From Bacillota bacterium (lineage in GTDB: Bacteria > Bacillota > Clostridia > Oscillospirales > Oscillospiraceae): 63,120 bases of DNA. The first letter of the stretch is position 1, and every line of letters begins with the position of its first letter. The notes beneath the pieces are model-generated. The model ran no database searches and was not told the DNA's origin. It saw only the letters and a list, made by a program, of their open reading frames with translations. The translations under genes were made by a program, and so were the position numbers. This document shows positions 1-63,120 of this stretch, in pieces. The DNA is taken from positions 2,370 through 65,489 of the forward strand of contig JAUNCL010000013.1 of assembly GCA_030535235.1 (NCBI GenBank), read 5' to 3'.

Positions 1-578
1 CGGTTCATCCCCACGTGCGTGGGGTATACACCAAGAAGAGCCGGACGCAGGGCGACTACTCCGGTTCATCCCCACGTGCGTGGGGTATACGGAGGCCTGC
101 TCTGCCTGCATTGCGGTGATTTCGGTTCATCCCCACGTGCGTGGGGTATACTTTACCCTGTGGCTGTTCTTCAAATACGGTTCCGGTTCATCCCCACGTG
201 CGTGGGGTATACTCTTCAACGGGTTCCTCCGGTTTTTCCTTCTTCGGTTCATCCCCACGTGCGTGGGGTATACAGGGGGACCAGGGAGAAGAGAAGTAAA
301 AATATACGGTTCATCCCCACGTGCGTGGGGTATACGCCCGCCAGCCGTTTTGACACCCTCCAGCGTCGGTTCATCCCCACGTGCGTGGGGTATACACCTT
401 TCCCTGTTCCCGCAGCATCTTCCGGGCCGGTTCATCCCCACGTGCGTGGGGTATACTCCCCGGACTTCTTTGCTTCCTCAAGATTCATCGGTTCATCCCC
501 ACGTGCGTGGGGTATACGCAATACCCGCCTCTGGATTGATGAGTTAATGCGGTTCATCCCCACGTGCGTGGGGTATAC
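1..578 (-). CRISPR. Type I-E CRISPR array, at least 10 repeats
   Basis: Ten identical 29-nt repeats start at 1, 62, 123, 184, 245, 307, 367, 428, 489 and 550, with nine spacers between them. Seven spacers are 32 nt, one is 33 nt (274-306) and one is 31 nt (336-366). Each repeat contains the palindrome CCCCACGTGCGTGGGG. On the minus strand the repeat ends in ATGAACCG, which matches the usual 8-nt 5' handle of I-E crRNA, so the array is read on the minus strand with its leader at the high-coordinate end. No repeat is degenerate and the first touches the window edge, so the array probably continues upstream. Apparent plus-strand reading frames through it are artefacts of the 61-nt period. Confidence 0.97.
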
Positions 579-684
579 ACTAAAGCGTCATAAGAAAAAC
601 AGCCTTTTTCAGCCATTTTCCTTATGATTTCATGCGAAAAAGTTACATTTCGCAGAACCCAGTGTCTTAACCGCTATTGGGCTG
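579..684 (-). promoter_or_regulatory. CRISPR leader, short and A+T-rich
   Basis: This is the 106-nt stretch between the cas6e stop codon and the leader-proximal repeat. It is A+T-rich with several A and T runs, as expected of a leader. I see no coding region in it, no trace of cas1 or cas2, and no clear -35/-10 pair. Being this short, it must hold both the end of the cas transcript and any array promoter, unless array and cas genes share one transcript. Confidence 0.65.
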
Positions 685-1296
685 TTACCGCAGCAAAAGC
701 ATCCCTAAGCCATACGCCTTTCCGGCCCCGATCCCCTCCTGCACAGCTCGACAGAATCGCGCAGAATCTGTGATCCTCAATATTCCCTGGTAGTGATATC
801 CAGTAATATACATCCGTCCGATGGATGCTTCCTTGTGGTACCCTCTCTGCTGATGGCACTCCAACTCCTGGCAGCTTATAATCTGAAAGCCATTTTGCTC
901 TCCCTTTCGGCACAGCCAGGCAAGCCGTTCCTCCTGGGTGCGGAGGGTCTGACGCCGGCTGTTTCGTCCGGCTTCCACCGCCACCTTTTTCGTTGGCGCT
1001 GCCATCAGGTCAAATCTACGAATCTGTCCCGCATCCATATGCGCCAGCCAACCGGATAACTCCCGTTCCCCGGAAAAGCGCATCCCCGGCAAGAGGCGTG
1101 CCTGGTTAATGGGACAGTCTGAATAGAGATAAAGGGCCAGCGCCCGGTCCTGCATCCGCAGGCGATAGAGCACGCGGCTGCTTTTCCGGTCTGTTTCAAA
1201 CAGTCCCATTACCAGCCGATGGAACTGCTGACAGTCCGCCAGGGAAACCTGTATCCTACGGTTCGCCTGTTCCAGGTCAAGCTTGGTCAGATACAT
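685..1296 (-). CDS. cas6e: Cas6e, crRNA-processing endoribonuclease
   Basis: A 203-residue protein that cuts the pre-crRNA within each repeat and stays bound to the repeat hairpin in Cascade. His26, in CQQFHRLVMG near the N-terminus, sits where the family's catalytic histidine is expected. The C-terminal Gly-rich stretch GIGAGKAYGLG matches the RNA-binding G-loop of Cas6 proteins. Its start overlaps the end of cas5e by 20 nt, so the two are probably translationally coupled. It is the last cas gene before the leader; in typical I-E loci cas1 and cas2 would follow here. Confidence 0.93.
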   Translation of the reverse strand: MYLTKLDLEQANRRIQVSLADCQQFHRLVMGLFETDRKSSRVLYRLRMQDRALALYLYSDCPINQARLLPGMRFSGERELSGWLAHMDAGQIRRFDLMAAPTKKVAVEAGRNSRRQTLRTQEERLAWLCRKGEQNGFQIISCQELECHQQRGYHKEASIGRMYITGYHYQGILRITDSARFCRAVQEGIGAGKAYGLGMLLLR

Positions 1297-1957
1297 TGCG
1301 CACCTCCCTCGTTATCACGCCGCGGCAGACCTTGCGAAGGGCAAACGCCCGTTCTCCAGGCAGCAGCAGGTCAGTCCGATCATATACAGCGTCGGTCTCC
1401 TGAAGAATCTCACACTCATAAGGAAGCTCTGTTGCAGAACCCTCCACCGGATACCGGCGCAGACCATCCATCAAATCCTGATAGTCTGTGGTGATTCCTT
1501 CCAGCACCGGCCGGGAGGGCACACAGCTTTTCCGCCCCAGATAGATGGGCCATTTGGGGCGTTTCAGCGCGGCACAGATCCGGCTCCGCAGGCTTTCGTC
1601 TGTCTCAATCAGCACCAGGAAGCTGGCGTCCTGGAGATACCACCGGTTTGAAACGATCGTAGACTTATCCTGGGTCCGCATGCCTTCCGCAGTGTGCAGC
1701 CTGGGCCGCCCCTGTACGGTGTGGAAATCCAACATTCGGGTCCCCGGACGGTCCGCTCGAACTGCCATTGTTATCCTGTCTGACAGAGCGGTGATTGCCG
1801 GGTCTCCCCGTTCCAGCCCCATGGCGCAGGCCAACAGGCCCACCACACCGGATTTGCTGGGAAAGTCTCCGCTGTCTCTGATATCCCATTTTGCGTGGTC
1901 TCCCCAGGATTGGAGCACCCCTTCCAAACGAAGCGCCACTAATGTTGCATTTGCCAT
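1277..1957 (-). CDS. cas5e: Cas5e, Cascade subunit CasD
   Basis: A 226-residue RAMP-fold protein that binds the 5' handle of the crRNA and caps the Cas7 backbone in Cascade. The N-terminus (LRLEGVLQSWGDHAKW, then PSKSGVVGLLACAMG) is characteristic of Cas5e, with the Gln-Ser-Trp and the Ser-Gly-Val-Val-Gly-Leu motifs. Its length fits the family. It lies 9 nt after cas7e and overlaps cas6e by 20 nt. Confidence 0.94.
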   Translation of the reverse strand: MANATLVALRLEGVLQSWGDHAKWDIRDSGDFPSKSGVVGLLACAMGLERGDPAITALSDRITMAVRADRPGTRMLDFHTVQGRPRLHTAEGMRTQDKSTIVSNRWYLQDASFLVLIETDESLRSRICAALKRPKWPIYLGRKSCVPSRPVLEGITTDYQDLMDGLRRYPVEGSATELPYECEILQETDAVYDRTDLLLPGERAFALRKVCRGVITREVRNVSDQA

Positions 1958-1966
1958 ATCTCACCC

Positions 1967-3109
1967 TCACTGTAAGGTGTGTGCCACCTGCTCCAACAGT
2001 TCCGGGAAAGACGCACACACCGTTGTGTCAGACTGGGGGTGAATCGTGTACATATTTTGGCAGAACCACAGGCGGTGCTCCACCTTCAGGCCATAGCCCG
2101 CCTGAATACTGTCCACCTGCTCTGCCAGCTTCTGAATACTGCCTTTGACCAAATCGTACTCGTTGGCCTGTTCCGGCTTGACCGGATGCACAAATGCGTT
2201 GACCATGCTCACCGGCACCTTTTCCTCTTTGCACTCAACGAGGACAGCGCTGGGCAGAATGTTGCCGGCAAAGCTGTTCTGCTTCCCGGAAGGATTGCTG
2301 AGCGCCATGGTACGGATCAGAGCGGGGATCGCCTTTTGAATCAGTTCCTCTGCATCCGGCGTGTATTTCAGGTTTTCCCGCAGGATATCCGTGTCCAGCG
2401 AAGCATAAATATAGTAACAGGCGGAATTATAATCGGTATGATCAATGATAGCCGCCCCCATCTCTTCCATGGTCTCCCCGGAAAGCAGGTCGTCCATCGC
2501 CGTGAAATAATCAGACTCCAGATTTATCTTATGGGTGGAAATTCCATGGGCCACCTGCATCGAAGCCTCCACATCCCGGAACGCATTCGACGTGACCATG
2601 CGGCCAAAGAGCGCCATATCCAGGGTGATCGGACGTACCTCTGCCCCACGCACAGACTTTTGCAGTTCCTTTGCCTTCAATGCCTCGACCTGCTTGACGG
2701 TCGTGCAGGCGTCCAGCATTTCCTTCACCGCGTCCGCTACCGCCTGAATATCCTCCGGCGCATAGAACACAATCTGTTTCGTCTTATTTCTATCCTTGTT
2801 TTCTTTTCCCTCTTTGTTGGCAAGCCCGCTGAGCTTTGGCTGGATCTCTTGGATGTATTCCGGTGAAACACCCATTTCCGCCAGTTTCTTCGCCACCAAC
2901 TCCGGCAGCTTCCGCGTGCGGGTTCCAAACTTCTCTTCCCCAACGACCTGGGCCAGCAGCGGTGAGGTCCGCCAGCTTCTCTTCAGGCACTGGCTGGAAA
3001 TCCTTCCTCTGGTGGTTCCGCCAAAAAGGCAGGATTTCGGCGCCCCGGAGTCATCCCGGTTCAGGTTTACAGGGGGATAATTTTTCAACATGTGGATTTC
3101 ATACAGCAT
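1967..3109 (-). CDS. cas7e: Cas7e, Cascade backbone subunit CasC/Cse4
   Basis: A 380-residue protein forming the helical backbone of Cascade, with six copies along the crRNA spacer in known I-E complexes. The start, with NLNRDDSGAPKSCLFGGTTRGRIS in pieces, carries the family's Asn-Arg-Asp and Gly-Gly-x-x-Arg-x-Arg-x-Ser-Ser-Gln motifs that contact RNA. It follows cse2 by 3 nt and precedes cas5e by 9 nt in the standard I-E order. Confidence 0.95.
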   Translation of the reverse strand: MLYEIHMLKNYPPVNLNRDDSGAPKSCLFGGTTRGRISSQCLKRSWRTSPLLAQVVGEEKFGTRTRKLPELVAKKLAEMGVSPEYIQEIQPKLSGLANKEGKENKDRNKTKQIVFYAPEDIQAVADAVKEMLDACTTVKQVEALKAKELQKSVRGAEVRPITLDMALFGRMVTSNAFRDVEASMQVAHGISTHKINLESDYFTAMDDLLSGETMEEMGAAIIDHTDYNSACYYIYASLDTDILRENLKYTPDAEELIQKAIPALIRTMALSNPSGKQNSFAGNILPSAVLVECKEEKVPVSMVNAFVHPVKPEQANEYDLVKGSIQKLAEQVDSIQAGYGLKVEHRLWFCQNMYTIHPQSDTTVCASFPELLEQVAHTLQ

Positions 3110-3112
3110 CGG

Positions 3113-3637
3113 TCATTCTCCTTCCTGCGTCTCTTTTTTGTCCTCTTCCGGCTCACAGTATAGGGCCCGGGCCCACTTGAGCTGAACCGTCTGTTTGTCC
3201 CCGTTCCAATAAAGCAGGTCGTTCAGCAGTGCGGCGCAGTCCACCGCATAGTTCTTGGATTTCACCAGTTTGATCAATCGGGTCAGTTTTCCCAGCAGGA
3301 AACCGTCCTCTTCCCAGCTCAGGTCCAAAATTCCCTCCAAGCGATGGGCTGTGCTGTCAGATACCTGAGCATCTCGCCCTAAGCGATAAAAAATCTGCTC
3401 CAGGGGCAATCGATTTTTCGTTTCGTCTCCCCACAGGCAATGGAGACAAGCTGCCGCAAAAAAGCGTTCCTCCTGCCACGGGGCCGTACCAACCGGTAAG
3501 CACTGATAGAACGCACGAATCGCCCGTCCGTCTGCTTGAAAAAGCATCGTGCCGGCTTCCCGCTTCAGCGCCGTTCTGTCTCCTTTCGGCAAGTGATCCA
3601 ACCGAGAGAAGAAGTCCCTTATGGCTTCCGTTTTCAT
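3113..3637 (-). CDS. cse2: Cse2 (CasB), Cascade small subunit
   Basis: A 174-residue mostly helical protein; Cse2 forms a dimer in Cascade that stabilises the R-loop. The chosen ATG begins MKTEAIRDFFSRL and is preceded by a strong AAGGAGGT. It overlaps the cse1 stop as ATGA, a normal coupling arrangement. The reading frame stays open for another 71 codons upstream inside cse1, but those have no family character. Assignment rests on size, position between cse1 and cas7, and the Trp/Arg-rich helical pattern. Confidence 0.88.
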   Translation of the reverse strand: MKTEAIRDFFSRLDHLPKGDRTALKREAGTMLFQADGRAIRAFYQCLPVGTAPWQEERFFAAACLHCLWGDETKNRLPLEQIFYRLGRDAQVSDSTAHRLEGILDLSWEEDGFLLGKLTRLIKLVKSKNYAVDCAALLNDLLYWNGDKQTVQLKWARALYCEPEEDKKETQEGE

Positions 3638-5079
3638 TGCATGACCTCCTTGCGGATTTTTCCACATTCTTTCTGTAAGATCGACTGCTGTTTTTTCATC
3701 AGGGCAAGCATTGCCCGTCCCCGGAGGGTCTGGTTTTGCAGCACCTGGTTGGCATGGTCTGCTGCCGCCTGGATCAGCTCCTCCACCACCTGCCGATAGG
3801 TTTCGTTGAGATCGCATCCCTCTTGACTGATGGTTTCCAACAGGGACCATAGCTTCCGTTCACAAACTCCATAAAACTGCTGCTGCGCCTCCAGCCGTAT
3901 CTCTTTGGCGACTTCTTCCTGATTCAGCGACTGAAACAACGCCTTTCCCAGTCGTTTCGCTAAGGCGATATATCGGCTGATAAATTTCACCGCATCCTCA
4001 TTTCCGATCAGGTGCACTGGCAGCCGCAAATCATGGCGCTGCTGCCTAAGGTAGACCATTTGACCCAACTCGGTCTGCACTCCATACAATACCACATGGA
4101 ACTCCTGAGATCCGACATACAGCCGTTTCCTTTGGGATAAAATCTGCGGCGCATTCTGCCCATCGACCAGGTTGTTCAAATTTCTCCAGATCGTCTCGTC
4201 GTCATTGGGTTTCCAATTCGACCGCCCGTTCTTCGTGATGCGATAGGTAACGTGGGGATCGGTCCATGTATTCGTCTCCCTGTAATTTAGTCCTTGGGTA
4301 AAATACACTTTCGATACCGTCTCTCCACTTTCATCCGCCAGCAAGTGAATCCGCCGCGCGGGAAACAGCATCCCGTACAGCCAGGATGTTTTTCCCACAG
4401 CTTCCTTGGGCGGAACCGCTTCTTTGTTTCTCCAACAAACAGGCGGCGTATCAAACGGAACGGGAATCGCATCGGTTCCAATCATTCCAAACACCAGGGT
4501 CTGAAAGAGATTCTCTCCCTGGATCAGCGCAAACCACGGCGGTGCGCCGTTTACGTTGGACGGATACCCCTGTGCCCCTGTGGTACAGAAGAGCTGTGCT
4601 GCCAGCAGCATCCGCAGGGCTTTCCCCGGCGTATAACAACTCTCTTTCCGTCGGTGATCAAAGTGGATGTGGTTGTTGCCATTGGGGACCGTATAATCCA
4701 GCGTAGAAATCGGTTTTGCCTCCCGGTCCCAGGCTTTCACATAAGGTGTCTGCAAAAAAGGGCGTTCTTCATCGAACAAATCGAAGGAAACTCCTTCCCG
4801 GTTACACTGGTCGATGTAATCCGAAAGCAAATCCGGGTCGAATTGCCCCTCCTCCAGAAGATCTTCTATGGCACTCTCATCCTCCGGGCGAATCATATCC
4901 ATCAGGAAAAGGATCAGAAATCGATGTACACTGTACTCTACCAGGGGAGACGCCGCCTGAATCCCCTGCAGCTCATGGGCACGCTCCAGGGTCTCCAACA
5001 AGCTCAGCTCTTTTGTTATCCCATCCTGATCCAGGGTTGGAATCCAGGGGTTGGTCAAAACATTAAAGGTCGCCTTCAC
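3634..5079 (-). CDS. cse1: Cse1 (CasA/Cas8e), Cascade large subunit
   Basis: The large subunit recognises the PAM and recruits Cas3. The protein is 481 residues from a GTG start at 5079, which gives the family's typical opening, FNVLTNPWIPTLDQDG. The GTG has AGAGAGGTG about 9 nt upstream and sits 7 nt after the cas3 stop. An ATG at 5109 would add ten residues and overlap cas3; it is less likely. The C-terminal third is helical, as in the four-helix bundle of Cse1. It overlaps cse2 by 4 nt. Confidence 0.92.
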   Translation of the reverse strand: MKATFNVLTNPWIPTLDQDGITKELSLLETLERAHELQGIQAASPLVEYSVHRFLILFLMDMIRPEDESAIEDLLEEGQFDPDLLSDYIDQCNREGVSFDLFDEERPFLQTPYVKAWDREAKPISTLDYTVPNGNNHIHFDHRRKESCYTPGKALRMLLAAQLFCTTGAQGYPSNVNGAPPWFALIQGENLFQTLVFGMIGTDAIPVPFDTPPVCWRNKEAVPPKEAVGKTSWLYGMLFPARRIHLLADESGETVSKVYFTQGLNYRETNTWTDPHVTYRITKNGRSNWKPNDDETIWRNLNNLVDGQNAPQILSQRKRLYVGSQEFHVVLYGVQTELGQMVYLRQQRHDLRLPVHLIGNEDAVKFISRYIALAKRLGKALFQSLNQEEVAKEIRLEAQQQFYGVCERKLWSLLETISQEGCDLNETYRQVVEELIQAAADHANQVLQNQTLRGRAMLALMKKQQSILQKECGKIRKEVMQ

Positions 5080-5086
5080 AGTTTCT

Positions 5087-7666
5087 TCACCTCTCTCGAA
5101 ATAGAACACCTAACTCACGATCTAACTCCAGTATTTCCTTCAAATCATTATAGTACATGTTTCCACTGCCGTCTATCTCTGCGGAAAAGATTTCAAGCCC
5201 CTCCAGCCGTTTTCTCCCATAGATCACCCGTTCCTGGCTGGTTTTTCTGCTGATCCGCTTTTCCCTCACAGAAACACTCTGCTTCAACAGCATTTTTTCT
5301 TCTTCCCTGGATAGGGCTTCCAGCACACGGAGCCCCCCTTCCCGTTTTGCTTTTTCTGCCAAACGGCGGAAGGCTTTCTCTTCCAGCAATACAATTCTCT
5401 TGGATGGTTCCCCTAACCTGGTCTTTGCAGAGAGATAGCTGCTCTGCTCCAAGTCATCAAATTGAATGGACTCCGGCGTCTTAATGGGCGAAAATCCTTT
5501 TTCCGGCGAGCGAATCAGATATTGTGTGCTGGCGCCGGCCATCACTTGATCCTCCATGAGATGATCTAACCAGTGTTCCAACTCCTCCGGCGGGGCTGCG
5601 GCCGGATCATATCCCTCTGCCACCAGCTGCGGCAATTCTTCTGGAATCCGGATCCTCTCCCGGTTTTGGAGCAGGTGGATGCTTTGGGCCAGAAGGCAGG
5701 CAGGATAGACGTATTCATCGACGCCATACGTCCCCGCCTCTTCCGGGACCAGAACAAATAGGTTTGGAGCAATACACTGAGGCGGCCGTGGAGTGTCCTC
5801 ATGACGGAACACACGTCCCATCCGCTGGAGCAGCAGGTCAATCGGAGCCACCGATGTAAACATGACATCAAAATCTACATCCAGGGACTGTTCCACCACC
5901 TGTGTTGCCACTAAAATGGCTTTTTTCGGACGATGTTTCTTCTCTTTTCCAAACCATCGGATGCACTGCTGTTCGATTTCATGCCGTCGCTCCGCCGGAA
6001 ATCTGGCATGGAACAGTAACATTTCTCCGTCAAATTCCTGTTTCTTCAGAAGCTGATAGACTTCCTGCGCCTGATCGACTGTGTTGAGCAATACACAAAG
6101 GCACCCTCCCTCCTGAACATATCCAACAGCCTGCTGCGCAATCTGCTCTGAATCCTGCAGGATCGGACAAAGGGACACCGAAACCACCTGATGCTTTTCC
6201 GTTCTTCGGATTTTGCGTACCAGAACTCGCCCGGATTCCGTCACGGCTGTAATGGCCGGATATTCCTGCTGGATGGATGCCGTGACATAAGGGGACAGCA
6301 TCCTTTCCTTTTTTTCCGGCGGCAGCGTTGCTGAAAGCATCACCACAGGAATCTCCAATGCTTTGCACCACTCCAACAATCTCTGCAGCAGCTCACTCAT
6401 ATAAACATCATAGGAGTGCAATTCGTCGATCACCAACGTTTTTTCCGCCAGGCCAAGCAAGCGGAGCACACCGTACTTTACCATCAACACAGCCATCATG
6501 GCCTGGTCCACCGTGCCAACTGCGTAAGGACTAAGCAGCCCCCGGCGCACCGGAAGCAGCCACCCCGCAGCATATTGCTCCTCCTCTGTGTTAAACTGAA
6601 CCTCCGGCATGGTCTCTTCCTCCAACCACGCCATGCTATGAAGAAGGCGAACCGAATCATCCAAATGATGGATCGACAGCAACGCTCTCATTCTCTCCAC
6701 CATCTGGTTGGAGGTGGCCGCTGTGGGCAACCCGACATAAAAGCCTGCCTTTTTCCACTGTCTGGCCATTTGCAGCGCCGCATAGATGCCCGCTTCTGTT
6801 TTTCCCTCTCCCATGGGTGCCTCAATTAAAACCACAGAGATCCGTTCTTTTGTTTCATCGAAAAGACGCTCTGCCTCTTCCTGCAGTCCTCGCAGTCCCG
6901 CTCGGGGGATATTGGGCCAGACCTCCGAAAACGAGGTGCCAAAGTCTGCACGTTCCCCGCAAAGGCCGCTTTTCTCCAGAAAGGATATGATTGTTTCAAC
7001 CACCTTGTCTTTGGCCGATTCAGGGTCAAACCATTCCTCTGCATCTGCGAACAGATCCCCCGAAGCAATCCAGTCTGACAGAACAGTCATTCCCAACAAC
7101 AAAACGCCGCCTGGCCCCTCATCATGCTTTTCAATTTGCGGAAATACAACAGCCTCCTCTTGCAGGAAATACCTCCGCATCTCCTGTTCCAGCTCCGCTT
7201 GGAGCACATTCCAGAACGGCTTTTCTATACTCCCAACGTCTCCAGCTTTTCCCTGATGATGGGCCTCTAAAATTCCTGCGTAAAACCGCAGCATACGTTT
7301 TGTTTCTTTTGTATTGGGCCAGATATGATTCCTTAGAAACGCTTCTGTCGATTTTTCATGCCGGACTTTCCCGGTAAAAAAAGCCGGCTTTAACCCCGCT
7401 TCATCCATGCGCTGCTTCATTTCCGGCCATTGATATTGAAAGTTCTCTTCTACTTTTCCAAGATCGTGAAGAGAAATCAAGTAACCGAGCCACGCTCTCA
7501 CCTGTGTCTGTTGACAGGACAGGAGTCGTGCCAACTGTATCTGAACCCCAGGGGGCAGCATCCTGTCCCATATTGTTTGGGCTGTGATTCCAGCCAGGAT
7601 AGAATGGGTCACAATCGACTGAAATGGTTCTGTTTTTGCCCAGATATGTTTCAACGTAATTTCCAT
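5087..7666 (-). CDS. cas3: Cas3, HD nuclease-helicase
   Basis: The effector that unwinds and degrades target DNA after Cascade binding. From the ATG at 7666 (GGGGG-rich ribosome site just upstream) it has 859 residues, full length for a fused I-E Cas3. The N-terminal HD domain shows His21 and the LHDLGK motif (His67-Asp68). Walker A is MGEGKT at about 285-290, and the DExH box is DELH at about 414-417. A further motif, SATLPP, follows, and a QxxGRxxR-type motif (QRMGRVFRH) marks the second RecA lobe. An in-frame ATG at 7735 lacks a good ribosome site. Both enzymatic halves look intact, so interference should be functional. Confidence 0.95.
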   Translation of the reverse strand: MEITLKHIWAKTEPFQSIVTHSILAGITAQTIWDRMLPPGVQIQLARLLSCQQTQVRAWLGYLISLHDLGKVEENFQYQWPEMKQRMDEAGLKPAFFTGKVRHEKSTEAFLRNHIWPNTKETKRMLRFYAGILEAHHQGKAGDVGSIEKPFWNVLQAELEQEMRRYFLQEEAVVFPQIEKHDEGPGGVLLLGMTVLSDWIASGDLFADAEEWFDPESAKDKVVETIISFLEKSGLCGERADFGTSFSEVWPNIPRAGLRGLQEEAERLFDETKERISVVLIEAPMGEGKTEAGIYAALQMARQWKKAGFYVGLPTAATSNQMVERMRALLSIHHLDDSVRLLHSMAWLEEETMPEVQFNTEEEQYAAGWLLPVRRGLLSPYAVGTVDQAMMAVLMVKYGVLRLLGLAEKTLVIDELHSYDVYMSELLQRLLEWCKALEIPVVMLSATLPPEKKERMLSPYVTASIQQEYPAITAVTESGRVLVRKIRRTEKHQVVSVSLCPILQDSEQIAQQAVGYVQEGGCLCVLLNTVDQAQEVYQLLKKQEFDGEMLLFHARFPAERRHEIEQQCIRWFGKEKKHRPKKAILVATQVVEQSLDVDFDVMFTSVAPIDLLLQRMGRVFRHEDTPRPPQCIAPNLFVLVPEEAGTYGVDEYVYPACLLAQSIHLLQNRERIRIPEELPQLVAEGYDPAAAPPEELEHWLDHLMEDQVMAGASTQYLIRSPEKGFSPIKTPESIQFDDLEQSSYLSAKTRLGEPSKRIVLLEEKAFRRLAEKAKREGGLRVLEALSREEEKMLLKQSVSVREKRISRKTSQERVIYGRKRLEGLEIFSAEIDGSGNMYYNDLKEILELDRELGVLFRER

Positions 7667-7802
7667 AGAATCCCCCACCCTCTCTAAATATTTTTGTACA
7701 GTAATGCAAATCTCACGCTTTATATTCCAAGACATGAGAGAAGTACGGTGGGCCCAACATTTATCTTTGCAGTAATGATCAGTGGTATCACCTACCCATC
7801 CC

Positions 7803-9017
7803 TTAGTTCCATTCCTCCATCAGGAGAAAGTCTCGGATGTTCCGGTGCTTGATCCCGTTGCGGCTCATGTCAAACTCGTCAAGAGAAATCACATATTTGG
7901 GGAAATTATCGCGGATGTTATCATACACTCCAAACTCACGAGCAATGGTTTCCTCCAATGCAAGCAGATAGGCAACCTGAACATACAGTTTTTCTCCGCG
8001 CTTATCGCAGACAAAGTCGATCTCTTTATTTCCGGTTCTTCCAGCTGTTACCTTGTAGCCTCTGCGTAACAGTTCCAGATAGACAATGTTCTCAAGGATC
8101 AGGTTGATGTCTCTTGTGTTGCCGCCGAAGACAGCCTCACGGATACCGTGGTCTGCAATGAAGTATTTCTCGTTGGTAGCAAGGATCTGTTTGCCTGGTA
8201 AGTCCTCCCGCTTAACCTGATAAAACAGATACGCATCGCAGCAATATTTGATATAGTTCAGGATTGTCTCCGGTGCTACGGCCCGATGCTCCCTCTTGAA
8301 AAACTTTGCAAGGGATGTTGCAGAGAACGTGTTGCCCACATTTGCCATCACATAGGCGCTGATGCGCTCCAACAAATCAACATCTCTGATTTTGTTTCGC
8401 TTCACAATGTCCTTGAGTTGGACAGAATTGAAGAGGTCATGAAGATATTGTTTGGACGGTTCATCTGCATATCGGATGTTGGCAAGGTAGGGCATTCCGC
8501 CGGACAAAAGGTATTGCTGGAAGCATTTCTGAACAGACGCATCAGGAGCGATAGGACGATACAGCTCTATAAATTCCGCAAAGGAAAAGGGATAGATTAC
8601 AAACTCCACATAGCGTCCGCCCAGATGGGTTGCAAGCTCGCCGGAAAGCAGTTTTGCATTTGAGCCGGTGATGTAAATGTCACAATCCAGTGTAACACGG
8701 AAAGAGTTGACGCATTTTTCCCAGTCTTTGACCTCCTGAATCTCATCAAAAAACAGATATACCTTTCCCTCCATGTCGGCGGCCTTCTTGGTGATCTCGT
8801 CATACAGAGCTTCAGCAGTTTGCAGATGAGAATAGCGCATATCCTCAAAGTTGATCGAGATAAACTGAGAAGGGCTGATGCCGGACTCTGTGAGTTCCTG
8901 CTTGATAAGTTCCAGCATGACCGATTTACCACACCGGCGAATACCAGTCATTACTTTTATAAGATCCGACCCAATAAATGGACGAATACGCTTCATATAC
9001 AGTTCTCGTTTAACCAT
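7803..9017 (-). CDS. AAA+ ATPase with C-terminal DUF4143
   Basis: A 404-residue ATPase of the common bacterial/archaeal AAA-DUF4143 family, whose role is unknown. Walker A is GIRRCGKSV near residue 30, Walker B is FFDEIQ near residue 95, and the sensor region ITGSNAKLLS follows. The C-terminal part (from about residue 200) carries a nuclease-like EIDFVCDK motif, typical of DUF4143. The ATG at 9017 has GGAAGGAGG upstream. The gene is clearly A+T-richer than the sporulation genes beyond it, fitting horizontal acquisition. It is not part of any known Cas operon, and a 136-nt gap separates it from cas3. Confidence 0.85.
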   Translation of the reverse strand: MVKRELYMKRIRPFIGSDLIKVMTGIRRCGKSVMLELIKQELTESGISPSQFISINFEDMRYSHLQTAEALYDEITKKAADMEGKVYLFFDEIQEVKDWEKCVNSFRVTLDCDIYITGSNAKLLSGELATHLGGRYVEFVIYPFSFAEFIELYRPIAPDASVQKCFQQYLLSGGMPYLANIRYADEPSKQYLHDLFNSVQLKDIVKRNKIRDVDLLERISAYVMANVGNTFSATSLAKFFKREHRAVAPETILNYIKYCCDAYLFYQVKREDLPGKQILATNEKYFIADHGIREAVFGGNTRDINLILENIVYLELLRRGYKVTAGRTGNKEIDFVCDKRGEKLYVQVAYLLALEETIAREFGVYDNIRDNFPKYVISLDEFDMSRNGIKHRNIRDFLLMEEWN

Positions 9018-9257
9018 GGATTTTACAGCCTCCTTCCTTGCAGCTGAACACAGTATAATATATTTATATCTGAAAAACAATAATAAATAATAGAATCATC
9101 AGATATAACTATCAAAAATCAAAATTGACAGTCTTTGTCACAGACTGCTATTCCTTGGGATACTCCCGGGCGGTACTCCGATTTTGGCTATGTAAAAACC
9201 AAGCCCGGTTTGATTTTGCAGCGCACCGCCGCCAACATCTGCCAGCATTTCCGGTCC

Positions 9258-9287
9258 GCATAGGAAAATGCAGGCCGGCAAATACTA
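9258..9287 (+). promoter_or_regulatory. Possible sigma-G-type promoter for spoVT
   Basis: GCATA at 9258 and AATACTA at 9281, about 18 nt apart, resemble forespore sigma-G sites. spoVT is sigma-G controlled in Bacillus subtilis, which makes the match sensible but not proof. The rest of the 308-nt stretch between the ATPase and spoVT (9018-9325) shows no gene or other site that I can support. Confidence 0.4.
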
Positions 9288-9325
9288 GTCTCGCACAAGA
9301 AAGAAAGCACAGGAGGCATTTCAAT

Positions 9326-9868
9326 ATGAAAGCAACTGGAATCGTTCGACGCATCGACGATCTGGGGAGAGTGGTCATTCCAAAGGAGATCCGACGCACC
9401 ATGCGAATCCGAGAAGGTGACCCGCTGGAGATCTTCACCAACAACGACGGCGGTGTGGTGTTTAAGAAATACTCCCTCATGGGGGGACTGGGGGATTTCT
9501 CCGCCCAGCTCTGTGAGTCCCTCCACAAGGCCACCGGCCGTATCGTCACCATAACCGACCGGGACGCCTGTCTCTCCGTCTCCGGAAACGGACGAAAGGA
9601 ACTCACCGACAAGAACATCTCCCCCGCCCTGGCCCAGATCATGGAGGGGCGGCAGATCTATCAGTACCAGGAGGGCGGCCCCGCCCTGTCGGTCAGCGAC
9701 TACACCGACAACTACGTCATCACCACCGCCGCTCCCATCCTCTCCGAGGGAGATGTGCTGGGCTGCGTGGTCTTTCTGGCCGAGCGGGGCAAGATCAGCG
9801 TCGGCAGCGAGGAGTACAAGCTGGCCCAGACCATCGCCGGTTTTTTAGGAAAACACATGGAGGGCTGA
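9326..9868 (+). CDS. spoVT: SpoVT, AbrB-family sporulation regulator
   Basis: A 180-residue forespore transcription regulator. Residues 1-50 are a swapped-hairpin AbrB domain (GIVRRIDDLGRVVIPKEIRR), and the rest is the GAF-like C-terminal domain seen in SpoVT (about 55-175, with ITDRDACLSVSG). AGGAGG lies 10 nt before the ATG. Length and sequence match SpoVT over the whole protein. In Bacillus it tunes sigma-G genes late in spore formation. It is followed by a terminator and then spoIIID in the same direction. Confidence 0.95.
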   Translation: MKATGIVRRIDDLGRVVIPKEIRRTMRIREGDPLEIFTNNDGGVVFKKYSLMGGLGDFSAQLCESLHKATGRIVTITDRDACLSVSGNGRKELTDKNISPALAQIMEGRQIYQYQEGGPALSVSDYTDNYVITTAAPILSEGDVLGCVVFLAERGKISVGSEEYKLAQTIAGFLGKHMEG

Positions 9869-9880
9869 CTGCCCTGACAA

Positions 9881-9923
9881 AAGAGCCATGACCGGGTGAA
9901 AAATCCCTGTCATGGCTCTTCTA
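9881..9923 (+). terminator. Rho-independent terminator after spoVT
   Basis: Arms AAGAGCCATGAC.GGG (9881-9896) and CCC.GTCATGGCTCTT (9905-9920) pair with one mismatch, ending in a short T-rich tail. Confidence 0.75.
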
Positions 9924-9978
9924 TTCTCCCCCGCCCCCACATAGGATATGACACGGTCAATGTTGGGAGTGGTAGAGC

Positions 9979-10227
9979 ATGCGGACTGACATCGAGGAGC
10001 GGGCCTGCGACCTGGCTCTTTATATTATCGAACACCAAGCTACTGTCCGGACCGCCGCAAAGCAGTTTGGCATCAGCAAATCAACGGTACATAAGGACCT
10101 GTCCCAGCGGCTCCCGGCCTTCAACAAGCCCCTGTATCTCCAGGTCAAGGCGGTGCTGGAGGTCAACAAGGCCGAGCGCCACATCCGGGGCGGCATCGCC
10201 ACCAGAAAAAAGTACAAAGGGGACTGA
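9979..10227 (+). CDS. spoIIID: SpoIIID, mother-cell sporulation regulator
   Basis: An 82-residue DNA-binding protein that works with sigma-E in the mother cell. The helix-turn-helix is VRTAAKQFGISKSTVHKDL (residues 23-41), followed by a basic C-terminal tail (RGGIATRKKYKGD) that contacts DNA in SpoIIID. Length and sequence match the family end to end. A GGGAGTGG ribosome site lies close upstream. The sigE-spoIIGA pair that makes its sigma factor is 13 kb away in this window. Confidence 0.96.
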   Translation: MRTDIEERACDLALYIIEHQATVRTAAKQFGISKSTVHKDLSQRLPAFNKPLYLQVKAVLEVNKAERHIRGGIATRKKYKGD

Positions 10228-10237
10228 CCCCAAAATC

Positions 10238-10277
10238 AACAGGGCGCGGGAGATCCCGCGCCCTGTTGGGTCATTTT
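10238..10277. terminator. Bidirectional terminator between spoIIID and fakA-like gene
   Basis: Perfect 13-bp arms at 10238-10250 and 10255-10267 with a 4-nt AGAT loop, followed by TCATTTTCTC on the plus side. It lies between two convergent genes; the minus-strand tail is weaker. Confidence 0.8.
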
Positions 10278-10280
10278 CTC

Positions 10281-11957
10281 TTATTCCACAGAGATGAGGT
10301 AGTGGTACACCGGCTGACCGCCCTGGAGCAGGGTGATCTCAGCGTCGGGGCAGATGGCCTGGAACCGGGCCATAGCGGCCTCGGCGTCGTCCTCCGACAC
10401 CCCCTCGCCGTAGAAGATGTTGATGAACTCACCGCCCCGGTCGCCGGCCTCTCCGGCCAGCTTATCCAGAATGGCGTTCAGGTCCTTCTCGGTGTCAAAG
10501 AGCTGGTTGTCCACCAGCGCCAGGTAATCCCCCTCCTGGATGGCAGTCCCGTCGAACTCGGAGTCCCGGGCGGCGTAGGTGATCTCCATGGTGGTCACCA
10601 TGCCCATGGCCTCTTCCATGGCCTCGGTGTTGTCGGTTTCCTCCCCGTCGGGGTCCACCGCGATCATGGCGGAGATACCCTGGGGGACCGTCTTGGCCTG
10701 GAGGACGATGACCTTCTTGTCCTCCACCAGGTCCACGCACTGCTGGGCAGCCATGATGATGTTCTTATTGTTGGGCAGGACATAGACGATCTCTGCCGGG
10801 GTCTTCTTGATCTGACGCAAAATGTCCTCGGTGGAGGGGTTCATGGTCTGGCCGCCGGAAATGACACCGTCCACTCCCAGATCATGGAAGACCTTGGCCA
10901 GACCCTCGCCGGCCACCACGGCCACGAAGCCGTACTTCTTCTCCGGAGCGGCACTTCCGGCCTCCATGGACTCCAGCTCCTCTTCCACCGCGTCCAGGTC
11001 GTCGATGCTCTGGGCCTGCTTGCCGGCGGCCAGCTCCTCGGCCTGGGTGCGCATGTTCTCGATCTTGGCCAGCTCCAGGGTGCCGTACTTCTGGGCCTCG
11101 GTGAGGGCCTCGCCGGGGATGTCGGTATGGACGTGGACCTTGAACTCCTCGTCGCTCTCCCCGATGACCAGGCTGTCGCCGATGGTCTCCAGATAGGCCC
11201 GGAACTCCTCCAGAGGCCGTTCGGAGGTCCGGCGGACAATGAAGACTGTATCATAGGTAAAGGTGATCTCCTCATCCCCCAGGGCGGCAAAATCCGCTTT
11301 TTCCTTCTGGGGGGCCGTCTCCTGACCTCCCTCGGGCATGGGCAGGCCGCGAAGCTCGTCCAGCATTCCTTTCAGGATGACGAGGAAGCCCATGCCGCCG
11401 GCGTCCACCACACCGGCCTTCTTCAGGACGGGGTTCATCTCGGTGGTGGCGGCCAGGGTCTCCTCCGCCTGGAGGATGGCCGACTCCAGCACGTATTCCA
11501 GGGCGGTGTTCTCCCCGGCGGCCTGGGCCGCCCGCTCGCCGGCCAGACGGGACACGGTGAGGACGGTGCCCTCGGCGGGCTTCATCACCGCCCGGTAGGC
11601 GGCGGCCACGCCGGCGTTCAGGCCCTCGGCCAGGTCGATGCCGTCCATGGTCTCCTTGTCCTTCACCGCCTTGGAGAAGCCCCGGAAGATCAGGGACAGG
11701 ATGACGCCGGAGTTGCCCCGGGCGCCCCGCAGCATGGCGGAGGCATTCACAGAGGCAGCCTGCCCCACGGAGGCGGGCTTCTTCTGCTGGAGCTCGGCGG
11801 CGGCGGTGCCGATGGTCAGGCTCATGTTGGTGCCGGTGTCCCCGTCGGGCACGGGGAATACGTTGAGCTCGTTGATCCGCTGCTTCTCTTGATTCAGGGA
11901 GGCGGACGCGTGGACGATCATCCGTGCCAGCGTTCCTCCGTCAATGAACTGTACCAT
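10281..11957 (-). CDS. DAK2-domain kinase, FakA/YloV-like
   Basis: A 558-residue homologue of FakA/YloV. In Staphylococcus, FakA is the ATP-binding subunit of fatty-acid kinase and works with FakB lipid carriers. The N-terminal DhaL-like domain (about 1-200) has the nucleotide/magnesium motif PVPDGDTGTNM near residue 35 and a GARGNSGV motif near 78. The middle and C-terminal parts (about 230-558) match the EDD-like half of YloV. Its start lies 14 nt after the Asp23-family gene, the same pairing as yloU-yloV in Bacillus. No FakB gene is seen in this window. Confidence 0.9.
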   Translation of the reverse strand: MVQFIDGGTLARMIVHASASLNQEKQRINELNVFPVPDGDTGTNMSLTIGTAAAELQQKKPASVGQAASVNASAMLRGARGNSGVILSLIFRGFSKAVKDKETMDGIDLAEGLNAGVAAAYRAVMKPAEGTVLTVSRLAGERAAQAAGENTALEYVLESAILQAEETLAATTEMNPVLKKAGVVDAGGMGFLVILKGMLDELRGLPMPEGGQETAPQKEKADFAALGDEEITFTYDTVFIVRRTSERPLEEFRAYLETIGDSLVIGESDEEFKVHVHTDIPGEALTEAQKYGTLELAKIENMRTQAEELAAGKQAQSIDDLDAVEEELESMEAGSAAPEKKYGFVAVVAGEGLAKVFHDLGVDGVISGGQTMNPSTEDILRQIKKTPAEIVYVLPNNKNIIMAAQQCVDLVEDKKVIVLQAKTVPQGISAMIAVDPDGEETDNTEAMEEAMGMVTTMEITYAARDSEFDGTAIQEGDYLALVDNQLFDTEKDLNAILDKLAGEAGDRGGEFINIFYGEGVSEDDAEAAMARFQAICPDAEITLLQGGQPVYHYLISVE

Positions 11958-11971
11958 AGTCTCTCTCCTTC

Positions 11972-12322
11972 TTACTCCACATCCATTGCGTCCACATAGA
12001 CGTCCACAGCCCGCACCTGGGCGCCGGTCAGCCGGCTCACGGTGTAGCGGACCTCACTCATGATCGAGTTGCTCACGGCAGTGAGATTCACGCCGGCGTC
12101 GACGATGATATGCAGTTCGATGGACAGGGCGTCGTCCTCATGGAAGATGACCCGCACGCCCTTGGACATGGACTCGCTCCGAAGCAGGTGGACCAGGCCG
12201 TCCTTCTTGGACCGGGCCGCCATGCCCTTCACGCCAAAGCAGCTGGTGGCCGCCGCACCGGTGATGGTGGTGAAGACCTCACTGCTGATCTGGATCTCGC
12301 CTTTCTCGTTCTGAAACCGCAT
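11972..12322 (-). CDS. Asp23/Gls24-family protein, YloU-like
   Basis: A 116-residue protein of the Asp23 envelope-stress family. It contains the typical FTTITGAAATSCFGVKGM start and the ELHIIVDAGVNLTAVS core. The family is linked to the membrane and to the adjacent FakA-like kinase, but its biochemical role is not settled. It is first in a two-gene operon with the kinase. Confidence 0.9.
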   Translation of the reverse strand: MRFQNEKGEIQISSEVFTTITGAAATSCFGVKGMAARSKKDGLVHLLRSESMSKGVRVIFHEDDALSIELHIIVDAGVNLTAVSNSIMSEVRYTVSRLTGAQVRAVDVYVDAMDVE

Positions 12323-12393
12323 AGTGCTTCCATCCTTTCTGTGTCAGGCCGGGTAGGGCCTTGGTTCGGAAAGTAAAAATTTGCAGGGGTGCA

Positions 12394-12422
12394 TTGTATT
12401 TTCCCACAGTATCATGTAGAAT
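12394..12422 (+). promoter_or_regulatory. Sigma-A-type promoter for the 68-residue membrane peptide
   Basis: TTGTAT (12394-12399), 17 nt, then TAGAAT (12417-12422); the ATG follows about 50 nt downstream. Confidence 0.6.
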
Positions 12423-12471
12423 ACTACCATACACAAGGGAAAATGCGCAACTGTATATAGGAGGTTTTGAT

Positions 12472-12678
12472 ATGAAAATTACCGATCTGGTCCTGAAAAT
12501 CACCGCCTGTGTCCTGGCGGCGGCCGCCGTCATCTGCCTGGTCATGGCCAACATGGAAAAGATTTCCTCCTGCCTGGACTGCCTGTTTGCCAAGCTCCAG
12601 GAAAAGAAATCCTCCCTGTGCAAATGCTGCTGTCAGTCTGAGGACTGGGAGGATGAATTTGAGGACTGGGATGTCTGA
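12472..12678 (+). CDS. Small membrane peptide with Cys cluster and acidic tail
   Basis: A 68-residue protein of no family I recognise. It has one hydrophobic helix (about residues 6-26, LVLKITACVLAAAAVICLVM), then a loop with two spaced cysteines (SSCLDCL), then CKCCC and an acidic, Trp-containing tail (EDWEDEFEDWDV). The six cysteines outside the membrane segment could bind metal or form disulfides; this is inference. AGGAGG sits 8 nt before the ATG, it has its own promoter and a strong terminator, so it is a real single-gene unit. Confidence 0.75.
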   Translation: MKITDLVLKITACVLAAAAVICLVMANMEKISSCLDCLFAKLQEKKSSLCKCCCQSEDWEDEFEDWDV

Positions 12679-12697
12679 CAGCATCCCCATAGAAGCG

Positions 12698-12729
12698 ACG
12701 GAGCGGAGTCATCCGCTCCGTTTTTTTCT
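12698..12729 (+). terminator. Strong Rho-independent terminator
   Basis: Perfect 10-bp arms ACGGAGCGGA (12698-12707) and TCCGCTCCGT (12712-12721) with a GTCA loop and a run of seven T. Confidence 0.9.
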
Positions 12730-13202
12730 CAAAAGGTCAGGTCGGGGTACTTGGGCTCCACCAGAATGGGCTCGATGTCCTCCACCACCGCAAAGGTGAA
12801 GAGGGCGGTGGTCACCATCTCGTCCTTGTCGTTCCACTGCTCCACGGAAACCACGCAGATCCGCTTGCCCACCTTCACCGGGGTAGCCCGGCAGAAGAGA
12901 TAGGCCCCGGCTGCCGGCCGGAGAAAGTTCACGGTGCTTCCCTGGGTGACGCACATCTTGCCGTGAGGGGTCAGGCTGTGGCCGGCGATGGTGTCGGCAA
13001 AGGCCACCAGCATCCCCCCGTGGACGGTGCCGTACTGCTGCTGGTTCTGGTCGGTGATCATCATGATCCCTTCGGTCTTGTCGGGCTGCATGGAAATCAG
13101 GTGGATGCCGTTGTCCACAGCCCAGGGATCCAGGCCGCGGATCTGCCCCAGCTGGGGGTCCTGCCCCACATAGAAGATCCCCTCTTTAACGCAGGAAGCC
13201 AT
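12729..13202 (-). CDS. PaaI-type hotdog thioesterase
   Basis: A 157-residue hotdog-fold protein, probably an acyl-CoA thioesterase. The YGTVHGGMLVAFADTIAG segment (about residues 57-74) is the catalytic/HGG motif of the PaaI family. Its start overlaps the end of the sufB-like gene by 17 nt, so it is the third gene of the suf operon. A thioesterase is not a known SUF component, so the link may only be shared expression. Confidence 0.85.
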   Translation of the reverse strand: MASCVKEGIFYVGQDPQLGQIRGLDPWAVDNGIHLISMQPDKTEGIMMITDQNQQQYGTVHGGMLVAFADTIAGHSLTPHGKMCVTQGSTVNFLRPAAGAYLFCRATPVKVGKRICVVSVEQWNDKDEMVTTALFTFAVVEDIEPILVEPKYPDLTF

Positions 13203-14115
13203 TCAGGATCTCCTCCTCCGCCTCCTCTGCCGTGAGGCCCAGGGTCATGAGCTTCAGAAGCTGGTCGCCGGCAATGCGGCCGATGGCCGCCTCGTGGACC
13301 AGCTGGGCGTCGGGGTGGTTGGCAATGATGGCGGGGATGGACTGGATCTTGGCCTGCCCCATGAGGATGGAGTCGCACTGGACGTGGCCGAAGCCCGCGT
13401 CGTCGCCGATCATCCGGGGATAGAAGATCTGCTCGGAGTCATCCTGGGCCACGGAACGGGAGATGACCCGGCTGGTGGCCTCGGGGCCGGCCAGAATGAT
13501 GTCCATCTCAGAGGTGGCCTTCTGCTTGCCGTGGGTGAGAAGCTTCTCGGTGATCACGGCCTCGGCCCCCTCCTTCACCACCACCTTGGTGTAGCGCTTG
13601 GTGGAGTCCACCCCCCGGAGCTGGGTGGTGTCCAGGGTGATGGAGGCGTTCTTTTCCAGATAAACCACGGTCTGGGGATTCATGATCCGCTCGCCGGTGC
13701 CCTCGCCCTCGCCGTAGTGCTTCTCCACATACTGGACCTTGGAGTTCTCCCCCACATAGAAGGTGTGGACGCCGTCGTGCTCGGACTTCTGATCGCCGGC
13801 GTTGTGGATGCCGCAGCCGGCCACGATGACCACATCGCAGTCCGGGCCGATATGAAAGTCGTTGTAGACCAGCTCATCCAGGCCGGTCTCAGTGATGATG
13901 ACGGGGATATGGACCGACTGGTTCCTGGTCCCTTCCTTAACATAAATGTCAATCCCGGGCTTTTCCGGGTCCTCCTTGGTGACGATCTGGATGTTCTCCG
14001 TGTTGCACCGGGAGTCCAGCTTGCCGTTCTTCCGGATGTTGTAGGCCCCCTTGGGGGTGCCCTCCAGGTCAGCGATCTCCCGGAGGAGGTTGATGTCAAC
14101 TTTCGTCTGTGCCAT
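13186..14115 (-). CDS. sufB: SufB/SufD-family scaffold protein, minimal form
   Basis: A 309-residue SufBD-family protein, much shorter than classical SufB (about 470) or SufD (about 430). It is the scaffold partner of SufC for Fe-S cluster assembly. The beta-helix core with the VVIVAGCGIHN motif and the C-terminal HEAAIGRIAGDQLLKLMTLG helix are typical. Only one SufBD protein and one SufC are present, with no SufS, SufU or second SufB/D nearby, which corresponds to the minimal SUF (SMS-type) arrangement of many anaerobes. It is 3 nt from sufC. Confidence 0.9.
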   Translation of the reverse strand: MAQTKVDINLLREIADLEGTPKGAYNIRKNGKLDSRCNTENIQIVTKEDPEKPGIDIYVKEGTRNQSVHIPVIITETGLDELVYNDFHIGPDCDVVIVAGCGIHNAGDQKSEHDGVHTFYVGENSKVQYVEKHYGEGEGTGERIMNPQTVVYLEKNASITLDTTQLRGVDSTKRYTKVVVKEGAEAVITEKLLTHGKQKATSEMDIILAGPEATSRVISRSVAQDDSEQIFYPRMIGDDAGFGHVQCDSILMGQAKIQSIPAIIANHPDAQLVHEAAIGRIAGDQLLKLMTLGLTAEEAEEEILNGFLR

Positions 14116-14118
14116 GTC

Positions 14119-14868
14119 TTAACCCTCCTTGGTGTGGCAGGTCACGGACTGCAGGAAGCTGCAGGAGCCGGCGGTGTCTGCCAGAATGTGGGCCATCAGC
14201 TCCTCCTTGGGGCCGTGGCGGACCACCTTGCCCCCGGAGACCATGACGATCTCGTCGGCCAGGTCGATGATCCGCTCCTGGTGGGAGATGACGATGATGG
14301 TGCTCTCCCGCTTGGCGTGGAGGATGCGGAAGGTCTCGGTGAGCTTGGCAAAGGACCACAGGTCGATGCCGGCCTCGGGCTCATCCAGGATCAGCAGGCC
14401 GCTGGGCCGGGCCAGGATGGTGGCGATCTCGATGCGCTTGACCTCGCCGCCGGAGAGGGAGGCGTCCAGCTCCCGGTCCACATAGTCGGCAGCGCACAGG
14501 CCCACCCGGTTCAGGTAGGAGCAGCACTCGTCCCGGGTCAGATTGCGGTTCCCCGCCGCCAGACCCAGCATATCCCGGATGCGCATCCCCTTGAACCGTG
14601 GGGGCTGCTGGAAGCCGTAGCTGATGCCCAGCTTGGCCCGCTCGGTGATGCTCAGATTTGTGATGTCGGTCCCGTTCCAGAGGATCTGGCCGCCGGTGGG
14701 CTGGTTGATGCCCATGATGGTCTTGGCCAGGGTGGTCTTGCCGCCGCCGTTGGGGCCGGTGATGACAATAAACTTATTGTCAGAAACAGTCAGGTCGATA
14801 CCCTTAAGGATCTCGGTGGCCGTGCCGCCGTCCTCGACCTGGTAGGAAAGTCCTTTCAGTTCCAGCAT
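14119..14868 (-). CDS. sufC: SufC, Fe-S assembly ATPase
   Basis: A 249-residue ABC-type ATPase that powers the SUF scaffold. It has Walker A GPNGGGKTT (near 38), signature LSGGEVKR (near 139), Walker B LLILDEPEAGID (near 158) and the switch histidine in ISHQ. Length and the PRFKGMRIRD segment fit SufC rather than a transporter. It is first in the sufC-sufB-thioesterase operon, behind a good promoter with a leader of about 115 nt. Confidence 0.94.
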   Translation of the reverse strand: MLELKGLSYQVEDGGTATEILKGIDLTVSDNKFIVITGPNGGGKTTLAKTIMGINQPTGGQILWNGTDITNLSITERAKLGISYGFQQPPRFKGMRIRDMLGLAAGNRNLTRDECCSYLNRVGLCAADYVDRELDASLSGGEVKRIEIATILARPSGLLILDEPEAGIDLWSFAKLTETFRILHAKRESTIIVISHQERIIDLADEIVMVSGGKVVRHGPKEELMAHILADTAGSCSFLQSVTCHTKEG

Positions 14869-14992
14869 ATTTCATAGCTCCTTGCTGCTATTGTATCTCA
14901 TTGGTGTGTAGAAACGGGCTGCCCCGTTCCCCATGCACGCTTCCACAAAGAGGTGTTCTCTCTTTTTATGGAATTTTGGATTCAATCATGGA

Positions 14993-15021
14993 ATTATATC
15001 ATAAAAAGCCTTGGCAGGCAA
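14993..15021 (-). promoter_or_regulatory. Sigma-A-type promoter for the suf operon
   Basis: Read on the minus strand: TTGCCT (15016-15021), 17 nt, TATAAT (14993-14998). It lies in the 353-nt divergent region 14869-15221, which otherwise holds only the opposite promoter at 15126. I see no obvious IscR/SufR-like operator. Confidence 0.75.
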
Positions 15022-15125
15022 TAGATTCCTGTAGGTTTGCCCGGCATGGTGCACAGGGAGATCGTTTCACATAAAACTATCTCCCCTGGTTTTTCGTCAT
15101 GCTAACTAATATTCTCGTACATATA

Positions 15126-15153
15126 TTGACTTTTCATACAATTCCGGTACAAT
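15126..15153 (+). promoter_or_regulatory. Sigma-A-type promoter for DUF1846-asnA
   Basis: TTGACT (15126-15131), 16 nt, TACAAT (15148-15153), about 70 nt before the DUF1846 start. Confidence 0.7.
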
Positions 15154-15221
15154 GGAACCATATTTCCATGACTTTCACGCCAAGGATACGAAGTGAATCG
15201 GAGAGAGAGGACGGTACTATC

Positions 15222-16709
15222 ATGATCGAACGACTGGGCTTCGACAACGAGAAATATCTGGAGATGCAGTCCGAGCACATCCGCTCCCGGATCAGCCAGT
15301 TCGGCGGCAAGCTGTATCTGGAGTTCGGCGGCAAGCTCTTTGACGACCACCACGCCTCCCGGGTGCTGCCCGGGTTCCATCCGGATTCCAAGATCCGCAT
15401 GCTCATGCAGCTGAAGGAACAGGTGGAGATCGTGGTGGCAGTCTCCGCCATGGACCTGGAGAAGAGCAAGGTCCGGGGGGATCTGGGCATCACCTACGGC
15501 TCGGACACCCTGCGCCTCATCGACACCTTCCGGGGCTTCGGCTTCCATGTGGGCAGCGTGGTCCTCACCCGCTTCAACGGGCAGACCGCCGCCGAAATCT
15601 TCCAGTCCCAGCTGGAAAACCTGGGCATCCAGGTCTATCGCCACTACTCCATCGAGGGCTACCCCTACAACATCCCCCACATCGTCAGCGACGAGGGCTT
15701 TGGCCGGAACGACTATGTGGAGACCACCCGGTCCCTGGTGGTGGTCACCGCCCCCGGCCCCGGCAGCGGCAAGATGGCCGTCTGCCTCAGCCAGCTCTAC
15801 CATGAGTACAAGCGGGGCATCCAGGCAGGGTATGCCAAGTATGAGACCTTCCCCATCTGGAACCTGCCCCTCCGCCACCCCGTGAACCTGGCCTACGAGG
15901 CCGCCACCGCCGACCTGAACGACGTGAACATGATCGACCCCTTCCACCTGGAGGCCTACGGGGTCACCACCGTCAACTACAACCGGGACGTGGAGGTCTT
16001 CCCCGTGCTGAAGACCATGTTTGAGCACATCTCCGGCTCCTGCCCCTACCAGTCCCCCACCGACATGGGGGTCAACATGGCGGGCTACTGCATCATCGAC
16101 GACGAGGCCGTCTGTCAGGCCTCCAAGGAGGAGATCCTCCGCCGGTTCTACACGGAGCAGTGCCGCCACCGCCGGGGTCTCACCGACGGCAGCGCCGTGT
16201 ATAAGATCGAGCTGCTCATGAAGCAGCTGGGCCTCACCGGCGAGAGCCGGGCCGTGGTCCGCCCCGCCCTGGAGGTGGCCCAGCGCACCGGCGCCCCCGC
16301 CGCCGCCATGGAGATGCCCGACGGCAAGATCCTCACCGGCAAGACCTCCTCCCTGCTGGGCTCCTCCTCCGCCCTCCTCCTCAACGCCCTGAAATATCTG
16401 GGGGGCATCCCCGACGAGGTCCACCTGATCGCCCCCGAGGTCATCGAGCCGGTCCAGAACCTGAAGGTCAACGTCCTGGGCAACAAGAACCCCCTCCTCC
16501 ACATCGATGAGTTGCTGGTAGCCCTGTCCATCTGCGCCGTGAACGACCCCAACGCCAAAAAAGCCGTCCGTCAGCTCCAGAAGCTGCGGGGCTGCGAGGT
16601 CCACACCACCGTCATCCTGTCCCAGTCCGACGAGGACAGCTTCCGCCGTCTGGGTGTGCGCCTGACCAGCGAGCCCACCTACCAGACCTCCAAACTCTAC
16701 CACAAATAA
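15222..16709 (+). CDS. DUF1846 family protein
   Basis: A 495-residue member of DUF1846, a conserved Firmicutes/Actinobacteria family of unknown function with an apparent nucleotide-binding fold. The sequence matches the family along its length (IERLGFDNEKYLEMQSEHI at the start; VTAPGPGSGKMAVCLSQLYHE with a P-loop-like GPGSGKM near residue 188). GAGAGAGG lies about 12 nt before the chosen ATG. It is 20 nt upstream of asnA, so the two are probably one operon; this suggests, but does not show, a link to amino-acid or nitrogen metabolism. Confidence 0.9.
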   Translation: MIERLGFDNEKYLEMQSEHIRSRISQFGGKLYLEFGGKLFDDHHASRVLPGFHPDSKIRMLMQLKEQVEIVVAVSAMDLEKSKVRGDLGITYGSDTLRLIDTFRGFGFHVGSVVLTRFNGQTAAEIFQSQLENLGIQVYRHYSIEGYPYNIPHIVSDEGFGRNDYVETTRSLVVVTAPGPGSGKMAVCLSQLYHEYKRGIQAGYAKYETFPIWNLPLRHPVNLAYEAATADLNDVNMIDPFHLEAYGVTTVNYNRDVEVFPVLKTMFEHISGSCPYQSPTDMGVNMAGYCIIDDEAVCQASKEEILRRFYTEQCRHRRGLTDGSAVYKIELLMKQLGLTGESRAVVRPALEVAQRTGAPAAAMEMPDGKILTGKTSSLLGSSSALLLNALKYLGGIPDEVHLIAPEVIEPVQNLKVNVLGNKNPLLHIDELLVALSICAVNDPNAKKAVRQLQKLRGCEVHTTVILSQSDEDSFRRLGVRLTSEPTYQTSKLYHK

Positions 16710-16729
16710 AACAGAAGGGAGTTTTTCCT

Positions 16730-17743
16730 ATGTCTAAAACCTATATCCCCGCCGATTATGCCCCCCTGCTGAACCTCTACGACACCCAGAAAGCCATTGC
16801 CCTGCTCAAGCGGGTCTTTGAAGATACCCTCTGCGGCAACCTCCATCTGCGCCGGGTCTCCGCCCCCCTCTTCGTGGAGGCCGCCTCCGGTCTGAACGAC
16901 AACCTCAACGGGGTGGAGCGCCCCGTCTCCTTCGACGTGCCCGCTGCTCAGCGGGAGGCCCAGGTGGTCCACTCCCTGGCCAAGTGGAAGCGTCTGGCCC
17001 TCCACAACTACCACTTCCCCGTGGGCGAGGGTCTGGTCACCGACATGAACGCCATCCGCCGGGATGAGATCCCCGACAACCTCCACTCCATCTATGTGGA
17101 CCAGTGGGACTGGGAAAAGGTCATCGCCCCCCGGGACCGCAGCATGGACTACCTGATCAAAACCGTCCAGCTCATCGTCAACGCCATGGCCGACACCCAG
17201 CGGACCCTCCAGTCGGTCTTCCCCCAGCTCTGCGTCCTGCCTCAGATCAGCACCGAGCTCAGCGTGGTCACCACCCAGGAGCTGGAGGACAAGTACCCCG
17301 ACCTGGACGGCAAGGGCCGGGAGAACGCCTGGGTCAAGGAGCACCCCACCACCCTCCTCACCCAGATCGGCGGCGCCCTGAAGTCCGGCGCCCCCCACGA
17401 CGGCCGCGCCCCCGACTATGACGACTGGCAGCTCAACGGCGACATCCTCCTGTGGGACGCCACCCTGGACCGGGCCATTGAGCTCTCCTCCATGGGTATC
17501 CGGGTGGACGCCGCCGCCCTGGACCGCCAGCTCACCATCGCCGGCTGTGACGACCGCCGGGAGCTGACCTTCCACAAGATGCTGCTGAACAACGAGCTGC
17601 CCCTGACCATCGGCGGCGGCATCGGCCAGTCCCGCCTGTCCATGCTCCTGCTGGGCAAGGCCCACATCGGCGAGGTCCAGGCCTCCATCTGGGATGAGGA
17701 GACCATGGACACCTGCCGCAACGCCGGCATCATCCTGCTGTAA
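16730..17743 (+). CDS. asnA: AsnA, ammonia-dependent asparagine synthetase
   Basis: A 337-residue aspartate-ammonia ligase that makes asparagine from aspartate, ammonia and ATP. It is a class II aminoacyl-tRNA-synthetase-like enzyme. Recognised family segments include RVSAPLFVEAASGLNDNLNG near residue 42, LHNYHFPVGEGLVTDMNAI near 89 and TIGGGIGQSRLSMLLLGK near 298. Length matches AsnA (about 330). It closes the operon with DUF1846 and is followed by a terminator. Confidence 0.96.
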   Translation: MSKTYIPADYAPLLNLYDTQKAIALLKRVFEDTLCGNLHLRRVSAPLFVEAASGLNDNLNGVERPVSFDVPAAQREAQVVHSLAKWKRLALHNYHFPVGEGLVTDMNAIRRDEIPDNLHSIYVDQWDWEKVIAPRDRSMDYLIKTVQLIVNAMADTQRTLQSVFPQLCVLPQISTELSVVTTQELEDKYPDLDGKGRENAWVKEHPTTLLTQIGGALKSGAPHDGRAPDYDDWQLNGDILLWDATLDRAIELSSMGIRVDAAALDRQLTIAGCDDRRELTFHKMLLNNELPLTIGGGIGQSRLSMLLLGKAHIGEVQASIWDEETMDTCRNAGIILL

Positions 17744-17756
17744 TTCCCCCGAGATC

Positions 17757-17795
17757 AAAAAAACTGCGTCGGAATCCTCCGGCGCAGTTTTTTGT
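17757..17795 (+). terminator. Terminator after asnA
   Basis: AAAAAACTGCG.CGGA pairs with TCCG.CGCAGTTTTTT across 17757-17793, followed by further T. Confidence 0.85.
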
Positions 17796-17821
17796 CTTTG
17801 GATTTACTTCTACCCTGCAAA

Positions 17822-17858
17822 ACAAAAAACAACGCCGGAATCCGAAGATTCCGGCGTT
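17822..17858 (-). terminator. Terminator directly behind tRNA-Arg
   Basis: On the minus strand a perfect 12-bp stem (arms 17847-17858 and 17831-17842, loop 17843-17846, TTCG as read) is followed by GTTTTTTG. The first base of the stem is the A of the tRNA's CCA. Confidence 0.85.
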
Positions 17859-17934
17859 GGCACGGCAGAAGGGACTCGAACCCCTGACCTACTGGTTCGT
17901 AGCCAGTTACTCTATCCAACTGAGCTACTGCCGC
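17858..17934 (-). tRNA. tRNA-Arg (anticodon ACG)
   Basis: A full cloverleaf of 77 nt including an encoded CCA. The acceptor stem GCGGCAG pairs with CTGCCGT (one G-U closing pair), the D arm contains AGCTCAGTTGGATAGAG, the anticodon stem ACTGG/CCAGT encloses CTACGAA giving anticodon ACG, and the T arm contains GGTTCGAGTCC. The discriminator base is G. It has its own promoter and terminator, so it is a single-gene transcript. Confidence 0.97.
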
Positions 17935-17964
17935 TTGTCGGTCGCTCTCGCTGACGACTATTGC

Positions 17965-17993
17965 ATAATACCACAGCTTTTCGAAAAATGCAA
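17965..17993 (-). promoter_or_regulatory. Promoter for tRNA-Arg
   Basis: Minus strand: TTGCAT (17988-17993), 17 nt, TATTAT (17965-17970), about 30 nt before the mature tRNA start. Confidence 0.75.
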
Positions 17994-18045
17994 GCACTTT
18001 TTTCATTTTTATGAAAAAATTTTTTAGGGGGCAAATCGGTCCCGG

Positions 18046-18078
18046 GAAAAGAGGCAGGGCCCCGGAAGCCGGGGCCCT
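18046..18078 (-). terminator. Terminator after the 52-residue Cys-rich peptide
   Basis: Perfect 10-bp GC-rich arms AGGGCCCCGG (18056-18065) and CCGGGGCCCT (18069-18078); on the minus strand it is followed by GCCTCTTTTCCC. Confidence 0.7.
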
Positions 18079-18087
18079 CGACATGGC

Positions 18088-18246
18088 TCAGCATCCGCAG
18101 CCGCAGTCGCAGCCGCAGTTGTTGTTGTTATTGTTGTTGCAGCCGCAGCCACAGGAGCCGATCCCGTTGTTGTTGCCGCAGCAGAAGATGATGATGAGAA
18201 TCAGGATGATCCACAGACAGCTGTTCCCGCCCCAATTATTCCACAT
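18088..18246 (-). CDS. 52-residue membrane peptide, Cys/Gly/Asn-rich
   Basis: A short ORF with a clear ribosome site (AGGAGG 9 nt before the ATG) and its own terminator. It starts MWNNWGGNSC, has a very hydrophobic stretch LWIILILIIIF (residues 11-21), then CCGNNNGIGSCGCGC, a run of seven Asn and CGCDCGCGC at the end. Eleven of the last thirty-one residues are cysteine. The pattern resembles small Clostridial Cys-rich proteins sometimes named after chorion proteins, and small spore-coat-type peptides. The function is unknown; a spore-surface or metal-binding role is inference only. Confidence 0.8.
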   Translation of the reverse strand: MWNNWGGNSCLWIILILIIIFCCGNNNGIGSCGCGCNNNNNNNCGCDCGCGC

Positions 18247-18326
18247 AAACAAGAACCTCCTAAAAAAGATGGAGACCGATTGGCGATCTCAGTCCATCTT
18301 ATGCGTCAGGTTCCCGGATGTGCGCC

Positions 18327-18941
18327 TCATCCCCGGGGATTTCCCCGGATGGTCAGGGTGGGCTTGCAGCACAGGTCCTCAATATCCGAAATGGTGGCGG
18401 CGGGGATCCGCAGGGCGCCGCCGCATTGGCCGCAGAAGAGCTCCACGGCGCTGTAGTTCACCTTGAGCTTCCACTCCCGGCAGCCGCAGGTGCAGGAGAT
18501 CCCGTCCCGCCGGCCAATGTCCCGAATCTCTCCCAAAATCTCCTCCATGACCAGGTCGTTGAGGAAGGTCCCCTGGGCGGCGGCGTTCTCCTCCATCCGG
18601 TCCACGGTCTCCTCCAGGCGGCGCATGGCGGCAAAGACCGGCTCCTCCTCCCCCACATAGCAGCAGTCCAGACCGGAGGCAGCGCAGGAAAAGGCCAGGG
18701 TCTTCTCCCCCAGGAAGGCCCGGGTGGAGCAGTCCACCGTGTGGGACTCCTTGCAGAAAAGGCAGGGAACGGTGAGCCGCACCCGGTCCCCCATCAGCTC
18801 GACCTCCAGGGAGGACTTGCCGCAGGGACAGGGCAGGCGGCTGCCCGAGGCGGCCAGCTGGAAGGCCGTGCGCTCCAAAATCACCGGCTGCCGGCACTCC
18901 GGACAGATGAACCCAATAAACCGTTTCGCATCCTGGATCAT
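18327..18941 (-). CDS. Zinc-ribbon (CpXC-like) protein
   Basis: A 204-residue protein of uncertain function with several paired cysteines: CPEC near residue 13, CPCG near 37, CLFC near 60, CTCGC near 150 and CGQCGG near 170. The N-terminal half resembles the CpXC domain, which probably binds zinc. The ATG at 18941 has GGAGGAAG five nt upstream and is preferred over an in-frame ATG at 18956. It has no membrane segment or signal peptide. It is divergent from the YfcE gene. Confidence 0.65.
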   Translation of the reverse strand: MIQDAKRFIGFICPECRQPVILERTAFQLAASGSRLPCPCGKSSLEVELMGDRVRLTVPCLFCKESHTVDCSTRAFLGEKTLAFSCAASGLDCCYVGEEEPVFAAMRRLEETVDRMEENAAAQGTFLNDLVMEEILGEIRDIGRRDGISCTCGCREWKLKVNYSAVELFCGQCGGALRIPAATISDIEDLCCKPTLTIRGNPRG

Positions 18942-19012
18942 AACTTCTTCCTCCATACTCGCTGTTTTATCTGCATTATACCACGGCTGTCCGGGTTTCG
19001 CAAACCCGCCCC

Positions 19013-19041
19013 TTGCCCTTTCTGCCAAAATCCGGTATACT
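19013..19041 (+). promoter_or_regulatory. Promoter for the YfcE-like gene
   Basis: TTGCCC (19013-19018), 17 nt, TATACT (19036-19041), 25 nt before the ATG. Confidence 0.6.
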
Positions 19042-19066
19042 GTCGCCAGGATATGAGGTGATACCC

Positions 19067-19612
19067 ATGAAACGACTGATCGCATCGGATCTCCACGGCT
19101 CCCGGTTTTACTGCGAAAAACTGCTGGACCTCTTTGCAAAGGAGCAGGCCGGGGAACTCATCCTGCTGGGGGATCTGGTCTTTTCCGGCTCCTACGACCC
19201 CCGGTTCCAGTTTGACCCCCAGGGGGTCATGGACCTGCTGAACAGCCGGGCGGACCGCATCCTCAGCGTGGAGGGCAACTGCGACTACGGCATCGGGGAT
19301 CTGAATCCCCGGTTCCCCTTCTTCCGAAAGTACAAGGTGGTGACCTGGGAGGGGCGGGAGGTCTTCCTGACCCACGGCCACCGGTATTCCCCCCGGAACC
19401 CACCTCCCATGGGGATGGCCCAGGTCCTCCTCTCCGGCCACACCCACATGCCCTCCTTCCAGCGGGTCAACGACCTACTGTGTGTCAACCCCGGCTCCGT
19501 GTCCCTGCCCCGGGGCGGCTCCCCCAACAGCTGCCTGCTGTGGGAGGATGGCCTGCTCCGCTGGCTCACCCTGGAGGGTGAGGAGTTCCACCGGGAGACC
19601 CTGCCCGAATGA
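19067..19612 (+). CDS. YfcE-type metallophosphodiesterase
   Basis: A 181-residue calcineurin-like phosphoesterase. All metal-site motifs are visible: SDLHGS near residue 7, GDLV near 34, GNCDYG near 67, THGHRYS near 100 and SGHTHMP near 123. The last two supply histidines. The size fits the YfcE/MJ0936 group, which hydrolyses phosphodiesters in vitro; the natural substrate is unknown. A GAGGTG ribosome site precedes the ATG. Confidence 0.88.
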   Translation: MKRLIASDLHGSRFYCEKLLDLFAKEQAGELILLGDLVFSGSYDPRFQFDPQGVMDLLNSRADRILSVEGNCDYGIGDLNPRFPFFRKYKVVTWEGREVFLTHGHRYSPRNPPPMGMAQVLLSGHTHMPSFQRVNDLLCVNPGSVSLPRGGSPNSCLLWEDGLLRWLTLEGEEFHRETLPE

Positions 19613-19616
19613 TGGA

Positions 19617-19653
19617 AAAACCGCCCTGACCTCTGCCGGTCAGGGCGGTTTTC
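19617..19653. terminator. Bidirectional terminator, YfcE / CofE-like genes
   Basis: Arms CCGCCCTGACC (19621-19631) and GGTCAGGGCGG (19638-19648) are flanked by AAAAA and TTTTC, so it can stop transcription from both sides. Confidence 0.85.
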
Positions 19654-19665
19654 ATTTGAGAAAGG

Positions 19666-20844
19666 TTACTCTGCGTAGTTTGTAAAGTAGTTCTGAATGA
19701 CGATGAAGGGAGTGCCCTTGTCGCCGGAGCCGGAGGTCAGGTCGCACAGGGAGCCCAGCAGGTCGGTGTACTGCCGGGGGGTAGTACCCTCGGAGCTCAT
19801 GCTGCCCACCAGGTCGGAATCCTTGCTCTGGATCTCCTTCCGGATGGCTGCCTTCAGCTCCTCGCCGGAGAGGTCGGAGAAGTCGTTGTCGGCCAGGAAC
19901 TTGATCTTCAGCTCATTGGGCCGGCCGGACAGGCCCTCGGTGTAGGCGGGAGAGACCACGGGGTCAGCCAGCTCCCAGATGCCGCCCACAGGGTCCTTGA
20001 AGGCGCCGTCGCCGTAGACCATGGCCTCCACCCGGATGCCTCGCTCGGCCAGGATCCGGGCCTGGATGCCGTCCACCACAGGCTGGCAGTCCCGGGGGAA
20101 GAGCTTCAGCTTGTCCTCGGTGGCCTTGTTGGAGCCCAGCAGACCGTACTTATCGTGGTACCCGCTGCCGTCCACGGGGGCGGACAGGATATCGGCCAGG
20201 GTGTAGACGGTCTTGCCCAGGGCCTTCAGCACGTCCCGGGTCTCGTTGCGGGTGTGGATATCACAGCAGAGGATGTTGTCGCACACGGTGGTGATATAGC
20301 GGGGATCGTTGGAGAAGAGGAAGGTTGCCTTGGCCCCCTCGGCCTCGATGACCTCCCGGTAGAAGTCCAGGTAGTTCACGCCGGTGAAGGGGTGGACGGG
20401 AGAGCCAAAGGTCTCGATGAAGTCGGCCTCCTGGTAGGAAGTGACCTCGCTGTACTTGTGGGGCACATAGGCGGAGCGGGCCATGAGGGGGTTGCCCACT
20501 TCGTCGTTGGGATAGCTGAAAAGGATCACCACTTCATCCACTGCCCGGGCGATGCCCTTCAGGCACATGGAAAAACGGTTGCGGCTGAGGATGGGGAACA
20601 CCAGGCCCACTTTCTTGGCCTCGTTGAACTTTGCCCGGATATCCTGGGCCACGTGGTTCACGGTCACATAGTTGCCCTGGGCCCGGGCCACCACGGACTC
20701 GGTGACGGCAATGATGTCGCGGTCCTTCAGGGTGTAGTTGTCCTCCTTTTCGGATGCGTACACGCTGCTCACAACGATATCTACGATGTCGTCGCCTTCA
20801 CGGATGATGGGGCCCTGGATGCCTCTGGAAATAACGCCTGCCAT
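19666..20844 (-). CDS. CofE-like (F420-0:glutamate ligase family) protein
   Basis: A 392-residue member of the coenzyme F420 gamma-glutamyl ligase family. True CofE adds glutamates to F420-0, but F420 synthesis is not expected in this kind of organism and no cofC, cofD or fbiC is seen here, so the real substrate is unknown. The N-terminal part (GPIIREGDDIVDIVVSS; DRDIIAVTESVVARAQGN) matches the family's nucleotide-binding region; VEAMVYGDGAFKDP lies near residue 285. It is longer than archaeal CofE (about 250), in line with the bacterial variants. It has its own promoter with a large palindrome in the leader. Confidence 0.8.
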   Translation of the reverse strand: MAGVISRGIQGPIIREGDDIVDIVVSSVYASEKEDNYTLKDRDIIAVTESVVARAQGNYVTVNHVAQDIRAKFNEAKKVGLVFPILSRNRFSMCLKGIARAVDEVVILFSYPNDEVGNPLMARSAYVPHKYSEVTSYQEADFIETFGSPVHPFTGVNYLDFYREVIEAEGAKATFLFSNDPRYITTVCDNILCCDIHTRNETRDVLKALGKTVYTLADILSAPVDGSGYHDKYGLLGSNKATEDKLKLFPRDCQPVVDGIQARILAERGIRVEAMVYGDGAFKDPVGGIWELADPVVSPAYTEGLSGRPNELKIKFLADNDFSDLSGEELKAAIRKEIQSKDSDLVGSMSSEGTTPRQYTDLLGSLCDLTSGSGDKGTPFIVIQNYFTNYAE

Positions 20845-20882
20845 GGTCAGTCCTCCAATATCATATATTCACGGGAGTGTTC

Positions 20883-20909
20883 TATCACAGAGAAAATTTC
20901 CCTGTGATA
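20883..20909. repeat. 27-nt near-perfect palindrome in the CofE-like leader
   Basis: TATCACAG (20883-20890) and CTGTGATA (20902-20909) are perfect inverted arms; inside, GAAA/TTTC continue the symmetry with one mismatch pair. It lies about 20-47 nt downstream of the expected transcription start and about 40 nt before the gene. It could be a repressor operator or an RNA hairpin; there is no T-run, so it is not a terminator. Confidence 0.7.
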
Positions 20910-20937
20910 TTGTTTCATACAAAAAATTACCGAAGAT

Positions 20938-20966
20938 ATTATACTCGCTAATAGCCTGAATAACAA
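20938..20966 (-). promoter_or_regulatory. Promoter for the CofE-like gene
   Basis: Minus strand: TTGTTA (20961-20966), 17 nt, TATAAT (20938-20943). Confidence 0.75.
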
Positions 20967-21009
20967 GTCCCAATTTTACAGGAATCCCCCTCCAGGGAAA
21001 AAATTCGCC

Positions 21010-21038
21010 TTGCGGGCAGACCATGCTTCCTGTATAAT
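21010..21038 (+). promoter_or_regulatory. Promoter for the radical SAM gene
   Basis: TTGCGG (21010-21015), 17 nt, TATAAT (21033-21038), about 44 nt before the start codon. Confidence 0.7.
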
Positions 21039-21081
21039 ATCACCATCAAAACAGATTCTATTATGTAAAGGAGGACTGAGC

Positions 21082-22209
21082 TTGAAGAACATCACTCCCT
21101 ACGCAGGCTTTGAGCTGGGCCCCATCCGTCCCCCCAGCGAGGCCTACAGCCTGCTGCTGCGCATCAACCGCGGCTGCGGGTGGAACAAGTGCCGCTTCTG
21201 CGGCTTTTACCGGGACATCCCTTTCAGCATCCGCACCGCCGATGACATCAAGAAGGACATCGACCGCATCAAATACTGGGTGGACGTCTTTCAGGGCCGG
21301 ATCGCCCAGGCGGGCAACCCCCAGACCGAGGGGGAGCAGGAGGCCTGCTACATGGCCTACAACTGGATCCAGAGCGGCATGCAGTCGGTCTTTTTCCAGG
21401 ACGCCAACAGCATCTTGATGAATCCCGACGGCATGATCGAGGTGCTGGAGTACCTGAAGGCCACCTTCCCCCAGATCCGGCGCATCACTTCCTATGCCCG
21501 GTCGGACACCATCAACCGGCTGAGCCTGGAGCGGCTCACCCGCTACCGGGAGCTGGGGCTGAACCGGTTCCACATCGGTCTTGAGACCGGCAACGACTAT
21601 ATTCTAAAACTCATGAACAAGGGGGTGGACAAGGCCGCCCAGATCCGGGCCGGCATCAAGGCCAAGGCAGCCGGCATCGAGATCAACGAGTTCTACATGC
21701 CCAACATGGGCGGCCGGGAATACGCCCGGGAGAGCGCCCTGGACACCGCCGATGTGATGAACCAGGTGAACCCCGACTTCATCCGCATCCGTTCCATGGC
21801 CCTGGCCGAGAACCTGGAGATGTACGAGGATTACCGCTCCGGCCTGCTGACCCGCCCCAACGATATCGAGACCATCCAGGAGATCCGTCTGTTCATCGAA
21901 AACCTCCACGGCATCACCAGCGTGGTGGACAGCGACCACATCCTGAACATCCTCCTGGAGCTCCGGGGCAAGCTGCCCGGGGACAAGGACCAGATGCTGG
22001 CCACCATTGACCGGTTCCTGGACCTGCCCGAGGACACCCAGAACATTTTCCGTCTGGGCCGGCGCATCGGGGTCATGAGTCACATGCAGGACCTGAACAA
22101 CCAGATCCTGGTGGACAAGGTCAAGCAGACCATGGACCGCAGCGGCATCGACAAAACCAACATCGACGCGGTCTGCGACCAGCTGATGATCCGCTGTATC
22201 CCCATTTAA
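21082..22209 (+). CDS. Radical SAM protein with CX4CX2C cluster motif
   Basis: A 375-residue radical SAM enzyme of unknown reaction. The cluster motif is NRGCGWNKCRFCGFYRD near residue 31, with spacing CX4CX2C rather than the usual CX3CX2C. The following order (FQDANSILM, then RFHIGLETGNDYILKLMNKGV, then EINEFYMPNMGG) resembles HemN/Elp3-like radical SAM cores. TTG at 21082 is the best start: AAAGGAGG lies 8 nt upstream, and no ATG fits. It has its own promoter and a very strong terminator. Confidence 0.85.
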   Translation: MKNITPYAGFELGPIRPPSEAYSLLLRINRGCGWNKCRFCGFYRDIPFSIRTADDIKKDIDRIKYWVDVFQGRIAQAGNPQTEGEQEACYMAYNWIQSGMQSVFFQDANSILMNPDGMIEVLEYLKATFPQIRRITSYARSDTINRLSLERLTRYRELGLNRFHIGLETGNDYILKLMNKGVDKAAQIRAGIKAKAAGIEINEFYMPNMGGREYARESALDTADVMNQVNPDFIRIRSMALAENLEMYEDYRSGLLTRPNDIETIQEIRLFIENLHGITSVVDSDHILNILLELRGKLPGDKDQMLATIDRFLDLPEDTQNIFRLGRRIGVMSHMQDLNNQILVDKVKQTMDRSGIDKTNIDAVCDQLMIRCIPI

Positions 22210-22226
22210 CGCGGTATCCCCATAGG

Positions 22227-22288
22227 AAGAAGCCCCCCACCTCCACGGCCCTATAGGGCCGTGGAGGTGGGGGCTTCTTTTCTTTTTT
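22227..22288 (+). terminator. Very long terminator hairpin
   Basis: A stem of over 20 bp centred on CCCTATAGGG (22249-22258), with arms built on GAAGCCCC/CACCTCCACGG, ends in TTCTTTTCTTTTTT. It closes the radical SAM transcript. Confidence 0.92.
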
Positions 22289-22299
22289 CGACAAAGCTC

Positions 22300-22328
22300 T
22301 TGCCTTTTCTGGTTATTTTCGCTAAAAT
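22300..22328 (+). promoter_or_regulatory. Promoter for the exported protein pair
   Basis: TTGCCT (22300-22305), 17 nt, TAAAAT (22323-22328), just before an AAGGAGG ribosome site. Confidence 0.65.
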
Positions 22329-22350
22329 ATAAAAAGTAAGGAGGATTTTT

Positions 22351-22857
22351 ATGGCAAAACATTCCAATCTCTTGCTGGCGCTCCTGACGGTGGTTACCTG
22401 CCTTTCCGTATGCACCGCCCTCTGGGCCCTCTCTAACCAGGAGCCGGACCCGGTACTCCCGCCGGATGAACTCCCCGCCGCCGAGGAAAACGCCGTCCCC
22501 ACCGGGGATGACAACGGGGAGAAAATGGACCAACCGGAAGGGGGCGGCGCTGTGAACCTCACTTATTCGGATCAGGTCACGATTTCCCTCTCTGAGGGGA
22601 CGGCCCAGCTTTCCTTCTCCAACCCCTCCCGCTCCAACCAGAGTATGGTGCTGGAGATCGTGATTCAGGGAACCACAGTGGTCCAATCCGGGGCTCTGGT
22701 CCCCGGAACCCAGGTGGAGACCCTTCCCCTGCTGGACACCGCCAAGCTGTCTCCCGGCGGATACGAGGGGAAGTTCCAAGTGACGTTTTATGACGAAAAC
22801 GGCGCTCAGGCTTTGCTGAACACAGAGATCCCCATTTCGATTACGGTCACAGAGTAA
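22351..22857 (+). CDS. Exported or membrane-anchored protein, unknown
   Basis: A 168-residue protein with an N-terminal hydrophobic signal (residues 6-28, LLLALLTVVTCLSVCTALWAL), a Pro/Glu/Asp-rich linker (about 30-65) and a beta-rich domain (about 68-168) resembling an immunoglobulin-like fold. No family is recognised. AAGGAGG precedes the ATG. The stop is followed 17 nt later by the start of a second exported protein, so the two form an operon. Confidence 0.75.
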   Translation: MAKHSNLLLALLTVVTCLSVCTALWALSNQEPDPVLPPDELPAAEENAVPTGDDNGEKMDQPEGGGAVNLTYSDQVTISLSEGTAQLSFSNPSRSNQSMVLEIVIQGTTVVQSGALVPGTQVETLPLLDTAKLSPGGYEGKFQVTFYDENGAQALLNTEIPISITVTE

Positions 22858-22874
22858 TGTCAGGAGGTCATGAT

Positions 22875-23432
22875 ATGAAAAAATTGCTTATCGTGTGTAT
22901 GTCAGTCGTTTTGATGCTGAGTTTGTCGGTGACGGTGTGGGCAGCTGCTTCTTATTCATACGGCGTAGGTTTGGATTCGAAGGAAATTCCCGTAACAGCG
23001 AAATATGTAGCTGCCAGTGAAGCAGATGTCGTTTACAGCGTTGATATTTCTTGGGGAAGTATGGAATTTACTTACACGGCAGGAAAGGCTGTTTGGAATC
23101 CCGTTAACCATACATATGATACATCTAATACATCCACCGCAGTTTGGGCCTGTGAAAATGACGCAAATAAAATCACCGTCATAAATCATTCCAATGCTGA
23201 TGTATCTTGCGATCTTACCTATGATAAAGAAATTGACTCCGTAACCGGAGTATTTGATAGTAATTCATATTCTTTTCCTTCTGCTTCTAATCAAAGCTAT
23301 TTGGGCAATCAAAATGCGGAAGCTCTCAAATTTAACGCTTATTTGACTTTATCCGGTACGCTTGACTCTACAACAACTACCGCAACACAGGTAGGTACAA
23401 TTATTGTCACAATATCTTCTATTTCAGAATAG
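22875..23432 (+). CDS. Secreted beta-rich protein, unknown
   Basis: A 185-residue protein with a classical signal peptide (MKKLLIVCMSVVLMLSLS, likely cut after VWA near residue 25). The mature part is rich in Ser, Thr, Asn and Tyr and looks beta-stranded; the VYSVDISWGSMEFTYTA segment (near residue 54) is seen in many small exported proteins of gut Firmicutes, probably surface or pilin-like. CAGGAGGT precedes the ATG. Base composition falls sharply here compared with both neighbours, suggesting recent gain. It ends convergently with sigE, 25 nt away. Confidence 0.72.
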   Translation: MKKLLIVCMSVVLMLSLSVTVWAAASYSYGVGLDSKEIPVTAKYVAASEADVVYSVDISWGSMEFTYTAGKAVWNPVNHTYDTSNTSTAVWACENDANKITVINHSNADVSCDLTYDKEIDSVTGVFDSNSYSFPSASNQSYLGNQNAEALKFNAYLTLSGTLDSTTTTATQVGTIIVTISSISE

Positions 23433-23457
23433 TATACTCTCCTGACAGCTGCGTTCC

Positions 23458-24189
23458 TCACGGCACCTCCGTCACCTTTAAAATCTCCCGTTTCAGGCGG
23501 GAGATGATCCGCTTTTCCAATCGGGAAATGTAGGACTGGGAGATGCCCATCCGCTCGGCCACCTCCTTCTGGGTGTGCTCCCGGCGTCCTCCCAGGCCGA
23601 ACCGCAGGGTGATGATCTCCCGCTCCCGGTCATTGAGCTTCTCCAGGGCGTCGGCCAGCATCTGCCGGTCGGCGTCCTCCTCCATGGGCTTGATGACCAG
23701 GTCGCTCTCCGTCCCCAGGATATCCGACAGCAACAGCTCATTGCCGTTCCAGTCGGTGCTCAGAGGCTCGTCAAAGGGGACCTCGCTCTTGAGGGAGGCC
23801 GTTTTTCGCAGGTGCATGAGGATCTCGTTCTCGATGCACCGGGAGGCATAGGTGGCCAGCTTGATGTTTTTCGCCGGCTTGTAGGTCCCCACCGCCTTGA
23901 TGAGGCCGATGGTCCCGATGGAGATGAGGTCCTCGATCCCCACCCCTGTGTTCTCAAAACGCCGGGCGATGTAGACCACCAGGCGCAGGTTGTGCTCGAT
24001 GAGGGCCGAGGACGCGCTTTGATCCCCTTGGGACAGACGGGCGATAAGGGCTGCCTCCTCCTCCCGGCTCAAAGGGGCCGGCAGCACGTCGCTGCCGCCG
24101 ATGTACATAACCTTGCCCGGCCGCCACAGCCGCCGCCGAACCAGAAACCCCCGCAAGGCCCAGACCCATTTCCTCCAGATCTCCTTCAT
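23458..24189 (-). CDS. sigE: Sporulation sigma factor E precursor
   Basis: A 243-residue pro-sigma-E, the first mother-cell sigma factor of sporulation. The N-terminal hydrophobic/basic pro-sequence ends at [13 protein letters not shown], equivalent to the cleavage region cut by SpoIIGA in Bacillus. Region 2 is [16 protein letters not shown] and [13 protein letters not shown] (about 65-100), and region 4 has the helix-turn-helix [22 protein letters not shown] (about 205-227). It lies 18 nt after spoIIGA in the classical order. Unlike Bacillus, sigG does not follow; the next gene is convergent. Confidence 0.96.
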
Positions 24190-24207
24190 GGTGCATAACT
24201 CCTTCCT

Positions 24208-25065
24208 CTATCCTTCCCCGCCGATCAGGGCACAGTATCCCCCGCCGTCAGAGACCGGCGTGGGCGATAACGCCGTCAGGCAGTTGCGATAGGCCCGCTT
24301 TCCATACTCCGCCCGGTCCACCCGCAGGGCCAGCAGCATCCCGCACTCCACCCCCACCGCCCGATAGGGCAGCAGCTGGAGCCGCAGACCACCGGCCCGG
24401 CCTTCCAGCTCCCGCAAAAGGGCTACCGGGTCGGACAGCCCGGCCCGGGCCGGAAAGAGCTCCGGCACCAGCTCCCGCAGCTTTTCCCCCTCCACCACCA
24501 CCACCGGGCGGCCGGTGAGAGGGTCCTGGAGGGTATTGCCCGTGTCCCGCAGGGCCAGAAGGGTCACCGTCCTCCCCCGGTGGGAGAGGCGCAGCTCTTC
24601 CAGCTCCCCGGCGGTGCGGGTGTGGGCAAACTGCCCCCGCAGCAACAGAGACAGGCAGCCGTAGCTGAGAGCGGCCGCCACCAAAATTCCACGCATCCCC
24701 AGGGAAGGCCCCAGGAACCCCGCCTGTCCTCCCCCGCTCCCCCGGGCCATGGACAGGAGCAGAAGCCCCCCGCCGAAGGCGCAGGAGAGCACCAGGAACA
24801 GCCCTCCGGTCCGCAGCATACGCTCCGAGCGGCCAAAGGCCGCCAGGACCATGACCACAGCCCCCGCCGCCTTGCAGGCCGGGTGCTCCAGAAAGCCCCA
24901 GGCAGGCAGGAGAGCCAGCCCCGCATAGGCTGTCCCCAGGGCACTGCCCAGGGCATACCGCCAGCGGACCATGGGCTCTCCATCCAGTTTGCCGGCGCAG
25001 GCCAGGAGCAGATAGTTCACGACGAAGTTCATCCCCAGATAGGCGTCCAGATAGAGGACCGTCAT
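24208..25065 (-). CDS. spoIIGA: SpoIIGA, sigma-E processing peptidase
   Basis: A 285-residue membrane aspartic peptidase that activates pro-sigma-E. The N-terminal half has about five membrane segments (from YLDAYLGMNFVVNYLLLACAG to about residue 150). The C-terminal soluble domain carries the catalytic motif LRDTGNTLQDPLTGRPV near residue 175, with the active Asp in Asp-Thr-Gly. The ATG at 25065 gives the family-typical start MTVLYLDAYLG and has GGGAGGGG upstream. It is paired with sigE. Confidence 0.94.
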   Translation of the reverse strand: MTVLYLDAYLGMNFVVNYLLLACAGKLDGEPMVRWRYALGSALGTAYAGLALLPAWGFLEHPACKAAGAVVMVLAAFGRSERMLRTGGLFLVLSCAFGGGLLLLSMARGSGGGQAGFLGPSLGMRGILVAAALSYGCLSLLLRGQFAHTRTAGELEELRLSHRGRTVTLLALRDTGNTLQDPLTGRPVVVVEGEKLRELVPELFPARAGLSDPVALLRELEGRAGGLRLQLLPYRAVGVECGMLLALRVDRAEYGKRAYRNCLTALSPTPVSDGGGYCALIGGEG

Positions 25066-25129
25066 AGACCACCCCTCCCCCTGCCGGTTGTCTCCCATCG
25101 CGGCCATTATAAGGCCATGCCCCTTCAAA

Positions 25130-25179
25130 AAAGGTCAGAAGGAGGGCGGGACCAAAAAGTTTGTCCCGCCCTCCTTCTG
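25130..25179 (-). terminator. Terminator after the HIBADH-family gene
   Basis: Perfect 17-bp arms at 25136-25152 and 25163-25179; on the minus strand the stem is followed by ACCTTTTTTG. It separates the dehydrogenase from spoIIGA. Confidence 0.88.
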
Positions 25180-25194
25180 TATCCTATGGTATGC

Positions 25195-26070
25195 TTATTT
25201 TTCTGTCTCCTCATAGTGGTGAATCAGAGCCTGGGTCCCCAGGTCCCCATATCCCGCCGCCTCCAGGCCCCTGTAATTCTCCAGGACCCGGGCCAGAATG
25301 TCCAGGGTGAGTCCGCTGTATCCGGCCTCCTCCAGGGCCAGACCCATGTCCTTGACAAAGTGCTTCAGGAAGAATCCGGGGGCCAGATCCCCCGCCACGA
25401 TCTTCTCCCCAAAGGCGTCCAGCTGCTTGCTGCCGGCAGCGCCGGTGGCAAGGGACTGAATCAGCACATGGGGGGCCAGGCCCTTGGCCCGGGCATAGGT
25501 CAGAGCCTCGCAGACCCCGGACAGGGTCCCGGCAATCATGATCTGGTTGGCCAGCTTGGCGTGCTGGCCGCAGCCGGCCCGCCCCTGGTGATTGATGTTG
25601 GTCCCCATGGCCCGGAACAGGGGCAGGCAGGCCTCATAATCCTCTTTCTCGCCCCCCACCAGGATGGACAGGGTGCCCGCCCGGGCGCCGGTATCCCCTC
25701 CGGTCACCGGGGCGTCCAGGACCCGGAAGCCCCTCTTGGTCCCCTCCTCATAGAGCCGCTCCGCCAAGGAGGGGCTGGTGGTGGTCATGTCAATCAGGTA
25801 CCCGCCGGGTTCTGCCCGGTCCAGGATATGGCCGGGGGCGAAATAGACCTCCTCCACATCCCTGGGATAGCCTACCATGGTGATCACAGCCTCACAGCCC
25901 CGGACGCAGTCGCCGATGGTCTCGTGGAAGACCGCTCCATCCCGAATGACCTCCTCCACCTTGGTCCGATTCCGGGCGTAGATGTGCAGCTCAAACCCAG
26001 CCTTCATCAGGTTCCGGACCATGCCGCTGCCCATGATCCCCACGCCGATCCACGCGATCTTTTTCATCAT
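25195..26070 (-). CDS. Beta-hydroxyacid dehydrogenase (HIBADH/GarR family)
   Basis: A 291-residue NAD(P)-dependent dehydrogenase. The Rossmann motif GVGIMGSGM is near residue 8, the substrate loop DAPVTGGDTGA near 117, and the catalytic lysine sits in GCGQHAKLANQIM near 165. Family members oxidise 3-hydroxyisobutyrate or reduce tartronate semialdehyde; the substrate here cannot be told. Two ATG codons lie side by side at 26068 and 26065, with GAAGGGGG upstream; I use the first. Confidence 0.88.
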   Translation of the reverse strand: MMKKIAWIGVGIMGSGMVRNLMKAGFELHIYARNRTKVEEVIRDGAVFHETIGDCVRGCEAVITMVGYPRDVEEVYFAPGHILDRAEPGGYLIDMTTTSPSLAERLYEEGTKRGFRVLDAPVTGGDTGARAGTLSILVGGEKEDYEACLPLFRAMGTNINHQGRAGCGQHAKLANQIMIAGTLSGVCEALTYARAKGLAPHVLIQSLATGAAGSKQLDAFGEKIVAGDLAPGFFLKHFVKDMGLALEEAGYSGLTLDILARVLENYRGLEAAGYGDLGTQALIHHYEETEK

Positions 26071-26122
26071 AGTTCCCCCTTCTGTTTTTTTCTTCATTGT
26101 ACCATGTCACCCTTCCCCTGAA

Positions 26123-26157
26123 AAGAGAAAAAAGGACGGGAGCGATCCCGTCCTTTC
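26123..26157 (-). terminator. Terminator after the Big2-domain gene
   Basis: AGGACGGGA and TCCCGTCCT (within 26131-26155) form a hairpin with a short loop; the minus-strand tail is TTTTTTCTCTTTT. Confidence 0.85.
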
Positions 26158-26163
26158 TTGAAA

Positions 26164-27456
26164 TTATTCTGTTGCAGGGCTCTCCCCGGTAATGTTGCTG
26201 TCCAGTTCGCCGGCATCGCCGCCGCCCTCGGTCTCATCGCTGCCGGTGGCGCCGCCGGTGTTGGTGCCAGTGCTGCCGGAGCTACTGCCCGTGCTCCCTG
26301 TGCCGTCGTCATCCGGCTGGACCGCGCCCTCCTCGGGTTCTGTCCCTGTGGACTGGGTCCCGTCGTGATTGCTGTTGTTGGGGTTCTCCACCACGGTGAC
26401 CACGATCTCCGCCGTCTTCTCGCCGGCAGAGGCCTTGATGATGGCGGTGCCCACATCCCGGCCGGTGATGACGCCGTTCTTATCCACCAGGGCCACCGAG
26501 GAGTCACTGCTGCTCCAGGTGATCTTGGCGGGACTCATGTTGTCCGACTCCATCTGGACGGTGGCCTGGACAGTGTAGCTATCGCCGGACTTGATCTCCA
26601 CGGTCTCCTGGTCCAGCTTGATGCCCACCACACCGGGGGCTACGTCCACCACCATCACGGTTTTCTGGAGAGTCTCCCCATTGACCGTGGCGGCAATGGT
26701 GACAGAACCCTCGTTTTTGGCGGTAAGGGTGCAGGTCTTGCCGTTTCCATCCACAGAGATCACATTGGGATCGCTGCAGCCCCAGGTGATCTCGTACTCC
26801 TCCGTTTCAGACAGGCCCTTGATGCTGGCCGTGGTGGTCTCGTCCACTACGATGGTCTGGGAGGCCAGCTCGATCTCGTAATCACTGCCGCTGCCGCCGC
26901 CCAGGAAGGACTTGACGATCAGGGCGGCCAGAATGATAAGGACCAGGCCCAGCACAATGGGGACCAGCTGAATATTCTTCTTCCGCTTTTGAGGTGCGCC
27001 TCTCCGGCTGTCAGAGGGCCGACGGCCCGAGGAGGAACCGCTTCGGCCGCCGCTCCGGGACCGGTTGTCGTAGGAGGACCGGCGGTCGGAACTGCCCCGG
27101 CTGCTGTTCCGGGAGGAGGAGGGCCGGCTGCTGCCGCCGCTGCGGGAGCTGCCGCCGGACTTTCTCCGGGCGCTGCTGCGGTCGTCCCAGTTGGGGGCGG
27201 TGCGCTCCCAGTCCTGCCGGTCGAAGTCATCGTAATAGCCCCGGCTCCGGGTGCTGTAGCGGTCCTGGGAGCGGTAGTCCCGGCTGTAGCCCCGGTCGTA
27301 ATCCCGGTCATAGCTGCTGTAGCCCCGGTCGTAGTCTCTGTAACTCCGGTCATAGTCCCGGCCGCCGTAGTCCCGGCTGCTGGAAGAGCGGCGGTCGGTG
27401 CTCCGGGACCCGCCCCGGGAGGAACGGCTGTAATCGTCAAATTCGTCATATCTCAT
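26164..27456 (-). CDS. Membrane protein with two Big2 domains and Arg/Asp/Tyr/Ser-rich N-terminus
   Basis: A 430-residue protein. Residues 1-150 are low complexity, with repeats of the RDYDRGYS type followed by Ser/Arg-rich sequence. One transmembrane helix follows (about 160-182, VPIVLGLVLIILAALIV) behind a KRKK stop. The outer part holds two bacterial Ig-like (Big2) domains (about 190-270 and 275-360: TWGCSDPNVISVDGNGK, TWSSSDSSVALVDKNGV), then an acidic Ser/Thr/Gly-rich tail. By the charge rule the repetitive part is cytoplasmic and the Ig domains outside. Role unknown; surface adhesion or envelope structure is plausible. Confidence 0.85.
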   Translation of the reverse strand: MRYDEFDDYSRSSRGGSRSTDRRSSSSRDYGGRDYDRSYRDYDRGYSSYDRDYDRGYSRDYRSQDRYSTRSRGYYDDFDRQDWERTAPNWDDRSSARRKSGGSSRSGGSSRPSSSRNSSRGSSDRRSSYDNRSRSGGRSGSSSGRRPSDSRRGAPQKRKKNIQLVPIVLGLVLIILAALIVKSFLGGGSGSDYEIELASQTIVVDETTTASIKGLSETEEYEITWGCSDPNVISVDGNGKTCTLTAKNEGSVTIAATVNGETLQKTVMVVDVAPGVVGIKLDQETVEIKSGDSYTVQATVQMESDNMSPAKITWSSSDSSVALVDKNGVITGRDVGTAIIKASAGEKTAEIVVTVVENPNNSNHDGTQSTGTEPEEGAVQPDDDGTGSTGSSSGSTGTNTGGATGSDETEGGGDAGELDSNITGESPATE

Positions 27457-27627
27457 GAGAAAAATCATCCTCCTGACCTTTGTGTAAAGGGAATGGCAGT
27501 ACGCTTTTTCTGCGATTTTACATATTTCAAATCATTATAGCATATCTCTTTCCCCATGAAAACACCCAATTTGTAAAGATTCTGCAAAAATTTGTCACCC
27601 TTCTTGGGCGCTTTTCCTCCCTTTTAC

Positions 27628-27665
27628 GCAAAAACAGCCCAAAGCCTCCAGGGGCTTCAGGCTGT
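27628..27665 (-). terminator. Terminator after the amino-acid ABC operon
   Basis: ACAGCC (27634-27639) and GGCTGT (27660-27665) enclose an inner AGCC/GGCT pairing; on the minus strand the hairpin ends in TTTTTGCG. Confidence 0.78.
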
Positions 27666-27694
27666 CTGTTTTACAAACCAAATGGGCGGCTGGC

Positions 27695-28462
27695 TCAGCC
27701 GCTGAACTTATCCAGGAACTGCCGGGTGCGGGGGTGCTTGGGGTTGCCAAAGACCTCGGAGGGGGGACCCTCCTCCACCACCACGCCCCCGTCCATGAAC
27801 ATGACCTGGTCGGCCACATCCCGGGCGAACTCCATCTCGTGGGTGACGATGATCATGGTGGTGTGCTGGTCGGCCAGCCCACGGATGACCTTCAGCACCT
27901 CCCCGGTGAGTTCGGGATCCAGGGCGGAGGTGGGCTCGTCAAAGCAGAGGATGTCCGGCTTCATGGCCAGGGCCCGGGCAATGGCCACCCGCTGCTTCTG
28001 ACCGCCGGAGAGCTGATGGGGATAGTTACCCATGCGGTCGCTGAGGCCCATCATTGCCAGGAGTTGCTCCCCCTCCTTGCGGATGTCCTCCACCTTTTCG
28101 CCGGTCTTCTCGCTCTTGGCCATGAGCTCCCGGGCCAGGGTGACGTTCTCCAGGGCGGTATACTGGGGGAAGAGGTTAAAGTCCTGGAAAACCAGACCGA
28201 AGTGGAGCCGCTTCCGGCGGATCTCGCTCTCCTTCCGGGTCGCCGGGTCCGCCGCGTCGAAGAGGACCTCCCCCTTGACGGAGATGGTGCCGGTGTCCGG
28301 GGTCTCCAGGAAGTTCAGGCACCGCAGCAGGGTGGTCTTGCCGCTGCCGGAGGAGCCGATGATGGCCAAGACCTGACCCTCCTCCAGGGAGAAGCTGATA
28401 TCCTCCAGCACCCGGGTGGCGCCGAAATGCTTTTCAATGTGCTGTGCTTCTAAAATAGCCAT
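27695..28462 (-). CDS. Polar amino-acid ABC transporter ATPase
   Basis: A 255-residue ATP-binding subunit of the GlnQ/HisP type. It has Walker A GSSGSGKTT (near 36), Q-loop VFQDFNLFP (near 92), signature LSGGQKQR (near 151), Walker B LCFDEPTSALDP (near 171) and switch His in VTHEM. It is last in a binding protein-permease-ATPase operon, 12 nt after the permease. Confidence 0.94.
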   Translation of the reverse strand: MAILEAQHIEKHFGATRVLEDISFSLEEGQVLAIIGSSGSGKTTLLRCLNFLETPDTGTISVKGEVLFDAADPATRKESEIRRKRLHFGLVFQDFNLFPQYTALENVTLARELMAKSEKTGEKVEDIRKEGEQLLAMMGLSDRMGNYPHQLSGGQKQRVAIARALAMKPDILCFDEPTSALDPELTGEVLKVIRGLADQHTTMIIVTHEMEFARDVADQVMFMDGGVVVEEGPPSEVFGNPKHPRTRQFLDKFSG

Positions 28463-28474
28463 AGGGACGCCTCC

Positions 28475-29128
28475 TTAGCGGAAGTAGTCGAGCTTACGCT
28501 CGAGGAAGTTGAAGAAGATGGTGAGGATGCCCACAAAGAGCAGGTAGAACACGCCGGTGTAGAACAGGGGCCACACCAGACCGCTGGACTTCATGAAGGA
28601 GTAGCCGGTGAAGGTCAGCTCGTAGACGGCGATGATCCGGGCCAGGGAGGTGTCCTTGACCAGGGTGATGATCTCGTTGGACATGGGCGGGAGGATACGC
28701 TTGATCATCTGCATGAGGGTGATCTTGAAGAAGATCTGGCTCTTGGTCATGCCCAGGACCTGACCGGCCTCCCGCTGGCCCACGGGGACGCTCTGGATGC
28801 CGCCGCGATAGATCACGGAGAAATAGCAGGCGTAGTTCAGGGAAAAGGCCACCACCGTGGCCATCATGCGTCCCGTGTCGCCGCTGGGCCAGATGTTATG
28901 GCCGATGATGCCGGGGATGTAGAAGAAGCCGATGAGCTGGAGCATCAGGGGGGTGCCGCGGACGATCCAGACCAGGGTATTACACAGCCAGCGGACGGGC
29001 GTAAATTTGGTCATGGTGCCGAAGGCGATCAGCAGACCCAGAGGCAGGGCGAAGAGCAGGGTCAGAAAAAAGATTTGAACCGTGCTGCCCAGGCCGGTGA
29101 GCAGGGTTTGTGTTACGTTCCAAAGCAT
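28475..29128 (-). CDS. Polar amino-acid ABC transporter permease
   Basis: A 217-residue inner-membrane permease of the His/Glu/Gln family, with about five membrane helices. The ATPase-coupling EAA motif is REAGQVLGMTKSQIFFKI (near 135). IVRGTPLMLQL near 57 is the family's hallmark N-terminal motif. Only one permease gene is present, so it probably acts as a homodimer. Confidence 0.93.
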   Translation of the reverse strand: MLWNVTQTLLTGLGSTVQIFFLTLLFALPLGLLIAFGTMTKFTPVRWLCNTLVWIVRGTPLMLQLIGFFYIPGIIGHNIWPSGDTGRMMATVVAFSLNYACYFSVIYRGGIQSVPVGQREAGQVLGMTKSQIFFKITLMQMIKRILPPMSNEIITLVKDTSLARIIAVYELTFTGYSFMKSSGLVWPLFYTGVFYLLFVGILTIFFNFLERKLDYFR

Positions 29129-29161
29129 GGAAAAAACTCCTCTGTCTTTCTATAAGCCGCC

Positions 29162-29197
29162 CAAAGGCAGAGAGCGAGACCGCCCTCTGCCTTTGGA
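29162..29197. other. Intercistronic hairpin between binding protein and permease
   Basis: Perfect 12-bp arms CCAAAGGCAGAG (29162-29173) and CTCTGCCTTTGG (29186-29197) without a T-run. Such hairpins often protect the upstream message or reduce read-through so that binding protein outnumbers permease; that role is inferred. Confidence 0.65.
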
Positions 29198-29231
29198 GTT
29201 TATTTGGATTTGGATTGGAAAGGGATTTCCA

Positions 29232-30047
29232 TTAGCCGGGCAGAACCACGACCTGTGCGTTGTTGCAGTATGCGTTGGTGCAGTTCATGGCTGCGGTGAC
29301 CTCAGCGGTCAGAGTCATGCCGTTCCAGACCACGTCGATGTTCTTGGAATCCAGCTCCATGATCTTGTTGTCCCAGTCGATCTCCACAAACTGGATCTCC
29401 ACGCCCAGCTTCTCAGCCACCAGACGGGCCATGTCAGCGTCGAAGCCGATCCACTCGTCGCTGCCCTCTTCCTTGTAGTCCATGGGGGCGAAGTCAGTGA
29501 TACCCACAACCAGAGTGCCCTTGTCCTGGATATAAGCCACGTCGCCGTCAGCGGCGATCTCAGGCTCGGCAACCTCGGGCTGCTCCACCAGAGCGGCGCC
29601 GACCTTGTAGGTCTCGGCGATGGTCTGCATGGTGCCGTCAGCATAAGCGGCGGACATGACCCAGTTGATATAGTCGGTCAGGTCGGAATCCTGGCGGCAG
29701 CCTGCGCCGTACTCCTCGGTGGTCAGCTCGTCGCCGGTGACCAGGTCGGGATAGCTGGTGCCCTCGCCGATCATGGCGTCGGCCATCAGCAGGTCGATGA
29801 TGGCGGCGTCGGAGGTGCCAGAGGCCACTTCCATCAGGGCATCTGCCTGGGAGGCCACGGAGTTGTACTCGAAGCCCTGCTCAGCGGCCACAGCCTCACC
29901 GGCGGAGCCGGCTTCCACGGCGTAGACCAGAGCAGCCTCTTCGCCGCCGTCTTCGGTGGGTTCAGGGGTTTCACCGCCGCCGCAGCCGGCCAGCAGGGAG
30001 CAGCCCATAGCGGCTGCCAGGAACAGTGCAAGATACTTCTTTTTCAT
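29232..30047 (-). CDS. Amino-acid-binding lipoprotein, circularly permuted
   Basis: A 271-residue extracellular binding protein with a lipoprotein signal (LLAGC, Cys22) and the amino-acid (SBP family 3) fold in a swapped order. Residues 40-155 (YAVEAGSAGEAVAAEQGF to AETYKVGAALVEQ) correspond to the second half of ordinary family-3 proteins, including their usual C-terminus. Residues 175-270 (KGTLVVGITDFAPMDYKE, GFDADMARLVAEKLGV, WDNKIMELDSKNIDVVWNGM) correspond to the first half. A linker (about 156-174) joins the old ends, and the new ends fall at the hinge. It heads a permease-ATPase operon and has a good promoter, so it is probably a working transporter subunit. Confidence 0.88.
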   Translation of the reverse strand: MKKKYLALFLAAAMGCSLLAGCGGGETPEPTEDGGEEAALVYAVEAGSAGEAVAAEQGFEYNSVASQADALMEVASGTSDAAIIDLLMADAMIGEGTSYPDLVTGDELTTEEYGAGCRQDSDLTDYINWVMSAAYADGTMQTIAETYKVGAALVEQPEVAEPEIAADGDVAYIQDKGTLVVGITDFAPMDYKEEGSDEWIGFDADMARLVAEKLGVEIQFVEIDWDNKIMELDSKNIDVVWNGMTLTAEVTAAMNCTNAYCNNAQVVVLPG

Positions 30048-30109
30048 GGTTTAACGCTCCTATCATAAGATTTGGTTTGTTTAACACTCTATTGTAGTAA
30101 AGCACTAAC

Positions 30110-30137
30110 ATAATACCACAACAAGGCAGGATTGCAA
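30110..30137 (-). promoter_or_regulatory. Promoter for the amino-acid ABC operon
   Basis: Minus strand: TTGCAA (30132-30137), 16 nt, TATTAT (30110-30115), about 60 nt before the binding-protein start. Confidence 0.65.
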
Positions 30138-30224
30138 CCCCTTTTTTCAAAAATTTTACGAAACCTTGATTTTCGTCAAAACAACGAAAGCGCCCGGGCT
30201 GCCGGACGCTTTCGCGCTTCCTTT

Positions 30225-31508
30225 TCATTTTGAATCCACATTGGGCACTGCCGCCGTCAGCTCCACCGGCAGAGGCGCCGGGACAGACTGGACCGCGTCG
30301 CCGCTGGCATCCTCCAGGTCCCCAAGGCCGCACAGGAACTTCCCAAAATCGGACCCCCAGGCCCACAGGGTCCCATCGGTCTTGGCCGCCAGGGTGGTAT
30401 AGCTCCCCGCCGACACCAGGGCCGCGTCCTCCATGACCTGAACCGGCTGGGCCTGGAACCGCATCTCGTCCTCCCCTGCCAGGGGCTGCCCGGTCCCGAG
30501 CTGGTTGAATCGGTCAAAGCCCCAGGTCCACAGGGTCCCATCGGTCTTGATGGCCGCCATGTGCATGGAGCCGGCGGTGATCCGGGCCACGTCTTCCATC
30601 ACTTGGACGGGTTCCCACCGTTCCCGGGTATCTCCGGTCCCCAACTGGCCATACTCGTTATCTCCCTAGGTCCACAGGGTTCCGTCGGTCTTCAGAGCGG
30701 CGGAGCAGGACAGACCGGCGCAGATGGCCGCCACATCGGTCATCACCTGAACCGGGATGTCCCGATTGGTCGTGTCCCCGACGCCCAGCTCTCCTCTGCC
30801 GTTGTTGCCGCAGGCCCACAGGGTCCCGTCGGTTTTCAGGATCAGGGTGTGATAGTCCCCGCAGGCCACCGCCTGCACATCCTCCATGACCTGGACGGGG
30901 CTCTTCCGGCAGGCTCCCCCGACTTTGTTCTTCTGGTCCTTCCCATGGCCAACGCCCAACTGGCCGTGGTCATTATCCCCCCACATCCAAAGGGTTCCGT
31001 CCTCTTTGACGGCCGCAGTAAAATAGGCCCCGGCGGACACCGACGCCACGTCTGCCATGATCTGGATGGAAACGGACTGGTAGGGAGTGACGAACCGGTG
31101 GGGAATGATAAAGGTCCAGTACCAGATCACATCCTTGTCGTTGACCCGTTTCTGGCCCACCTGACCGTTGTCGTTGCAGCCCCAGGTCCACAAGGTGCCG
31201 TCCTCCTTGACAGCCGCCCCGTGAAAATCGCCCAGAGCCACGGACCGGACCTCCTCCAGGATGGGGGCAGGGCTGGTTTGATACAAAGTCCCATACGAGT
31301 CCTCATGGTCCCCCTGGTTGTCGTTGCCCAACTGCCCGTAGCTGTTGCAGCCCCAGGTCCACAGGGTCCCATTGTCATCCACCACTGCGGCACAGACGCC
31401 GCTGACGCCCAGAGCTTCGGCCTGGGCTGTCTCAACGGCCCCCGCCGGGGTGGCCAGAGCCAAAGCCAGGAGCAGGGTCAAAATCCAAGGTAACACTCTC
31501 TTTTTCAT
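30225..31508 (-). pseudogene. Exported RCC1-repeat protein gene with in-frame TAG
   Basis: Reading from 31508, a signal peptide (MKKRVLPWILTLLLALALA) is followed by repeats built on DGTLWTWGxNxxGQLG, the beta-propeller blade of RCC1-like proteins. After 280 residues the frame meets TAG at 30666-30668, exactly where the repeat expects Trp (LWT-stop-GDNEYGQLG), a single TGG-to-TAG change. The same frame then continues open for another 140 or so codons with further repeats to 30225. The two halves are therefore one gene broken by a nonsense codon. The first half could still be secreted. The role of bacterial RCC1-like proteins is largely unknown. Confidence 0.88.
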
Positions 31509-31537
31509 AGCGCTTGCCTCCTTTTGATCCGATCAAC

Positions 31538-31591
31538 AAAAAAGGCGCCGCCCATCCTGTGGGCCAGTGGTCCAGGGGTGTACGGTGCCTT
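31538..31591 (-). terminator. Hairpin with T-run upstream of the RCC1-repeat gene
   Basis: AAGGCGCCG (31542-31550) pairs with CGGTGCCTT (31583-31591) with one mismatch; on the minus strand it ends in TTTTTTG. It could end the transcript of the gene at 31649-32815, or act as an attenuator for the RCC1 gene whose candidate promoter lies just before it. Confidence 0.65.
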
Positions 31592-31606
31592 TCTCTTTTT
31601 TATCTT

Positions 31607-31635
31607 ATTTTAACAGATTATTATTCTATTGACAA
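31607..31635 (-). promoter_or_regulatory. Possible promoter for the RCC1-repeat gene
   Basis: Minus strand: TTGTCA (31630-31635), 17 nt, TAAAAT (31607-31612). The stretch is A+T-rich, so a chance match is possible. Confidence 0.5.
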
Positions 31636-31648
31636 GTTGTTTTTTCAT

Positions 31649-32815
31649 TTAATACTTCGTCTCCCGGGGGACCAGGAAGGTGTCACCGTCCTGGGCAAGC
31701 TGGTTCAGAACCCCCGCCAGGATGGGGCCGGAGGTGCGGGTGTCCAGCAGGACCCGGCCGCCCTTCTGCCCTTCTCCGTAGTCCACGATGCTCTCGTAGA
31801 TCTGGGTCGAGGTGCCGCCGGACTTGGTCGTCAGGCCCGGAGACCAGCATAGATACCCGGCGTCGGCCAGCTCCTTGTCGCCGGCGAGGACGAACCAGGT
31901 CTCCTGACGGAGGATCCGGGTCAGAAGGGCCTGCCCCTCCCGGACGCTCCGGAGCCGCTCCTCTGCCGTCTCCCCGGCAGGGATCAGCCCGACTTTATGT
32001 CCCCGGCCGGCGGCCTGGCGGATCTGGTCCCCGGAGGCGGCCAGAGTGTCCGCCGGGAAGAAGACCACCGCCGAGGCATTCACATTGGCCAGGGCGTTGA
32101 GGGCGGCGGTGATGTCCGTCCCCTGGGCGGCCCGCAGGCCCAGGTACAAAGAGAACTTGGGGGCATTCTCCTCCACCACGTTGGGCTCCTCCACCTGGGG
32201 GGGCGTAACGGGAGTGGTTGGGGTAGTAGGGGTAGGGGGCGTGTTCGTATTGTTGTTATTCGTATTTCCGTTTTGGCCGTAATAGCTGTTATACCGGCCG
32301 CGCATCATGGAGGCAGCCGAGCTGATGAAAAGGGAATCGCTGAGCACGGCGCTGCCGTCCTTGATCCGCAGAAGGGGGCCGTAGTCGGTGGTATAGAAGG
32401 AGTAGGTCAGGCCGAAATAGCGGCAGATGGCATAGGCCGGGACGTAATAGACGCCATTCTGCCAGACCACCCGACCGGGGACCGGCGGGTCGCCGCCGGT
32501 GGCGGTGGCCGTCCCGTTGATCAGGTCAAAGGTCATGGTCTTGCCCGAGAGGTTGTAGAAGATCAGGCTCTCGTTGTTGTCGGTAAAGCCGTAGTACACG
32601 CCGAAGTTGATCCCCGTGACCCGGTTATTGAAGGCAGTCACCGGCACATAGACCCAGCCGCTGTGCTGAATGGGGGTGGTCTGGGCGGATTGGGGGGCTA
32701 ACGTATCGTTGAGGGAGAGGAAGAACAGGCTGTTGGAGGCCGAGGAGGGCACCACCATCAAAGACAAAATCAGGCCGACGGCACAGGCCAGCGCCAGGAG
32801 TTTTTTCTTCATCAT
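31649..32815 (-). CDS. Exported protein with deacetylase-like C-terminal domain
   Basis: A 388-residue secreted protein. A signal peptide (about 1-27) is followed by a domain (about 30-165) resembling the copper amine oxidase N-terminal-like fold of Clostridial surface proteins (WVYVPVTAFNNRVTG, VVWQNGVYYVPAYAICRYFGLTYS). A Thr/Pro/Asn-rich linker (about 180-212) leads to a C-terminal domain (about 225-388) with the layout of a polysaccharide deacetylase barrel (AVVFFPADTLAASGDQIRQA, GHKVGLI). The usual FDDGP and HxxxH metal motifs are not visible, so it may be catalytically inactive. Confidence 0.72.
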   Translation of the reverse strand: MMKKKLLALACAVGLILSLMVVPSSASNSLFFLSLNDTLAPQSAQTTPIQHSGWVYVPVTAFNNRVTGINFGVYYGFTDNNESLIFYNLSGKTMTFDLINGTATATGGDPPVPGRVVWQNGVYYVPAYAICRYFGLTYSFYTTDYGPLLRIKDGSAVLSDSLFISSAASMMRGRYNSYYGQNGNTNNNNTNTPPTPTTPTTPVTPPQVEEPNVVEENAPKFSLYLGLRAAQGTDITAALNALANVNASAVVFFPADTLAASGDQIRQAAGRGHKVGLIPAGETAEERLRSVREGQALLTRILRQETWFVLAGDKELADAGYLCWSPGLTTKSGGTSTQIYESIVDYGEGQKGGRVLLDTRTSGPILAGVLNQLAQDGDTFLVPRETKY

Positions 32816-32880
32816 GCTCTCTCCTTTCCCGGAATTTTCTTGCTTCCTATGATTTTATCATGAAACGGCCCGGTTTTCAA

Positions 32881-32909
32881 TTGCAATTCTCTCCCGCGTC
32901 CGGTATCAT
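32881..32909 (+). promoter_or_regulatory. Promoter for the ArsC-like/DUF523 pair
   Basis: TTGCAA (32881-32886), 17 nt, TATCAT (32904-32909), 41 nt before the ATG. Confidence 0.65.
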
Positions 32910-32950
32910 AATAAGGTATCATTCGATCCCACACATAGGAGGTCAAAGCT

Positions 32951-33301
32951 ATGTTATTTGTATGCTATCCCCGCTGCTCCACCTGCAAGAAGGCCCAGAA
33001 GTGGCTGGATGAGAACCAGGTGGACTACACCTTTCGGGACATCAAGGAGGACAACCCCACCCTGGAGGAGCTGAAAGCCTGGCACGAAAAAAGCGGTCTG
33101 CCCCTGAAAAAATTCTTCAACACCAGCGGGCAGCTCTACCGCTCCATGGAGCTGTCCAAAAAGCTCCCCGCCATGCCGGAGGAGGAGCAGTTTGCCCTGT
33201 TGGCCTCCGACGGTCTGCTGGTGAAGCGGCCCCTGGTCATCACCGATGACAAGGTCCTGGTGGGCTTCAAGGAAGCCGACTGGGCCGAGACCCTGAAGTA
33301 A
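32951..33301 (+). CDS. ArsC/Spx-family thioredoxin-fold protein
   Basis: A 116-residue protein of the arsenate reductase/YffB/Spx family. The redox motif is CSTCKKAQKWLDE, with Cys9 and Cys12, and the C-terminal LLVKRPLVITDDKVLVGF matches the family's Lys-Arg-Pro substrate motif. No other arsenic genes are near, so an arsenate function is doubtful; a general thiol role is as likely. AGGAGG precedes the ATG, and it sits 12 nt before the DUF523 gene. Confidence 0.85.
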   Translation: MLFVCYPRCSTCKKAQKWLDENQVDYTFRDIKEDNPTLEELKAWHEKSGLPLKKFFNTSGQLYRSMELSKKLPAMPEEEQFALLASDGLLVKRPLVITDDKVLVGFKEADWAETLK

Positions 33302-33313
33302 GGGGGCGGCCCC

Positions 33314-33769
33314 ATGCGCATCTTAGTCAGCGCCTGCCTCATGGGGGTGGGCTGCCGGTACGACGGCCAGAGCAATCCCCTGCCCCAGTTGGAGCAGCTC
33401 ATGAAGGAGCACACCTGCATCCCCATCTGCCCGGAGATGTTAGGGGGGCTGCCTACCCCCCGGGTCCCCGCCGAGCGCCAGGGCAGCCGGGTGGTCACCC
33501 AGGACGGTCAGGACGTCACCGAGCAGTTTATCCGGGGCACCGCCGAGGTTCTTCGGCTGGCCGACCTCTACCGCTGCAAGGCCGTTCTGCTGAAGGAGCG
33601 CAGCCCCTCCTGCGGCAGTGGGCAGATCTATGACGGCACCTTCACCAAAACTTTGGTGGAGGGAGACGGCCTCACCGCCGAAATGCTCAAGCGGAAGGGC
33701 ATCACCGTCTATGGGGAGTCCCAGATCCGGGAATTGGTGGACGACCGCCCGTTTTTCTTCAGTATTTGA
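33314..33769 (+). CDS. DUF523 family protein
   Basis: A 151-residue DUF523 protein of unknown function. Conserved features are the N-terminal LVSACLMGVGCRYDG (Cys8, Cys14), ICPEMLGGLPTPR near residue 38 and the KERSPSCGSGQIYDGTF region near 95. The conserved cysteines suggest a metal or thiol role. It is second in the operon with the ArsC-like gene. Confidence 0.9.
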   Translation: MRILVSACLMGVGCRYDGQSNPLPQLEQLMKEHTCIPICPEMLGGLPTPRVPAERQGSRVVTQDGQDVTEQFIRGTAEVLRLADLYRCKAVLLKERSPSCGSGQIYDGTFTKTLVEGDGLTAEMLKRKGITVYGESQIRELVDDRPFFFSI

Positions 33770-33775
33770 CCCAGG

Positions 33776-33817
33776 AAAAGAGGTCCTGAAAGCCGCGGCT
33801 TTCGGGACCTCTCTTTT
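33776..33817. terminator. Bidirectional terminator, DUF523 / Nudix
   Basis: AAAAGAGGTCC.GAAAGCC pairs with GGCTTTC.GGACCTCTCTTTT. A- and T-runs on both sides serve the two convergent genes. Confidence 0.85.
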
Positions 33818-34293
33818 CATATCTCCGTGGAAATTTCCCGGCCGTTGAGGGCGGCCTGGACCAGGGTATCTCCCTCATAGGACAGCTTCAGGGAGAAGAA
33901 GGGAACCTCCCGGGTCAGCAGGTCCAGAAAGATCTTGTCCCCCGTCCAGATGGGCAGGTCCTGCACGGCGGACTTGTCCACCCACTCCAGGTCCCCCTCG
34001 TTACACTCGATCATCTCCCCCTCAAAGCCGTCGGCGGTGAAGAGGTGCATGTACTCCGTCTCCCACCGGTCGGACACGAAGGTCACCAGCCCCCGGTAGG
34101 CGTAGCGGGTGAGGGTCAGGCCGGTCTCCTCCCTGACCTCCCGGAGAAGGCACTCCTCCGGGCTCTCCTTGTCCTCAAACTTGCCGCCGACGCCCACCCA
34201 CTTGTCCTGGTTGATGTCATTCTTCTTTTTTACCCGGTGGAGCATCAGATACTGCCCCTCCCGCTCGATATAGCACAGGGTCGTGTTCCACAT
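33817..34293 (-). CDS. Nudix hydrolase (MutT/8-oxo-dGTPase-like)
   Basis: A 158-residue Nudix hydrolase. The Nudix box runs from GGKFEDKESPEECLLREV to REETGL (near residues 36-58) with all catalytic glutamates. The N-terminus (TTLCYIEREGQYLMLHR) and size fit the MutT/YtkD-like group that cleans oxidised nucleotides; the substrate is not certain. It starts 12 nt after the ADP-ribosylglycohydrolase. Confidence 0.88.
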   Translation of the reverse strand: MWNTTLCYIEREGQYLMLHRVKKKNDINQDKWVGVGGKFEDKESPEECLLREVREETGLTLTRYAYRGLVTFVSDRWETEYMHLFTADGFEGEMIECNEGDLEWVDKSAVQDLPIWTGDKIFLDLLTREVPFFSLKLSYEGDTLVQAALNGREISTEI

Positions 34294-34305
34294 GGCGCTG
34301 CCTCC

Positions 34306-35088
34306 TCAATATCTCTGAATGAACCGGTCGTAGATGGTGCGGACCTCCCCGTCGATAAAGGGCAGGAAGGTTTCCCGGATTTCCCGGGGAACCCCATAGC
34401 AGGCCGCCGCCACGGAACCGGCCATGGCGGCGATGGTGTCGCTGTCCCCGCCGATGGAGATGGCGTTGCGGATGGTCTCCTCAAAGCTCTCCGCCTCCAA
34501 AAAGGCCGCCACGGCCTGGGGAACGCTGCCGGCACAGGAGACGTCAAACTGGTAGTCCGCCCGAATCTCGTCCAGGGTGAAGTCCAGGGGATAGTACCGG
34601 GTCACATGGGCCCGGATGGCCGCCTTCTCCGCCCCCTGCCGGGCCAGATAGACCGCCCCGGCGATGGCCTCCGCCCCGGCGATCCCGTCCGGGTGGTTGT
34701 GGGTCACTTCCGCCGAAGCCCTGGCCAGGGCCAGACACTGGCTCAGGCTCTCCGCCGCCCAGGCCACCGGGGAGACCCGCATGGCGCTGCCGTTGCCCAG
34801 GCTGCCGTAGGGTCGGGGCTCCTCCGCCTGGAGCCACCGCTCAAACCGGGGGCCGTAGCCAAGGCCGGGATAGGCACGGCCCAGCCGACGCATCTCCGCC
34901 ACCACGTTGGCCCGGAACCCGTCCAGGTCTCGCAGGTCGCTCATCAGCACCGCCGAGGCCACCGCCGCCGTCATGACGCTGTCGTCAGTCATCCGGCACT
35001 CCGGCTGCACCAGGGGAAACTCCTTGGTTTTGATATTCTTCCACTCGTAAATCGACCCGGCGATATCGCCGATCAACGCACCCAGCAT
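34306..35088 (-). CDS. ADP-ribosylglycohydrolase family protein
   Basis: A 260-residue DraG/ARH-type protein that removes ADP-ribose from proteins or small molecules. The two-magnesium site motifs are present: GALIGDIAGS at residue 3, MTDDSVMT near 32 and SIGGDSDTIAAM near 213. The ATG at 35088 begins the conserved MLGALIGDI, with AGGGAG upstream. The open frame extends further upstream without family character. Forms an operon with the Nudix gene. Confidence 0.9.
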   Translation of the reverse strand: MLGALIGDIAGSIYEWKNIKTKEFPLVQPECRMTDDSVMTAAVASAVLMSDLRDLDGFRANVVAEMRRLGRAYPGLGYGPRFERWLQAEEPRPYGSLGNGSAMRVSPVAWAAESLSQCLALARASAEVTHNHPDGIAGAEAIAGAVYLARQGAEKAAIRAHVTRYYPLDFTLDEIRADYQFDVSCAGSVPQAVAAFLEAESFEETIRNAISIGGDSDTIAAMAGSVAAACYGVPREIRETFLPFIDGEVRTIYDRFIQRY

Positions 35089-35149
35089 GGCAGGGACTCC
35101 CTTCTGTCTGAATTGATATATTATAATGTAAATTATACCACATGTTTTC

Positions 35150-35198
35150 CCAAGAAACAACGAGAACGCCCCGGCAGGCTGCAAGTCCCTGCCGGGGC
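35150..35198 (-). terminator. Likely terminator after the symporter
   Basis: GCCCCGGCAGG (35168-35178) and CCTGCCGGGGC (35188-35198) pair perfectly; the minus-strand tail is only moderately T-rich (GTTCTCGTTGTTTCTTG). Confidence 0.6.
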
Positions 35199-35218
35199 AC
35201 TCCCCTTTGCAAGTCAAT

Positions 35219-36739
35219 TTATTGAGACGACAACGAAACGCCGTTGTGTTTTCCAGCGCAAAAGCCCGCCCCCATGATGACCAGGCACACAGCCATGCCC
35301 AGGAACAGAGGGTCGAAGGGAAGGGCGAGCAGCTTCCCCGCCAGCACGGCAACAGGGCCGGCGATGATGGCCGCCAGGGCGAACCGGCTGGGGATCTTCC
35401 CCTTGAGCCACAGGCCGCCGCACATGGGCAGGAAGACCACCGCCCCCCGCAGGCCCATGGACAGGAAGCCGAAGTCGTTGATCATGGCCCCGGGCACCAG
35501 GATGGCAACCGCCGCGGCGATGACCAGGATGACCATGATGGTCCCCCGGGTGACCTTCAGGTTGACCCCGGACTCCTTCACCCGGGGATTCTTCCGGGCG
35601 AAAATGTCGGTGACCAGGATGGAGGCCATGCCCAGGGCTAGGCCGGAGCCGCCCCCCACCACGGTGATGAACAGGGTACCCAGGACGATGCCTCCCAGGA
35701 GCTTGGGCATGAAGTTCACCACGAACACCGGGAAGACCTGGGCGGTGGACTCGATCTGGATGAGCCCCTGGGGGATGGACTGCCCCAGGGCCTGCAGGGC
35801 CTGGACCTCGTCGGCGGTGATGCAGTGACCCCGCATGTACAGGCCGATGAGGATGCAGGCGATGCCGATGGGGGGGATCAGGAAGGCGCTGAGGAGGGCT
35901 CCCTTCTTGGCCGCCCGGTCACTCTTGCCGGACCAGATGGCCTGGGCATAGGTCTGGGTAGACAGGACCCCCAGCAGCAGGGACAGGGCAGAGCCGATGT
36001 CCTTGGAGGCCCCCCGGGCCAAGAGGGAGGTAAACCGGGCGTGGACCGAGGCGGCGTCCGTCAGGCCGCTGTAATCCCCCAGGGCCGTCCCCGCCAGCAG
36101 GGACTGGAGGGAGTCCATCAGCCCGGAGACGCCCCCGGCCATGACGAAAACCAAAATGCCGCCCAGGATGGAGGTCGCATACAGCAGGATGAGCTTGGCC
36201 ACGCCCCCCATGCCGGCCCCCCACATCCCGCCAAAGATCACATAGAAGGCCATGAGGGCGATGGAGACCACCGCCGCCGCCAGACTGTTGATGGGGAAAA
36301 TGGTGATGAGCAGGGCCGTGGCCGACAGGACCTGGGCCACCACGCTGATGAAAATGCCGATGGAACAGAAAATGCTGCCCAGGGACTCCGCCTTGGGCCC
36401 GTACTCCTTGGAGACGATCTGCAACAGGGTGGAGCAGCCGCTGTGGCGGAAGGGGGCCGCGTAGCCAATGGCCAGGATCAGGCAGCCGATGCCCGAGCCC
36501 AAGGTGAACCACCAGGCGGACATGCCGAAGGAAAAGGCCAGCTGGGCGGTACCGATGGTGGCCTGACCGCTTACCAGGGTGCCCATGATGGCTCCGCAGA
36601 CGATCCAGGCCCCGGCGCGGCTGCCGCCGCTGGAGAAATCCGATGCCGACTGGACCTTCCGCCCGGAGCGGATGCCGATGCCGACGATCAGGGCAATGGT
36701 GGCCAGCAGGCCCACCACATGCAGGGAACTCAAATGCAT
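35219..36739 (-). CDS. Sodium:solute symporter (SSS) family protein
   Basis: A 506-residue membrane protein of the sodium/solute symporter family, with about 13 membrane helices. The start MHLSSLHVVGLLATIALIVGIGIRSG and the GGSRAGAWIVCGAIMGTLVSGQATIG segment match the family. The C-terminal half keeps the GGGSGLALGMASILVTDIF motif found in many solute symporters. The substrate is not evident. The ATG at 36739 is preceded by AGAAAGGAAG; upstream lies a long leader with a terminator-like hairpin (36768-36819), suggesting control by attenuation. It is divergent from purF. Confidence 0.88.
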   Translation of the reverse strand: MHLSSLHVVGLLATIALIVGIGIRSGRKVQSASDFSSGGSRAGAWIVCGAIMGTLVSGQATIGTAQLAFSFGMSAWWFTLGSGIGCLILAIGYAAPFRHSGCSTLLQIVSKEYGPKAESLGSIFCSIGIFISVVAQVLSATALLITIFPINSLAAAVVSIALMAFYVIFGGMWGAGMGGVAKLILLYATSILGGILVFVMAGGVSGLMDSLQSLLAGTALGDYSGLTDAASVHARFTSLLARGASKDIGSALSLLLGVLSTQTYAQAIWSGKSDRAAKKGALLSAFLIPPIGIACILIGLYMRGHCITADEVQALQALGQSIPQGLIQIESTAQVFPVFVVNFMPKLLGGIVLGTLFITVVGGGSGLALGMASILVTDIFARKNPRVKESGVNLKVTRGTIMVILVIAAAVAILVPGAMINDFGFLSMGLRGAVVFLPMCGGLWLKGKIPSRFALAAIIAGPVAVLAGKLLALPFDPLFLGMAVCLVIMGAGFCAGKHNGVSLSSQ

Positions 36740-36767
36740 AGCGTGTGCTTCCTTTCTCTCTGAACGC

Positions 36768-36819
36768 AAAAAAGCCGGCAATGAGAGCGCAGCAAATAAA
36801 CGCTCCATCAGCCGGCTTT
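36768..36819 (-). promoter_or_regulatory. Attenuator-like hairpin in the symporter leader
   Basis: GCCGGC arms (36774-36779 and 36811-36816, extended by AAA/TTT and an inner GAGCG/CGCTC) form a hairpin that on the minus strand ends in TTTTTT, about 30 nt before the symporter ATG. A second hairpin (36832-36854, GAGGACGGG/CCCGTTCTC) lies just upstream. Both fall between a strong promoter and the gene, so this resembles a riboswitch or other attenuator. I recognise no known ligand class. Confidence 0.65.
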
Positions 36820-36904
36820 CAAACAGATTGCGAGGACGGGGGAAACCCGTTCTCCTCCATTCAAAACAGCAAATTTTGTACCATTCATTCTCTTGTACAG
36901 ACAC

Positions 36905-36933
36905 ATGTTATCACCAGAAAGTTTTTTTGTCAA
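36905..36933 (-). promoter_or_regulatory. Strong promoter for the symporter
   Basis: Minus strand: TTGACA (36928-36933), 17 nt, TAACAT (36905-36910), giving a leader of about 158 nt. In the 328-nt divergent region 36740-37067 I see no equally good promoter for purF. Confidence 0.75.
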
Positions 36934-37067
36934 GGAGGCCCAAAAACTTTTTCCCCAGGGGATGGTTTTCGGCATCCTTCCCCTTGATTTTCCCCTGGGA
37001 GTGTGATGAAATAATACTGTTTTTCTGACAATTTACTCCTCTGACAGGGGAAAGGAGCTGGTTTTCC

Positions 37068-38507
37068 ATGGGTTCTCTCCACGAAGAATGCGGGGTGTTC
37101 GGCGTGTTCAGCCAAACCCGCCGCGCTGTCGCCTCCTCGGCCTACTACGGCCTGTTCGCCCTCCAGCACCGCGGCCAGGAGAGCTGCGGCATCGTGGTGG
37201 GGAACGACGGCCTCTTTCGGGACCACAAGGACGTCGGCCTGGTGAGCGACGTGTTTCCCCCGGACGTTCTCCAAGGCCTGGGCCACGGCACCATGGCGGT
37301 GGGCCACGTCCGCTACTCCACCACCGGCGGGGACGGGCGGCTCAACTGCCAGCCCATCGTGGTCAACCACAGCAAGGGCCACATGGCCCTGGCCCACAAC
37401 GGCAACCTGACCAACGCCTTTGAGCTGCGCACCCAGCTGGAGCTCTCCGGCTCCATCTTCCACACCACCAGCGACACCGAGGTCATCGCCTATATCATCA
37501 CCAAGGAGCGTCTCACCGCCCCCTCCATTGAAGAGGCCGTGGAGCGGGCCATGGATACCATCCAGGGGGCCTACTCCCTGGTCATCCTCTCCCCCACCAA
37601 GCTTCTGGCCGCCCGGGACCCCTACGGCTTCCGGCCCCTGTGCTACGGTGTCACCAAGGAGGGGGACTACGTGGTGGCCTCCGAGAGCTGCGCCCTGGAC
37701 GCCGTGGGAGCTGCCTTCGTCCGGGACCTGCGCCCCGGGGAGATTCTGGTCTTTGAGTCCTCCGGCATCCGCTCCCTCACCCGCCACTGCGGGACCCGCC
37801 CCCAGCGGACCTGCGTCTTTGAATACCTCTACTTCGCCCGGCCGGACTCGGTCATCGACGGAGCCTCCGTCCACGCCGCCCGGATCCAGGCAGGCCGATT
37901 CCTGGCTCAGGAACACCCCCGGCAGGCCGACGTGGTCATCGGGGTCCCCGACTCCGGCCTGGATGCCGCCATGGGCTACGCCGAGGAGTCGGGCATCCCC
38001 TACCGCATGGGCTTTATCAAGAACAAATACATCGGCCGCACCTTCATCCAGCCCGACCAGCACGACCGGGAGGACAAGGTGAAGATCAAACTCAACCCCA
38101 TCCGCTCCGTGGTCAACGGCAAGCGGGTGGTGCTGGTGGACGACTCCATCGTCCGGGGGACCACCTCGGGCCAGATCGTCTCCCTCCTGCGGCAGGCCGG
38201 CGCCACAGAGGTCCACATGATGTCCTCCGCCCCCGCCTTCCTGAACCCCTGCTACTACGGCACCGACGTGGATTCCCGGGAAAACCTCATCGCCGCCCAC
38301 CACCCGGTGGAGGAGATCGCCCGCATCATCGGGGCGGACTCCTTGGGCTACCTCAGCGTGGACCACGCCCGGCAGATCGCCGCCGCCGGCCACGCCCAGG
38401 GCTTCTGCACCGCCTGCTTCTCCGGGGACTACCCCGCCGGAGTCCCCAGATATGACAAGAAATCCCGCTTTGAGCAGGGACTCTCCCAAAAAGAAGATCA
38501 CACCTGA
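37068..38507 (+). CDS. purF: PurF, amidophosphoribosyltransferase
   Basis: A 479-residue enzyme making phosphoribosylamine from PRPP and glutamine, the first step of purine synthesis. The glutaminase nucleophile is Cys8 in MGSLHEECGVFGVF, exposed after removal of a short propeptide as in Bacillus-type PurF. The PRPP loop is VVLVDDSIVRGTTSGQI near residue 350. The cysteines that hold the 4Fe-4S cluster in this type include CVFEYLYFARPDS near 247 and CFSGDYPAG near the end. Other pur genes are not adjacent. GAAAGGAG precedes the ATG. Confidence 0.95.
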   Translation: MGSLHEECGVFGVFSQTRRAVASSAYYGLFALQHRGQESCGIVVGNDGLFRDHKDVGLVSDVFPPDVLQGLGHGTMAVGHVRYSTTGGDGRLNCQPIVVNHSKGHMALAHNGNLTNAFELRTQLELSGSIFHTTSDTEVIAYIITKERLTAPSIEEAVERAMDTIQGAYSLVILSPTKLLAARDPYGFRPLCYGVTKEGDYVVASESCALDAVGAAFVRDLRPGEILVFESSGIRSLTRHCGTRPQRTCVFEYLYFARPDSVIDGASVHAARIQAGRFLAQEHPRQADVVIGVPDSGLDAAMGYAEESGIPYRMGFIKNKYIGRTFIQPDQHDREDKVKIKLNPIRSVVNGKRVVLVDDSIVRGTTSGQIVSLLRQAGATEVHMMSSAPAFLNPCYYGTDVDSRENLIAAHHPVEEIARIIGADSLGYLSVDHARQIAAAGHAQGFCTACFSGDYPAGVPRYDKKSRFEQGLSQKEDHT

Positions 38508-38517
38508 TACCGAAAAG

Positions 38518-38552
38518 AATCCCCGGGACATGCAGCGTCCCGGGGATTTTAT
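38518..38552 (+). terminator. Terminator after purF
   Basis: AATCCCCGGGAC (38518-38529) and GTCCCGGGGATT (38536-38547) pair perfectly, followed by TTATC. Confidence 0.85.
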
Positions 38553-38570
38553 CACTGTGTACAGCAGCGA

Positions 38571-39230
38571 TCAGCCGTAGCAGAAGTAGCTGGTGCTGGC
38601 GAACCAGCCGCTGTTGAAGTAGACGGACTTCCAGAGACCGCTGCCCTGGGTGAAGTTGGCCTGATAGATAACGTTGGAGGGCATATCCGTCTTGCCCTTC
38701 ATGGCCTGGATCACGGAGTTCTTGCAGGTCTGCCAGTAGTTGGTGCCGTTGGCCGCGTCCTTGTTCTTGATGGCCTGGGCGGCCTCTGTGGTGGCGTACT
38801 TGGTGCTGTACTGGCCCCGCTGGGTGATGACGCCGTAGACCGTGTTGGGGAACCGGCTGTCCTTCACCCGGTTCAGGGCCACCTGGGCCACATACTGGCG
38901 GAGCTGCTCGGTGGTGCAGCCTGCCTCGTGGTAGACGGTGGTGGTCAGGATGCGGATGTCATCCCAGGTGTACTGGGACAGCTTCTGGTAGGCCTGGATC
39001 TCCGCCTGGGCGGAGGCCCAGGTGCTCTTGGCAGCCTGGATATAGCTGCTGTTTTCGGAATAGCCCTGCTTGCGGAGGGTGTTAGCCGTCTGGTGGGCCT
39101 GGGCCTGGATCTGCTTCTGCTCCCGGATGGCCGCCATGCACTCTGTGTAGTTGCTGGCCGCGAAGGCCGTGGGCACCATGCTCACCAGCATTGCCATGCA
39201 GAGCAGAGCCCCAATCAAATACTTCTTCAT
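38571..39230 (-). CDS. Secreted SleB-type cell-wall hydrolase
   Basis: A 219-residue exported hydrolase. Signal peptide MKKYLIGALLCMAMLVSMVPTAFA (in order, residues 1-24) is followed by a helical, Gln/Ala-rich segment (about 26-85) and a Hydrolase_2 (SleB/CwlJ) domain (about 90-219). The catalytic-type Glu lies in TVYHEAG near residue 100, then VAQVALNRVKDSRFPNTVYGVI follows. SleB is a spore-cortex lytic enzyme, but this type is also common in vegetative wall turnover. A strong promoter and structured 140-nt leader precede it. Confidence 0.88.
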   Translation of the reverse strand: MKKYLIGALLCMAMLVSMVPTAFAASNYTECMAAIREQKQIQAQAHQTANTLRKQGYSENSSYIQAAKSTWASAQAEIQAYQKLSQYTWDDIRILTTTVYHEAGCTTEQLRQYVAQVALNRVKDSRFPNTVYGVITQRGQYSTKYATTEAAQAIKNKDAANGTNYWQTCKNSVIQAMKGKTDMPSNVIYQANFTQGSGLWKSVYFNSGWFASTSYFCYG

Positions 39231-39371
39231 GTTAATCTCCAATCGTTCGTGGAAGGCGCGTCCCCTGCCGATGCGCAAACGCCCTAAGTCGACGGGTAAG
39301 CCTGATTCCTTCCGGTTGCCTTTTCGTTCTCTGCGTCTATCTCTCTCGCAGAAAGGGATTGGGCGCCTGCA
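39231..39371 (-). promoter_or_regulatory. Structured 5' leader of the wall hydrolase gene
   Basis: The 140-nt leader is G+C-rich and foldable. CTGCG/CGCAG forms one hairpin. An outer stem GCGCCC...GGGCGT encloses AATCC, CAACCGGAAGGAATC and ACCCGTCGACTTA. This order recalls the c-di-AMP (ydaO) riboswitch, which often controls wall hydrolases, but the conserved CCCGACAGCTAAC core is not matched. I list it as a possible riboswitch of uncertain class. Confidence 0.4.
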
Positions 39372-39377
39372 ACTGGG

Positions 39378-39406
39378 ATTATACACGAACTCCTTTTCCA
39401 TTTCAA
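39378..39406 (-). promoter_or_regulatory. Strong promoter for the wall hydrolase
   Basis: Minus strand: TTGAAA (39401-39406), 17 nt, TATAAT (39378-39383). In the 461-nt region 39231-39691 the part between this promoter and the terminator at 39569 is A+T-rich, with no gene seen. Confidence 0.78.
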
Positions 39407-39568
39407 ATTCCCGAAACCGCCCGAAAAACGGGACTCAGTTTGTAATCTTTGTTACTTCCAAACAAAATTCTGTTTTTATTTGTTACCCATTTTTGTTCGG
39501 TGTGTCACCAATTCGTTCCGTCTTGTAATCATTTTGTAAACTTTTCGATGCAATTTCGTTACCTTTCA

Positions 39569-39605
39569 CAAAAAAACCGGCCAATCTTTTACAGATCGGC
39601 CGGTG
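39569..39605 (-). terminator. Terminator after the crotonase gene
   Basis: ACCGGCC.ATCT pairs with AGAT.GGCCGGT (39576-39604) with one mismatch; on the minus strand it ends in a run of seven T. Confidence 0.88.
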
Positions 39606-39691
39606 AAAATCCAGAAAAGCCCTTGCGTTTCAAGGGTTTGACCCCTTGGGCAAGTTTACTATAGACATTTTAACGAAAATCCCTTTCCCCC

Positions 39692-40468
39692 TCAGAAGTC
39701 CGTGAAATGGGGCTTGCGGCGCTCCAGGAAGGCCTCCATGCCCTCCTTTTTGTCGTGGGTCGCAAAGAGCAGACCCAGCAGATCCCGCTCCCGGGCACAG
39801 CCGCTGGGCAGGTCTACGTTCTCGCTGGCGTTGACGGCGGCCTTGGCCACCGACACGGCGTAGCTGGCCTTGGAGGCGATCTTCCGGGCCATGGCCCGGC
39901 AGTAGTCCATCAGCTCCCCCTGGGGGACCACATGGTTGGCCAGACCCATCCGATAGGCCTCCTGGGCGTCGATCTGGTCGCAGGTAAAGATCATCTCCTT
40001 GGCCCGGCCCACGCCGATGATCCGGCTGAGCCGCTGGGTGCCGCCGCCGCCGGGGATGATGCCTAAGCCCACCTCCGGCAGGGCGAAGCGGGCATTCTCC
40101 GCCGCCACCCGGATGTCGCAGGCCAGGGTGAGCTCACAGCCGCCCCCCAGGGCGTAGCCGTTCACCGCGGCGATGGTCACCTGACGCATGTTCTCCAGAA
40201 GGTCGGCGCTCCGGTGGCACAGCTCTCCCAGATGGCGGCCCTCCATAGCGTCCTGGTGGACCATCTGGGCAATGTCCGCCCCGGCGGCAAAGGCCTTCTC
40301 CCCAGCGCCGGTGAGGATGACCACCTTCACCTGGTCATCGGCCTGAATGGCCTCCAGGTGGGCGATGATCTCCTCATAGACCTGGCTGTTCAGGGCGTTC
40401 AGGCTCTTAGGCCGGTCGATGGTGACAATGGCGATCTCTTCCTCCCGCTGCAATTTCACAAACTCCAT
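39692..40468 (-). CDS. Enoyl-CoA hydratase/crotonase
   Basis: A 258-residue crotonase-family enzyme, probably hydrating short enoyl-CoA such as crotonyl-CoA. Oxyanion-hole segments are FAAGADIAQM near residue 60 and YALGGGCELTL near 105. The catalytic Glu pair is present in the second of these and in LPEVGLGIIPGGGGTQRL near 129. No beta-hydroxybutyryl-CoA or butyryl-CoA dehydrogenase is adjacent, so the pathway cannot be told from context. It follows the deacetylase gene by 15 nt. Confidence 0.9.
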   Translation of the reverse strand: MEFVKLQREEEIAIVTIDRPKSLNALNSQVYEEIIAHLEAIQADDQVKVVILTGAGEKAFAAGADIAQMVHQDAMEGRHLGELCHRSADLLENMRQVTIAAVNGYALGGGCELTLACDIRVAAENARFALPEVGLGIIPGGGGTQRLSRIIGVGRAKEMIFTCDQIDAQEAYRMGLANHVVPQGELMDYCRAMARKIASKASYAVSVAKAAVNASENVDLPSGCARERDLLGLLFATHDKKEGMEAFLERRKPHFTDF

Positions 40469-40483
40469 CGTGATACCTCCTGT

Positions 40484-41740
40484 TCATTCCCGGTAGGCCT
40501 CGTAGACCTGCCGGCGGGTATACCCCTGGGTGGGGGCGAAGAACTCCGGGGGCAGGCTCTTCACCAGCCCGTCGGGGTCCATGGCGTACTTCAAAATCCC
40601 CTGCTCGGCGCACCAGTCCATAGCGCCCCAGTGGGGATGCTGCCCCTTGCCGGTCTCCTTGATCTGCCGGATGCGCCGCCGGACGGCCTCTCTTCTGGGG
40701 GCCAGCAGCATGGCCAGCTCCCCCCAGGTCATGGGGGCGTCCAGCCGCAGGCAGTTGTCCCAATAGACGATGGCCCGGGTCCTCTGGAGCCGGACCAGCT
40801 TCTCAAACCCCGGCTCCCGGGGGCCAACGTCAGCAAAGGGACTGCTCTCCACCAGCTGTTGGGCGGTGACCACCCGGTAGCCGTACCGCCGGAGCAGGTC
40901 CAGCTGCTTCCGCAGGCCGAAGACCACCGGGGTCCGGCGGAGACCGTTGCAGCCCTCCCGCTGGCAGATGATCTGCCCGCAGAGGGCGTCGGGATCGGCG
41001 GCCAGGACCTTGCCCATGGGCATCACCATGGCATCGGTCTCCGCCTGGAGGCTCTCCAGGGGCTGGGCGCTCTCCCCCCGGAAGGACCCGGCCAGATACT
41101 GGTAGCCCAGCAGGTCAAAAGCGTCCAGGCCGGTGCAACCCCCGCCGATGGTATCCACCCCCCAGGGGGGACGGCCCATGGTCATGGTATAGTGGTGCTT
41201 CTCCTCCAGCAGCCGGTGCAGGCGGGCCAGATCGTCGGTCACCTGATTCAGATCCGCCAGGCAGGCCCGCTTGCCGTGGGGGAAGGGCCGCCGGCCGAAG
41301 GGGATGTGCCGGTAGCTGTGGTTCACCGCCTGATGGCCCTCGGCCAGGAGCCGCCGGAGGATCTCCGGGTTGTTGGCCGCGCCTCCCCGCTCATCCTGGT
41401 TGATGTCGGGATAGTGGTCCCAGCGCCGGCCGTTCCACTGGGGTCCCCCGGCCCGGCCTGCGGCGTCCGGGTAGTTCTCCCCGGTGTCCCCCACCAGGCA
41501 GAAGGTCCCCAGGGCCTCATACTCCCCCAAACAGTCCAGCAAAAGCTCCGTCAAGGCCCGGCCGCTGAATTTATCCGGCGAGGCCGGCAGGTCGGTGGGG
41601 CCGTCGTCAAAGGCAATGGTCACCAGCCGCCGGTCGGTCTTCACCCGGGTGATCCGCCGGGTGTAGCTCACGTAGGGTCTCTGTCCCGACAGAAACCGCC
41701 CCTTCTTCCCCGGAAGGAGTCCATTTCTGTTCCATGCCAT
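40484..41740 (-). CDS. Polysaccharide deacetylase family protein
   Basis: A 418-residue NodB-fold protein. Metal and catalytic motifs are VTIAFDDGPTD near residue 40, VNHSYRH near 138 and RPPWG near 190. Together they suggest an active carbohydrate deacetylase. The C-terminal part (about 330-418) is helical and ends with a segment (HWGAMDWCAEQGILKYAM) that resembles an SLH repeat or a helix-turn-helix-like domain. No signal peptide is seen at the assigned ATG, so its location is uncertain. It lies between the crotonase and a gene of unknown family. Confidence 0.78.
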   Translation of the reverse strand: MAWNRNGLLPGKKGRFLSGQRPYVSYTRRITRVKTDRRLVTIAFDDGPTDLPASPDKFSGRALTELLLDCLGEYEALGTFCLVGDTGENYPDAAGRAGGPQWNGRRWDHYPDINQDERGGAANNPEILRRLLAEGHQAVNHSYRHIPFGRRPFPHGKRACLADLNQVTDDLARLHRLLEEKHHYTMTMGRPPWGVDTIGGGCTGLDAFDLLGYQYLAGSFRGESAQPLESLQAETDAMVMPMGKVLAADPDALCGQIICQREGCNGLRRTPVVFGLRKQLDLLRRYGYRVVTAQQLVESSPFADVGPREPGFEKLVRLQRTRAIVYWDNCLRLDAPMTWGELAMLLAPRREAVRRRIRQIKETGKGQHPHWGAMDWCAEQGILKYAMDPDGLVKSLPPEFFAPTQGYTRRQVYEAYRE

Positions 41741-41824
41741 GGTCCTCTCCTCTTTTCCCTTCGCTCCGCGGGCGGCAAAGGAGGCCCGCCCTGGGGCGGC
41801 CTCCTCCCGCGTGTTCCGTCTGTA

Positions 41825-43108
41825 TCAGTATATCCTGTCCCGGTCGGGACTGCGCCGTTGGAGGAGACCCCGCTCCAGCCTGTCATAGGCCTCCTTCAGA
41901 AGCGCCGCGTAGGTGGCGGGCAGGTCCTCAGCCCGGCGGCGGCCGCCATGGAGGGTGATCTCCACACGCTCCTCGGCCAGAAGACGGTCCATCAGTTCCT
42001 CAAAAAAGTCTCCCTCACACAGGTGGACCACCCCGCCGGAGACATGCTCCAGCCAGAACAGGTCGGTGATATCCATGCCCCGCTGGTCCTCGAACCGGCT
42101 CACCAGGTACACCCCCCGGTGGAGCCCCCGGATGGGAGAGCGCCGGAAAACCGTGAAATACAGCTCCCCCTGCCATCGGTGGAAGACGTCCCAGGCCCTT
42201 CTGGGGTCGCAGCGGCAGTAGAGCTCCCGCAAGAGCTTTTTACGCCCATGGCCCCCCAGGCGGATCCACTGGATGCCGCCGCTCTCGGTGAGGGTCATCA
42301 TGGCCCGGGCCATGTTCCGGTTCATCGCCGGCCCCCGGGCCGGCTCGTAGCAGAACTCGTCCGCCAGGGCCTGGAAGACCCCCGACAGCTCCGACAGCCG
42401 CTTACCGTCCACGGCGGCGGTGATGCGGTTGAGGATCTCCAAAAAGTCCCGGGTGTGCAGGTTGTGGACGTCAGACTCCCCGCCGTCGGTGACCACGATG
42501 TGGTAGATCATCTCCTTCACCGACTGGACTCCATGGAAGTAGGCCGCGATGGTCAGGCACTGGGCGGCCTTCTCCCCGTCGCTCTGCCGCCCCAGGTACC
42601 AGTCGAAGGTCTCCAGCTCCTGGCCGGGGTTGTCGTCCAGCAGGTGGAGAATGTGAGCCATGGCGTTGGTCTCATAATCGCTCTCCCCGAAGTAATAGGA
42701 GGCGTTCTCACTGATCCGGTTCCACAGGCCGTTGCACAGTTCCATGCCCCGCCGGCCCAGCTCCTTCAGCAGGTCCATGTCCAGCAGGCGGACCCGCATC
42801 TCCCCCTCAAATCCCTGGTCCCGCTCAATATAGTAGAGATCCCCCCGCTCCGGGGGGCCGTAGAAATCAGTATACCACTTGAACAGAAGATAAAAGCTGT
42901 TTTCCTGCTGACCCGCCGCCACCCAGGCCATAGTTGTCCATGCTTCGCGAACGGGCCTTCCATGCCCGGCACAGTCGGCGAACATCCGGGCGATCTTCGG
43001 GTCCGACAGGATATCGTGGTACATCCAGCAGATCCTGTGCCGCTCGGTATCTGCCATGAGATCGTCGAAGGCGTCATGGTCTAAAAAAATGGGATCGTCG
43101 AAGCACAT
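41825..43108 (-). CDS. Protein of unknown family (427 aa)
   Basis: I do not recognise this protein. It is 427 residues, soluble, rich in aromatic and charged residues, and starts MCFDDPIFLDHDAFDDLM. It has no signal peptide or membrane helix and no nucleotide motif. The middle (about 150-300) is largely helical, with SGGIQWIRLGGHGRKKLLREL near residue 275. It is alone in direction with the deacetylase downstream, 84 nt away, and is separated from ftsK by a terminator. Confidence 0.7.
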   Translation of the reverse strand: MCFDDPIFLDHDAFDDLMADTERHRICWMYHDILSDPKIARMFADCAGHGRPVREAWTTMAWVAAGQQENSFYLLFKWYTDFYGPPERGDLYYIERDQGFEGEMRVRLLDMDLLKELGRRGMELCNGLWNRISENASYYFGESDYETNAMAHILHLLDDNPGQELETFDWYLGRQSDGEKAAQCLTIAAYFHGVQSVKEMIYHIVVTDGGESDVHNLHTRDFLEILNRITAAVDGKRLSELSGVFQALADEFCYEPARGPAMNRNMARAMMTLTESGGIQWIRLGGHGRKKLLRELYCRCDPRRAWDVFHRWQGELYFTVFRRSPIRGLHRGVYLVSRFEDQRGMDITDLFWLEHVSGGVVHLCEGDFFEELMDRLLAEERVEITLHGGRRRAEDLPATYAALLKEAYDRLERGLLQRRSPDRDRIY

Positions 43109-43255
43109 ACGCAGTCCTCATCTTGACATCGTTGGGTTTTCGGGGCAGCTTTCTTTTTTTCATTATACCAGTTACATCCTGCTTCTTCAATCGAAAAGAT
43201 GGGATTCTGACAAAAAATCTCCGTCAATTTTTTGGATTTTCCGTCGAATTGAGAA

Positions 43256-43289
43256 ATACAAAACGGACCGCTCCACGGGGAAGCGGTCC
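43256..43289 (-). terminator. Terminator after ftsK
   Basis: GGACCGCT (43265-43272) and AGCGGTCC (43282-43289) pair; the minus-strand tail is GTTTTGT. Confidence 0.75.
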
Positions 43290-43294
43290 ATTGC

Positions 43295-45970
43295 TCAGTC
43301 GGATTCGTAGTGCTGGGGGATGGGGTCGAAGGGGAGGATCTCCTCCTCCACCGGCGGGACGGGGTCCACGTAGTCCTCCTCCCCGCCGCCGTTCTGCATC
43401 TGCTGCCACTGCTCCTTGGTGATGAGGAGCTGCCGGGGCTTGGAACCCTCGAAGGGACCTACGATGCCCTGCTGCTCCATCTGGTCCACCAGGCGGGCGG
43501 CCCGGGCGTAGCCCAGCTTCAGCCGCCGCTGGAGCATGGACACCGAGGCCTGACCCAGCTCCAGGATCACATCCACCGCCGCCGAGAAGAGCTCGTCCTG
43601 CTCCTCTCCGCCGCCGTCCCCGCCGGGATAGCCGCCGGAGGAACCGGAGCCCTTGCCCTTCTTCTCGGACTCGGACACGTGCTGCTCGATCTGCTCCATG
43701 ACGGAGTCATCGTAGTCGGCGGTGCTGTTCTGCTTCACGCAGTCCACCACGGCGGCCACCTCCTCGTCGGAGATGAAGCAGCCCTGGACACGGAGGGGCT
43801 TGGCGGAGCCCAGGGGGAACCAGAGCATGTCGCCCTTGCCCACCAGCTTCTCCGCCCCGGTGGTGTCCAGAATAATCCGGGACTCCAGGGAGGAGGCCAC
43901 AGCGAAGGCCACCCGGGAGGGGATGTTGGCCTTCATCAGGCCGGTGATCACGTCGGCTGAGGGCCGCTGGGTGGCGATGACCAGGTGCATGCCGGAGGCA
44001 CGGCCCATCTGGGCCACCCGGCAGATGGACTCCTCCACCTCCTTGGCCGCCACCAGCATCAGGTCGGCCAGCTCGTCGATGACGATGACCACCTTGGGCA
44101 TGGGCTCCACATTCTCCTGGCCCTTGGCCCACTGGTTGTAGGAGGTGAGCTCCCGAACCCCCGCCTCGGCAAAGAGTCGGTAGCGCTTCATCATCTCCGT
44201 CACCGCCCACTGGAGGGCGCCGGCGGCCTTCTTGGGGTCGGTGACCACGGGGATGAGCAGGTGGGGAATGCCGTTGTAGCCCCCCAGCTCCACCATCTTG
44301 GGGTCCACCATGATGAGCCGCAGCTCCTCGGGGGTGGACTTGTAGAGCATACTGACGATGAGGGAGTTGATGCACACCGACTTACCGGAACCGGTGGTGC
44401 CGGCAATGAGCATGTGGGGCAGCTTGGCGCAGTCCCCCACGATGTAGTTGCCGCCGATGTCCTTGCCCACGGAGAAGGCCGCGCTGGACTTGTGCCGGCG
44501 GAAGTTGTCGGAGTCCAGGACCTCCCGGATGGGAACGGGAGTGACCACCTTGTTGGGGACCTCCACCCCCACCACGGAGATCTTGCCGGGCACCGGAGCG
44601 ATGCGGACGTTGGACACACCCAGGGCCAGGGCCACGTCGTCGGAGAGGTTGGTCAGCTTGTTCAGCCGGACTCCCTGCTCCAGGGCCACCTCGTACCGGG
44701 TGACGGAGGGGCCTTGCACTGCCCCGGTCACATGTCCGTCGATGCCAAAGGAGGTCAGGACGCTGGCCAGACGGTCCAGGGTCCCCTCCACCTCCTCGCT
44801 GGCCGCCCTCTGGGCGTCTCCGCTGGGCGGGGTCAGGATATCCAGGGGCGGATACTGATAGGCTTTCGGCTCCTCCTCCAGGGTCCGCTCTATGGTCTGG
44901 GTGACCTGCTGGGCCTCCTGGCGGATGGCCTCCTGCCGCTGGGCCTTGGTCTCCTCCCGGGGGAGCGCCTCAGGGAGGGGATCGTCAAAGGTGATCACGT
45001 CCTCCTCCTCGCCGGTCAGTTCCTCCAGCACCTCATCGGGGCGCTTCACATGGGTCCTGCGGCTGAAAAAGGATGTCTTGTTCCCCTTCAGTGCATCCGC
45101 AGCCTCCTCCTCCCGGGTCTTCTCCCGGGGGGGCTGGACAGGTTCCGATTCCTTGACGGGCTTCTGCTGTTCCGGCTCGTCCAGGGGGATATCCGCCGCC
45201 CTCTTCCGGGGTGCTCTCCGACCCAGCAGAGGGGCCCAGAAGGGCTCCGGCTGACGGGCCGGGGGCGGCAGTTCCTCCTCATAGGGCTCCGGCTCGTAGT
45301 CGTAATCGTAGTCGTCCTCCTCGTCCTCGTACTCCGCCCGCCGGGCCCGGCGGTCCCGCAGGTAGGCAAGGGCCCCCGCCGGCGTCACACGGAAGATCCC
45401 GGCCAAAAGGACCAGCATCACCAGCACAAAGAGAATTCCCGCACCGATGGAGCTGAACCAGGTGGCGAAGGAAATGCTCAGAAAGCCCCCCAAGACGCCG
45501 CCGCTGAAGCCGTTGATCCCATCCCGCCACAGGGCGGCAAAGGTGGAGAAGGCCATCTGATAGGGGTAGGGGGACATCAGCAGGTGAATGAAGGCCCCCA
45601 GAAACACCGGAAAGAGCCCCAAGCACCAGAGGCGCAGGCAGTGGGACCGCTGCCGCTGAAGGAGCAGCAGTCCCGCCGCCCCCAGCAGGGCCGGGACCAC
45701 AGCCCAGACGCCGTACCCCACCAGCCCCTTGATCCCGCTGCACAGGAAGTCCACCACCACGGCGTGGGCGCCGGTCATGCCCAATACCAGCATCACCGCC
45801 AGGAAGACGCACGCTGCCGCGCCGATGCCCCGGGCCAGCATGTTGGGCATGTAAACCGGCTTTTTCTCCTTGGCTGCGGACTGTTTGGAAGGGGCGGGCT
45901 TTTTGGTTCCCGTCTTCTTCTCTGCCGGTTTCGATTTGCTGTTTGCGGTTTTCTTTTGTGTGGAAGCCAT
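43295..45970 (-). CDS. FtsK/SpoIIIE DNA translocase
   Basis: An 891-residue DNA pump that moves chromosomes through the division or sporulation septum. A Lys/Ser-rich start (about 1-35) leads to four membrane helices (about 45-195), then an acidic/Arg-rich linker (about 200-370). The motor domain holds Walker A GTTGSGKSVCIN (near 533) and Walker B VIVIDELADLM (near 630). The C-terminal winged helix (about 815-880: LGQASVSMLQRRLKLGYARAARLV) is the gamma domain that reads chromosomal orientation sites. Only one FtsK-type gene is seen here, so it may serve both roles. Last gene of a long operon. Confidence 0.94.
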   Translation of the reverse strand: MASTQKKTANSKSKPAEKKTGTKKPAPSKQSAAKEKKPVYMPNMLARGIGAAACVFLAVMLVLGMTGAHAVVVDFLCSGIKGLVGYGVWAVVPALLGAAGLLLLQRQRSHCLRLWCLGLFPVFLGAFIHLLMSPYPYQMAFSTFAALWRDGINGFSGGVLGGFLSISFATWFSSIGAGILFVLVMLVLLAGIFRVTPAGALAYLRDRRARRAEYEDEEDDYDYDYEPEPYEEELPPPARQPEPFWAPLLGRRAPRKRAADIPLDEPEQQKPVKESEPVQPPREKTREEEAADALKGNKTSFFSRRTHVKRPDEVLEELTGEEEDVITFDDPLPEALPREETKAQRQEAIRQEAQQVTQTIERTLEEEPKAYQYPPLDILTPPSGDAQRAASEEVEGTLDRLASVLTSFGIDGHVTGAVQGPSVTRYEVALEQGVRLNKLTNLSDDVALALGVSNVRIAPVPGKISVVGVEVPNKVVTPVPIREVLDSDNFRRHKSSAAFSVGKDIGGNYIVGDCAKLPHMLIAGTTGSGKSVCINSLIVSMLYKSTPEELRLIMVDPKMVELGGYNGIPHLLIPVVTDPKKAAGALQWAVTEMMKRYRLFAEAGVRELTSYNQWAKGQENVEPMPKVVIVIDELADLMLVAAKEVEESICRVAQMGRASGMHLVIATQRPSADVITGLMKANIPSRVAFAVASSLESRIILDTTGAEKLVGKGDMLWFPLGSAKPLRVQGCFISDEEVAAVVDCVKQNSTADYDDSVMEQIEQHVSESEKKGKGSGSSGGYPGGDGGGEEQDELFSAAVDVILELGQASVSMLQRRLKLGYARAARLVDQMEQQGIVGPFEGSKPRQLLITKEQWQQMQNGGGEEDYVDPVPPVEEEILPFDPIPQHYESD

Positions 45971-45993
45971 AGTTCCCTCCTTGCCTGTGGGAA

Positions 45994-46839
45994 TTACTTA
46001 AAAATGAGGGTGGCCACCACCGCCGCGGCGCCGATGCCCCAGCAGTAGTAGGCGAAATTGCCAAACTTGCCCTTGTCCGCCAGCAGGTTCACCAGCCGGA
46101 TGGCAAAGTAGCCGGACACGGCGGCCACCACGGTGCCGGCGATGTAACCGGGGAGCAGGGACAGGTCAATGCCGGCGGAGACTGCCTCTCCGATGCTGAG
46201 GATATTGGCCCCCAGGACGGCGGGGATGGACAGCAGGAAGGAGAAGCGCACGGCAAACTTCCGGCTGAAGCCCCGCATCATACCGGCGGAGATGGTGGTG
46301 CCGGACCGGGACAGACCGGGGACCACGGCGATGGCCTGTCCCACGCCCACCAGCAGGGCGTCCAGCAGGGTGGCCGACTTGGCAGTCTTCTTCCCCCGGG
46401 CCATACGGTCGGAGAAGAAGAGGATGCAGCCGGTGACGATGAGGGCGCAGCCCACGAAGATGGTGTTGGTGTACAGCCCCTCCACCTTGTCCTTGATGGG
46501 CAGGACGACAAAGAGGGGCAGGGTGGCCACAATGATCATCAGGATCATCCGGCCCTTGGGGGACAGCCGTCCCATTGCGGCCCGCTTCTCCTTGGAGAAC
46601 AGGCAGGCCACGATGCGGATAAACTCCTTGACCAGACCCACGATATCCTTCCAATAATAGACAAAGATAGCGATGAGGGTGCCCAGGTGGAGCAGGACGT
46701 CAAAGAACAGGCCGGCCTCCTCCAGCCCGAAGAAGGTCTGGAACAGGGACAGATGGCCTGAGCTGGAGATGGGCAGGAACTCCGCCACACCCTGGACCAG
46801 GCCCAAAAAGACGGAAGAGATAAAATGCAAGGCGGTCAC
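45994..46839 (-). CDS. uppP: UppP, undecaprenyl-diphosphatase
   Basis: A 281-residue membrane enzyme that recycles the cell-wall lipid carrier by removing a phosphate from undecaprenyl diphosphate. It also gives resistance to bacitracin. The first motif is GVAEFLPISSSGHL near residue 17; the second is PGLSRSGTTISAGM near 173. Both are the BacA-family active site. About eight membrane helices. Lies 17 nt after the aminopeptidase gene and 23 nt before ftsK. Confidence 0.95.
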   Translation of the reverse strand: MTALHFISSVFLGLVQGVAEFLPISSSGHLSLFQTFFGLEEAGLFFDVLLHLGTLIAIFVYYWKDIVGLVKEFIRIVACLFSKEKRAAMGRLSPKGRMILMIIVATLPLFVVLPIKDKVEGLYTNTIFVGCALIVTGCILFFSDRMARGKKTAKSATLLDALLVGVGQAIAVVPGLSRSGTTISAGMMRGFSRKFAVRFSFLLSIPAVLGANILSIGEAVSAGIDLSLLPGYIAGTVVAAVSGYFAIRLVNLLADKGKFGNFAYYCWGIGAAAVVATLIFK

Positions 46840-46856
46840 GCCTCCTTCCTATGGTT

Positions 46857-48269
46857 TCAGAATTTGGTGTTGTACAGGGCCTTCATACCCTTGTAGGTCA
46901 TGTAGCAGTCCAGCTTGGCGGTGGTCTCAAAGGGGGCGTGCATGGAGAGCACCGGCACTCCGGCGTCAATGGTGTCGATGTTGCGGTTGGCCATGTAGCA
47001 GGCCACGGTGCCGCCGCCGCCCTGGTCGGTCTTGCCCAGCTCGGCCAGCTGCCAGACCACCCGGTTCTCCGCAAAGGTCCGGCGGACTTTTGCCACCAGC
47101 TCGGCGGAGGCATCGGAGGCCCCGGACTTGCCCCGGGCGCCGGTGTACTTGCTGATGCACACGCCGTAGTTCAGATAGGCGCTGTTCCGGGCCTCGTAGG
47201 CCTCGGCGAAGTTGGGGTCGTAAGCGGCGGTCACATCGGCGGACAGGCAGAAGGCCTTCTCATAGCAGGTCTTCAGGGGGACCTCCTGGGCGTCGCACAG
47301 GTCGCTCATAAAGGCGTCAAAGGCCCAGGACTGCATACCGGTGACACCCTCGGAGCCGATCTCCTCCTTGTCCGCCAGGACGCAGACGGCGGTGATCTCG
47401 GGGGACTCCAGCTCCAGCAGGGCTTTTAAGCAGGCGTAGCTGCACACCCGGTCGTCCTGGCCGTAGGCCCCGATGACCGAGCGGTCCAGGCCGATATCCA
47501 CTGCCCTGGCGGCGGGGACGGCCATGAGCTCGGCGGAGAGGAAGTCCTCCTCCACCATGCCGTACTTCTCGTGGAGAATGTCCAGGATGGCGGTCTTCAC
47601 CCGGTCGGTGCCCTCCTCCTTGCCGAAGGGGCGGCTGCCGATGAAGACGTTGAGCTGCTCGGCGGTGACGATATTGCCCATGGTCTTCTGGGCCTGGTCG
47701 CTGGCCAGGTGGGGCAGCAGGTCCCCCACGGTGAACTGGGGGTCGCCGGGGTCCTCGCCGATGCGGACGGTGACGGTCTCGCCGTTCTCCAGCACCACCA
47801 CGCCATGGAGGGCCAGGGGGATGGTGGTCCACTGGTACTTCTTGATGCCGCCGTAGTAGTGGGTCTTGAGATAGGCCATCTCCTTGTCCTCATAGAGGGG
47901 GTTCTGCTTCAGGTCCAGCCGGGGGGAGTCGATGTGGGCCGCGCCGATGACCGCCCCCTCTGCCAGAGACTTCTTACCGATGACCGCCAGGGTCAGGGCC
48001 TTGCCCCGGTTGTTGCGATAGACCTTGTCGCCGGGCCGGAGGGTCTCCCCCCGGACCAGAGGCCGGAAGCCGGCGGCCTCGGCCAGACGGATGGCATAGT
48101 CCACGCACTCCCGCTCGGTCTTGCCCTGATCCAGGAAGATCTTATAGCCCTCGCAGTAGTCCCGGATGAGGGTCTCCTCCCCGTCCTCCAACCGGTCGTA
48201 GCCGTTGGTCTTCTGACGGAAGAGTTCCTTTTGCTTCTTTTGCAGTTCTGTCTGCTCTTTGTTTTCCAT
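46857..48269 (-). CDS. M18-family aminopeptidase
   Basis: A 470-residue zinc aminopeptidase of the M18 (aspartyl aminopeptidase-like) family. Metal ligands appear as the AAHIDSPRLDLKQNPLYE region (near 109), DKEEIGSEGVTG (near 295) and SMHAPFETTAKLD (near 440). This form, with its C-terminal GGGGTVACYMANRNIDTID stretch, is common in Clostridia. It lies in the prfA-ftsK operon, 3 nt after coaE. Confidence 0.92.
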   Translation of the reverse strand: MENKEQTELQKKQKELFRQKTNGYDRLEDGEETLIRDYCEGYKIFLDQGKTERECVDYAIRLAEAAGFRPLVRGETLRPGDKVYRNNRGKALTLAVIGKKSLAEGAVIGAAHIDSPRLDLKQNPLYEDKEMAYLKTHYYGGIKKYQWTTIPLALHGVVVLENGETVTVRIGEDPGDPQFTVGDLLPHLASDQAQKTMGNIVTAEQLNVFIGSRPFGKEEGTDRVKTAILDILHEKYGMVEEDFLSAELMAVPAARAVDIGLDRSVIGAYGQDDRVCSYACLKALLELESPEITAVCVLADKEEIGSEGVTGMQSWAFDAFMSDLCDAQEVPLKTCYEKAFCLSADVTAAYDPNFAEAYEARNSAYLNYGVCISKYTGARGKSGASDASAELVAKVRRTFAENRVVWQLAELGKTDQGGGGTVACYMANRNIDTIDAGVPVLSMHAPFETTAKLDCYMTYKGMKALYNTKF

Positions 48270-48272
48270 AGG

Positions 48273-48872
48273 TCAGGTTTCCTCCAAAATCCGGCGGAAC
48301 AGGGCCACGGCCCGCAGGGAGAAGGTCTCCACGGTGTCCGCCTCGGTGTTATGTAAGTTGTAGTCGCAGTGATCCCGGAACCAGTCGCTGGGCTTCTGGG
48401 CGTTCACCCGCATGCGGGCGTACTCCTCGGAAATCCCCTCCCGGTTCATAATGCGGCGGACCCGCAGGTCCTCCGGGGCAGTCACTGCCACGGTGCAGTC
48501 ACAGTAATTGACCAACGTGCTCTCCAGCAGCGCGATGGCGTCGATGGCGGCGGCAGGCCGGCCCTGGGTCCGGGCCTCCTCGATCCGCCGGCCGGTCTCC
48601 CGGTCCACATATTTGTGGGTGATGGCATTCAGGTCCTCCAGGGCTTCCTTGTCCTGAAAGACGATGGCCCCCAGCTTCTTCCGGTCCAGGACATTACCCT
48701 GGTACACATCGCCGAAGCGGGCGGTGAGTTCGGCCTGCATCTCCGCGCTGCTGACGGTGAGGTCGTGGTAGACTGCGTCGGCGTCGATGATGCAGCCCCC
48801 CAGGCTGGTCAGGGCATTGAGGGCAGTGGTCTTCCCGGCGCCGGTGGGGCCGGTGATGCCGATGACTTTCAT
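48273..48872 (-). CDS. coaE: CoaE, dephospho-CoA kinase
   Basis: A 199-residue kinase for the last step of coenzyme A synthesis. The P-loop is GITGPTGAGKTTA (near residue 5), followed by CIIDADAVYHDL, the family's acidic substrate motif. The RIEEARTQGRPAAAIDAIALLES region matches CoaE. Length is normal. It starts 1 nt after tsaC. Confidence 0.93.
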   Translation of the reverse strand: MKVIGITGPTGAGKTTALNALTSLGGCIIDADAVYHDLTVSSAEMQAELTARFGDVYQGNVLDRKKLGAIVFQDKEALEDLNAITHKYVDRETGRRIEEARTQGRPAAAIDAIALLESTLVNYCDCTVAVTAPEDLRVRRIMNREGISEEYARMRVNAQKPSDWFRDHCDYNLHNTEADTVETFSLRAVALFRRILEET

Positions 48873-48873
48873 C

Positions 48874-49509
48874 TCAGGTCATCTCCTTTAAGAAATCTAA
48901 CAGTTCCCGGCCGGGGATACCCCCCTCCCGGAGGATTTTGGGCTCCTCTCCCGTCAGGGAGACAATGGTGGACTCCACCCCCAGACCGCAGGCCCCGCCG
49001 TCCAGGACGGCTTCGATTTTGCCATCAAAATAGTCCAGCACCTCCCCGGCAGTCTTGGCCGATGGCAGGTCGGAGGGGTTGGCTGAGGGGGCGGCCAAAG
49101 GCTCCCCCAGAGCCCGGATCAGGGCCAGGGTCATGGGGTGGTCCGGGCAGCGGACCCCCAAAGTGCCCCCTCCCCGGGTGACGGTGGGAGCCACCTCTCC
49201 CCTGTCCTCCAGAACCATGGTCAGGGGTCCGGGCCAGTATTGTTCCGCCAGCCGCCAGGCGACGGCGGGGATATTTTGGGTATACCGCTCTACCATCTCC
49301 ATACCGGAGACCAGGATGCTCAGGGGCTTGTCCGGGCTGCGGCCCTTCACCGCGTAAATGGCCCGGACGGCGGTATCGTCCCCGGCCCGGGCGGCCAGTC
49401 CATAGACCGTCTCCGTGGGAACGGCCACCAATCCCCCCCGTTTCAGGAGCTCCGCGGCAGAGGGAACGTCCTCCATAGCATATCGCCGGGTTGTTTTTTT
49501 CTCATTCAT
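48874..49509 (-). CDS. tsaC: Threonylcarbamoyl-AMP synthase (Sua5/TsaC)
   Basis: A 211-residue enzyme making threonylcarbamoyl-AMP for the t6A37 tRNA modification. The fold motifs are GGLVAVPTETVYGLAA near residue 25, KGRSPDKPLSILV near 53 and STIVSLTGEEPKILREG near the end. The length matches the short TsaC form without the extra Sua5 domain. It starts 4 nt after the prfA stop. An ATG 33 nt further in has no ribosome site, so I keep the first. Confidence 0.94.
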   Translation of the reverse strand: MNEKKTTRRYAMEDVPSAAELLKRGGLVAVPTETVYGLAARAGDDTAVRAIYAVKGRSPDKPLSILVSGMEMVERYTQNIPAVAWRLAEQYWPGPLTMVLEDRGEVAPTVTRGGGTLGVRCPDHPMTLALIRALGEPLAAPSANPSDLPSAKTAGEVLDYFDGKIEAVLDGGACGLGVESTIVSLTGEEPKILREGGIPGRELLDFLKEMT

Positions 49510-49513
49510 GGGT

Positions 49514-50569
49514 TCATTGGCTCCTCTGCTTTTCCAGGCGTTCCGCCAGGACCAGGCCGTCGATGATCTCCTCCAGGTCGCCGTTCATGACGGCGTCGAT
49601 CTTGTAGAGGGTCAGGCCGATCCGGTGGTCGGTGACCCGGCCCTGGGGGAAGTTATAGGTGCGGATGCGCTCGTTGCGCATCCCCGTCCCCACCTGGCTG
49701 CGGCGCTGACCGGCGATGGCCGCCTCCTGCTCCTGGACAGCCTGCTCGTAGAGCCGGGAGCGGAGGATGGACAATGCCCGGTCCTTGTTTTTGTGCTGGC
49801 TGCGCTGGTCCTGGCACTCCACCACCGTCCCCGTGGGGAGGTGGGTGATGCGGATGGCCGACTCGGTCTTGTTGATGTGCTGGCCCCCGGCGCCGGAGGC
49901 CCGGAAGGTATCGATCCGCAGGTCGGCAGGGTCCAAGTGGAACTCCACCTCGTCCACCTGAGGCAAAACGGCCACGGTGCAGGTGGAGGTGTGGATGCGG
50001 CCGCCGGACTCGGTCTCCGGGACCCGCTGGACCCGGTGAACGCCGCTCTCGTGCTTTAAGCGGGCAAAGACCCCCTCCCCTTCCACCAGGAAGGAGATCT
50101 CCTTGATCCCCCCCAGCTCGGTCTCGCTGAGACTGGCCAGCTCAATGCGCCACCCCTGCTTCTCGCTGTGCATGGCGTACATCCGATAGAGGCTGGCAGC
50201 AAAGAGGGCCGCCTCCTCTCCCCCCACCCCGGCCCGGATCTCCAGGATGACGCTCTTGTCGTCCATAGGGTCCTTGGGGATGAGCAGGAGCTTCAGCTCC
50301 TCCTCCAAACGCTCCTCCTCTGCCTTCAGCCCATCATACTCCGCCCGGGCCAAGTCCCGGCACTCCGGGTCGGAGAGCAGGTCGGTGAGGCCCGCCAGCT
50401 CCCGGTGGGTCTCCTGAAGGCGGCGGTACTTTTCCACGATGGGGGTCAGTTCCTTCTGCTCCCTGGTAAGTCGGGCCAGCTTCTCCGGGTCGCCATAGGT
50501 CTCCGGCTGGGCCAGCTGGGTCTCCAGCTCCTCCAGCCGGAGGGCCATCCTTTTCAGCCGGTCCTGCAT
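49514..50569 (-). CDS. prfA: Peptide chain release factor 1
   Basis: A 351-residue RF1 that ends translation at UAA and UAG. The GGQ motif is ASGAGGQHINKTESA near residue 225, and the stop-reading tripeptide is PET in HRVQRVPETES, an RF1-type PxT rather than the SPF of RF2. Length is normal for RF1. Its start overlaps the stop of the upstream 101-residue gene as TAATG, so the two are coupled. Confidence 0.96.
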   Translation of the reverse strand: MQDRLKRMALRLEELETQLAQPETYGDPEKLARLTREQKELTPIVEKYRRLQETHRELAGLTDLLSDPECRDLARAEYDGLKAEEERLEEELKLLLIPKDPMDDKSVILEIRAGVGGEEAALFAASLYRMYAMHSEKQGWRIELASLSETELGGIKEISFLVEGEGVFARLKHESGVHRVQRVPETESGGRIHTSTCTVAVLPQVDEVEFHLDPADLRIDTFRASGAGGQHINKTESAIRITHLPTGTVVECQDQRSQHKNKDRALSILRSRLYEQAVQEQEAAIAGQRRSQVGTGMRNERIRTYNFPQGRVTDHRIGLTLYKIDAVMNGDLEEIIDGLVLAERLEKQRSQ

Positions 50570-50874
50570 TACTCGCCCTTGTCCTCCGCCTGCTTGGCAG
50601 CGGCCTCGGCGGCCTTCTCCTCGGCCTCCCGGCGCTCCCAGTCGGCCAGCATGGCCTCAAACTGGTTCATCATCATGGAGTACTCGATGCCGGCCACCTC
50701 AGAGGCGGACATGGGAGTCATGGCCTCCTCCATCTCCTTCTTGAACTCCTCGTCAAACTTTTCGTCGTTCTCCACTTCCACCAGCTCCCCGGCGGCTGCC
50801 TTGGCGTCCATCAGGTCGAAGAGCTCCTTCATCTTTTCCTCGGTGGTCTGAACCTTCTTTTCATTCTCGGACAT
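50569..50874 (-). CDS. Small charged helical protein, unknown
   Basis: A 101-residue acidic, Lys/Glu/Ala/Met-rich protein without a membrane segment or known domain. It looks helical and possibly coiled coil (ADWERREAEEKAAEAAAKQ at the end). It sits directly before prfA with a one-base stop/start overlap, so its dose is probably tied to RF1. GGAGAAAT precedes the ATG. Function unknown. Confidence 0.8.
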   Translation of the reverse strand: MSENEKKVQTTEEKMKELFDLMDAKAAAGELVEVENDEKFDEEFKKEMEEAMTPMSASEVAGIEYSMMMNQFEAMLADWERREAEEKAAEAAAKQAEDKGE

Positions 50875-50922
50875 GGTAATTTCTCCTTTTCCTTAATAAT
50901 AATGATATTTTGTGCAATCGTT

Positions 50923-52806
50923 TCAGCCTTCTTCGGCTTCAATTGCGGTGGAGAGTTCCTCCCACTTCTCCATGAGTGCGTCGTACTCCTGGGTATAGGC
51001 CGCCTCCTGCTCCATGAGTTCCTGGAGCTTTTGATAGTCGGCGCCGGCGGTCTCCTTCTCCCCGTTCAGCTCCTCCATGAGCTGGTCCAGCTTCTCCATG
51101 CGCTTTTCCGCCGCCGCCAGTTCCTTTTTCAGCTGCTTGGTGCCGCCGGGGCGCTTGGGTTTCTCCTTTTTGACCTTCTCCTCCTTCTTGGGGGGTGGGG
51201 TCAAGGTCTTCATCCGCTCCCGCATGGCCTGATAGGCGGCGTAGTCCCCCTTGAAATCGGTGATTTTCCCGTTTTCCAGGGTCCAGATCCGGGTGGCAAA
51301 CCGGTCGATGAAGTACCGGTCGTGGGAGACGAAGAGCAGGGTTCCCTCGTAGTCCTCCACAGCCTCCTCGATCCACTCCCGGGACTCCAGATCCAGGTGG
51401 TTCGTCGGCTCATCCAGGATGAGAAAGTTCACCTTCTCATCCATGAGCATACACAGCCGCAGGCGGCTCTGCTCGCCGCCGGAGAGGACGGACACGGGCT
51501 TGAACACATCTTCCCCCCGGAAGAGGAAGCCGCCCAGCCGGTCCCGGGCCTGCTGGGGGGTGCAGTTGGCCTCGTAGATCATGGTCTCGAAGAGGGTGCG
51601 CTCCGGGTCCTCGAACCGGACCTGCTGGGGCAGGTAGCCGGTTTTTACCGTAATGCCCTGCTTCACCGTGCCGCCGTCCTGGGGCTCCTCCCCCAGGATG
51701 ATCTTCAGCAGGGTGGATTTTCCGGTGCCGTTGTCCCCCAGCAGGGCGATGCGGTCTCCGTCCTCCACCCGGAGGGTCACATCGTCAAAGAGCTTTTGCT
51801 GACCAAAGGACTTGTCCAGGCCCTTGATCTCCAAAAGGTCGTCGGCGTGGAACTCCGCCTGACCGAACCTGGAGTGCATCTTCTTTCGCACGGTGGGCCG
51901 GGCGGCGCCGGACATCCGGGCCATGCGCTTCTCGATGGAGAAGGCCCGCTTGTGGAGCAGCTCGGTGTTGTGCTCGTGCATGGAGCGGACGGTGTCCGCC
52001 AGCCGCTTCAGCTCAGCCTGCTCCTTCTGATACTGGCGGAGCTGCTCTAAATATCGTTTCTCCTTCTCCACAGCGTAGAAGGAGTAGTTGCCGGAGTAGA
52101 ACTCCGCCTTACCGTCCTTCAGCTCCACCACCCGGGAGATGGTCTTGTCCAAAAAGTACCGGTCGTGGGAGATGACCAGGACGGTCCCCTTATAGGTCTT
52201 GATGTATTCCTCCAGCCACACTGTGGCGTTCAGGTCCAGGTGGTTGGTGGGCTCGTCCAGCAGGAGGATCTCGGTGTCCACCAGGATGAGACGGGCCAGG
52301 TTGATGCGGGTCTTCTCGCCGCCGGACAGGTCGGCAAACTGCTTGGCCCGGAAGGCCCTCTCGATGCCCAGGCCGGAGCAGACCTTTTCCAGCCGGGTCT
52401 CGATCTCATAGCCGCCCCCGGTCTCAAAGGCCACCTGGAGCCGGTCGTACCGGGCCATCAGCTCCTTGTCCCCGCTGGCCAGGATATCGGAGAGGTTGCG
52501 CAGCTCCTCCTCCATGGCCTTCAGGTGAGCAAAGGCCGTGCGGAGGACGTCCTCCACCGTGAACCCCGGGGGGTACACGGGGATCTGGGAGATGAGCCCC
52601 AGGCGCTTTCCCGGGGCGATGACCACCTCGCCGCCGTCGGCCTCCTCCTGGCCGGTGAGAATCCGGAAGAGGGTGGTCTTGCCTGCGCCGTTGCGGCCCA
52701 GGATGCCCACCCGCTCGCCGGTGTCCACCTGAAAGGACAGACCGTTCAGCACCGGCTCGCCCACCTCGTATTCTTTTACTAAGTCTCGTACCGCAATATC
52801 GATCAT
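50923..52806 (-). CDS. ABC-F family ATPase
   Basis: A 627-residue soluble protein with two ABC domains, no membrane segment, and a C-terminal coiled coil (about 535-627, Lys/Glu-rich). Walker A motifs are GRNGAGKTT (near 36) and GDNGTGKST (near 353); signatures are DLSGGEKTR and VLSGGEQSR. The linker between the domains (about 240-310) has the charged helices of ABC-F factors, which act on the ribosome. Members range from housekeeping translation factors to antibiotic protection proteins; the subgroup cannot be told here. Confidence 0.92.
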   Translation of the reverse strand: MIDIAVRDLVKEYEVGEPVLNGLSFQVDTGERVGILGRNGAGKTTLFRILTGQEEADGGEVVIAPGKRLGLISQIPVYPPGFTVEDVLRTAFAHLKAMEEELRNLSDILASGDKELMARYDRLQVAFETGGGYEIETRLEKVCSGLGIERAFRAKQFADLSGGEKTRINLARLILVDTEILLLDEPTNHLDLNATVWLEEYIKTYKGTVLVISHDRYFLDKTISRVVELKDGKAEFYSGNYSFYAVEKEKRYLEQLRQYQKEQAELKRLADTVRSMHEHNTELLHKRAFSIEKRMARMSGAARPTVRKKMHSRFGQAEFHADDLLEIKGLDKSFGQQKLFDDVTLRVEDGDRIALLGDNGTGKSTLLKIILGEEPQDGGTVKQGITVKTGYLPQQVRFEDPERTLFETMIYEANCTPQQARDRLGGFLFRGEDVFKPVSVLSGGEQSRLRLCMLMDEKVNFLILDEPTNHLDLESREWIEEAVEDYEGTLLFVSHDRYFIDRFATRIWTLENGKITDFKGDYAAYQAMRERMKTLTPPPKKEEKVKKEKPKRPGGTKQLKKELAAAEKRMEKLDQLMEELNGEKETAGADYQKLQELMEQEAAYTQEYDALMEKWEELSTAIEAEEG

Positions 52807-52941
52807 GAATGACTTCCTCTATGTGTATGCCAAACTTTTCCCGGTTTGGGAGTGGTATTGGCCCATAAATTATGGTATGATATCTGCATGATTCTGCGCA
52901 AAGCGCTGTGAAAGAACTAAGAAAACAGGAGGCTTACCCCT

Positions 52942-54006
52942 ATGATCGCACTGCAATGGCAGGGCCAGGTCCTGTCCCTTCTGGACCAGTCCAAGTATCC
53001 CCAGGAGGAGTCCTGGATCACCTGCACCGATGTAAAAGCCGTGGCGGAGGCCCTCTCCTCCGGCGCCGTCATCGAAGAGAAGATCGCCGCTGTGGCCGGC
53101 GTTTACGGCTACTGTCTGGCCGCCCTGGAGCACCAGGACCTCCAGAAAACCCCCGCCTTCGACGAGAAACTGGCCGAGGCCAAGGCTCTGCTCCTGGCCA
53201 GCCGGAACAACAGCCGGGACATGATGTCCGCCATGAAGTTTATGGAGAATCCCCCCGAGGCCTATACCAAAAACGTGGACCGTCTGACCACTCTTCTGGC
53301 CACCGCCGTCACCTTCGACCGGGGACAGGTGGTCGCCGACCGGAACATCTGCCGCAACGGCACCGACCTCATGGGCGAGGGCACCCGGGTGCTCATCCGC
53401 ACCGACCGGGGGGCCTTCCACTCCGCCTCTCCCTGTGGTGCCCTGGGCATCGCCCGCCGGGGCGTCAAGCGGGAGGTCCTGGAGCAGGTGACCCTGTGCG
53501 AGGGCCGGCCCGCTCTCCTCGGCGGCACGCTGCTGGCCCAGGAGCTGAGCAAGGACAACGTCCCCTGCACCGTGATCCCCGACCACGCCGCCGCCACCTT
53601 CCTGGCCCGTCAGGGGGCCCATCTGGTTCTCACCGATGGCATCCTGGCCGCCAAGAACGGCGACCTGAAGGCTCCTGTGGGCACCTATGAGCTGGCCATC
53701 GCCTGCTACTTCCACTCCATCCCCTTCTATGCCGTCCTCAACGCCGACGACGTGGACCTGACCATGGAGAGCGGCGCGGGCCACGGCATGGACGAAGGCG
53801 ACCCCAAATCCGTCACCGACGGTCTGGACTGCGGCCAGGCCCAGGGCTGGACCCCCGCCTACGACGTGATCCCCGCCTTCCTCATCACCGGCTTCATCAC
53901 CGACCGGGGCATTGTCTGCGCCCCCTACGAGGAGACCCTGGAGGAGACCGTCAAGTTCGCCCCCAAGAAGATGATCGTGGATTTCAGCAATCTCAGCAAT
54001 TCCTGA
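52942..54006 (+). CDS. MtnA/eIF2B-alpha-like protein without catalytic cysteine
   Basis: A 354-residue protein of the methylthioribose-1-phosphate isomerase/eIF2B family. The C-terminal half follows the MtnA layout: RPALLGGTLLAQEL near 191, VIPDHAAATFLARQGAHLVLTDG near 212 and AAKNGDLKAPVGTYELA near 237. Where MtnA has the catalytic THCNTG, this protein reads RTDRGAFHSASPCG, so the Cys at that place is absent (a Cys four residues from the end of the segment is not in the usual position). No methionine-salvage genes are near. It may have a different sugar-phosphate substrate or a non-catalytic role. Confidence 0.8.
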   Translation: MIALQWQGQVLSLLDQSKYPQEESWITCTDVKAVAEALSSGAVIEEKIAAVAGVYGYCLAALEHQDLQKTPAFDEKLAEAKALLLASRNNSRDMMSAMKFMENPPEAYTKNVDRLTTLLATAVTFDRGQVVADRNICRNGTDLMGEGTRVLIRTDRGAFHSASPCGALGIARRGVKREVLEQVTLCEGRPALLGGTLLAQELSKDNVPCTVIPDHAAATFLARQGAHLVLTDGILAAKNGDLKAPVGTYELAIACYFHSIPFYAVLNADDVDLTMESGAGHGMDEGDPKSVTDGLDCGQAQGWTPAYDVIPAFLITGFITDRGIVCAPYEETLEETVKFAPKKMIVDFSNLSNS

Positions 54007-54020
54007 TTGTTCCTGTTTTT

Positions 54021-54055
54021 GGAACGGACCCGCCTGCGGGTCCGTTCCTTTTTAT
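54021..54055 (+). terminator. Terminator after the MtnA-like gene
   Basis: GGAACGGACCCGC (54021-54033) and GCGGGTCCGTTCC (54036-54048) pair perfectly, ending in TTTTTATT. Confidence 0.9.
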
Positions 54056-54057
54056 TC

Positions 54058-55446
54058 TCATTGATCGGCCAGTTCCTTGACCCGGTCCACCAGTTCCTCA
54101 AAGGCCATGCCCCGGGAGGCCTTGAGCAGGACCACCGCCCCGGGCTTCACCAGGCCGGGCAGGAAGGACTTGGCCTCGGCCTTATCTCTGACGTAGATCA
54201 CGTTGGGGATCTTAGACTGGCGGGCGGCGTCGTAAATGTTCCAGGCCAGCTCCCCCACCGCCAGAACGGCGTCGATGTTTTCCAGGGACCCGGCGAACTC
54301 CCCTACACTCCGGTGGAGCTCCGGACCCAGGACGCCCAGCTCGAACATGTCGCCCAGGATGGCCACCCGGCTCTCACCGCCGCTCTGGGACAGGACCTCC
54401 AATCCCGCCCGCATGGACTGGGGATTGGCGTTGTAGGCGTCGTCCAGAATGGTGACCTCCCCCCGGCGCACCACGTTCATGCGCATCTTGGTGGGAATGA
54501 AGGCCTCGATGCCCGCCTTCATCTCCTCCCCGGTGAGGCCGAACCGCTCGCCAATGGCGCAGGCCATGAGGACGGGGTAAATCATGTGACTGCCCAGGGC
54601 GGGGATGGTCACGTCAAACCGGGTCTTGGGCGTCTGCACCGTGCACTGCATCCCCCTGGCCCCCAGTTGGACCATATTGCTGGCCCCATAGGGGGGATTC
54701 CCCTGGGCGCCGCAGTAGACCACCGGGGGCGTCACGGTTCCCTCCACGGTACGCAGCAGGGCGTCATCCCCGGAGAGCACCCCCAGGCCGTCGGCGGTCA
54801 TGTAATGAAAAATCTCCGTCTTGGCCTTGAGGATGTTTTCCCGGCTGCCCAGGTTCTCAATGTGGGCGTCGCCGATGTTGGTGATGACCGCCACGTCGGG
54901 GGCCACAATTTGGGTGAGGTAGTCGATCTCCCCCAGGGCGCTCATCCCCATCTCCAGGACGCAGATCTCATCCTGAGGGGACAGGCGGAAGAGGGTCAGA
55001 GGCAGGCCCAGCTCGTTGTTGTAGTTGCCCTCCGTCTTCAGCACCCGGTACTTGACGCCCAGCACCGAGGCGATCATGTCCTTGGTGGTGGTTTTTCCCA
55101 CACTGCCCGTAATGCCAATGACGGGAATGGGGAACTTTTCCTTATAAGCCCTGGCCACCTGGCCAATGGCCTCCAGGGTGCTGGGCACCTTGATGTAGAA
55201 CTTGCCGGGGATGGGGGAGGCCGGCTCCTCCTCGGTAAGACAGCCCGCCGCCCCGCCGTTCAGGGCGTTGGGGATGTAGCGGTGGCCGTCGGTCTGCTCC
55301 CCCCGCAGGGCCACAAACAGGGCGTCGTCGCCCACCTTGCGGCTGTCGGTCTCCACGGCGGTGACCGCCGTGTCCAGGTCCACCTGGTCTCCTATGAGGG
55401 TCCCGCCGGTGGCGGCGAGGAGTTCTCGAACACGCATGGGTTCCAT
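54058..55446 (-). CDS. murF: MurF, UDP-MurNAc-tripeptide D-Ala-D-Ala ligase
   Basis: A 462-residue Mur ligase that adds D-Ala-D-Ala to the peptidoglycan precursor. The ATP loop is GITGSVGKTTTKDM near residue 113, followed by EGNYNNELGLPLTL, the MurF-type substrate motif. The central NANPQSMRAGLEVL and C-terminal VLLKASRGMAFEELV are also typical. Lies 11 nt after ddl, so D-Ala-D-Ala synthesis and use are one operon. Confidence 0.96.
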   Translation of the reverse strand: MEPMRVRELLAATGGTLIGDQVDLDTAVTAVETDSRKVGDDALFVALRGEQTDGHRYIPNALNGGAAGCLTEEEPASPIPGKFYIKVPSTLEAIGQVARAYKEKFPIPVIGITGSVGKTTTKDMIASVLGVKYRVLKTEGNYNNELGLPLTLFRLSPQDEICVLEMGMSALGEIDYLTQIVAPDVAVITNIGDAHIENLGSRENILKAKTEIFHYMTADGLGVLSGDDALLRTVEGTVTPPVVYCGAQGNPPYGASNMVQLGARGMQCTVQTPKTRFDVTIPALGSHMIYPVLMACAIGERFGLTGEEMKAGIEAFIPTKMRMNVVRRGEVTILDDAYNANPQSMRAGLEVLSQSGGESRVAILGDMFELGVLGPELHRSVGEFAGSLENIDAVLAVGELAWNIYDAARQSKIPNVIYVRDKAEAKSFLPGLVKPGAVVLLKASRGMAFEELVDRVKELADQ

Positions 55447-55457
55447 AGTCTTTCTCC

Positions 55458-56528
55458 TTACGCGGGTTTTCTTTCTCTTTCTTTTTCTCGTGCCGTCAGG
55501 GACTCGTCAATGATCCGCTGGCACAGCGTCTGGTAGTCGATGCCCACCGCGGCGGCCTCCTGAGGGACCAGGCTGGTGGGGGTCATGCCCGGCAGGGTGT
55601 TGATCTCCAGGAACCAGGGGATCCCGGCCTCGTCCACGATGAAGTCCGCCCGGGAGTACACCGACAGGCCCAGGGCCCGGTAAACCGTGAGAGCGGCCTC
55701 CCCCAGCTTCTTCTCCCACTCCGCAGGAATGGGGGAGGGACAGATCTCCTCGGCGGCGCCGGGCTGGTACTTGTTTTCATAGTCGTAGAAACCCGTCTTG
55801 GGGATGATCTCGATGGAGGGCAGGGCGGCATCCCCCAAAACCCCCACCTGGATCTCCCGGCCGGACACATACTGCTCCAGGACGCAGCGACCGCCGAAGT
55901 GCAGGCCCTCCAGGAGGGCGGCGTGAAGCTCCTTCTTGGTGTGGGCGATGGCCACGCCGATGGAGGAGCCGCTGTCCACGGGCTTGATGACGCAGGGGAC
56001 CGGAGTGGTGCTGGTGAGCCGGTCGATGTCCTTCTCCGTGTAGTTTACCCGGCTCCACTTGGGCGTGTCCACCCCCAGGCCGGCGATGAGCCGCTTGGTC
56101 AGGTCCTTATCCATGGCGATGCCCGAGCTGAGGTAGCCCGCCCCGGTGTAGGGGATGCCCAAAAGATCAAAGGTCGCCTGGACCCGGCCATCCTCGCCGC
56201 AGGAGCCGTGGAGCCCCAGAAAGACGATGTCCGACATCTGGCACAGCTCCAGCACCCCCTGGCCGAAGAGGCTCCTGCTCTGCCACTTCCGGGCAGCGGC
56301 AATGGCCTCCAGATCAGGGGCGGTGGGGTCCACCTTCTTCCCCGCCTGGGAGATGGGCTGGTCAAAGTAATCCTCCAGCTTGCCGGTGTAGTCCTCCAGG
56401 CCGAAGTACATATCCACCAGGGCCGCCTGATGGCCCATGGCCCGCAGTGCCTCCGCGATCATGGTGCCGGAGGAGAGAGATACATTTCTCTCCGGGCTGA
56501 GGCCGCCGGCCAACACAACAATTTTCAT
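55458..56528 (-). CDS. ddl: D-alanine-D-alanine ligase
   Basis: A 356-residue ATP-grasp enzyme that makes the D-Ala-D-Ala dipeptide. The start MKIVVLAGGLSPERNVSLSSG is typical; the ATG at 56528 has AAGGAGG upstream. ATP-grasp motifs are PCVIKPVDSGSSIGVAIA near 190, EQYVSGREIQVGVLG near 228 and FLEINTLPGMTPTSLVPQ near 320. The Ser-Tyr/Phe residue that sets D-Ala versus D-Lac specificity is not resolved by eye. Operon with murF. Confidence 0.95.
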   Translation of the reverse strand: MKIVVLAGGLSPERNVSLSSGTMIAEALRAMGHQAALVDMYFGLEDYTGKLEDYFDQPISQAGKKVDPTAPDLEAIAAARKWQSRSLFGQGVLELCQMSDIVFLGLHGSCGEDGRVQATFDLLGIPYTGAGYLSSGIAMDKDLTKRLIAGLGVDTPKWSRVNYTEKDIDRLTSTTPVPCVIKPVDSGSSIGVAIAHTKKELHAALLEGLHFGGRCVLEQYVSGREIQVGVLGDAALPSIEIIPKTGFYDYENKYQPGAAEEICPSPIPAEWEKKLGEAALTVYRALGLSVYSRADFIVDEAGIPWFLEINTLPGMTPTSLVPQEAAAVGIDYQTLCQRIIDESLTAREKERERKPA

Positions 56529-56685
56529 AAGAAAGGCCCTCCTTTCCGGGATCAAAAGCAGTGGGAACGGGGGGACTCTCCCCGCCCAGAACAATTCAAT
56601 GGGTACATTCTTGGAATTATACCATATCTAATGAAAAAACTCAACCAAAACAACGGTCGTCTTGCTTCGACTCATTTTCTCTGAA

Positions 56686-56726
56686 AAAGGAAAAACGCAC
56701 GCACCGGATATCACGGTGCGTGCGTT
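56686..56726 (-). terminator. Terminator after the ferredoxin gene
   Basis: AACGCACGCACC (56694-56705) and GGTGCGTGCGTT (56715-56726) pair perfectly; the minus-strand tail is TTTCCTTTTTC. Confidence 0.85.
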
Positions 56727-56746
56727 CATCTTACCGAACGATTGAA

Positions 56747-56938
56747 TTAGTCAGCGAAGCCCAGAGCCTTGGGATCGGTCTCGCAAGCGTCCTCGCAGCC
56801 GCCGCAGTCGATGCACTCGGAAGTGACGACGCAGACGTCCTTACCATCGACGTTGCCCTCGATGATAGCGCCGGTGGGGCATTCTTCGATGCACTTCTTG
56901 CAGAAGGTGCACAGTTCGGGGTTAATTGCATATGCCAT
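56747..56938 (-). CDS. 2[4Fe-4S] ferredoxin
   Basis: A 63-residue clostridial-type ferredoxin carrying two 4Fe-4S clusters for low-potential electron transfer. Cluster motifs are CTFCKKCIEECP (residues 10-21) and CIDCGGCEDAC (near 42-52); both have CX2CX2C plus a distal Cys. The spacing is that of the short bacterial ferredoxins. It is a single-gene unit with its own promoter and terminator. Confidence 0.95.
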   Translation of the reverse strand: MAYAINPELCTFCKKCIEECPTGAIIEGNVDGKDVCVVTSECIDCGGCEDACETDPKALGFAD

Positions 56939-56978
56939 GGGTACGTACCTCCAATAAAAATTTTTCTTGGCGGCTATA

Positions 56979-57006
56979 ATTGTACCACATCTTTGAAAAA
57001 ATGCAA
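56979..57006 (-). promoter_or_regulatory. Promoter for ferredoxin
   Basis: Minus strand: TTGCAT (57001-57006), 16 nt, TACAAT (56979-56984), about 40 nt before the ATG. Confidence 0.72.
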
Positions 57007-57102
57007 TTCCAATTTCATAGAAAATTTTTGGTTATTTTCATAGTATTCGGGAAAGATTTTTATAGATTTTGCCAATATCCATCAGTGAGTGGAGGTTTCA
57101 AT

Positions 57103-57264
57103 ATGGAAAACCCTGTATCGACCCCCAATATGTTGGGAAGCGCCACCCCCGGTCTGGAGGGTGCCCCCCGCACCCGGAACCATGCAAACCGAATCCAATC
57201 CGTCATTTCCGCCCCAAAGCCGGAAGCCAAAACAGAAGAGGAGGGATCCCCATCAAAGCCGTGA
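57103..57264 (+). CDS. 53-residue protein coupled to clpC
   Basis: A short ORF beginning MENPVSTPNMLGSATPGLEG, with GGAGG 7 nt before the ATG. It is Pro/Ser/Thr-rich, basic in the middle (RTRNHANRIQ) and ends SPSKP; it looks disordered and has no known domain. Its stop codon overlaps the clpC GTG start (GTGA at 57261-57264), a typical coupling signal. It might be an adaptor or regulator for the unfoldase, or only a leader that sets clpC translation. Confidence 0.65.
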   Translation: MENPVSTPNMLGSATPGLEGAPRTRNHANRIQSVISAPKPEAKTEEEGSPSKP

Positions 57265-59672
57265 CCTTTACCCCCAACGCCCGGGCCAGTCTGGCCGCTG
57301 CCGGAGCGGCGGCCCAGCGTCTGGGCCACGATTATGTGGGCAGCGAGCACCTGCTTCTGGGCCTGCTCCAGCAGCCCAAAAGCACCGCCGCCCGGGTCCT
57401 GCGGGCCCAGGGCCTCACCCGCCGGTCGGTCCAGACCCGGCTGGTGGCCGACCTGGGTACCGGCGCTCCCCTGCCCCTTCGCCGTCACCTGACCCCCAGG
57501 CTGGAAAAGATCGTGGAGCTGGCCGTGGGAGAATCCCTCCGCCTACGCTGCGGCCAGGTCAGCAGCCGCCACCTTCTCCTGGGGATGCTCCGCCAGGGGG
57601 ACGGCGGCGGCGTCAAACTCCTGTCAGAGGCCGGCCTCCACCCCAACCGCCTCTACCGGCAGATCGCCGTCTCCATGAGCGGCGGGTCCTACCCCTCCCG
57701 CTCCCGGGGGGATGTGGACTACACGCCCCCCTCCTCCTCCACCAACACCCGGCTCCTGGACCAGCACACCCGGGACATGGTCCAGCTGGCCAGCCGGGGG
57801 AGCTACGACCCGGTCACCGGCCGGGAGGAGGAGATCCGCCGGGTCATCCAGATCCTCATCCGCCGCAGCAAAAACAATCCCCTCCTCCTGGGGGACCCCG
57901 GGGTGGGCAAGACCGCCGTGGCCGAGGGGCTGGCCCAGAAAATGTCCCTGGGTCAGGTCCCCGACCAGCTCCGGCGCAAGCGTCTGCTGGCCCTGGACCT
58001 GCCCTCGGTGGTGGCCGGGACCAAGTACCGGGGGGAGTTCGAGGAGCGGATGAAAAACATCCTGGGGGAGATCCAGCGGGCGGGCAACATCATCCTCTTC
58101 CTGGACGAGCTCCACACGGTCATCGGCGCCGGCAGCGCCGAGGGGGCCATCGACGCCGCCAACATCATCAAGCCCGCCCTGGCCCGGGGAGAATTGCAGC
58201 TCATCGGGGCCACCACCACCGAGGAGTACCGCCGGTTCATCGAGAAGGATGCCGCCCTGGAGCGCCGCTTCCAGCCGGTGCGGGTGGAGGAGCCCAGCGA
58301 GAAGCAGGCCCTGTCCATCCTGAAAACCCTCTCCCCCCGGTACGGGCTCCACCACGGCCTCACCTTCGCCCCCGACGCCATGGAGGCGGCGGTGGCCCTG
58401 TCGGTCCGCTACCTCCCCGACCGGCGGCTGCCCGACAAGGCCATCGACCTGCTGGACGAAGCCGCCTCCCAGGCCCGGCTCCAGGCCCTGGCCCCCCCGG
58501 AATCCCTCCGCCGGCTGGAGAGCCGGGTCCGGAAGGCCGCCCGGGAGCGGGATGACGCCATCGCGGGGCAGGACTACGAAAAGGCCGCCCTCTACCGGGA
58601 CGCCGAGACCAGCTTTCGCCGCCAGCTGGAGGAGGAGAAGGGCCGCTGGCAGGCCGGTCTTACCGACCCGGTGGTCTCCGCCCGGGAGGTGGCCGCCGTG
58701 GTCTCCCAGTGGACGGGTATCCCGGTGGCCGAGCTGTCCCAGCGGGAAAAGGATAAACTCCTGGGCCTGGAGGAGGCCCTCCGCCGCCGGGTCACCGGCC
58801 AGGAGGAGGCAGTGACCGCCGTGGCCCGGGCGGTCCGCCGCAGCCGGGCAGGCCTGAAAGAGCCCGGCCGCCCCACCGGCTCCTTCCTCTTCCTGGGCCC
58901 CACCGGGGTGGGCAAGACCGAGCTGTGCAAGGCCCTGGCCCAGCAGCTCTTCGGAAAGGAGGAGGCCCTGCTCCGCTTCGACATGACCGAGTTCTCCGAA
59001 AAGCACACCGCCAGCCGCCTTACCGGGTCGCCCCCCGGCTATGTGGGCCATGAGGAGGGCGGCCAGCTCACCGAGGCCGTCCGCCGCCACCCCTACTCCG
59101 TCCTCCTCTTCGACGAGCTGGAAAAGGCCCACCCCGATGTGTGGAACCTCTTTCTCCAGATCATGGAGGACGGAGTCCTCACCGACGCCCATGGGAGACC
59201 CACGGATTTCCGCAACACCGTCATCGTCATGACCTCCAACGTAGGGGGACTCTCCGCCGGGACCCCCCTGGGCTTCGGCGGCAGCGACTCCACCGTCAGG
59301 GAGGAAGCCGCCCTCCAGCGGGAGCTCCGCCAGGTCTTCCGGCCGGAATTTCTCAACCGCCTGGACGAGATCATCGTCTTCCACCCCCTGGGAGAGGCAG
59401 AGATGACGGCCATTGCCCAAAAGCTCCTGGGGGAGTTCGCCCGGCGTCTGTCCGCCGCCGGGGTGGGCTTCCAGGCCTCCGAGGCCGCCATTGCCCATCT
59501 GGTCAGAAAGGGGAGCGACCCCCGCTACGGCGCCAGGCCCCTCCGGCGGCTCATCCGGACTCAGGTGGAAAATCCCGCCGCCGAGCTTCTCCTCCGGGAG
59601 GAGGCCGCCCCCGGCTCCACCCTCTATCTGGAAGAACTGAACGGGGGCCTGACCCTGATCCCCCGGGCCTGA
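57261..59672 (+). CDS. clpC: ClpC-type AAA+ unfoldase
   Basis: An 803-residue Clp/Hsp100 ATPase that unfolds proteins for ClpP. The N domain (about 1-140) has two repeats, with [14 protein letters not shown] and [11 protein letters not shown]1 Walker A is [14 protein letters not shown] (near 211); D2 Walker A is [13 protein letters not shown] (near 549). Between them lies a short UVR-type segment ([13 protein letters not shown]), typical of ClpC rather than ClpB. TPLGFGG in D2 may be the ClpP-docking loop. The start is a GTG overlapping the stop of the 53-residue ORF; an ATC codon 9 nt upstream has better spacing to the ribosome site but is not a normal start. ctsR, mcsA and mcsB are not adjacent. 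Confidence 0.9.
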
Positions 59673-59740
59673 CCCCCTTCTTTTTGGACATTCCCGCCGC
59701 TTTGACAGCACCGATTTCCACCTCAGCCACAACTTTGCTG

Positions 59741-59769
59741 TTGTCTTTCGACAGACTCTCGGTTATAAT
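59741..59769 (+). promoter_or_regulatory. Promoter for the dehydratase activator
   Basis: TTGTCT (59741-59746), 17 nt, TATAAT (59764-59769), 57 nt before the ATG. Confidence 0.7.
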
Positions 59770-59825
59770 GGGAGTCGTATATCATATTAAATAAATGAAA
59801 AAGACCTTCTCTCTGAGGTGAAACT

Positions 59826-62768
59826 ATGGCATTGCGAATCGGCATTGACATCGGCTCCACGACGGTAAAAGTCGTGGTGCTGGATGAACAGAATAAATTA
59901 CTCTTCCGCTCCTATGAGCGGCACTACTCCAAGGCCCGGGAGCGGACCTGCGAGACCCTCCGGGGCCTGCGGGACAGGCTGGCCGGCCAGGAGGTCCGCC
60001 TCCTCATCACCGGCTCCGCCGGTCTGGGGGTGGCCAAGGCCAGCGGGCTGGACTTCGTCCAGGAGGTCTACGCCACCGCCGCAGCGGTCCGGACCTTCAT
60101 CCCCGGCACCGACGCCGTCATCGAACTGGGAGGCGAGGACGCCAAGATCATCTTCTTCGGCAACACCCTGGAGGAGCGGATGAACGGCTCCTGCGCCGGC
60201 GGCACCGGGGCCTTTATCGACCAGATGGCCACCCTGCTGAACGTCTCCGTCAACGAGCTGGACGAACTCTCCCTGAAGCATGAAAAGATCTACCCCATCG
60301 CCTCCCGCTGCGGCGTGTTTGCCAAGAGCGACATCCAGCCCATCCTGAACCAGGGCGGGCGGAAGGAGGACGTGGCGGCCTCCATCTTCCAGGCGGTGGT
60401 GGACCAGACGGTGGCCGGCCTCACCCAGGGCCGGGAGCTGAAGGGCAAGATCGTCTTTCTGGGCGGGCCCCTCCACTTCCTCATGGGCCTGCGGCAGCGG
60501 TTCGTGGAGACCCTGAAGCTGGACAGCGAACACGCCGTCTTCCCCGAGGACGGCGACTGCTTTGCCGCCATCGGCGCCGCCCTCTGCACCGAGGAGGACG
60601 CCCCCGCGGAACCCTTTGAAGAATTTCTGGACAAGCTGGAGCAGGCGGCGGGGGCCCCCACCATCGTGGACACCATGCCCCCTCTCTTCACCGACCAGGC
60701 CGACTACGAGGCCTTTGCCGCCCGGCACAGCGCCATGACCGTCCCCACGGTGGACCTGTCCGCCTACACCGGGGACGCCTACTTAGGCATCGACGCAGGC
60801 TCCACCACCACCAAGATGGTCCTCATCGATCCCAACGGCAGCATCCTCTACTCCTTCTACCACTCCAACCAGGGCAACCCGGTCTCCATCGTTCTGCCAC
60901 AGCTCAAGGAGATCTATGCCCGGTGCGGCGACCGGGTGACCATCAAGGGGGCGGCAGTCACCGGCTACGGGGAGGACCTCATCAAAAACGCCTTCTCCTG
61001 TGACTTAGGGCTGGTGGAGACAGTGGCCCACCTGAACGCCGCCCGGCACTTTACCCCCGACGTGGACTTTATCATCGACATCGGCGGCCAGGACATGAAG
61101 TGTTTCAAGATCCGCAACGGGGCCGTGGACTCCATCCTTCTCAACGAGGCCTGCTCCTCGGGCTGCGGCTCCTTCATCGAGACCTTCGCCAAGGCCCTGG
61201 GCTACAGCATCGCCGATTTCTCCAAGCTGGGTCTCTTCGCCAAGAACCCTGTGAACCTGGGCTCCCGGTGCACGGTTTTTATGAACTCCTCCGTGAAGCA
61301 GGCCCAGAAGGACGGCGCCTCCATCGAGGACATCTCCGCCGGTCTGTCCATCTCCGTGGTGAAAAACGCCATCTACAAGGTCATCCGGGCGGCCAACGCC
61401 GATGACCTGGGCAAACACATTGTGGTCCAGGGCGGCACCTTCCTGAACGACGCCGTCCTGCGCTCCTTCGAGGAGGAGATCGGCCGGGAGGTCACCCGCC
61501 CCACCATCTCCGGCATGATGGGGGCCTACGGCGCGGCCCTGGCCGCCCAGGCCGCCGGCCTTGAGAAGTCCGCCCTCCTCTCCCCGGAGGCCCTGGACGC
61601 CTTCACCCACGAGGCCCGGCCCTCCACCTGCAAGGGCTGCACCAACCGGTGCTCCCTCACCATCAACAAGTTCGACGGCGGTCGCCGGTTCATCTCCGGC
61701 AACCGCTGCTCGGTCCCCCTGGGACAGCCCAAGGCGAACATCCCTGACCTGATGAAGTTCAAGTACGACTACCTCCGCTCCCTCCAGGGCAAGGGTAAGG
61801 GGGACGGCTCCCGGGGCCGGATCGGCATCCCCTTCGGCCTGAATATGTATGAGAACCTCCCCTTCTGGTTTGAACTCTTCACCGGCCTGAACTTTGAGGT
61901 GGTCCTCTCCCCCGAGTCCACCCGCGCCCTGTACATCAAGGGGCAGCAGACCATCCCCTCGGACACCGTCTGCTACCCCGCCAAGCTCCTCCACGGCCAC
62001 ATCATGGCTCTTCTCGAGGAAAATGTGGACGCCATCTTCTACCCCTGCATGTCCTACAACTTTGACGAGGGTATGTCCGACAACCACTACAACTGCCCCG
62101 TGGTGGCCTACTACCCAGACCTGCTGAACGTGAACATCCCCGCCCTGGCCCGGGTCAAGTACATCCACGACAACCTGGGCATCCACCGGGCCAAGGATTT
62201 TGAGAAGAAAGGGGCTGAGCTCCTCCGCCGGGAGTTCGGCATCCCCAAGCGGGAGGCCGTGGCCGCCATCCGGAAGGCCTATGCCGCCTACGACGGCTAC
62301 CGCCAGATGGTCCGGGACAAGGGCGCGGAATATATTCAGTATGCCCGGGACAACGGCCGCAAGATCCTGGTGGTAGCCGGCCGGCCCTACCACATGGACC
62401 CGGAGATCAACCACGGCATCAACGACCTCATCACCTCCTTCGGCTTCGTGCTGGTCACCGAGGATGCGGTCTTCCACCACATGGACAAGCAGCCCCGCCG
62501 GGTGCTAAACCAGTGGACCTACCACGCCCGGATGTACAACGCCGCCCGGTATGTCTGCACCCAGCCGGACATGGCCTTCATCCAGCTGGTCTCCTTCGGC
62601 TGCGGCGTGGACGCCATCACCACCGACGAGCTCCGCTCCATTCTGGAGGAGGGCGGCGACCTGTACACCCAGCTGAAAATCGACGACATCTCCAACCTGG
62701 GCGCGGTGAAGATCCGCATCCGCAGCCTCATGGCCGCTCTGGACGCCCGGGACAGAAATTCCAAGTAA
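59826..62768 (+). CDS. 2-Hydroxyacyl-CoA dehydratase activator-like ATPase
   Basis: A 980-residue protein with two BcrAD/BadFG ATPase domains (about 4-260 and 320-570). Each starts with a sugar-kinase-type phosphate loop (IGIDIGSTTVKVVV; LGIDAGSTTTKMVL). Cluster-binding cysteines are in NGSCAGGTGAF near 122 and ACSSGCGSFIETFAKALG near 440. A Cys-rich linker (CKGCTNRC near 602) leads to a DUF2229-type domain (about 640-980). Such proteins activate 2-hydroxyacyl-CoA dehydratases by ATP-driven electron transfer, but the exact role of this large form is unknown. Related proteins of about 1400 residues include the part that here follows as a separate gene. Confidence 0.88.
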   Translation: MALRIGIDIGSTTVKVVVLDEQNKLLFRSYERHYSKARERTCETLRGLRDRLAGQEVRLLITGSAGLGVAKASGLDFVQEVYATAAAVRTFIPGTDAVIELGGEDAKIIFFGNTLEERMNGSCAGGTGAFIDQMATLLNVSVNELDELSLKHEKIYPIASRCGVFAKSDIQPILNQGGRKEDVAASIFQAVVDQTVAGLTQGRELKGKIVFLGGPLHFLMGLRQRFVETLKLDSEHAVFPEDGDCFAAIGAALCTEEDAPAEPFEEFLDKLEQAAGAPTIVDTMPPLFTDQADYEAFAARHSAMTVPTVDLSAYTGDAYLGIDAGSTTTKMVLIDPNGSILYSFYHSNQGNPVSIVLPQLKEIYARCGDRVTIKGAAVTGYGEDLIKNAFSCDLGLVETVAHLNAARHFTPDVDFIIDIGGQDMKCFKIRNGAVDSILLNEACSSGCGSFIETFAKALGYSIADFSKLGLFAKNPVNLGSRCTVFMNSSVKQAQKDGASIEDISAGLSISVVKNAIYKVIRAANADDLGKHIVVQGGTFLNDAVLRSFEEEIGREVTRPTISGMMGAYGAALAAQAAGLEKSALLSPEALDAFTHEARPSTCKGCTNRCSLTINKFDGGRRFISGNRCSVPLGQPKANIPDLMKFKYDYLRSLQGKGKGDGSRGRIGIPFGLNMYENLPFWFELFTGLNFEVVLSPESTRALYIKGQQTIPSDTVCYPAKLLHGHIMALLEENVDAIFYPCMSYNFDEGMSDNHYNCPVVAYYPDLLNVNIPALARVKYIHDNLGIHRAKDFEKKGAELLRREFGIPKREAVAAIRKAYAAYDGYRQMVRDKGAEYIQYARDNGRKILVVAGRPYHMDPEINHGINDLITSFGFVLVTEDAVFHHMDKQPRRVLNQWTYHARMYNAARYVCTQPDMAFIQLVSFGCGVDAITTDELRSILEEGGDLYTQLKIDDISNLGAVKIRIRSLMAALDARDRNSK

Positions 62769-62781
62769 AGGAGGACGAACC

Positions 62782-63120
62782 ATGGCAAAACTGGAATACG
62801 ACAGCAATGGCCGCCTCCTCTTCACCGAGGAGATGCGGAAGGAATACACCATCCTCATCCCCCAGATGCTCCCGGTTCACTTCGGCTTCTTCGCCAAGCT
62901 CCTGGAGCGCAGCGGCTACAACGTGGTCATTCTGAAAAACGAGGGCCGCTCGGTGGTGGACAACGGCCTGAAATACGTCCACAACGACGCCTGCTACCCC
63001 GCCCTGCTGGTCATCGGCCAGATGCTCGACGCCATCGAAAACGGGGGCTACGACCCCCACAAGGTGGCCCTGCTCATCACCCAGACCGGCGGCGGCTGCC
63101 GGGCCTCCAACTACATCCAC
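62782..63120 (+). CDS. 2-Hydroxyacyl-CoA dehydratase-related protein (5' part)
   Basis: The first 113 residues of a gene cut by the window end. It starts at ATG 62782 with AAAGGAGG upstream, 13 nt after the activator stop. LPVHFGFFAKLLERSGYNVVIL and NDACYPALLVIGQMLDAI, followed by TQTGGGCRASNYIH, match the C-terminal domain found fused to the large activator in other bacteria, with a cluster-type cysteine in CYP and CRA. Here the two halves are separate genes in an operon. Confidence 0.8.
   Translation, partial: MAKLEYDSNGRLLFTEEMRKEYTILIPQMLPVHFGFFAKLLERSGYNVVILKNEGRSVVDNGLKYVHNDACYPALLVIGQMLDAIENGGYDPHKVALLITQTGGGCRASNYIH

Follow-up and report, generated by a model that had tools for sequence, protein, structure and literature searches.

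A permuted binding protein precedes an importer permease and ATPase

The window, the whole 63,120-nucleotide stretch of DNA analysed here, encodes a solute-binding lipoprotein (SBP), the window protein, with an ABC permease and an ABC ATPase downstream on the same strand. The features are listed below in the order of transcription, with residue numbers of the window protein.

30110..30137, reverse strand: promoter-like site upstream of the SBP gene, TTGCAA-16-TATTAT with TG before the second hexamer; hardly above chance
29232..30047, reverse strand: circularly permuted family-3 SBP, 271 aa, class A, order D2 - D1b - linker - D1a; from profile and PDB-chain matches
29982..30047, reverse strand: signal peptide and lipobox (LAG-C), residues 1-22; from the sequence
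29724..29930, reverse strand: D2 lobe, residues 40-108, approximately GlnH positions 110-180, with conserved Asp85 (GlnH D157); from alignment
29598..29723, reverse strand: D1b, residues 109-150, C-terminal in lobe 1 of canonical chains, with Cys117; from alignment
29532..29597, reverse strand: linker, residues 151-172, between what were the C- and N-termini of lobe 1
29235..29531, reverse strand: D1a, residues 173-271, N-terminal in lobe 1 of canonical chains, stopping just past the first hinge strand; from alignment
28475..29128, reverse strand: amino-acid-type ABC permease, BPD_transp_1; TIGR01726 HEQRo_perm_3TM at 57.8 bits (cut-off 42.2)
27695..28462, reverse strand: ABC ATPase; best NCBIfam match L-cystine TcyN, 312.6 of 406 bits, under its cut-off

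The genes are separated by 103 nt (SBP to permease) and 12 nt (permease to ATPase), and the TIGR01726 domain is that of a polar amino acid importer (HEQRo) permease. The first-pass annotation had described signal, lipobox, promoter, permease and ATPase as all in place. This is borne out for the lipobox (LAGC, residues 19-22) and the downstream genes but not for the promoter, as two sigma-70-like sites occur within 3 kb, the listed one among them, against a shuffled mean of 1.0. An RCC1-repeat-like ORF (30225-31508, reverse strand) adjoins the SBP gene and is split by one in-frame stop after GTLWT; its parts, 30666-31508 and 30225-30644, share a frame and could be a pseudogene, a sequencing error or two proteins.

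Using phmmer against PDB chains, we found that residues 173-269 align with residues 6-102 of 6svf_A (i-Evalue 7.1e-14), while residues 41-144 align with residues 120-223 of the same chain (6.8e-6). With its C-terminal part thus aligned to the beginning of 6svf_A, and its N-terminal part to the end, the window protein has the order D2 - D1b - linker - D1a. Three more PDB-chain alignments agree with the swapped halves, and a 46-row profile of relatives (A1) recovers the same two stretches at 1.5e-21 and 7e-11. The protein is of family 3: Pfam PF00497 (SBP_bac_3) scores 86.4 bits against a cut-off of 26.4 in two stretches, the best placing residues 180-268 on profile positions 2-89 of 132, and its best profile matches are family-3 models. 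The best 60 of 75 PDB matches comprise SBPs for amino acids or opines together with SBP-like dehydratases or ancestral constructs. Since the colinear D1a-D2-D1b order of SBP_bac_3 is absent, we class the window protein as a permuted variant of the family. No best stretch spans both halves among the best 60 of 75 and the best 60 of 77 PDB matches, so none of the listed matches is a solved structure with the permuted order. Canonical relatives match both halves in the opposite order within one ORF and, together with the phmmer and A1 alignments, bear out the earlier reading of the gene as a family-3 binding protein with swapped halves. Ordinary profile searches hide such a rearrangement, as the best Pfam or NCBIfam stretch is one half and the other appears at most as a second stretch.

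The chain is opened inside lobe 2

Permuted family-3 SBPs fall into three cut classes: A, which includes the window protein; B (L119, L193, L267, L268, L269 and L271), with a deeper cut in D2 that leaves the first D2 strand and helix at the C-terminus; and C (L125, L124, L129 and others), with the order D1b - linker - D1a - D2. The cuts of ten permuted proteins were located on E. coli GlnH (mature numbering) in an alignment that misplaces a few stray tail residues. In class A, the window protein ends at position 96 and resumes lobe 2 near 110-112, with about 14 loop residues gone; L172 is similar, while L206 and L212 have their C-terminus at 97 and pick up lobe 2 only a few residues on, so that class A cuts overall run from 96-97 to about 98-112. 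The cuts lie near 125-131 in L119 and L193 (class B) and near 166-172 in L125, L124, L174 and L180 (class C).

We take the limits of the glutamine-binding protein to be 5-84 and 186-224 for lobe 1, 85-89 and 181-185 for the hinges, and 90-180 for lobe 2. As position 96 lies past the hinge at 85-89, the window cut falls just inside lobe 2 and not exactly at the hinge, where the first-pass annotation had put the new termini. All ten mapped proteins appear to be cut inside lobe 2, and both hinge segments would stay in the chain. Lobe 1, which is discontinuous in the canonical chain, is therefore predicted to be continuous and inserted into lobe 2, presumably within a two-lobed type II fold. A single hinge crossing in classes A and C was also considered and was dropped on the strength of the GlnH alignment.

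The linker had been estimated at about 20 residues and measures 22. Median lengths are 23 (range 7-29), 23 (21-27) and 22 (11-25) in classes A, B and C, and a second class A subfamily of 14 rows has shorter linkers (median 13). Window-like canonical genes have about 7 residues after D1b and a median of 26 between lipobox and D1a, so the linker could combine the former tail with a portion of the former tether.

The permuted order is conserved and under purifying selection

A scan of genome contigs identified 533 stretches that encode relatives. We kept the 80 best full-length matches, a choice by which they were partly picked for the same order, and segment profiles found a permuted-order ORF in all 80. 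Their best-segment identity is 61-76%. Most are metagenome-assembled genomes by title and three are isolates (L017, L030 and L072; 1xD42-87, 0.1xD8-71 and Oscillibacter sp. PC13). Comparison of the window gene with its near relatives L120 (dN 0.080, dS 0.487) and L121 (dN 0.076, dS 0.503) gives a dN/dS of about 0.16, and the gene is under purifying selection. Of 99 related genomes, 11 carry the window-clade protein uninterrupted, over at least about residues 22-269; 9 of these are among the 16 genomes of the window's genus, its own included, and a tenth genome of the genus (G013) has the protein in two pieces on two contigs.

A lipobox pattern is present in 78 of 87 window-clade genes. Among the other nine, LCAC, a lipobox-like sequence, is found in three, and a contig end truncates one. 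Judging by their N-termini, L036, L052, L056, L063 and L065 seem to have an ordinary signal peptide without a lipobox; their titles name groups regarded as Gram-positive.

Canonical-order sisters have the same operon

Genes of canonical order sit in other genera. In 16 such loci (L098-L113), D1a is 62-74% identical to that of the window protein, and 14 have a permease (50-64%) and an ATPase (58-76%) downstream, the exceptions being L099, which stops at a contig end, and L112, which has no permease match. Compared over 208 re-ordered columns, the window protein is 69% identical to its nearest canonical gene and the 36 window-clade rows printed are 65-72% identical to theirs, in a table restricted to three-segment ORFs of at most 420 aa from which near-duplicates were removed by identity thresholds. 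The window D1a is nearest to L189 and L098 (76%) and D2 plus D1b to L191 (65%), L107 and L103 (64% each). Both halves are thus nearest to one canonical subfamily, and ancestry is concordant in the window clade.

No genome among the listed matches from the 99 related genomes has both a window-clade permuted gene and a canonical gene of the same subfamily, which suggests that one form replaced the other; the other listed matches of the carriers are at most 35% identical.

Permutation has probably recurred

We searched overlapping samples of genomes with a profile of the D1b-linker-D1a junction (A2; nine permuted rows, 169 positions), counting full-span matches (from model position ≤13 to ≥165 of 169) that lie in a frame of <420 aa. 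In the sample of the order (295 genomes, E ≤ 1e-10) at least 23 genomes have such a match; the class (291 genomes, E ≤ 1e-20) gave at least 25 and the phylum (299 genomes, E ≤ 1e-25) gave 9. The loci examined, at least one in each of 23/23, 24/25 (all but G700) and 9/9 of these genomes, respectively, each hold a single permuted SBP, a few of them cut at a contig end. Five part-junction loci taken as a control (L213-L216 and L274) are canonical. The sole full-span match in a long frame is L198, a 787-aa tandem SBP protein. A plasmid search matched 443 records, in none of which a single site reached 80% coverage of the query; Pusillibacter faecalis (L248) and Treponema saccharophilum (L249), the two examined, are canonical.

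Segment profiles distinguished, after removal of identical rows, 156 permuted genes (109 A, 6 B and 41 C) and 86 canonical ones, in a sample that is enriched for permuted forms and gives no overall frequency. With all segments placed in canonical order, trees were built from alignments of 204-208 columns. Among the four orders, the 107-row tree calls for 10 changes, the 118-row tree for 14 and the 121-row tree for 19. Well-supported branches force 7, 10 and 10 changes for the canonical label, 6, 7 and 6 for C, 2, 5 and 6 for A, and 2, 2 and 3 for B. Near-duplicates were dropped by identity thresholds in all three trees. The two larger ones also omit L168 (a duplicate of the window), the tandem L198 and ORFs without a D2 match, with a minimum of 130 (118 rows) and 140 (121 rows) filled columns; that of 121 rows further omits the long-branch rows L209, L228, L201 and L203 and the type C row of L067.

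AU tests reject a single clade of all permuted rows (p = 1.3e-10) and of all A (p = 0.0004) on the 118-row tree, and of all C on the 121-row tree (p = 0.00014), for groups whose naming followed inspection of the first tree, and with several rows on long branches. Permutation has probably recurred among family-3 SBPs of these Bacillota some ten times or more, the exact number being uncertain. The window clade is sister to the canonical pair L103 and L111 in all three trees, a grouping that is only fairly supported given its values of 91/66, 88/44 and 96/80.

Permease and ATPase genes accompany most permuted genes

Matches to both the permease and the ATPase of the window lie downstream of 139 of 148 permuted genes with at least 1.1 kb of downstream DNA (A, 103/104; B, 6/6; C, 30/38), a count that may miss diverged permeases; 5 A, 3 C and 9 canonical genes were excluded because the DNA downstream of them was too short. 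The conserved order, the purifying selection and an operon context common to canonical relatives support the earlier suggestion of a natural permutation in an apparently working operon.

Neither match is found downstream of 7 of the 38 class C genes with room. Some class C SBPs are diverged (L104:5359-6516, forward; L131:1064-2035, reverse; L203:2485-3303, forward; L067:6301-7200, forward). No permease match was found just downstream of any of these four, which are possibly solitary or re-employed binding proteins.

The ligand site appears to have changed before the permutation

GlnH R75 and D157 are taken here to be the residues that bind the carboxylate and the amine of the ligand. The position of R75 is Val in the window protein and V, T or M in 87/87 window-clade rows, while that of D157 (Asp85) is Asp in all 87. 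With row groups set by identity to the window, Arg occupies the R75 position in 0/27 window-like, 7/12 intermediate and 46/46 other canonical rows, and in 16/16 other class A, 1/2 class B, and 16/23 and 0/5 class C rows; it is also present in 14/14 rows of the second class A subfamily and in L172 and L186. Since the window-like canonical genes also have no Arg, its loss looks older than the permutation in the window's lineage and appears to concern the choice of ligand. With Val at this position an amino acid is not certain as the ligand, which may be an amine or an amino-acid derivative.

Further hints at the ligand were sought in profiles and RNA elements. NCBIfam matches of the SBP and the ATPase (best 25 of 193 for the ATPase) all fall below their cut-offs. 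Rfam gave no match at the gathering score in window positions 26000-33000, with two weak matches at E of about 0.7, and in 15 of the 80 relative loci a search for riboswitches and T-boxes returned tRNA only. Cys117 and Cys256 are invariant in 87/87 window-clade rows and Cys261 is present in 82/87, compared with 2/27, 17/27 and 16/27 window-like canonical rows, respectively. These cysteines possibly form a disulfide or a metal site. Compensation for the cut by Cys117 was rejected as an explanation, as canonical L103, L111 and L214 have it too.

Origin and alternative explanations

We consider it very probable that the window gene encodes the SBP of a one-permease importer of the polar-amino-acid type and is a natural permutation of the type II family-3 fold, one of a recurrent kind with three cut regions. 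The window protein would most likely fold into the usual two lobes, close on a small amine- or amino-acid-like solute and hand it to the permease, as a canonical family-3 SBP does. Its chain would have been opened inside lobe 2 just past the first hinge strand, with the old ends of lobe 1 joined by the 22-residue linker; lobe 1 would become continuous and inserted into lobe 2, and the lipid anchor would move onto lobe 2. It probably originated in an in-frame duplication, or in a tandem-SBP protein, with both ends trimmed afterwards; events of this kind would have been repeated at cut regions A, B and C, all in lobe 2 where mapped. Tandem duplication with loss of the outer parts, as first proposed for this gene, fits the data but is not proved by them. 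A protein such as that of L198 (1004-3364, reverse strand; an ATPase gene follows it) is a possible natural source of the D1b-linker-D1a junction. One class C protein aligns without interruption, over its residues 87-301, to residues 201-404 of 6h30_A, presumably a tandem pair of GlnPQ domains. Among the loci examined, neither a young intermediate nor a tandem one of the window's own subfamily was found.

An assembly or binning artefact that joined canonical fragments in the wrong order might be suspected where most relatives are metagenome-assembled by title, but the order recurs in 80/80 kept relatives from many studies, three isolates by title among them, and the chance of such an error is negligible. 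Fusion of halves from two different SBP genes, head to tail, is a more serious candidate. Lobe 1 of the window protein is 76% and the rest 65% identical to canonical relatives. Long branches are common among the permuted rows, and in some of these rows the two halves are nearest to discordant canonical genes: the gene that is best by D1a ranks only 76th (L209), 60th (L201), 49th (L228) and 32nd (L203) of 93 by D2 plus D1b. For the window protein, however, it ranks 6th of 93 and belongs to the same subfamily, and it ranks first for L118, L186, L174, L180, L206 and L210 and second for L172; we regard a chimaera as very unlikely. About as unlikely is a protein that has left transport, whether decaying or re-employed as a sensor or scavenger. 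The missing carboxylate Arg and the 7/38 class C genes without a downstream permease and ATPase match would suit it, but the Arg is missing in 27/27 window-like canonical genes too, dN/dS is about 0.16 and 103/104 class A genes keep both permease and ATPase.

The count of about ten events would be inflated if one or a few ancient permutations had been followed by reversion, horizontal transfer or tree error. Short alignments (204-208 columns), long permuted branches, thin canonical sampling near some permuted clades and the naming of groups after the first tree give this some room; it is nevertheless improbable in view of the AU rejections of single clades and the three different cut sites, and reversion would itself count as another permutation. 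Somewhat less improbable, though still unlikely, is that the permutation is an adaptation to surface tethering that moves the anchor away from the ligand contacts. The lipobox pattern in 78/87 window-clade genes would agree with this, but 27/27 window-like canonical genes have the pattern as well, and five permuted members of the window clade seem to have no lipobox. Returning to natural, recurrent permutation, a broader proposal, to which we would give slightly less than even chances, is that family 3 is permutation-prone. There would then be at least ten natural permutations in one phylum, always with lobe 2 opened, lobe 1 closed by a linker of about 22 residues, the discontinuous lobe made continuous and the anchor lobe changed, the outcome being kept by selection on folding, permease docking or tether geometry and not just tolerated.

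Relation to known permuted and tandem binding proteins

To our knowledge, natural circular permutations are known mostly as single old events. The present family combines three cut classes, canonical sisters about 70% identical, intact operons and isolate carriers. It allows a direct test of how a permutation arises and whether it is neutral, and of how much it matters to a binding protein where its lipid anchor sits and whether a lobe is continuous.

A permuted SBP occurring naturally is already known as a kind; new here are a family-3 SBP in permuted order and a lineage with repeated permutation. The one natural example that we found in the literature searched belongs to a type I sugar family, and no permuted family-3 SBP was found in that literature (most subscription journals and bioRxiv lay outside its scope). 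The example is TpMglB-2 (Tp0684) of Treponema pallidum, a permuted glucose-binding lipoprotein termed 'Type Ic / Cluster Bc', for which its authors propose a permuted subclass and a possible advantage in tethering, and for which a chimaera was considered (PMC4990184). It resembles the window protein as a naturally permuted, lipid-anchored SBP of an ABC importer with its gene near those of a permease and an ATPase, and its relatives occur in Gram-positive gut bacteria, like the window's; it differs in its type I (cluster B) sugar fold, in having the first strands of the N lobe at the C-terminus and in a fourth hinge crossing (PMC4990184). The window protein, in contrast, belongs to family 3 (type II), is cut in lobe 2, is predicted to cross the hinge twice and comes from a group with several origins. 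It falls outside the Type Ic / Cluster Bc definition, that is, a type I sugar fold with a permuted N lobe.

Canonical family-3 SBPs (E. coli GlnH, L103 and L111) share with it the profile family, the operon type, the Asp at GlnH D157 and the G-M/I-T motif, but have the D1a-D2-D1b order and the anchor on lobe 1. Tandem SBPs (GlnPQ and L198) share the D1b-linker-D1a junction, with a linker of about 19 residues in L198 by the same measure; the single 787-aa frame of L198 encodes two complete SBPs, whereas permuted proteins have one set of parts and a separate permease. Lobes of an SBP have also been permuted in engineered halves of the Thermotoga maritima ribose-binding protein, which are laboratory-made single lobes of a sugar-binding SBP, unlike the window protein (PMC9815098). 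With their ends on lobe 2, permuted SBPs offer natural templates for biosensors.
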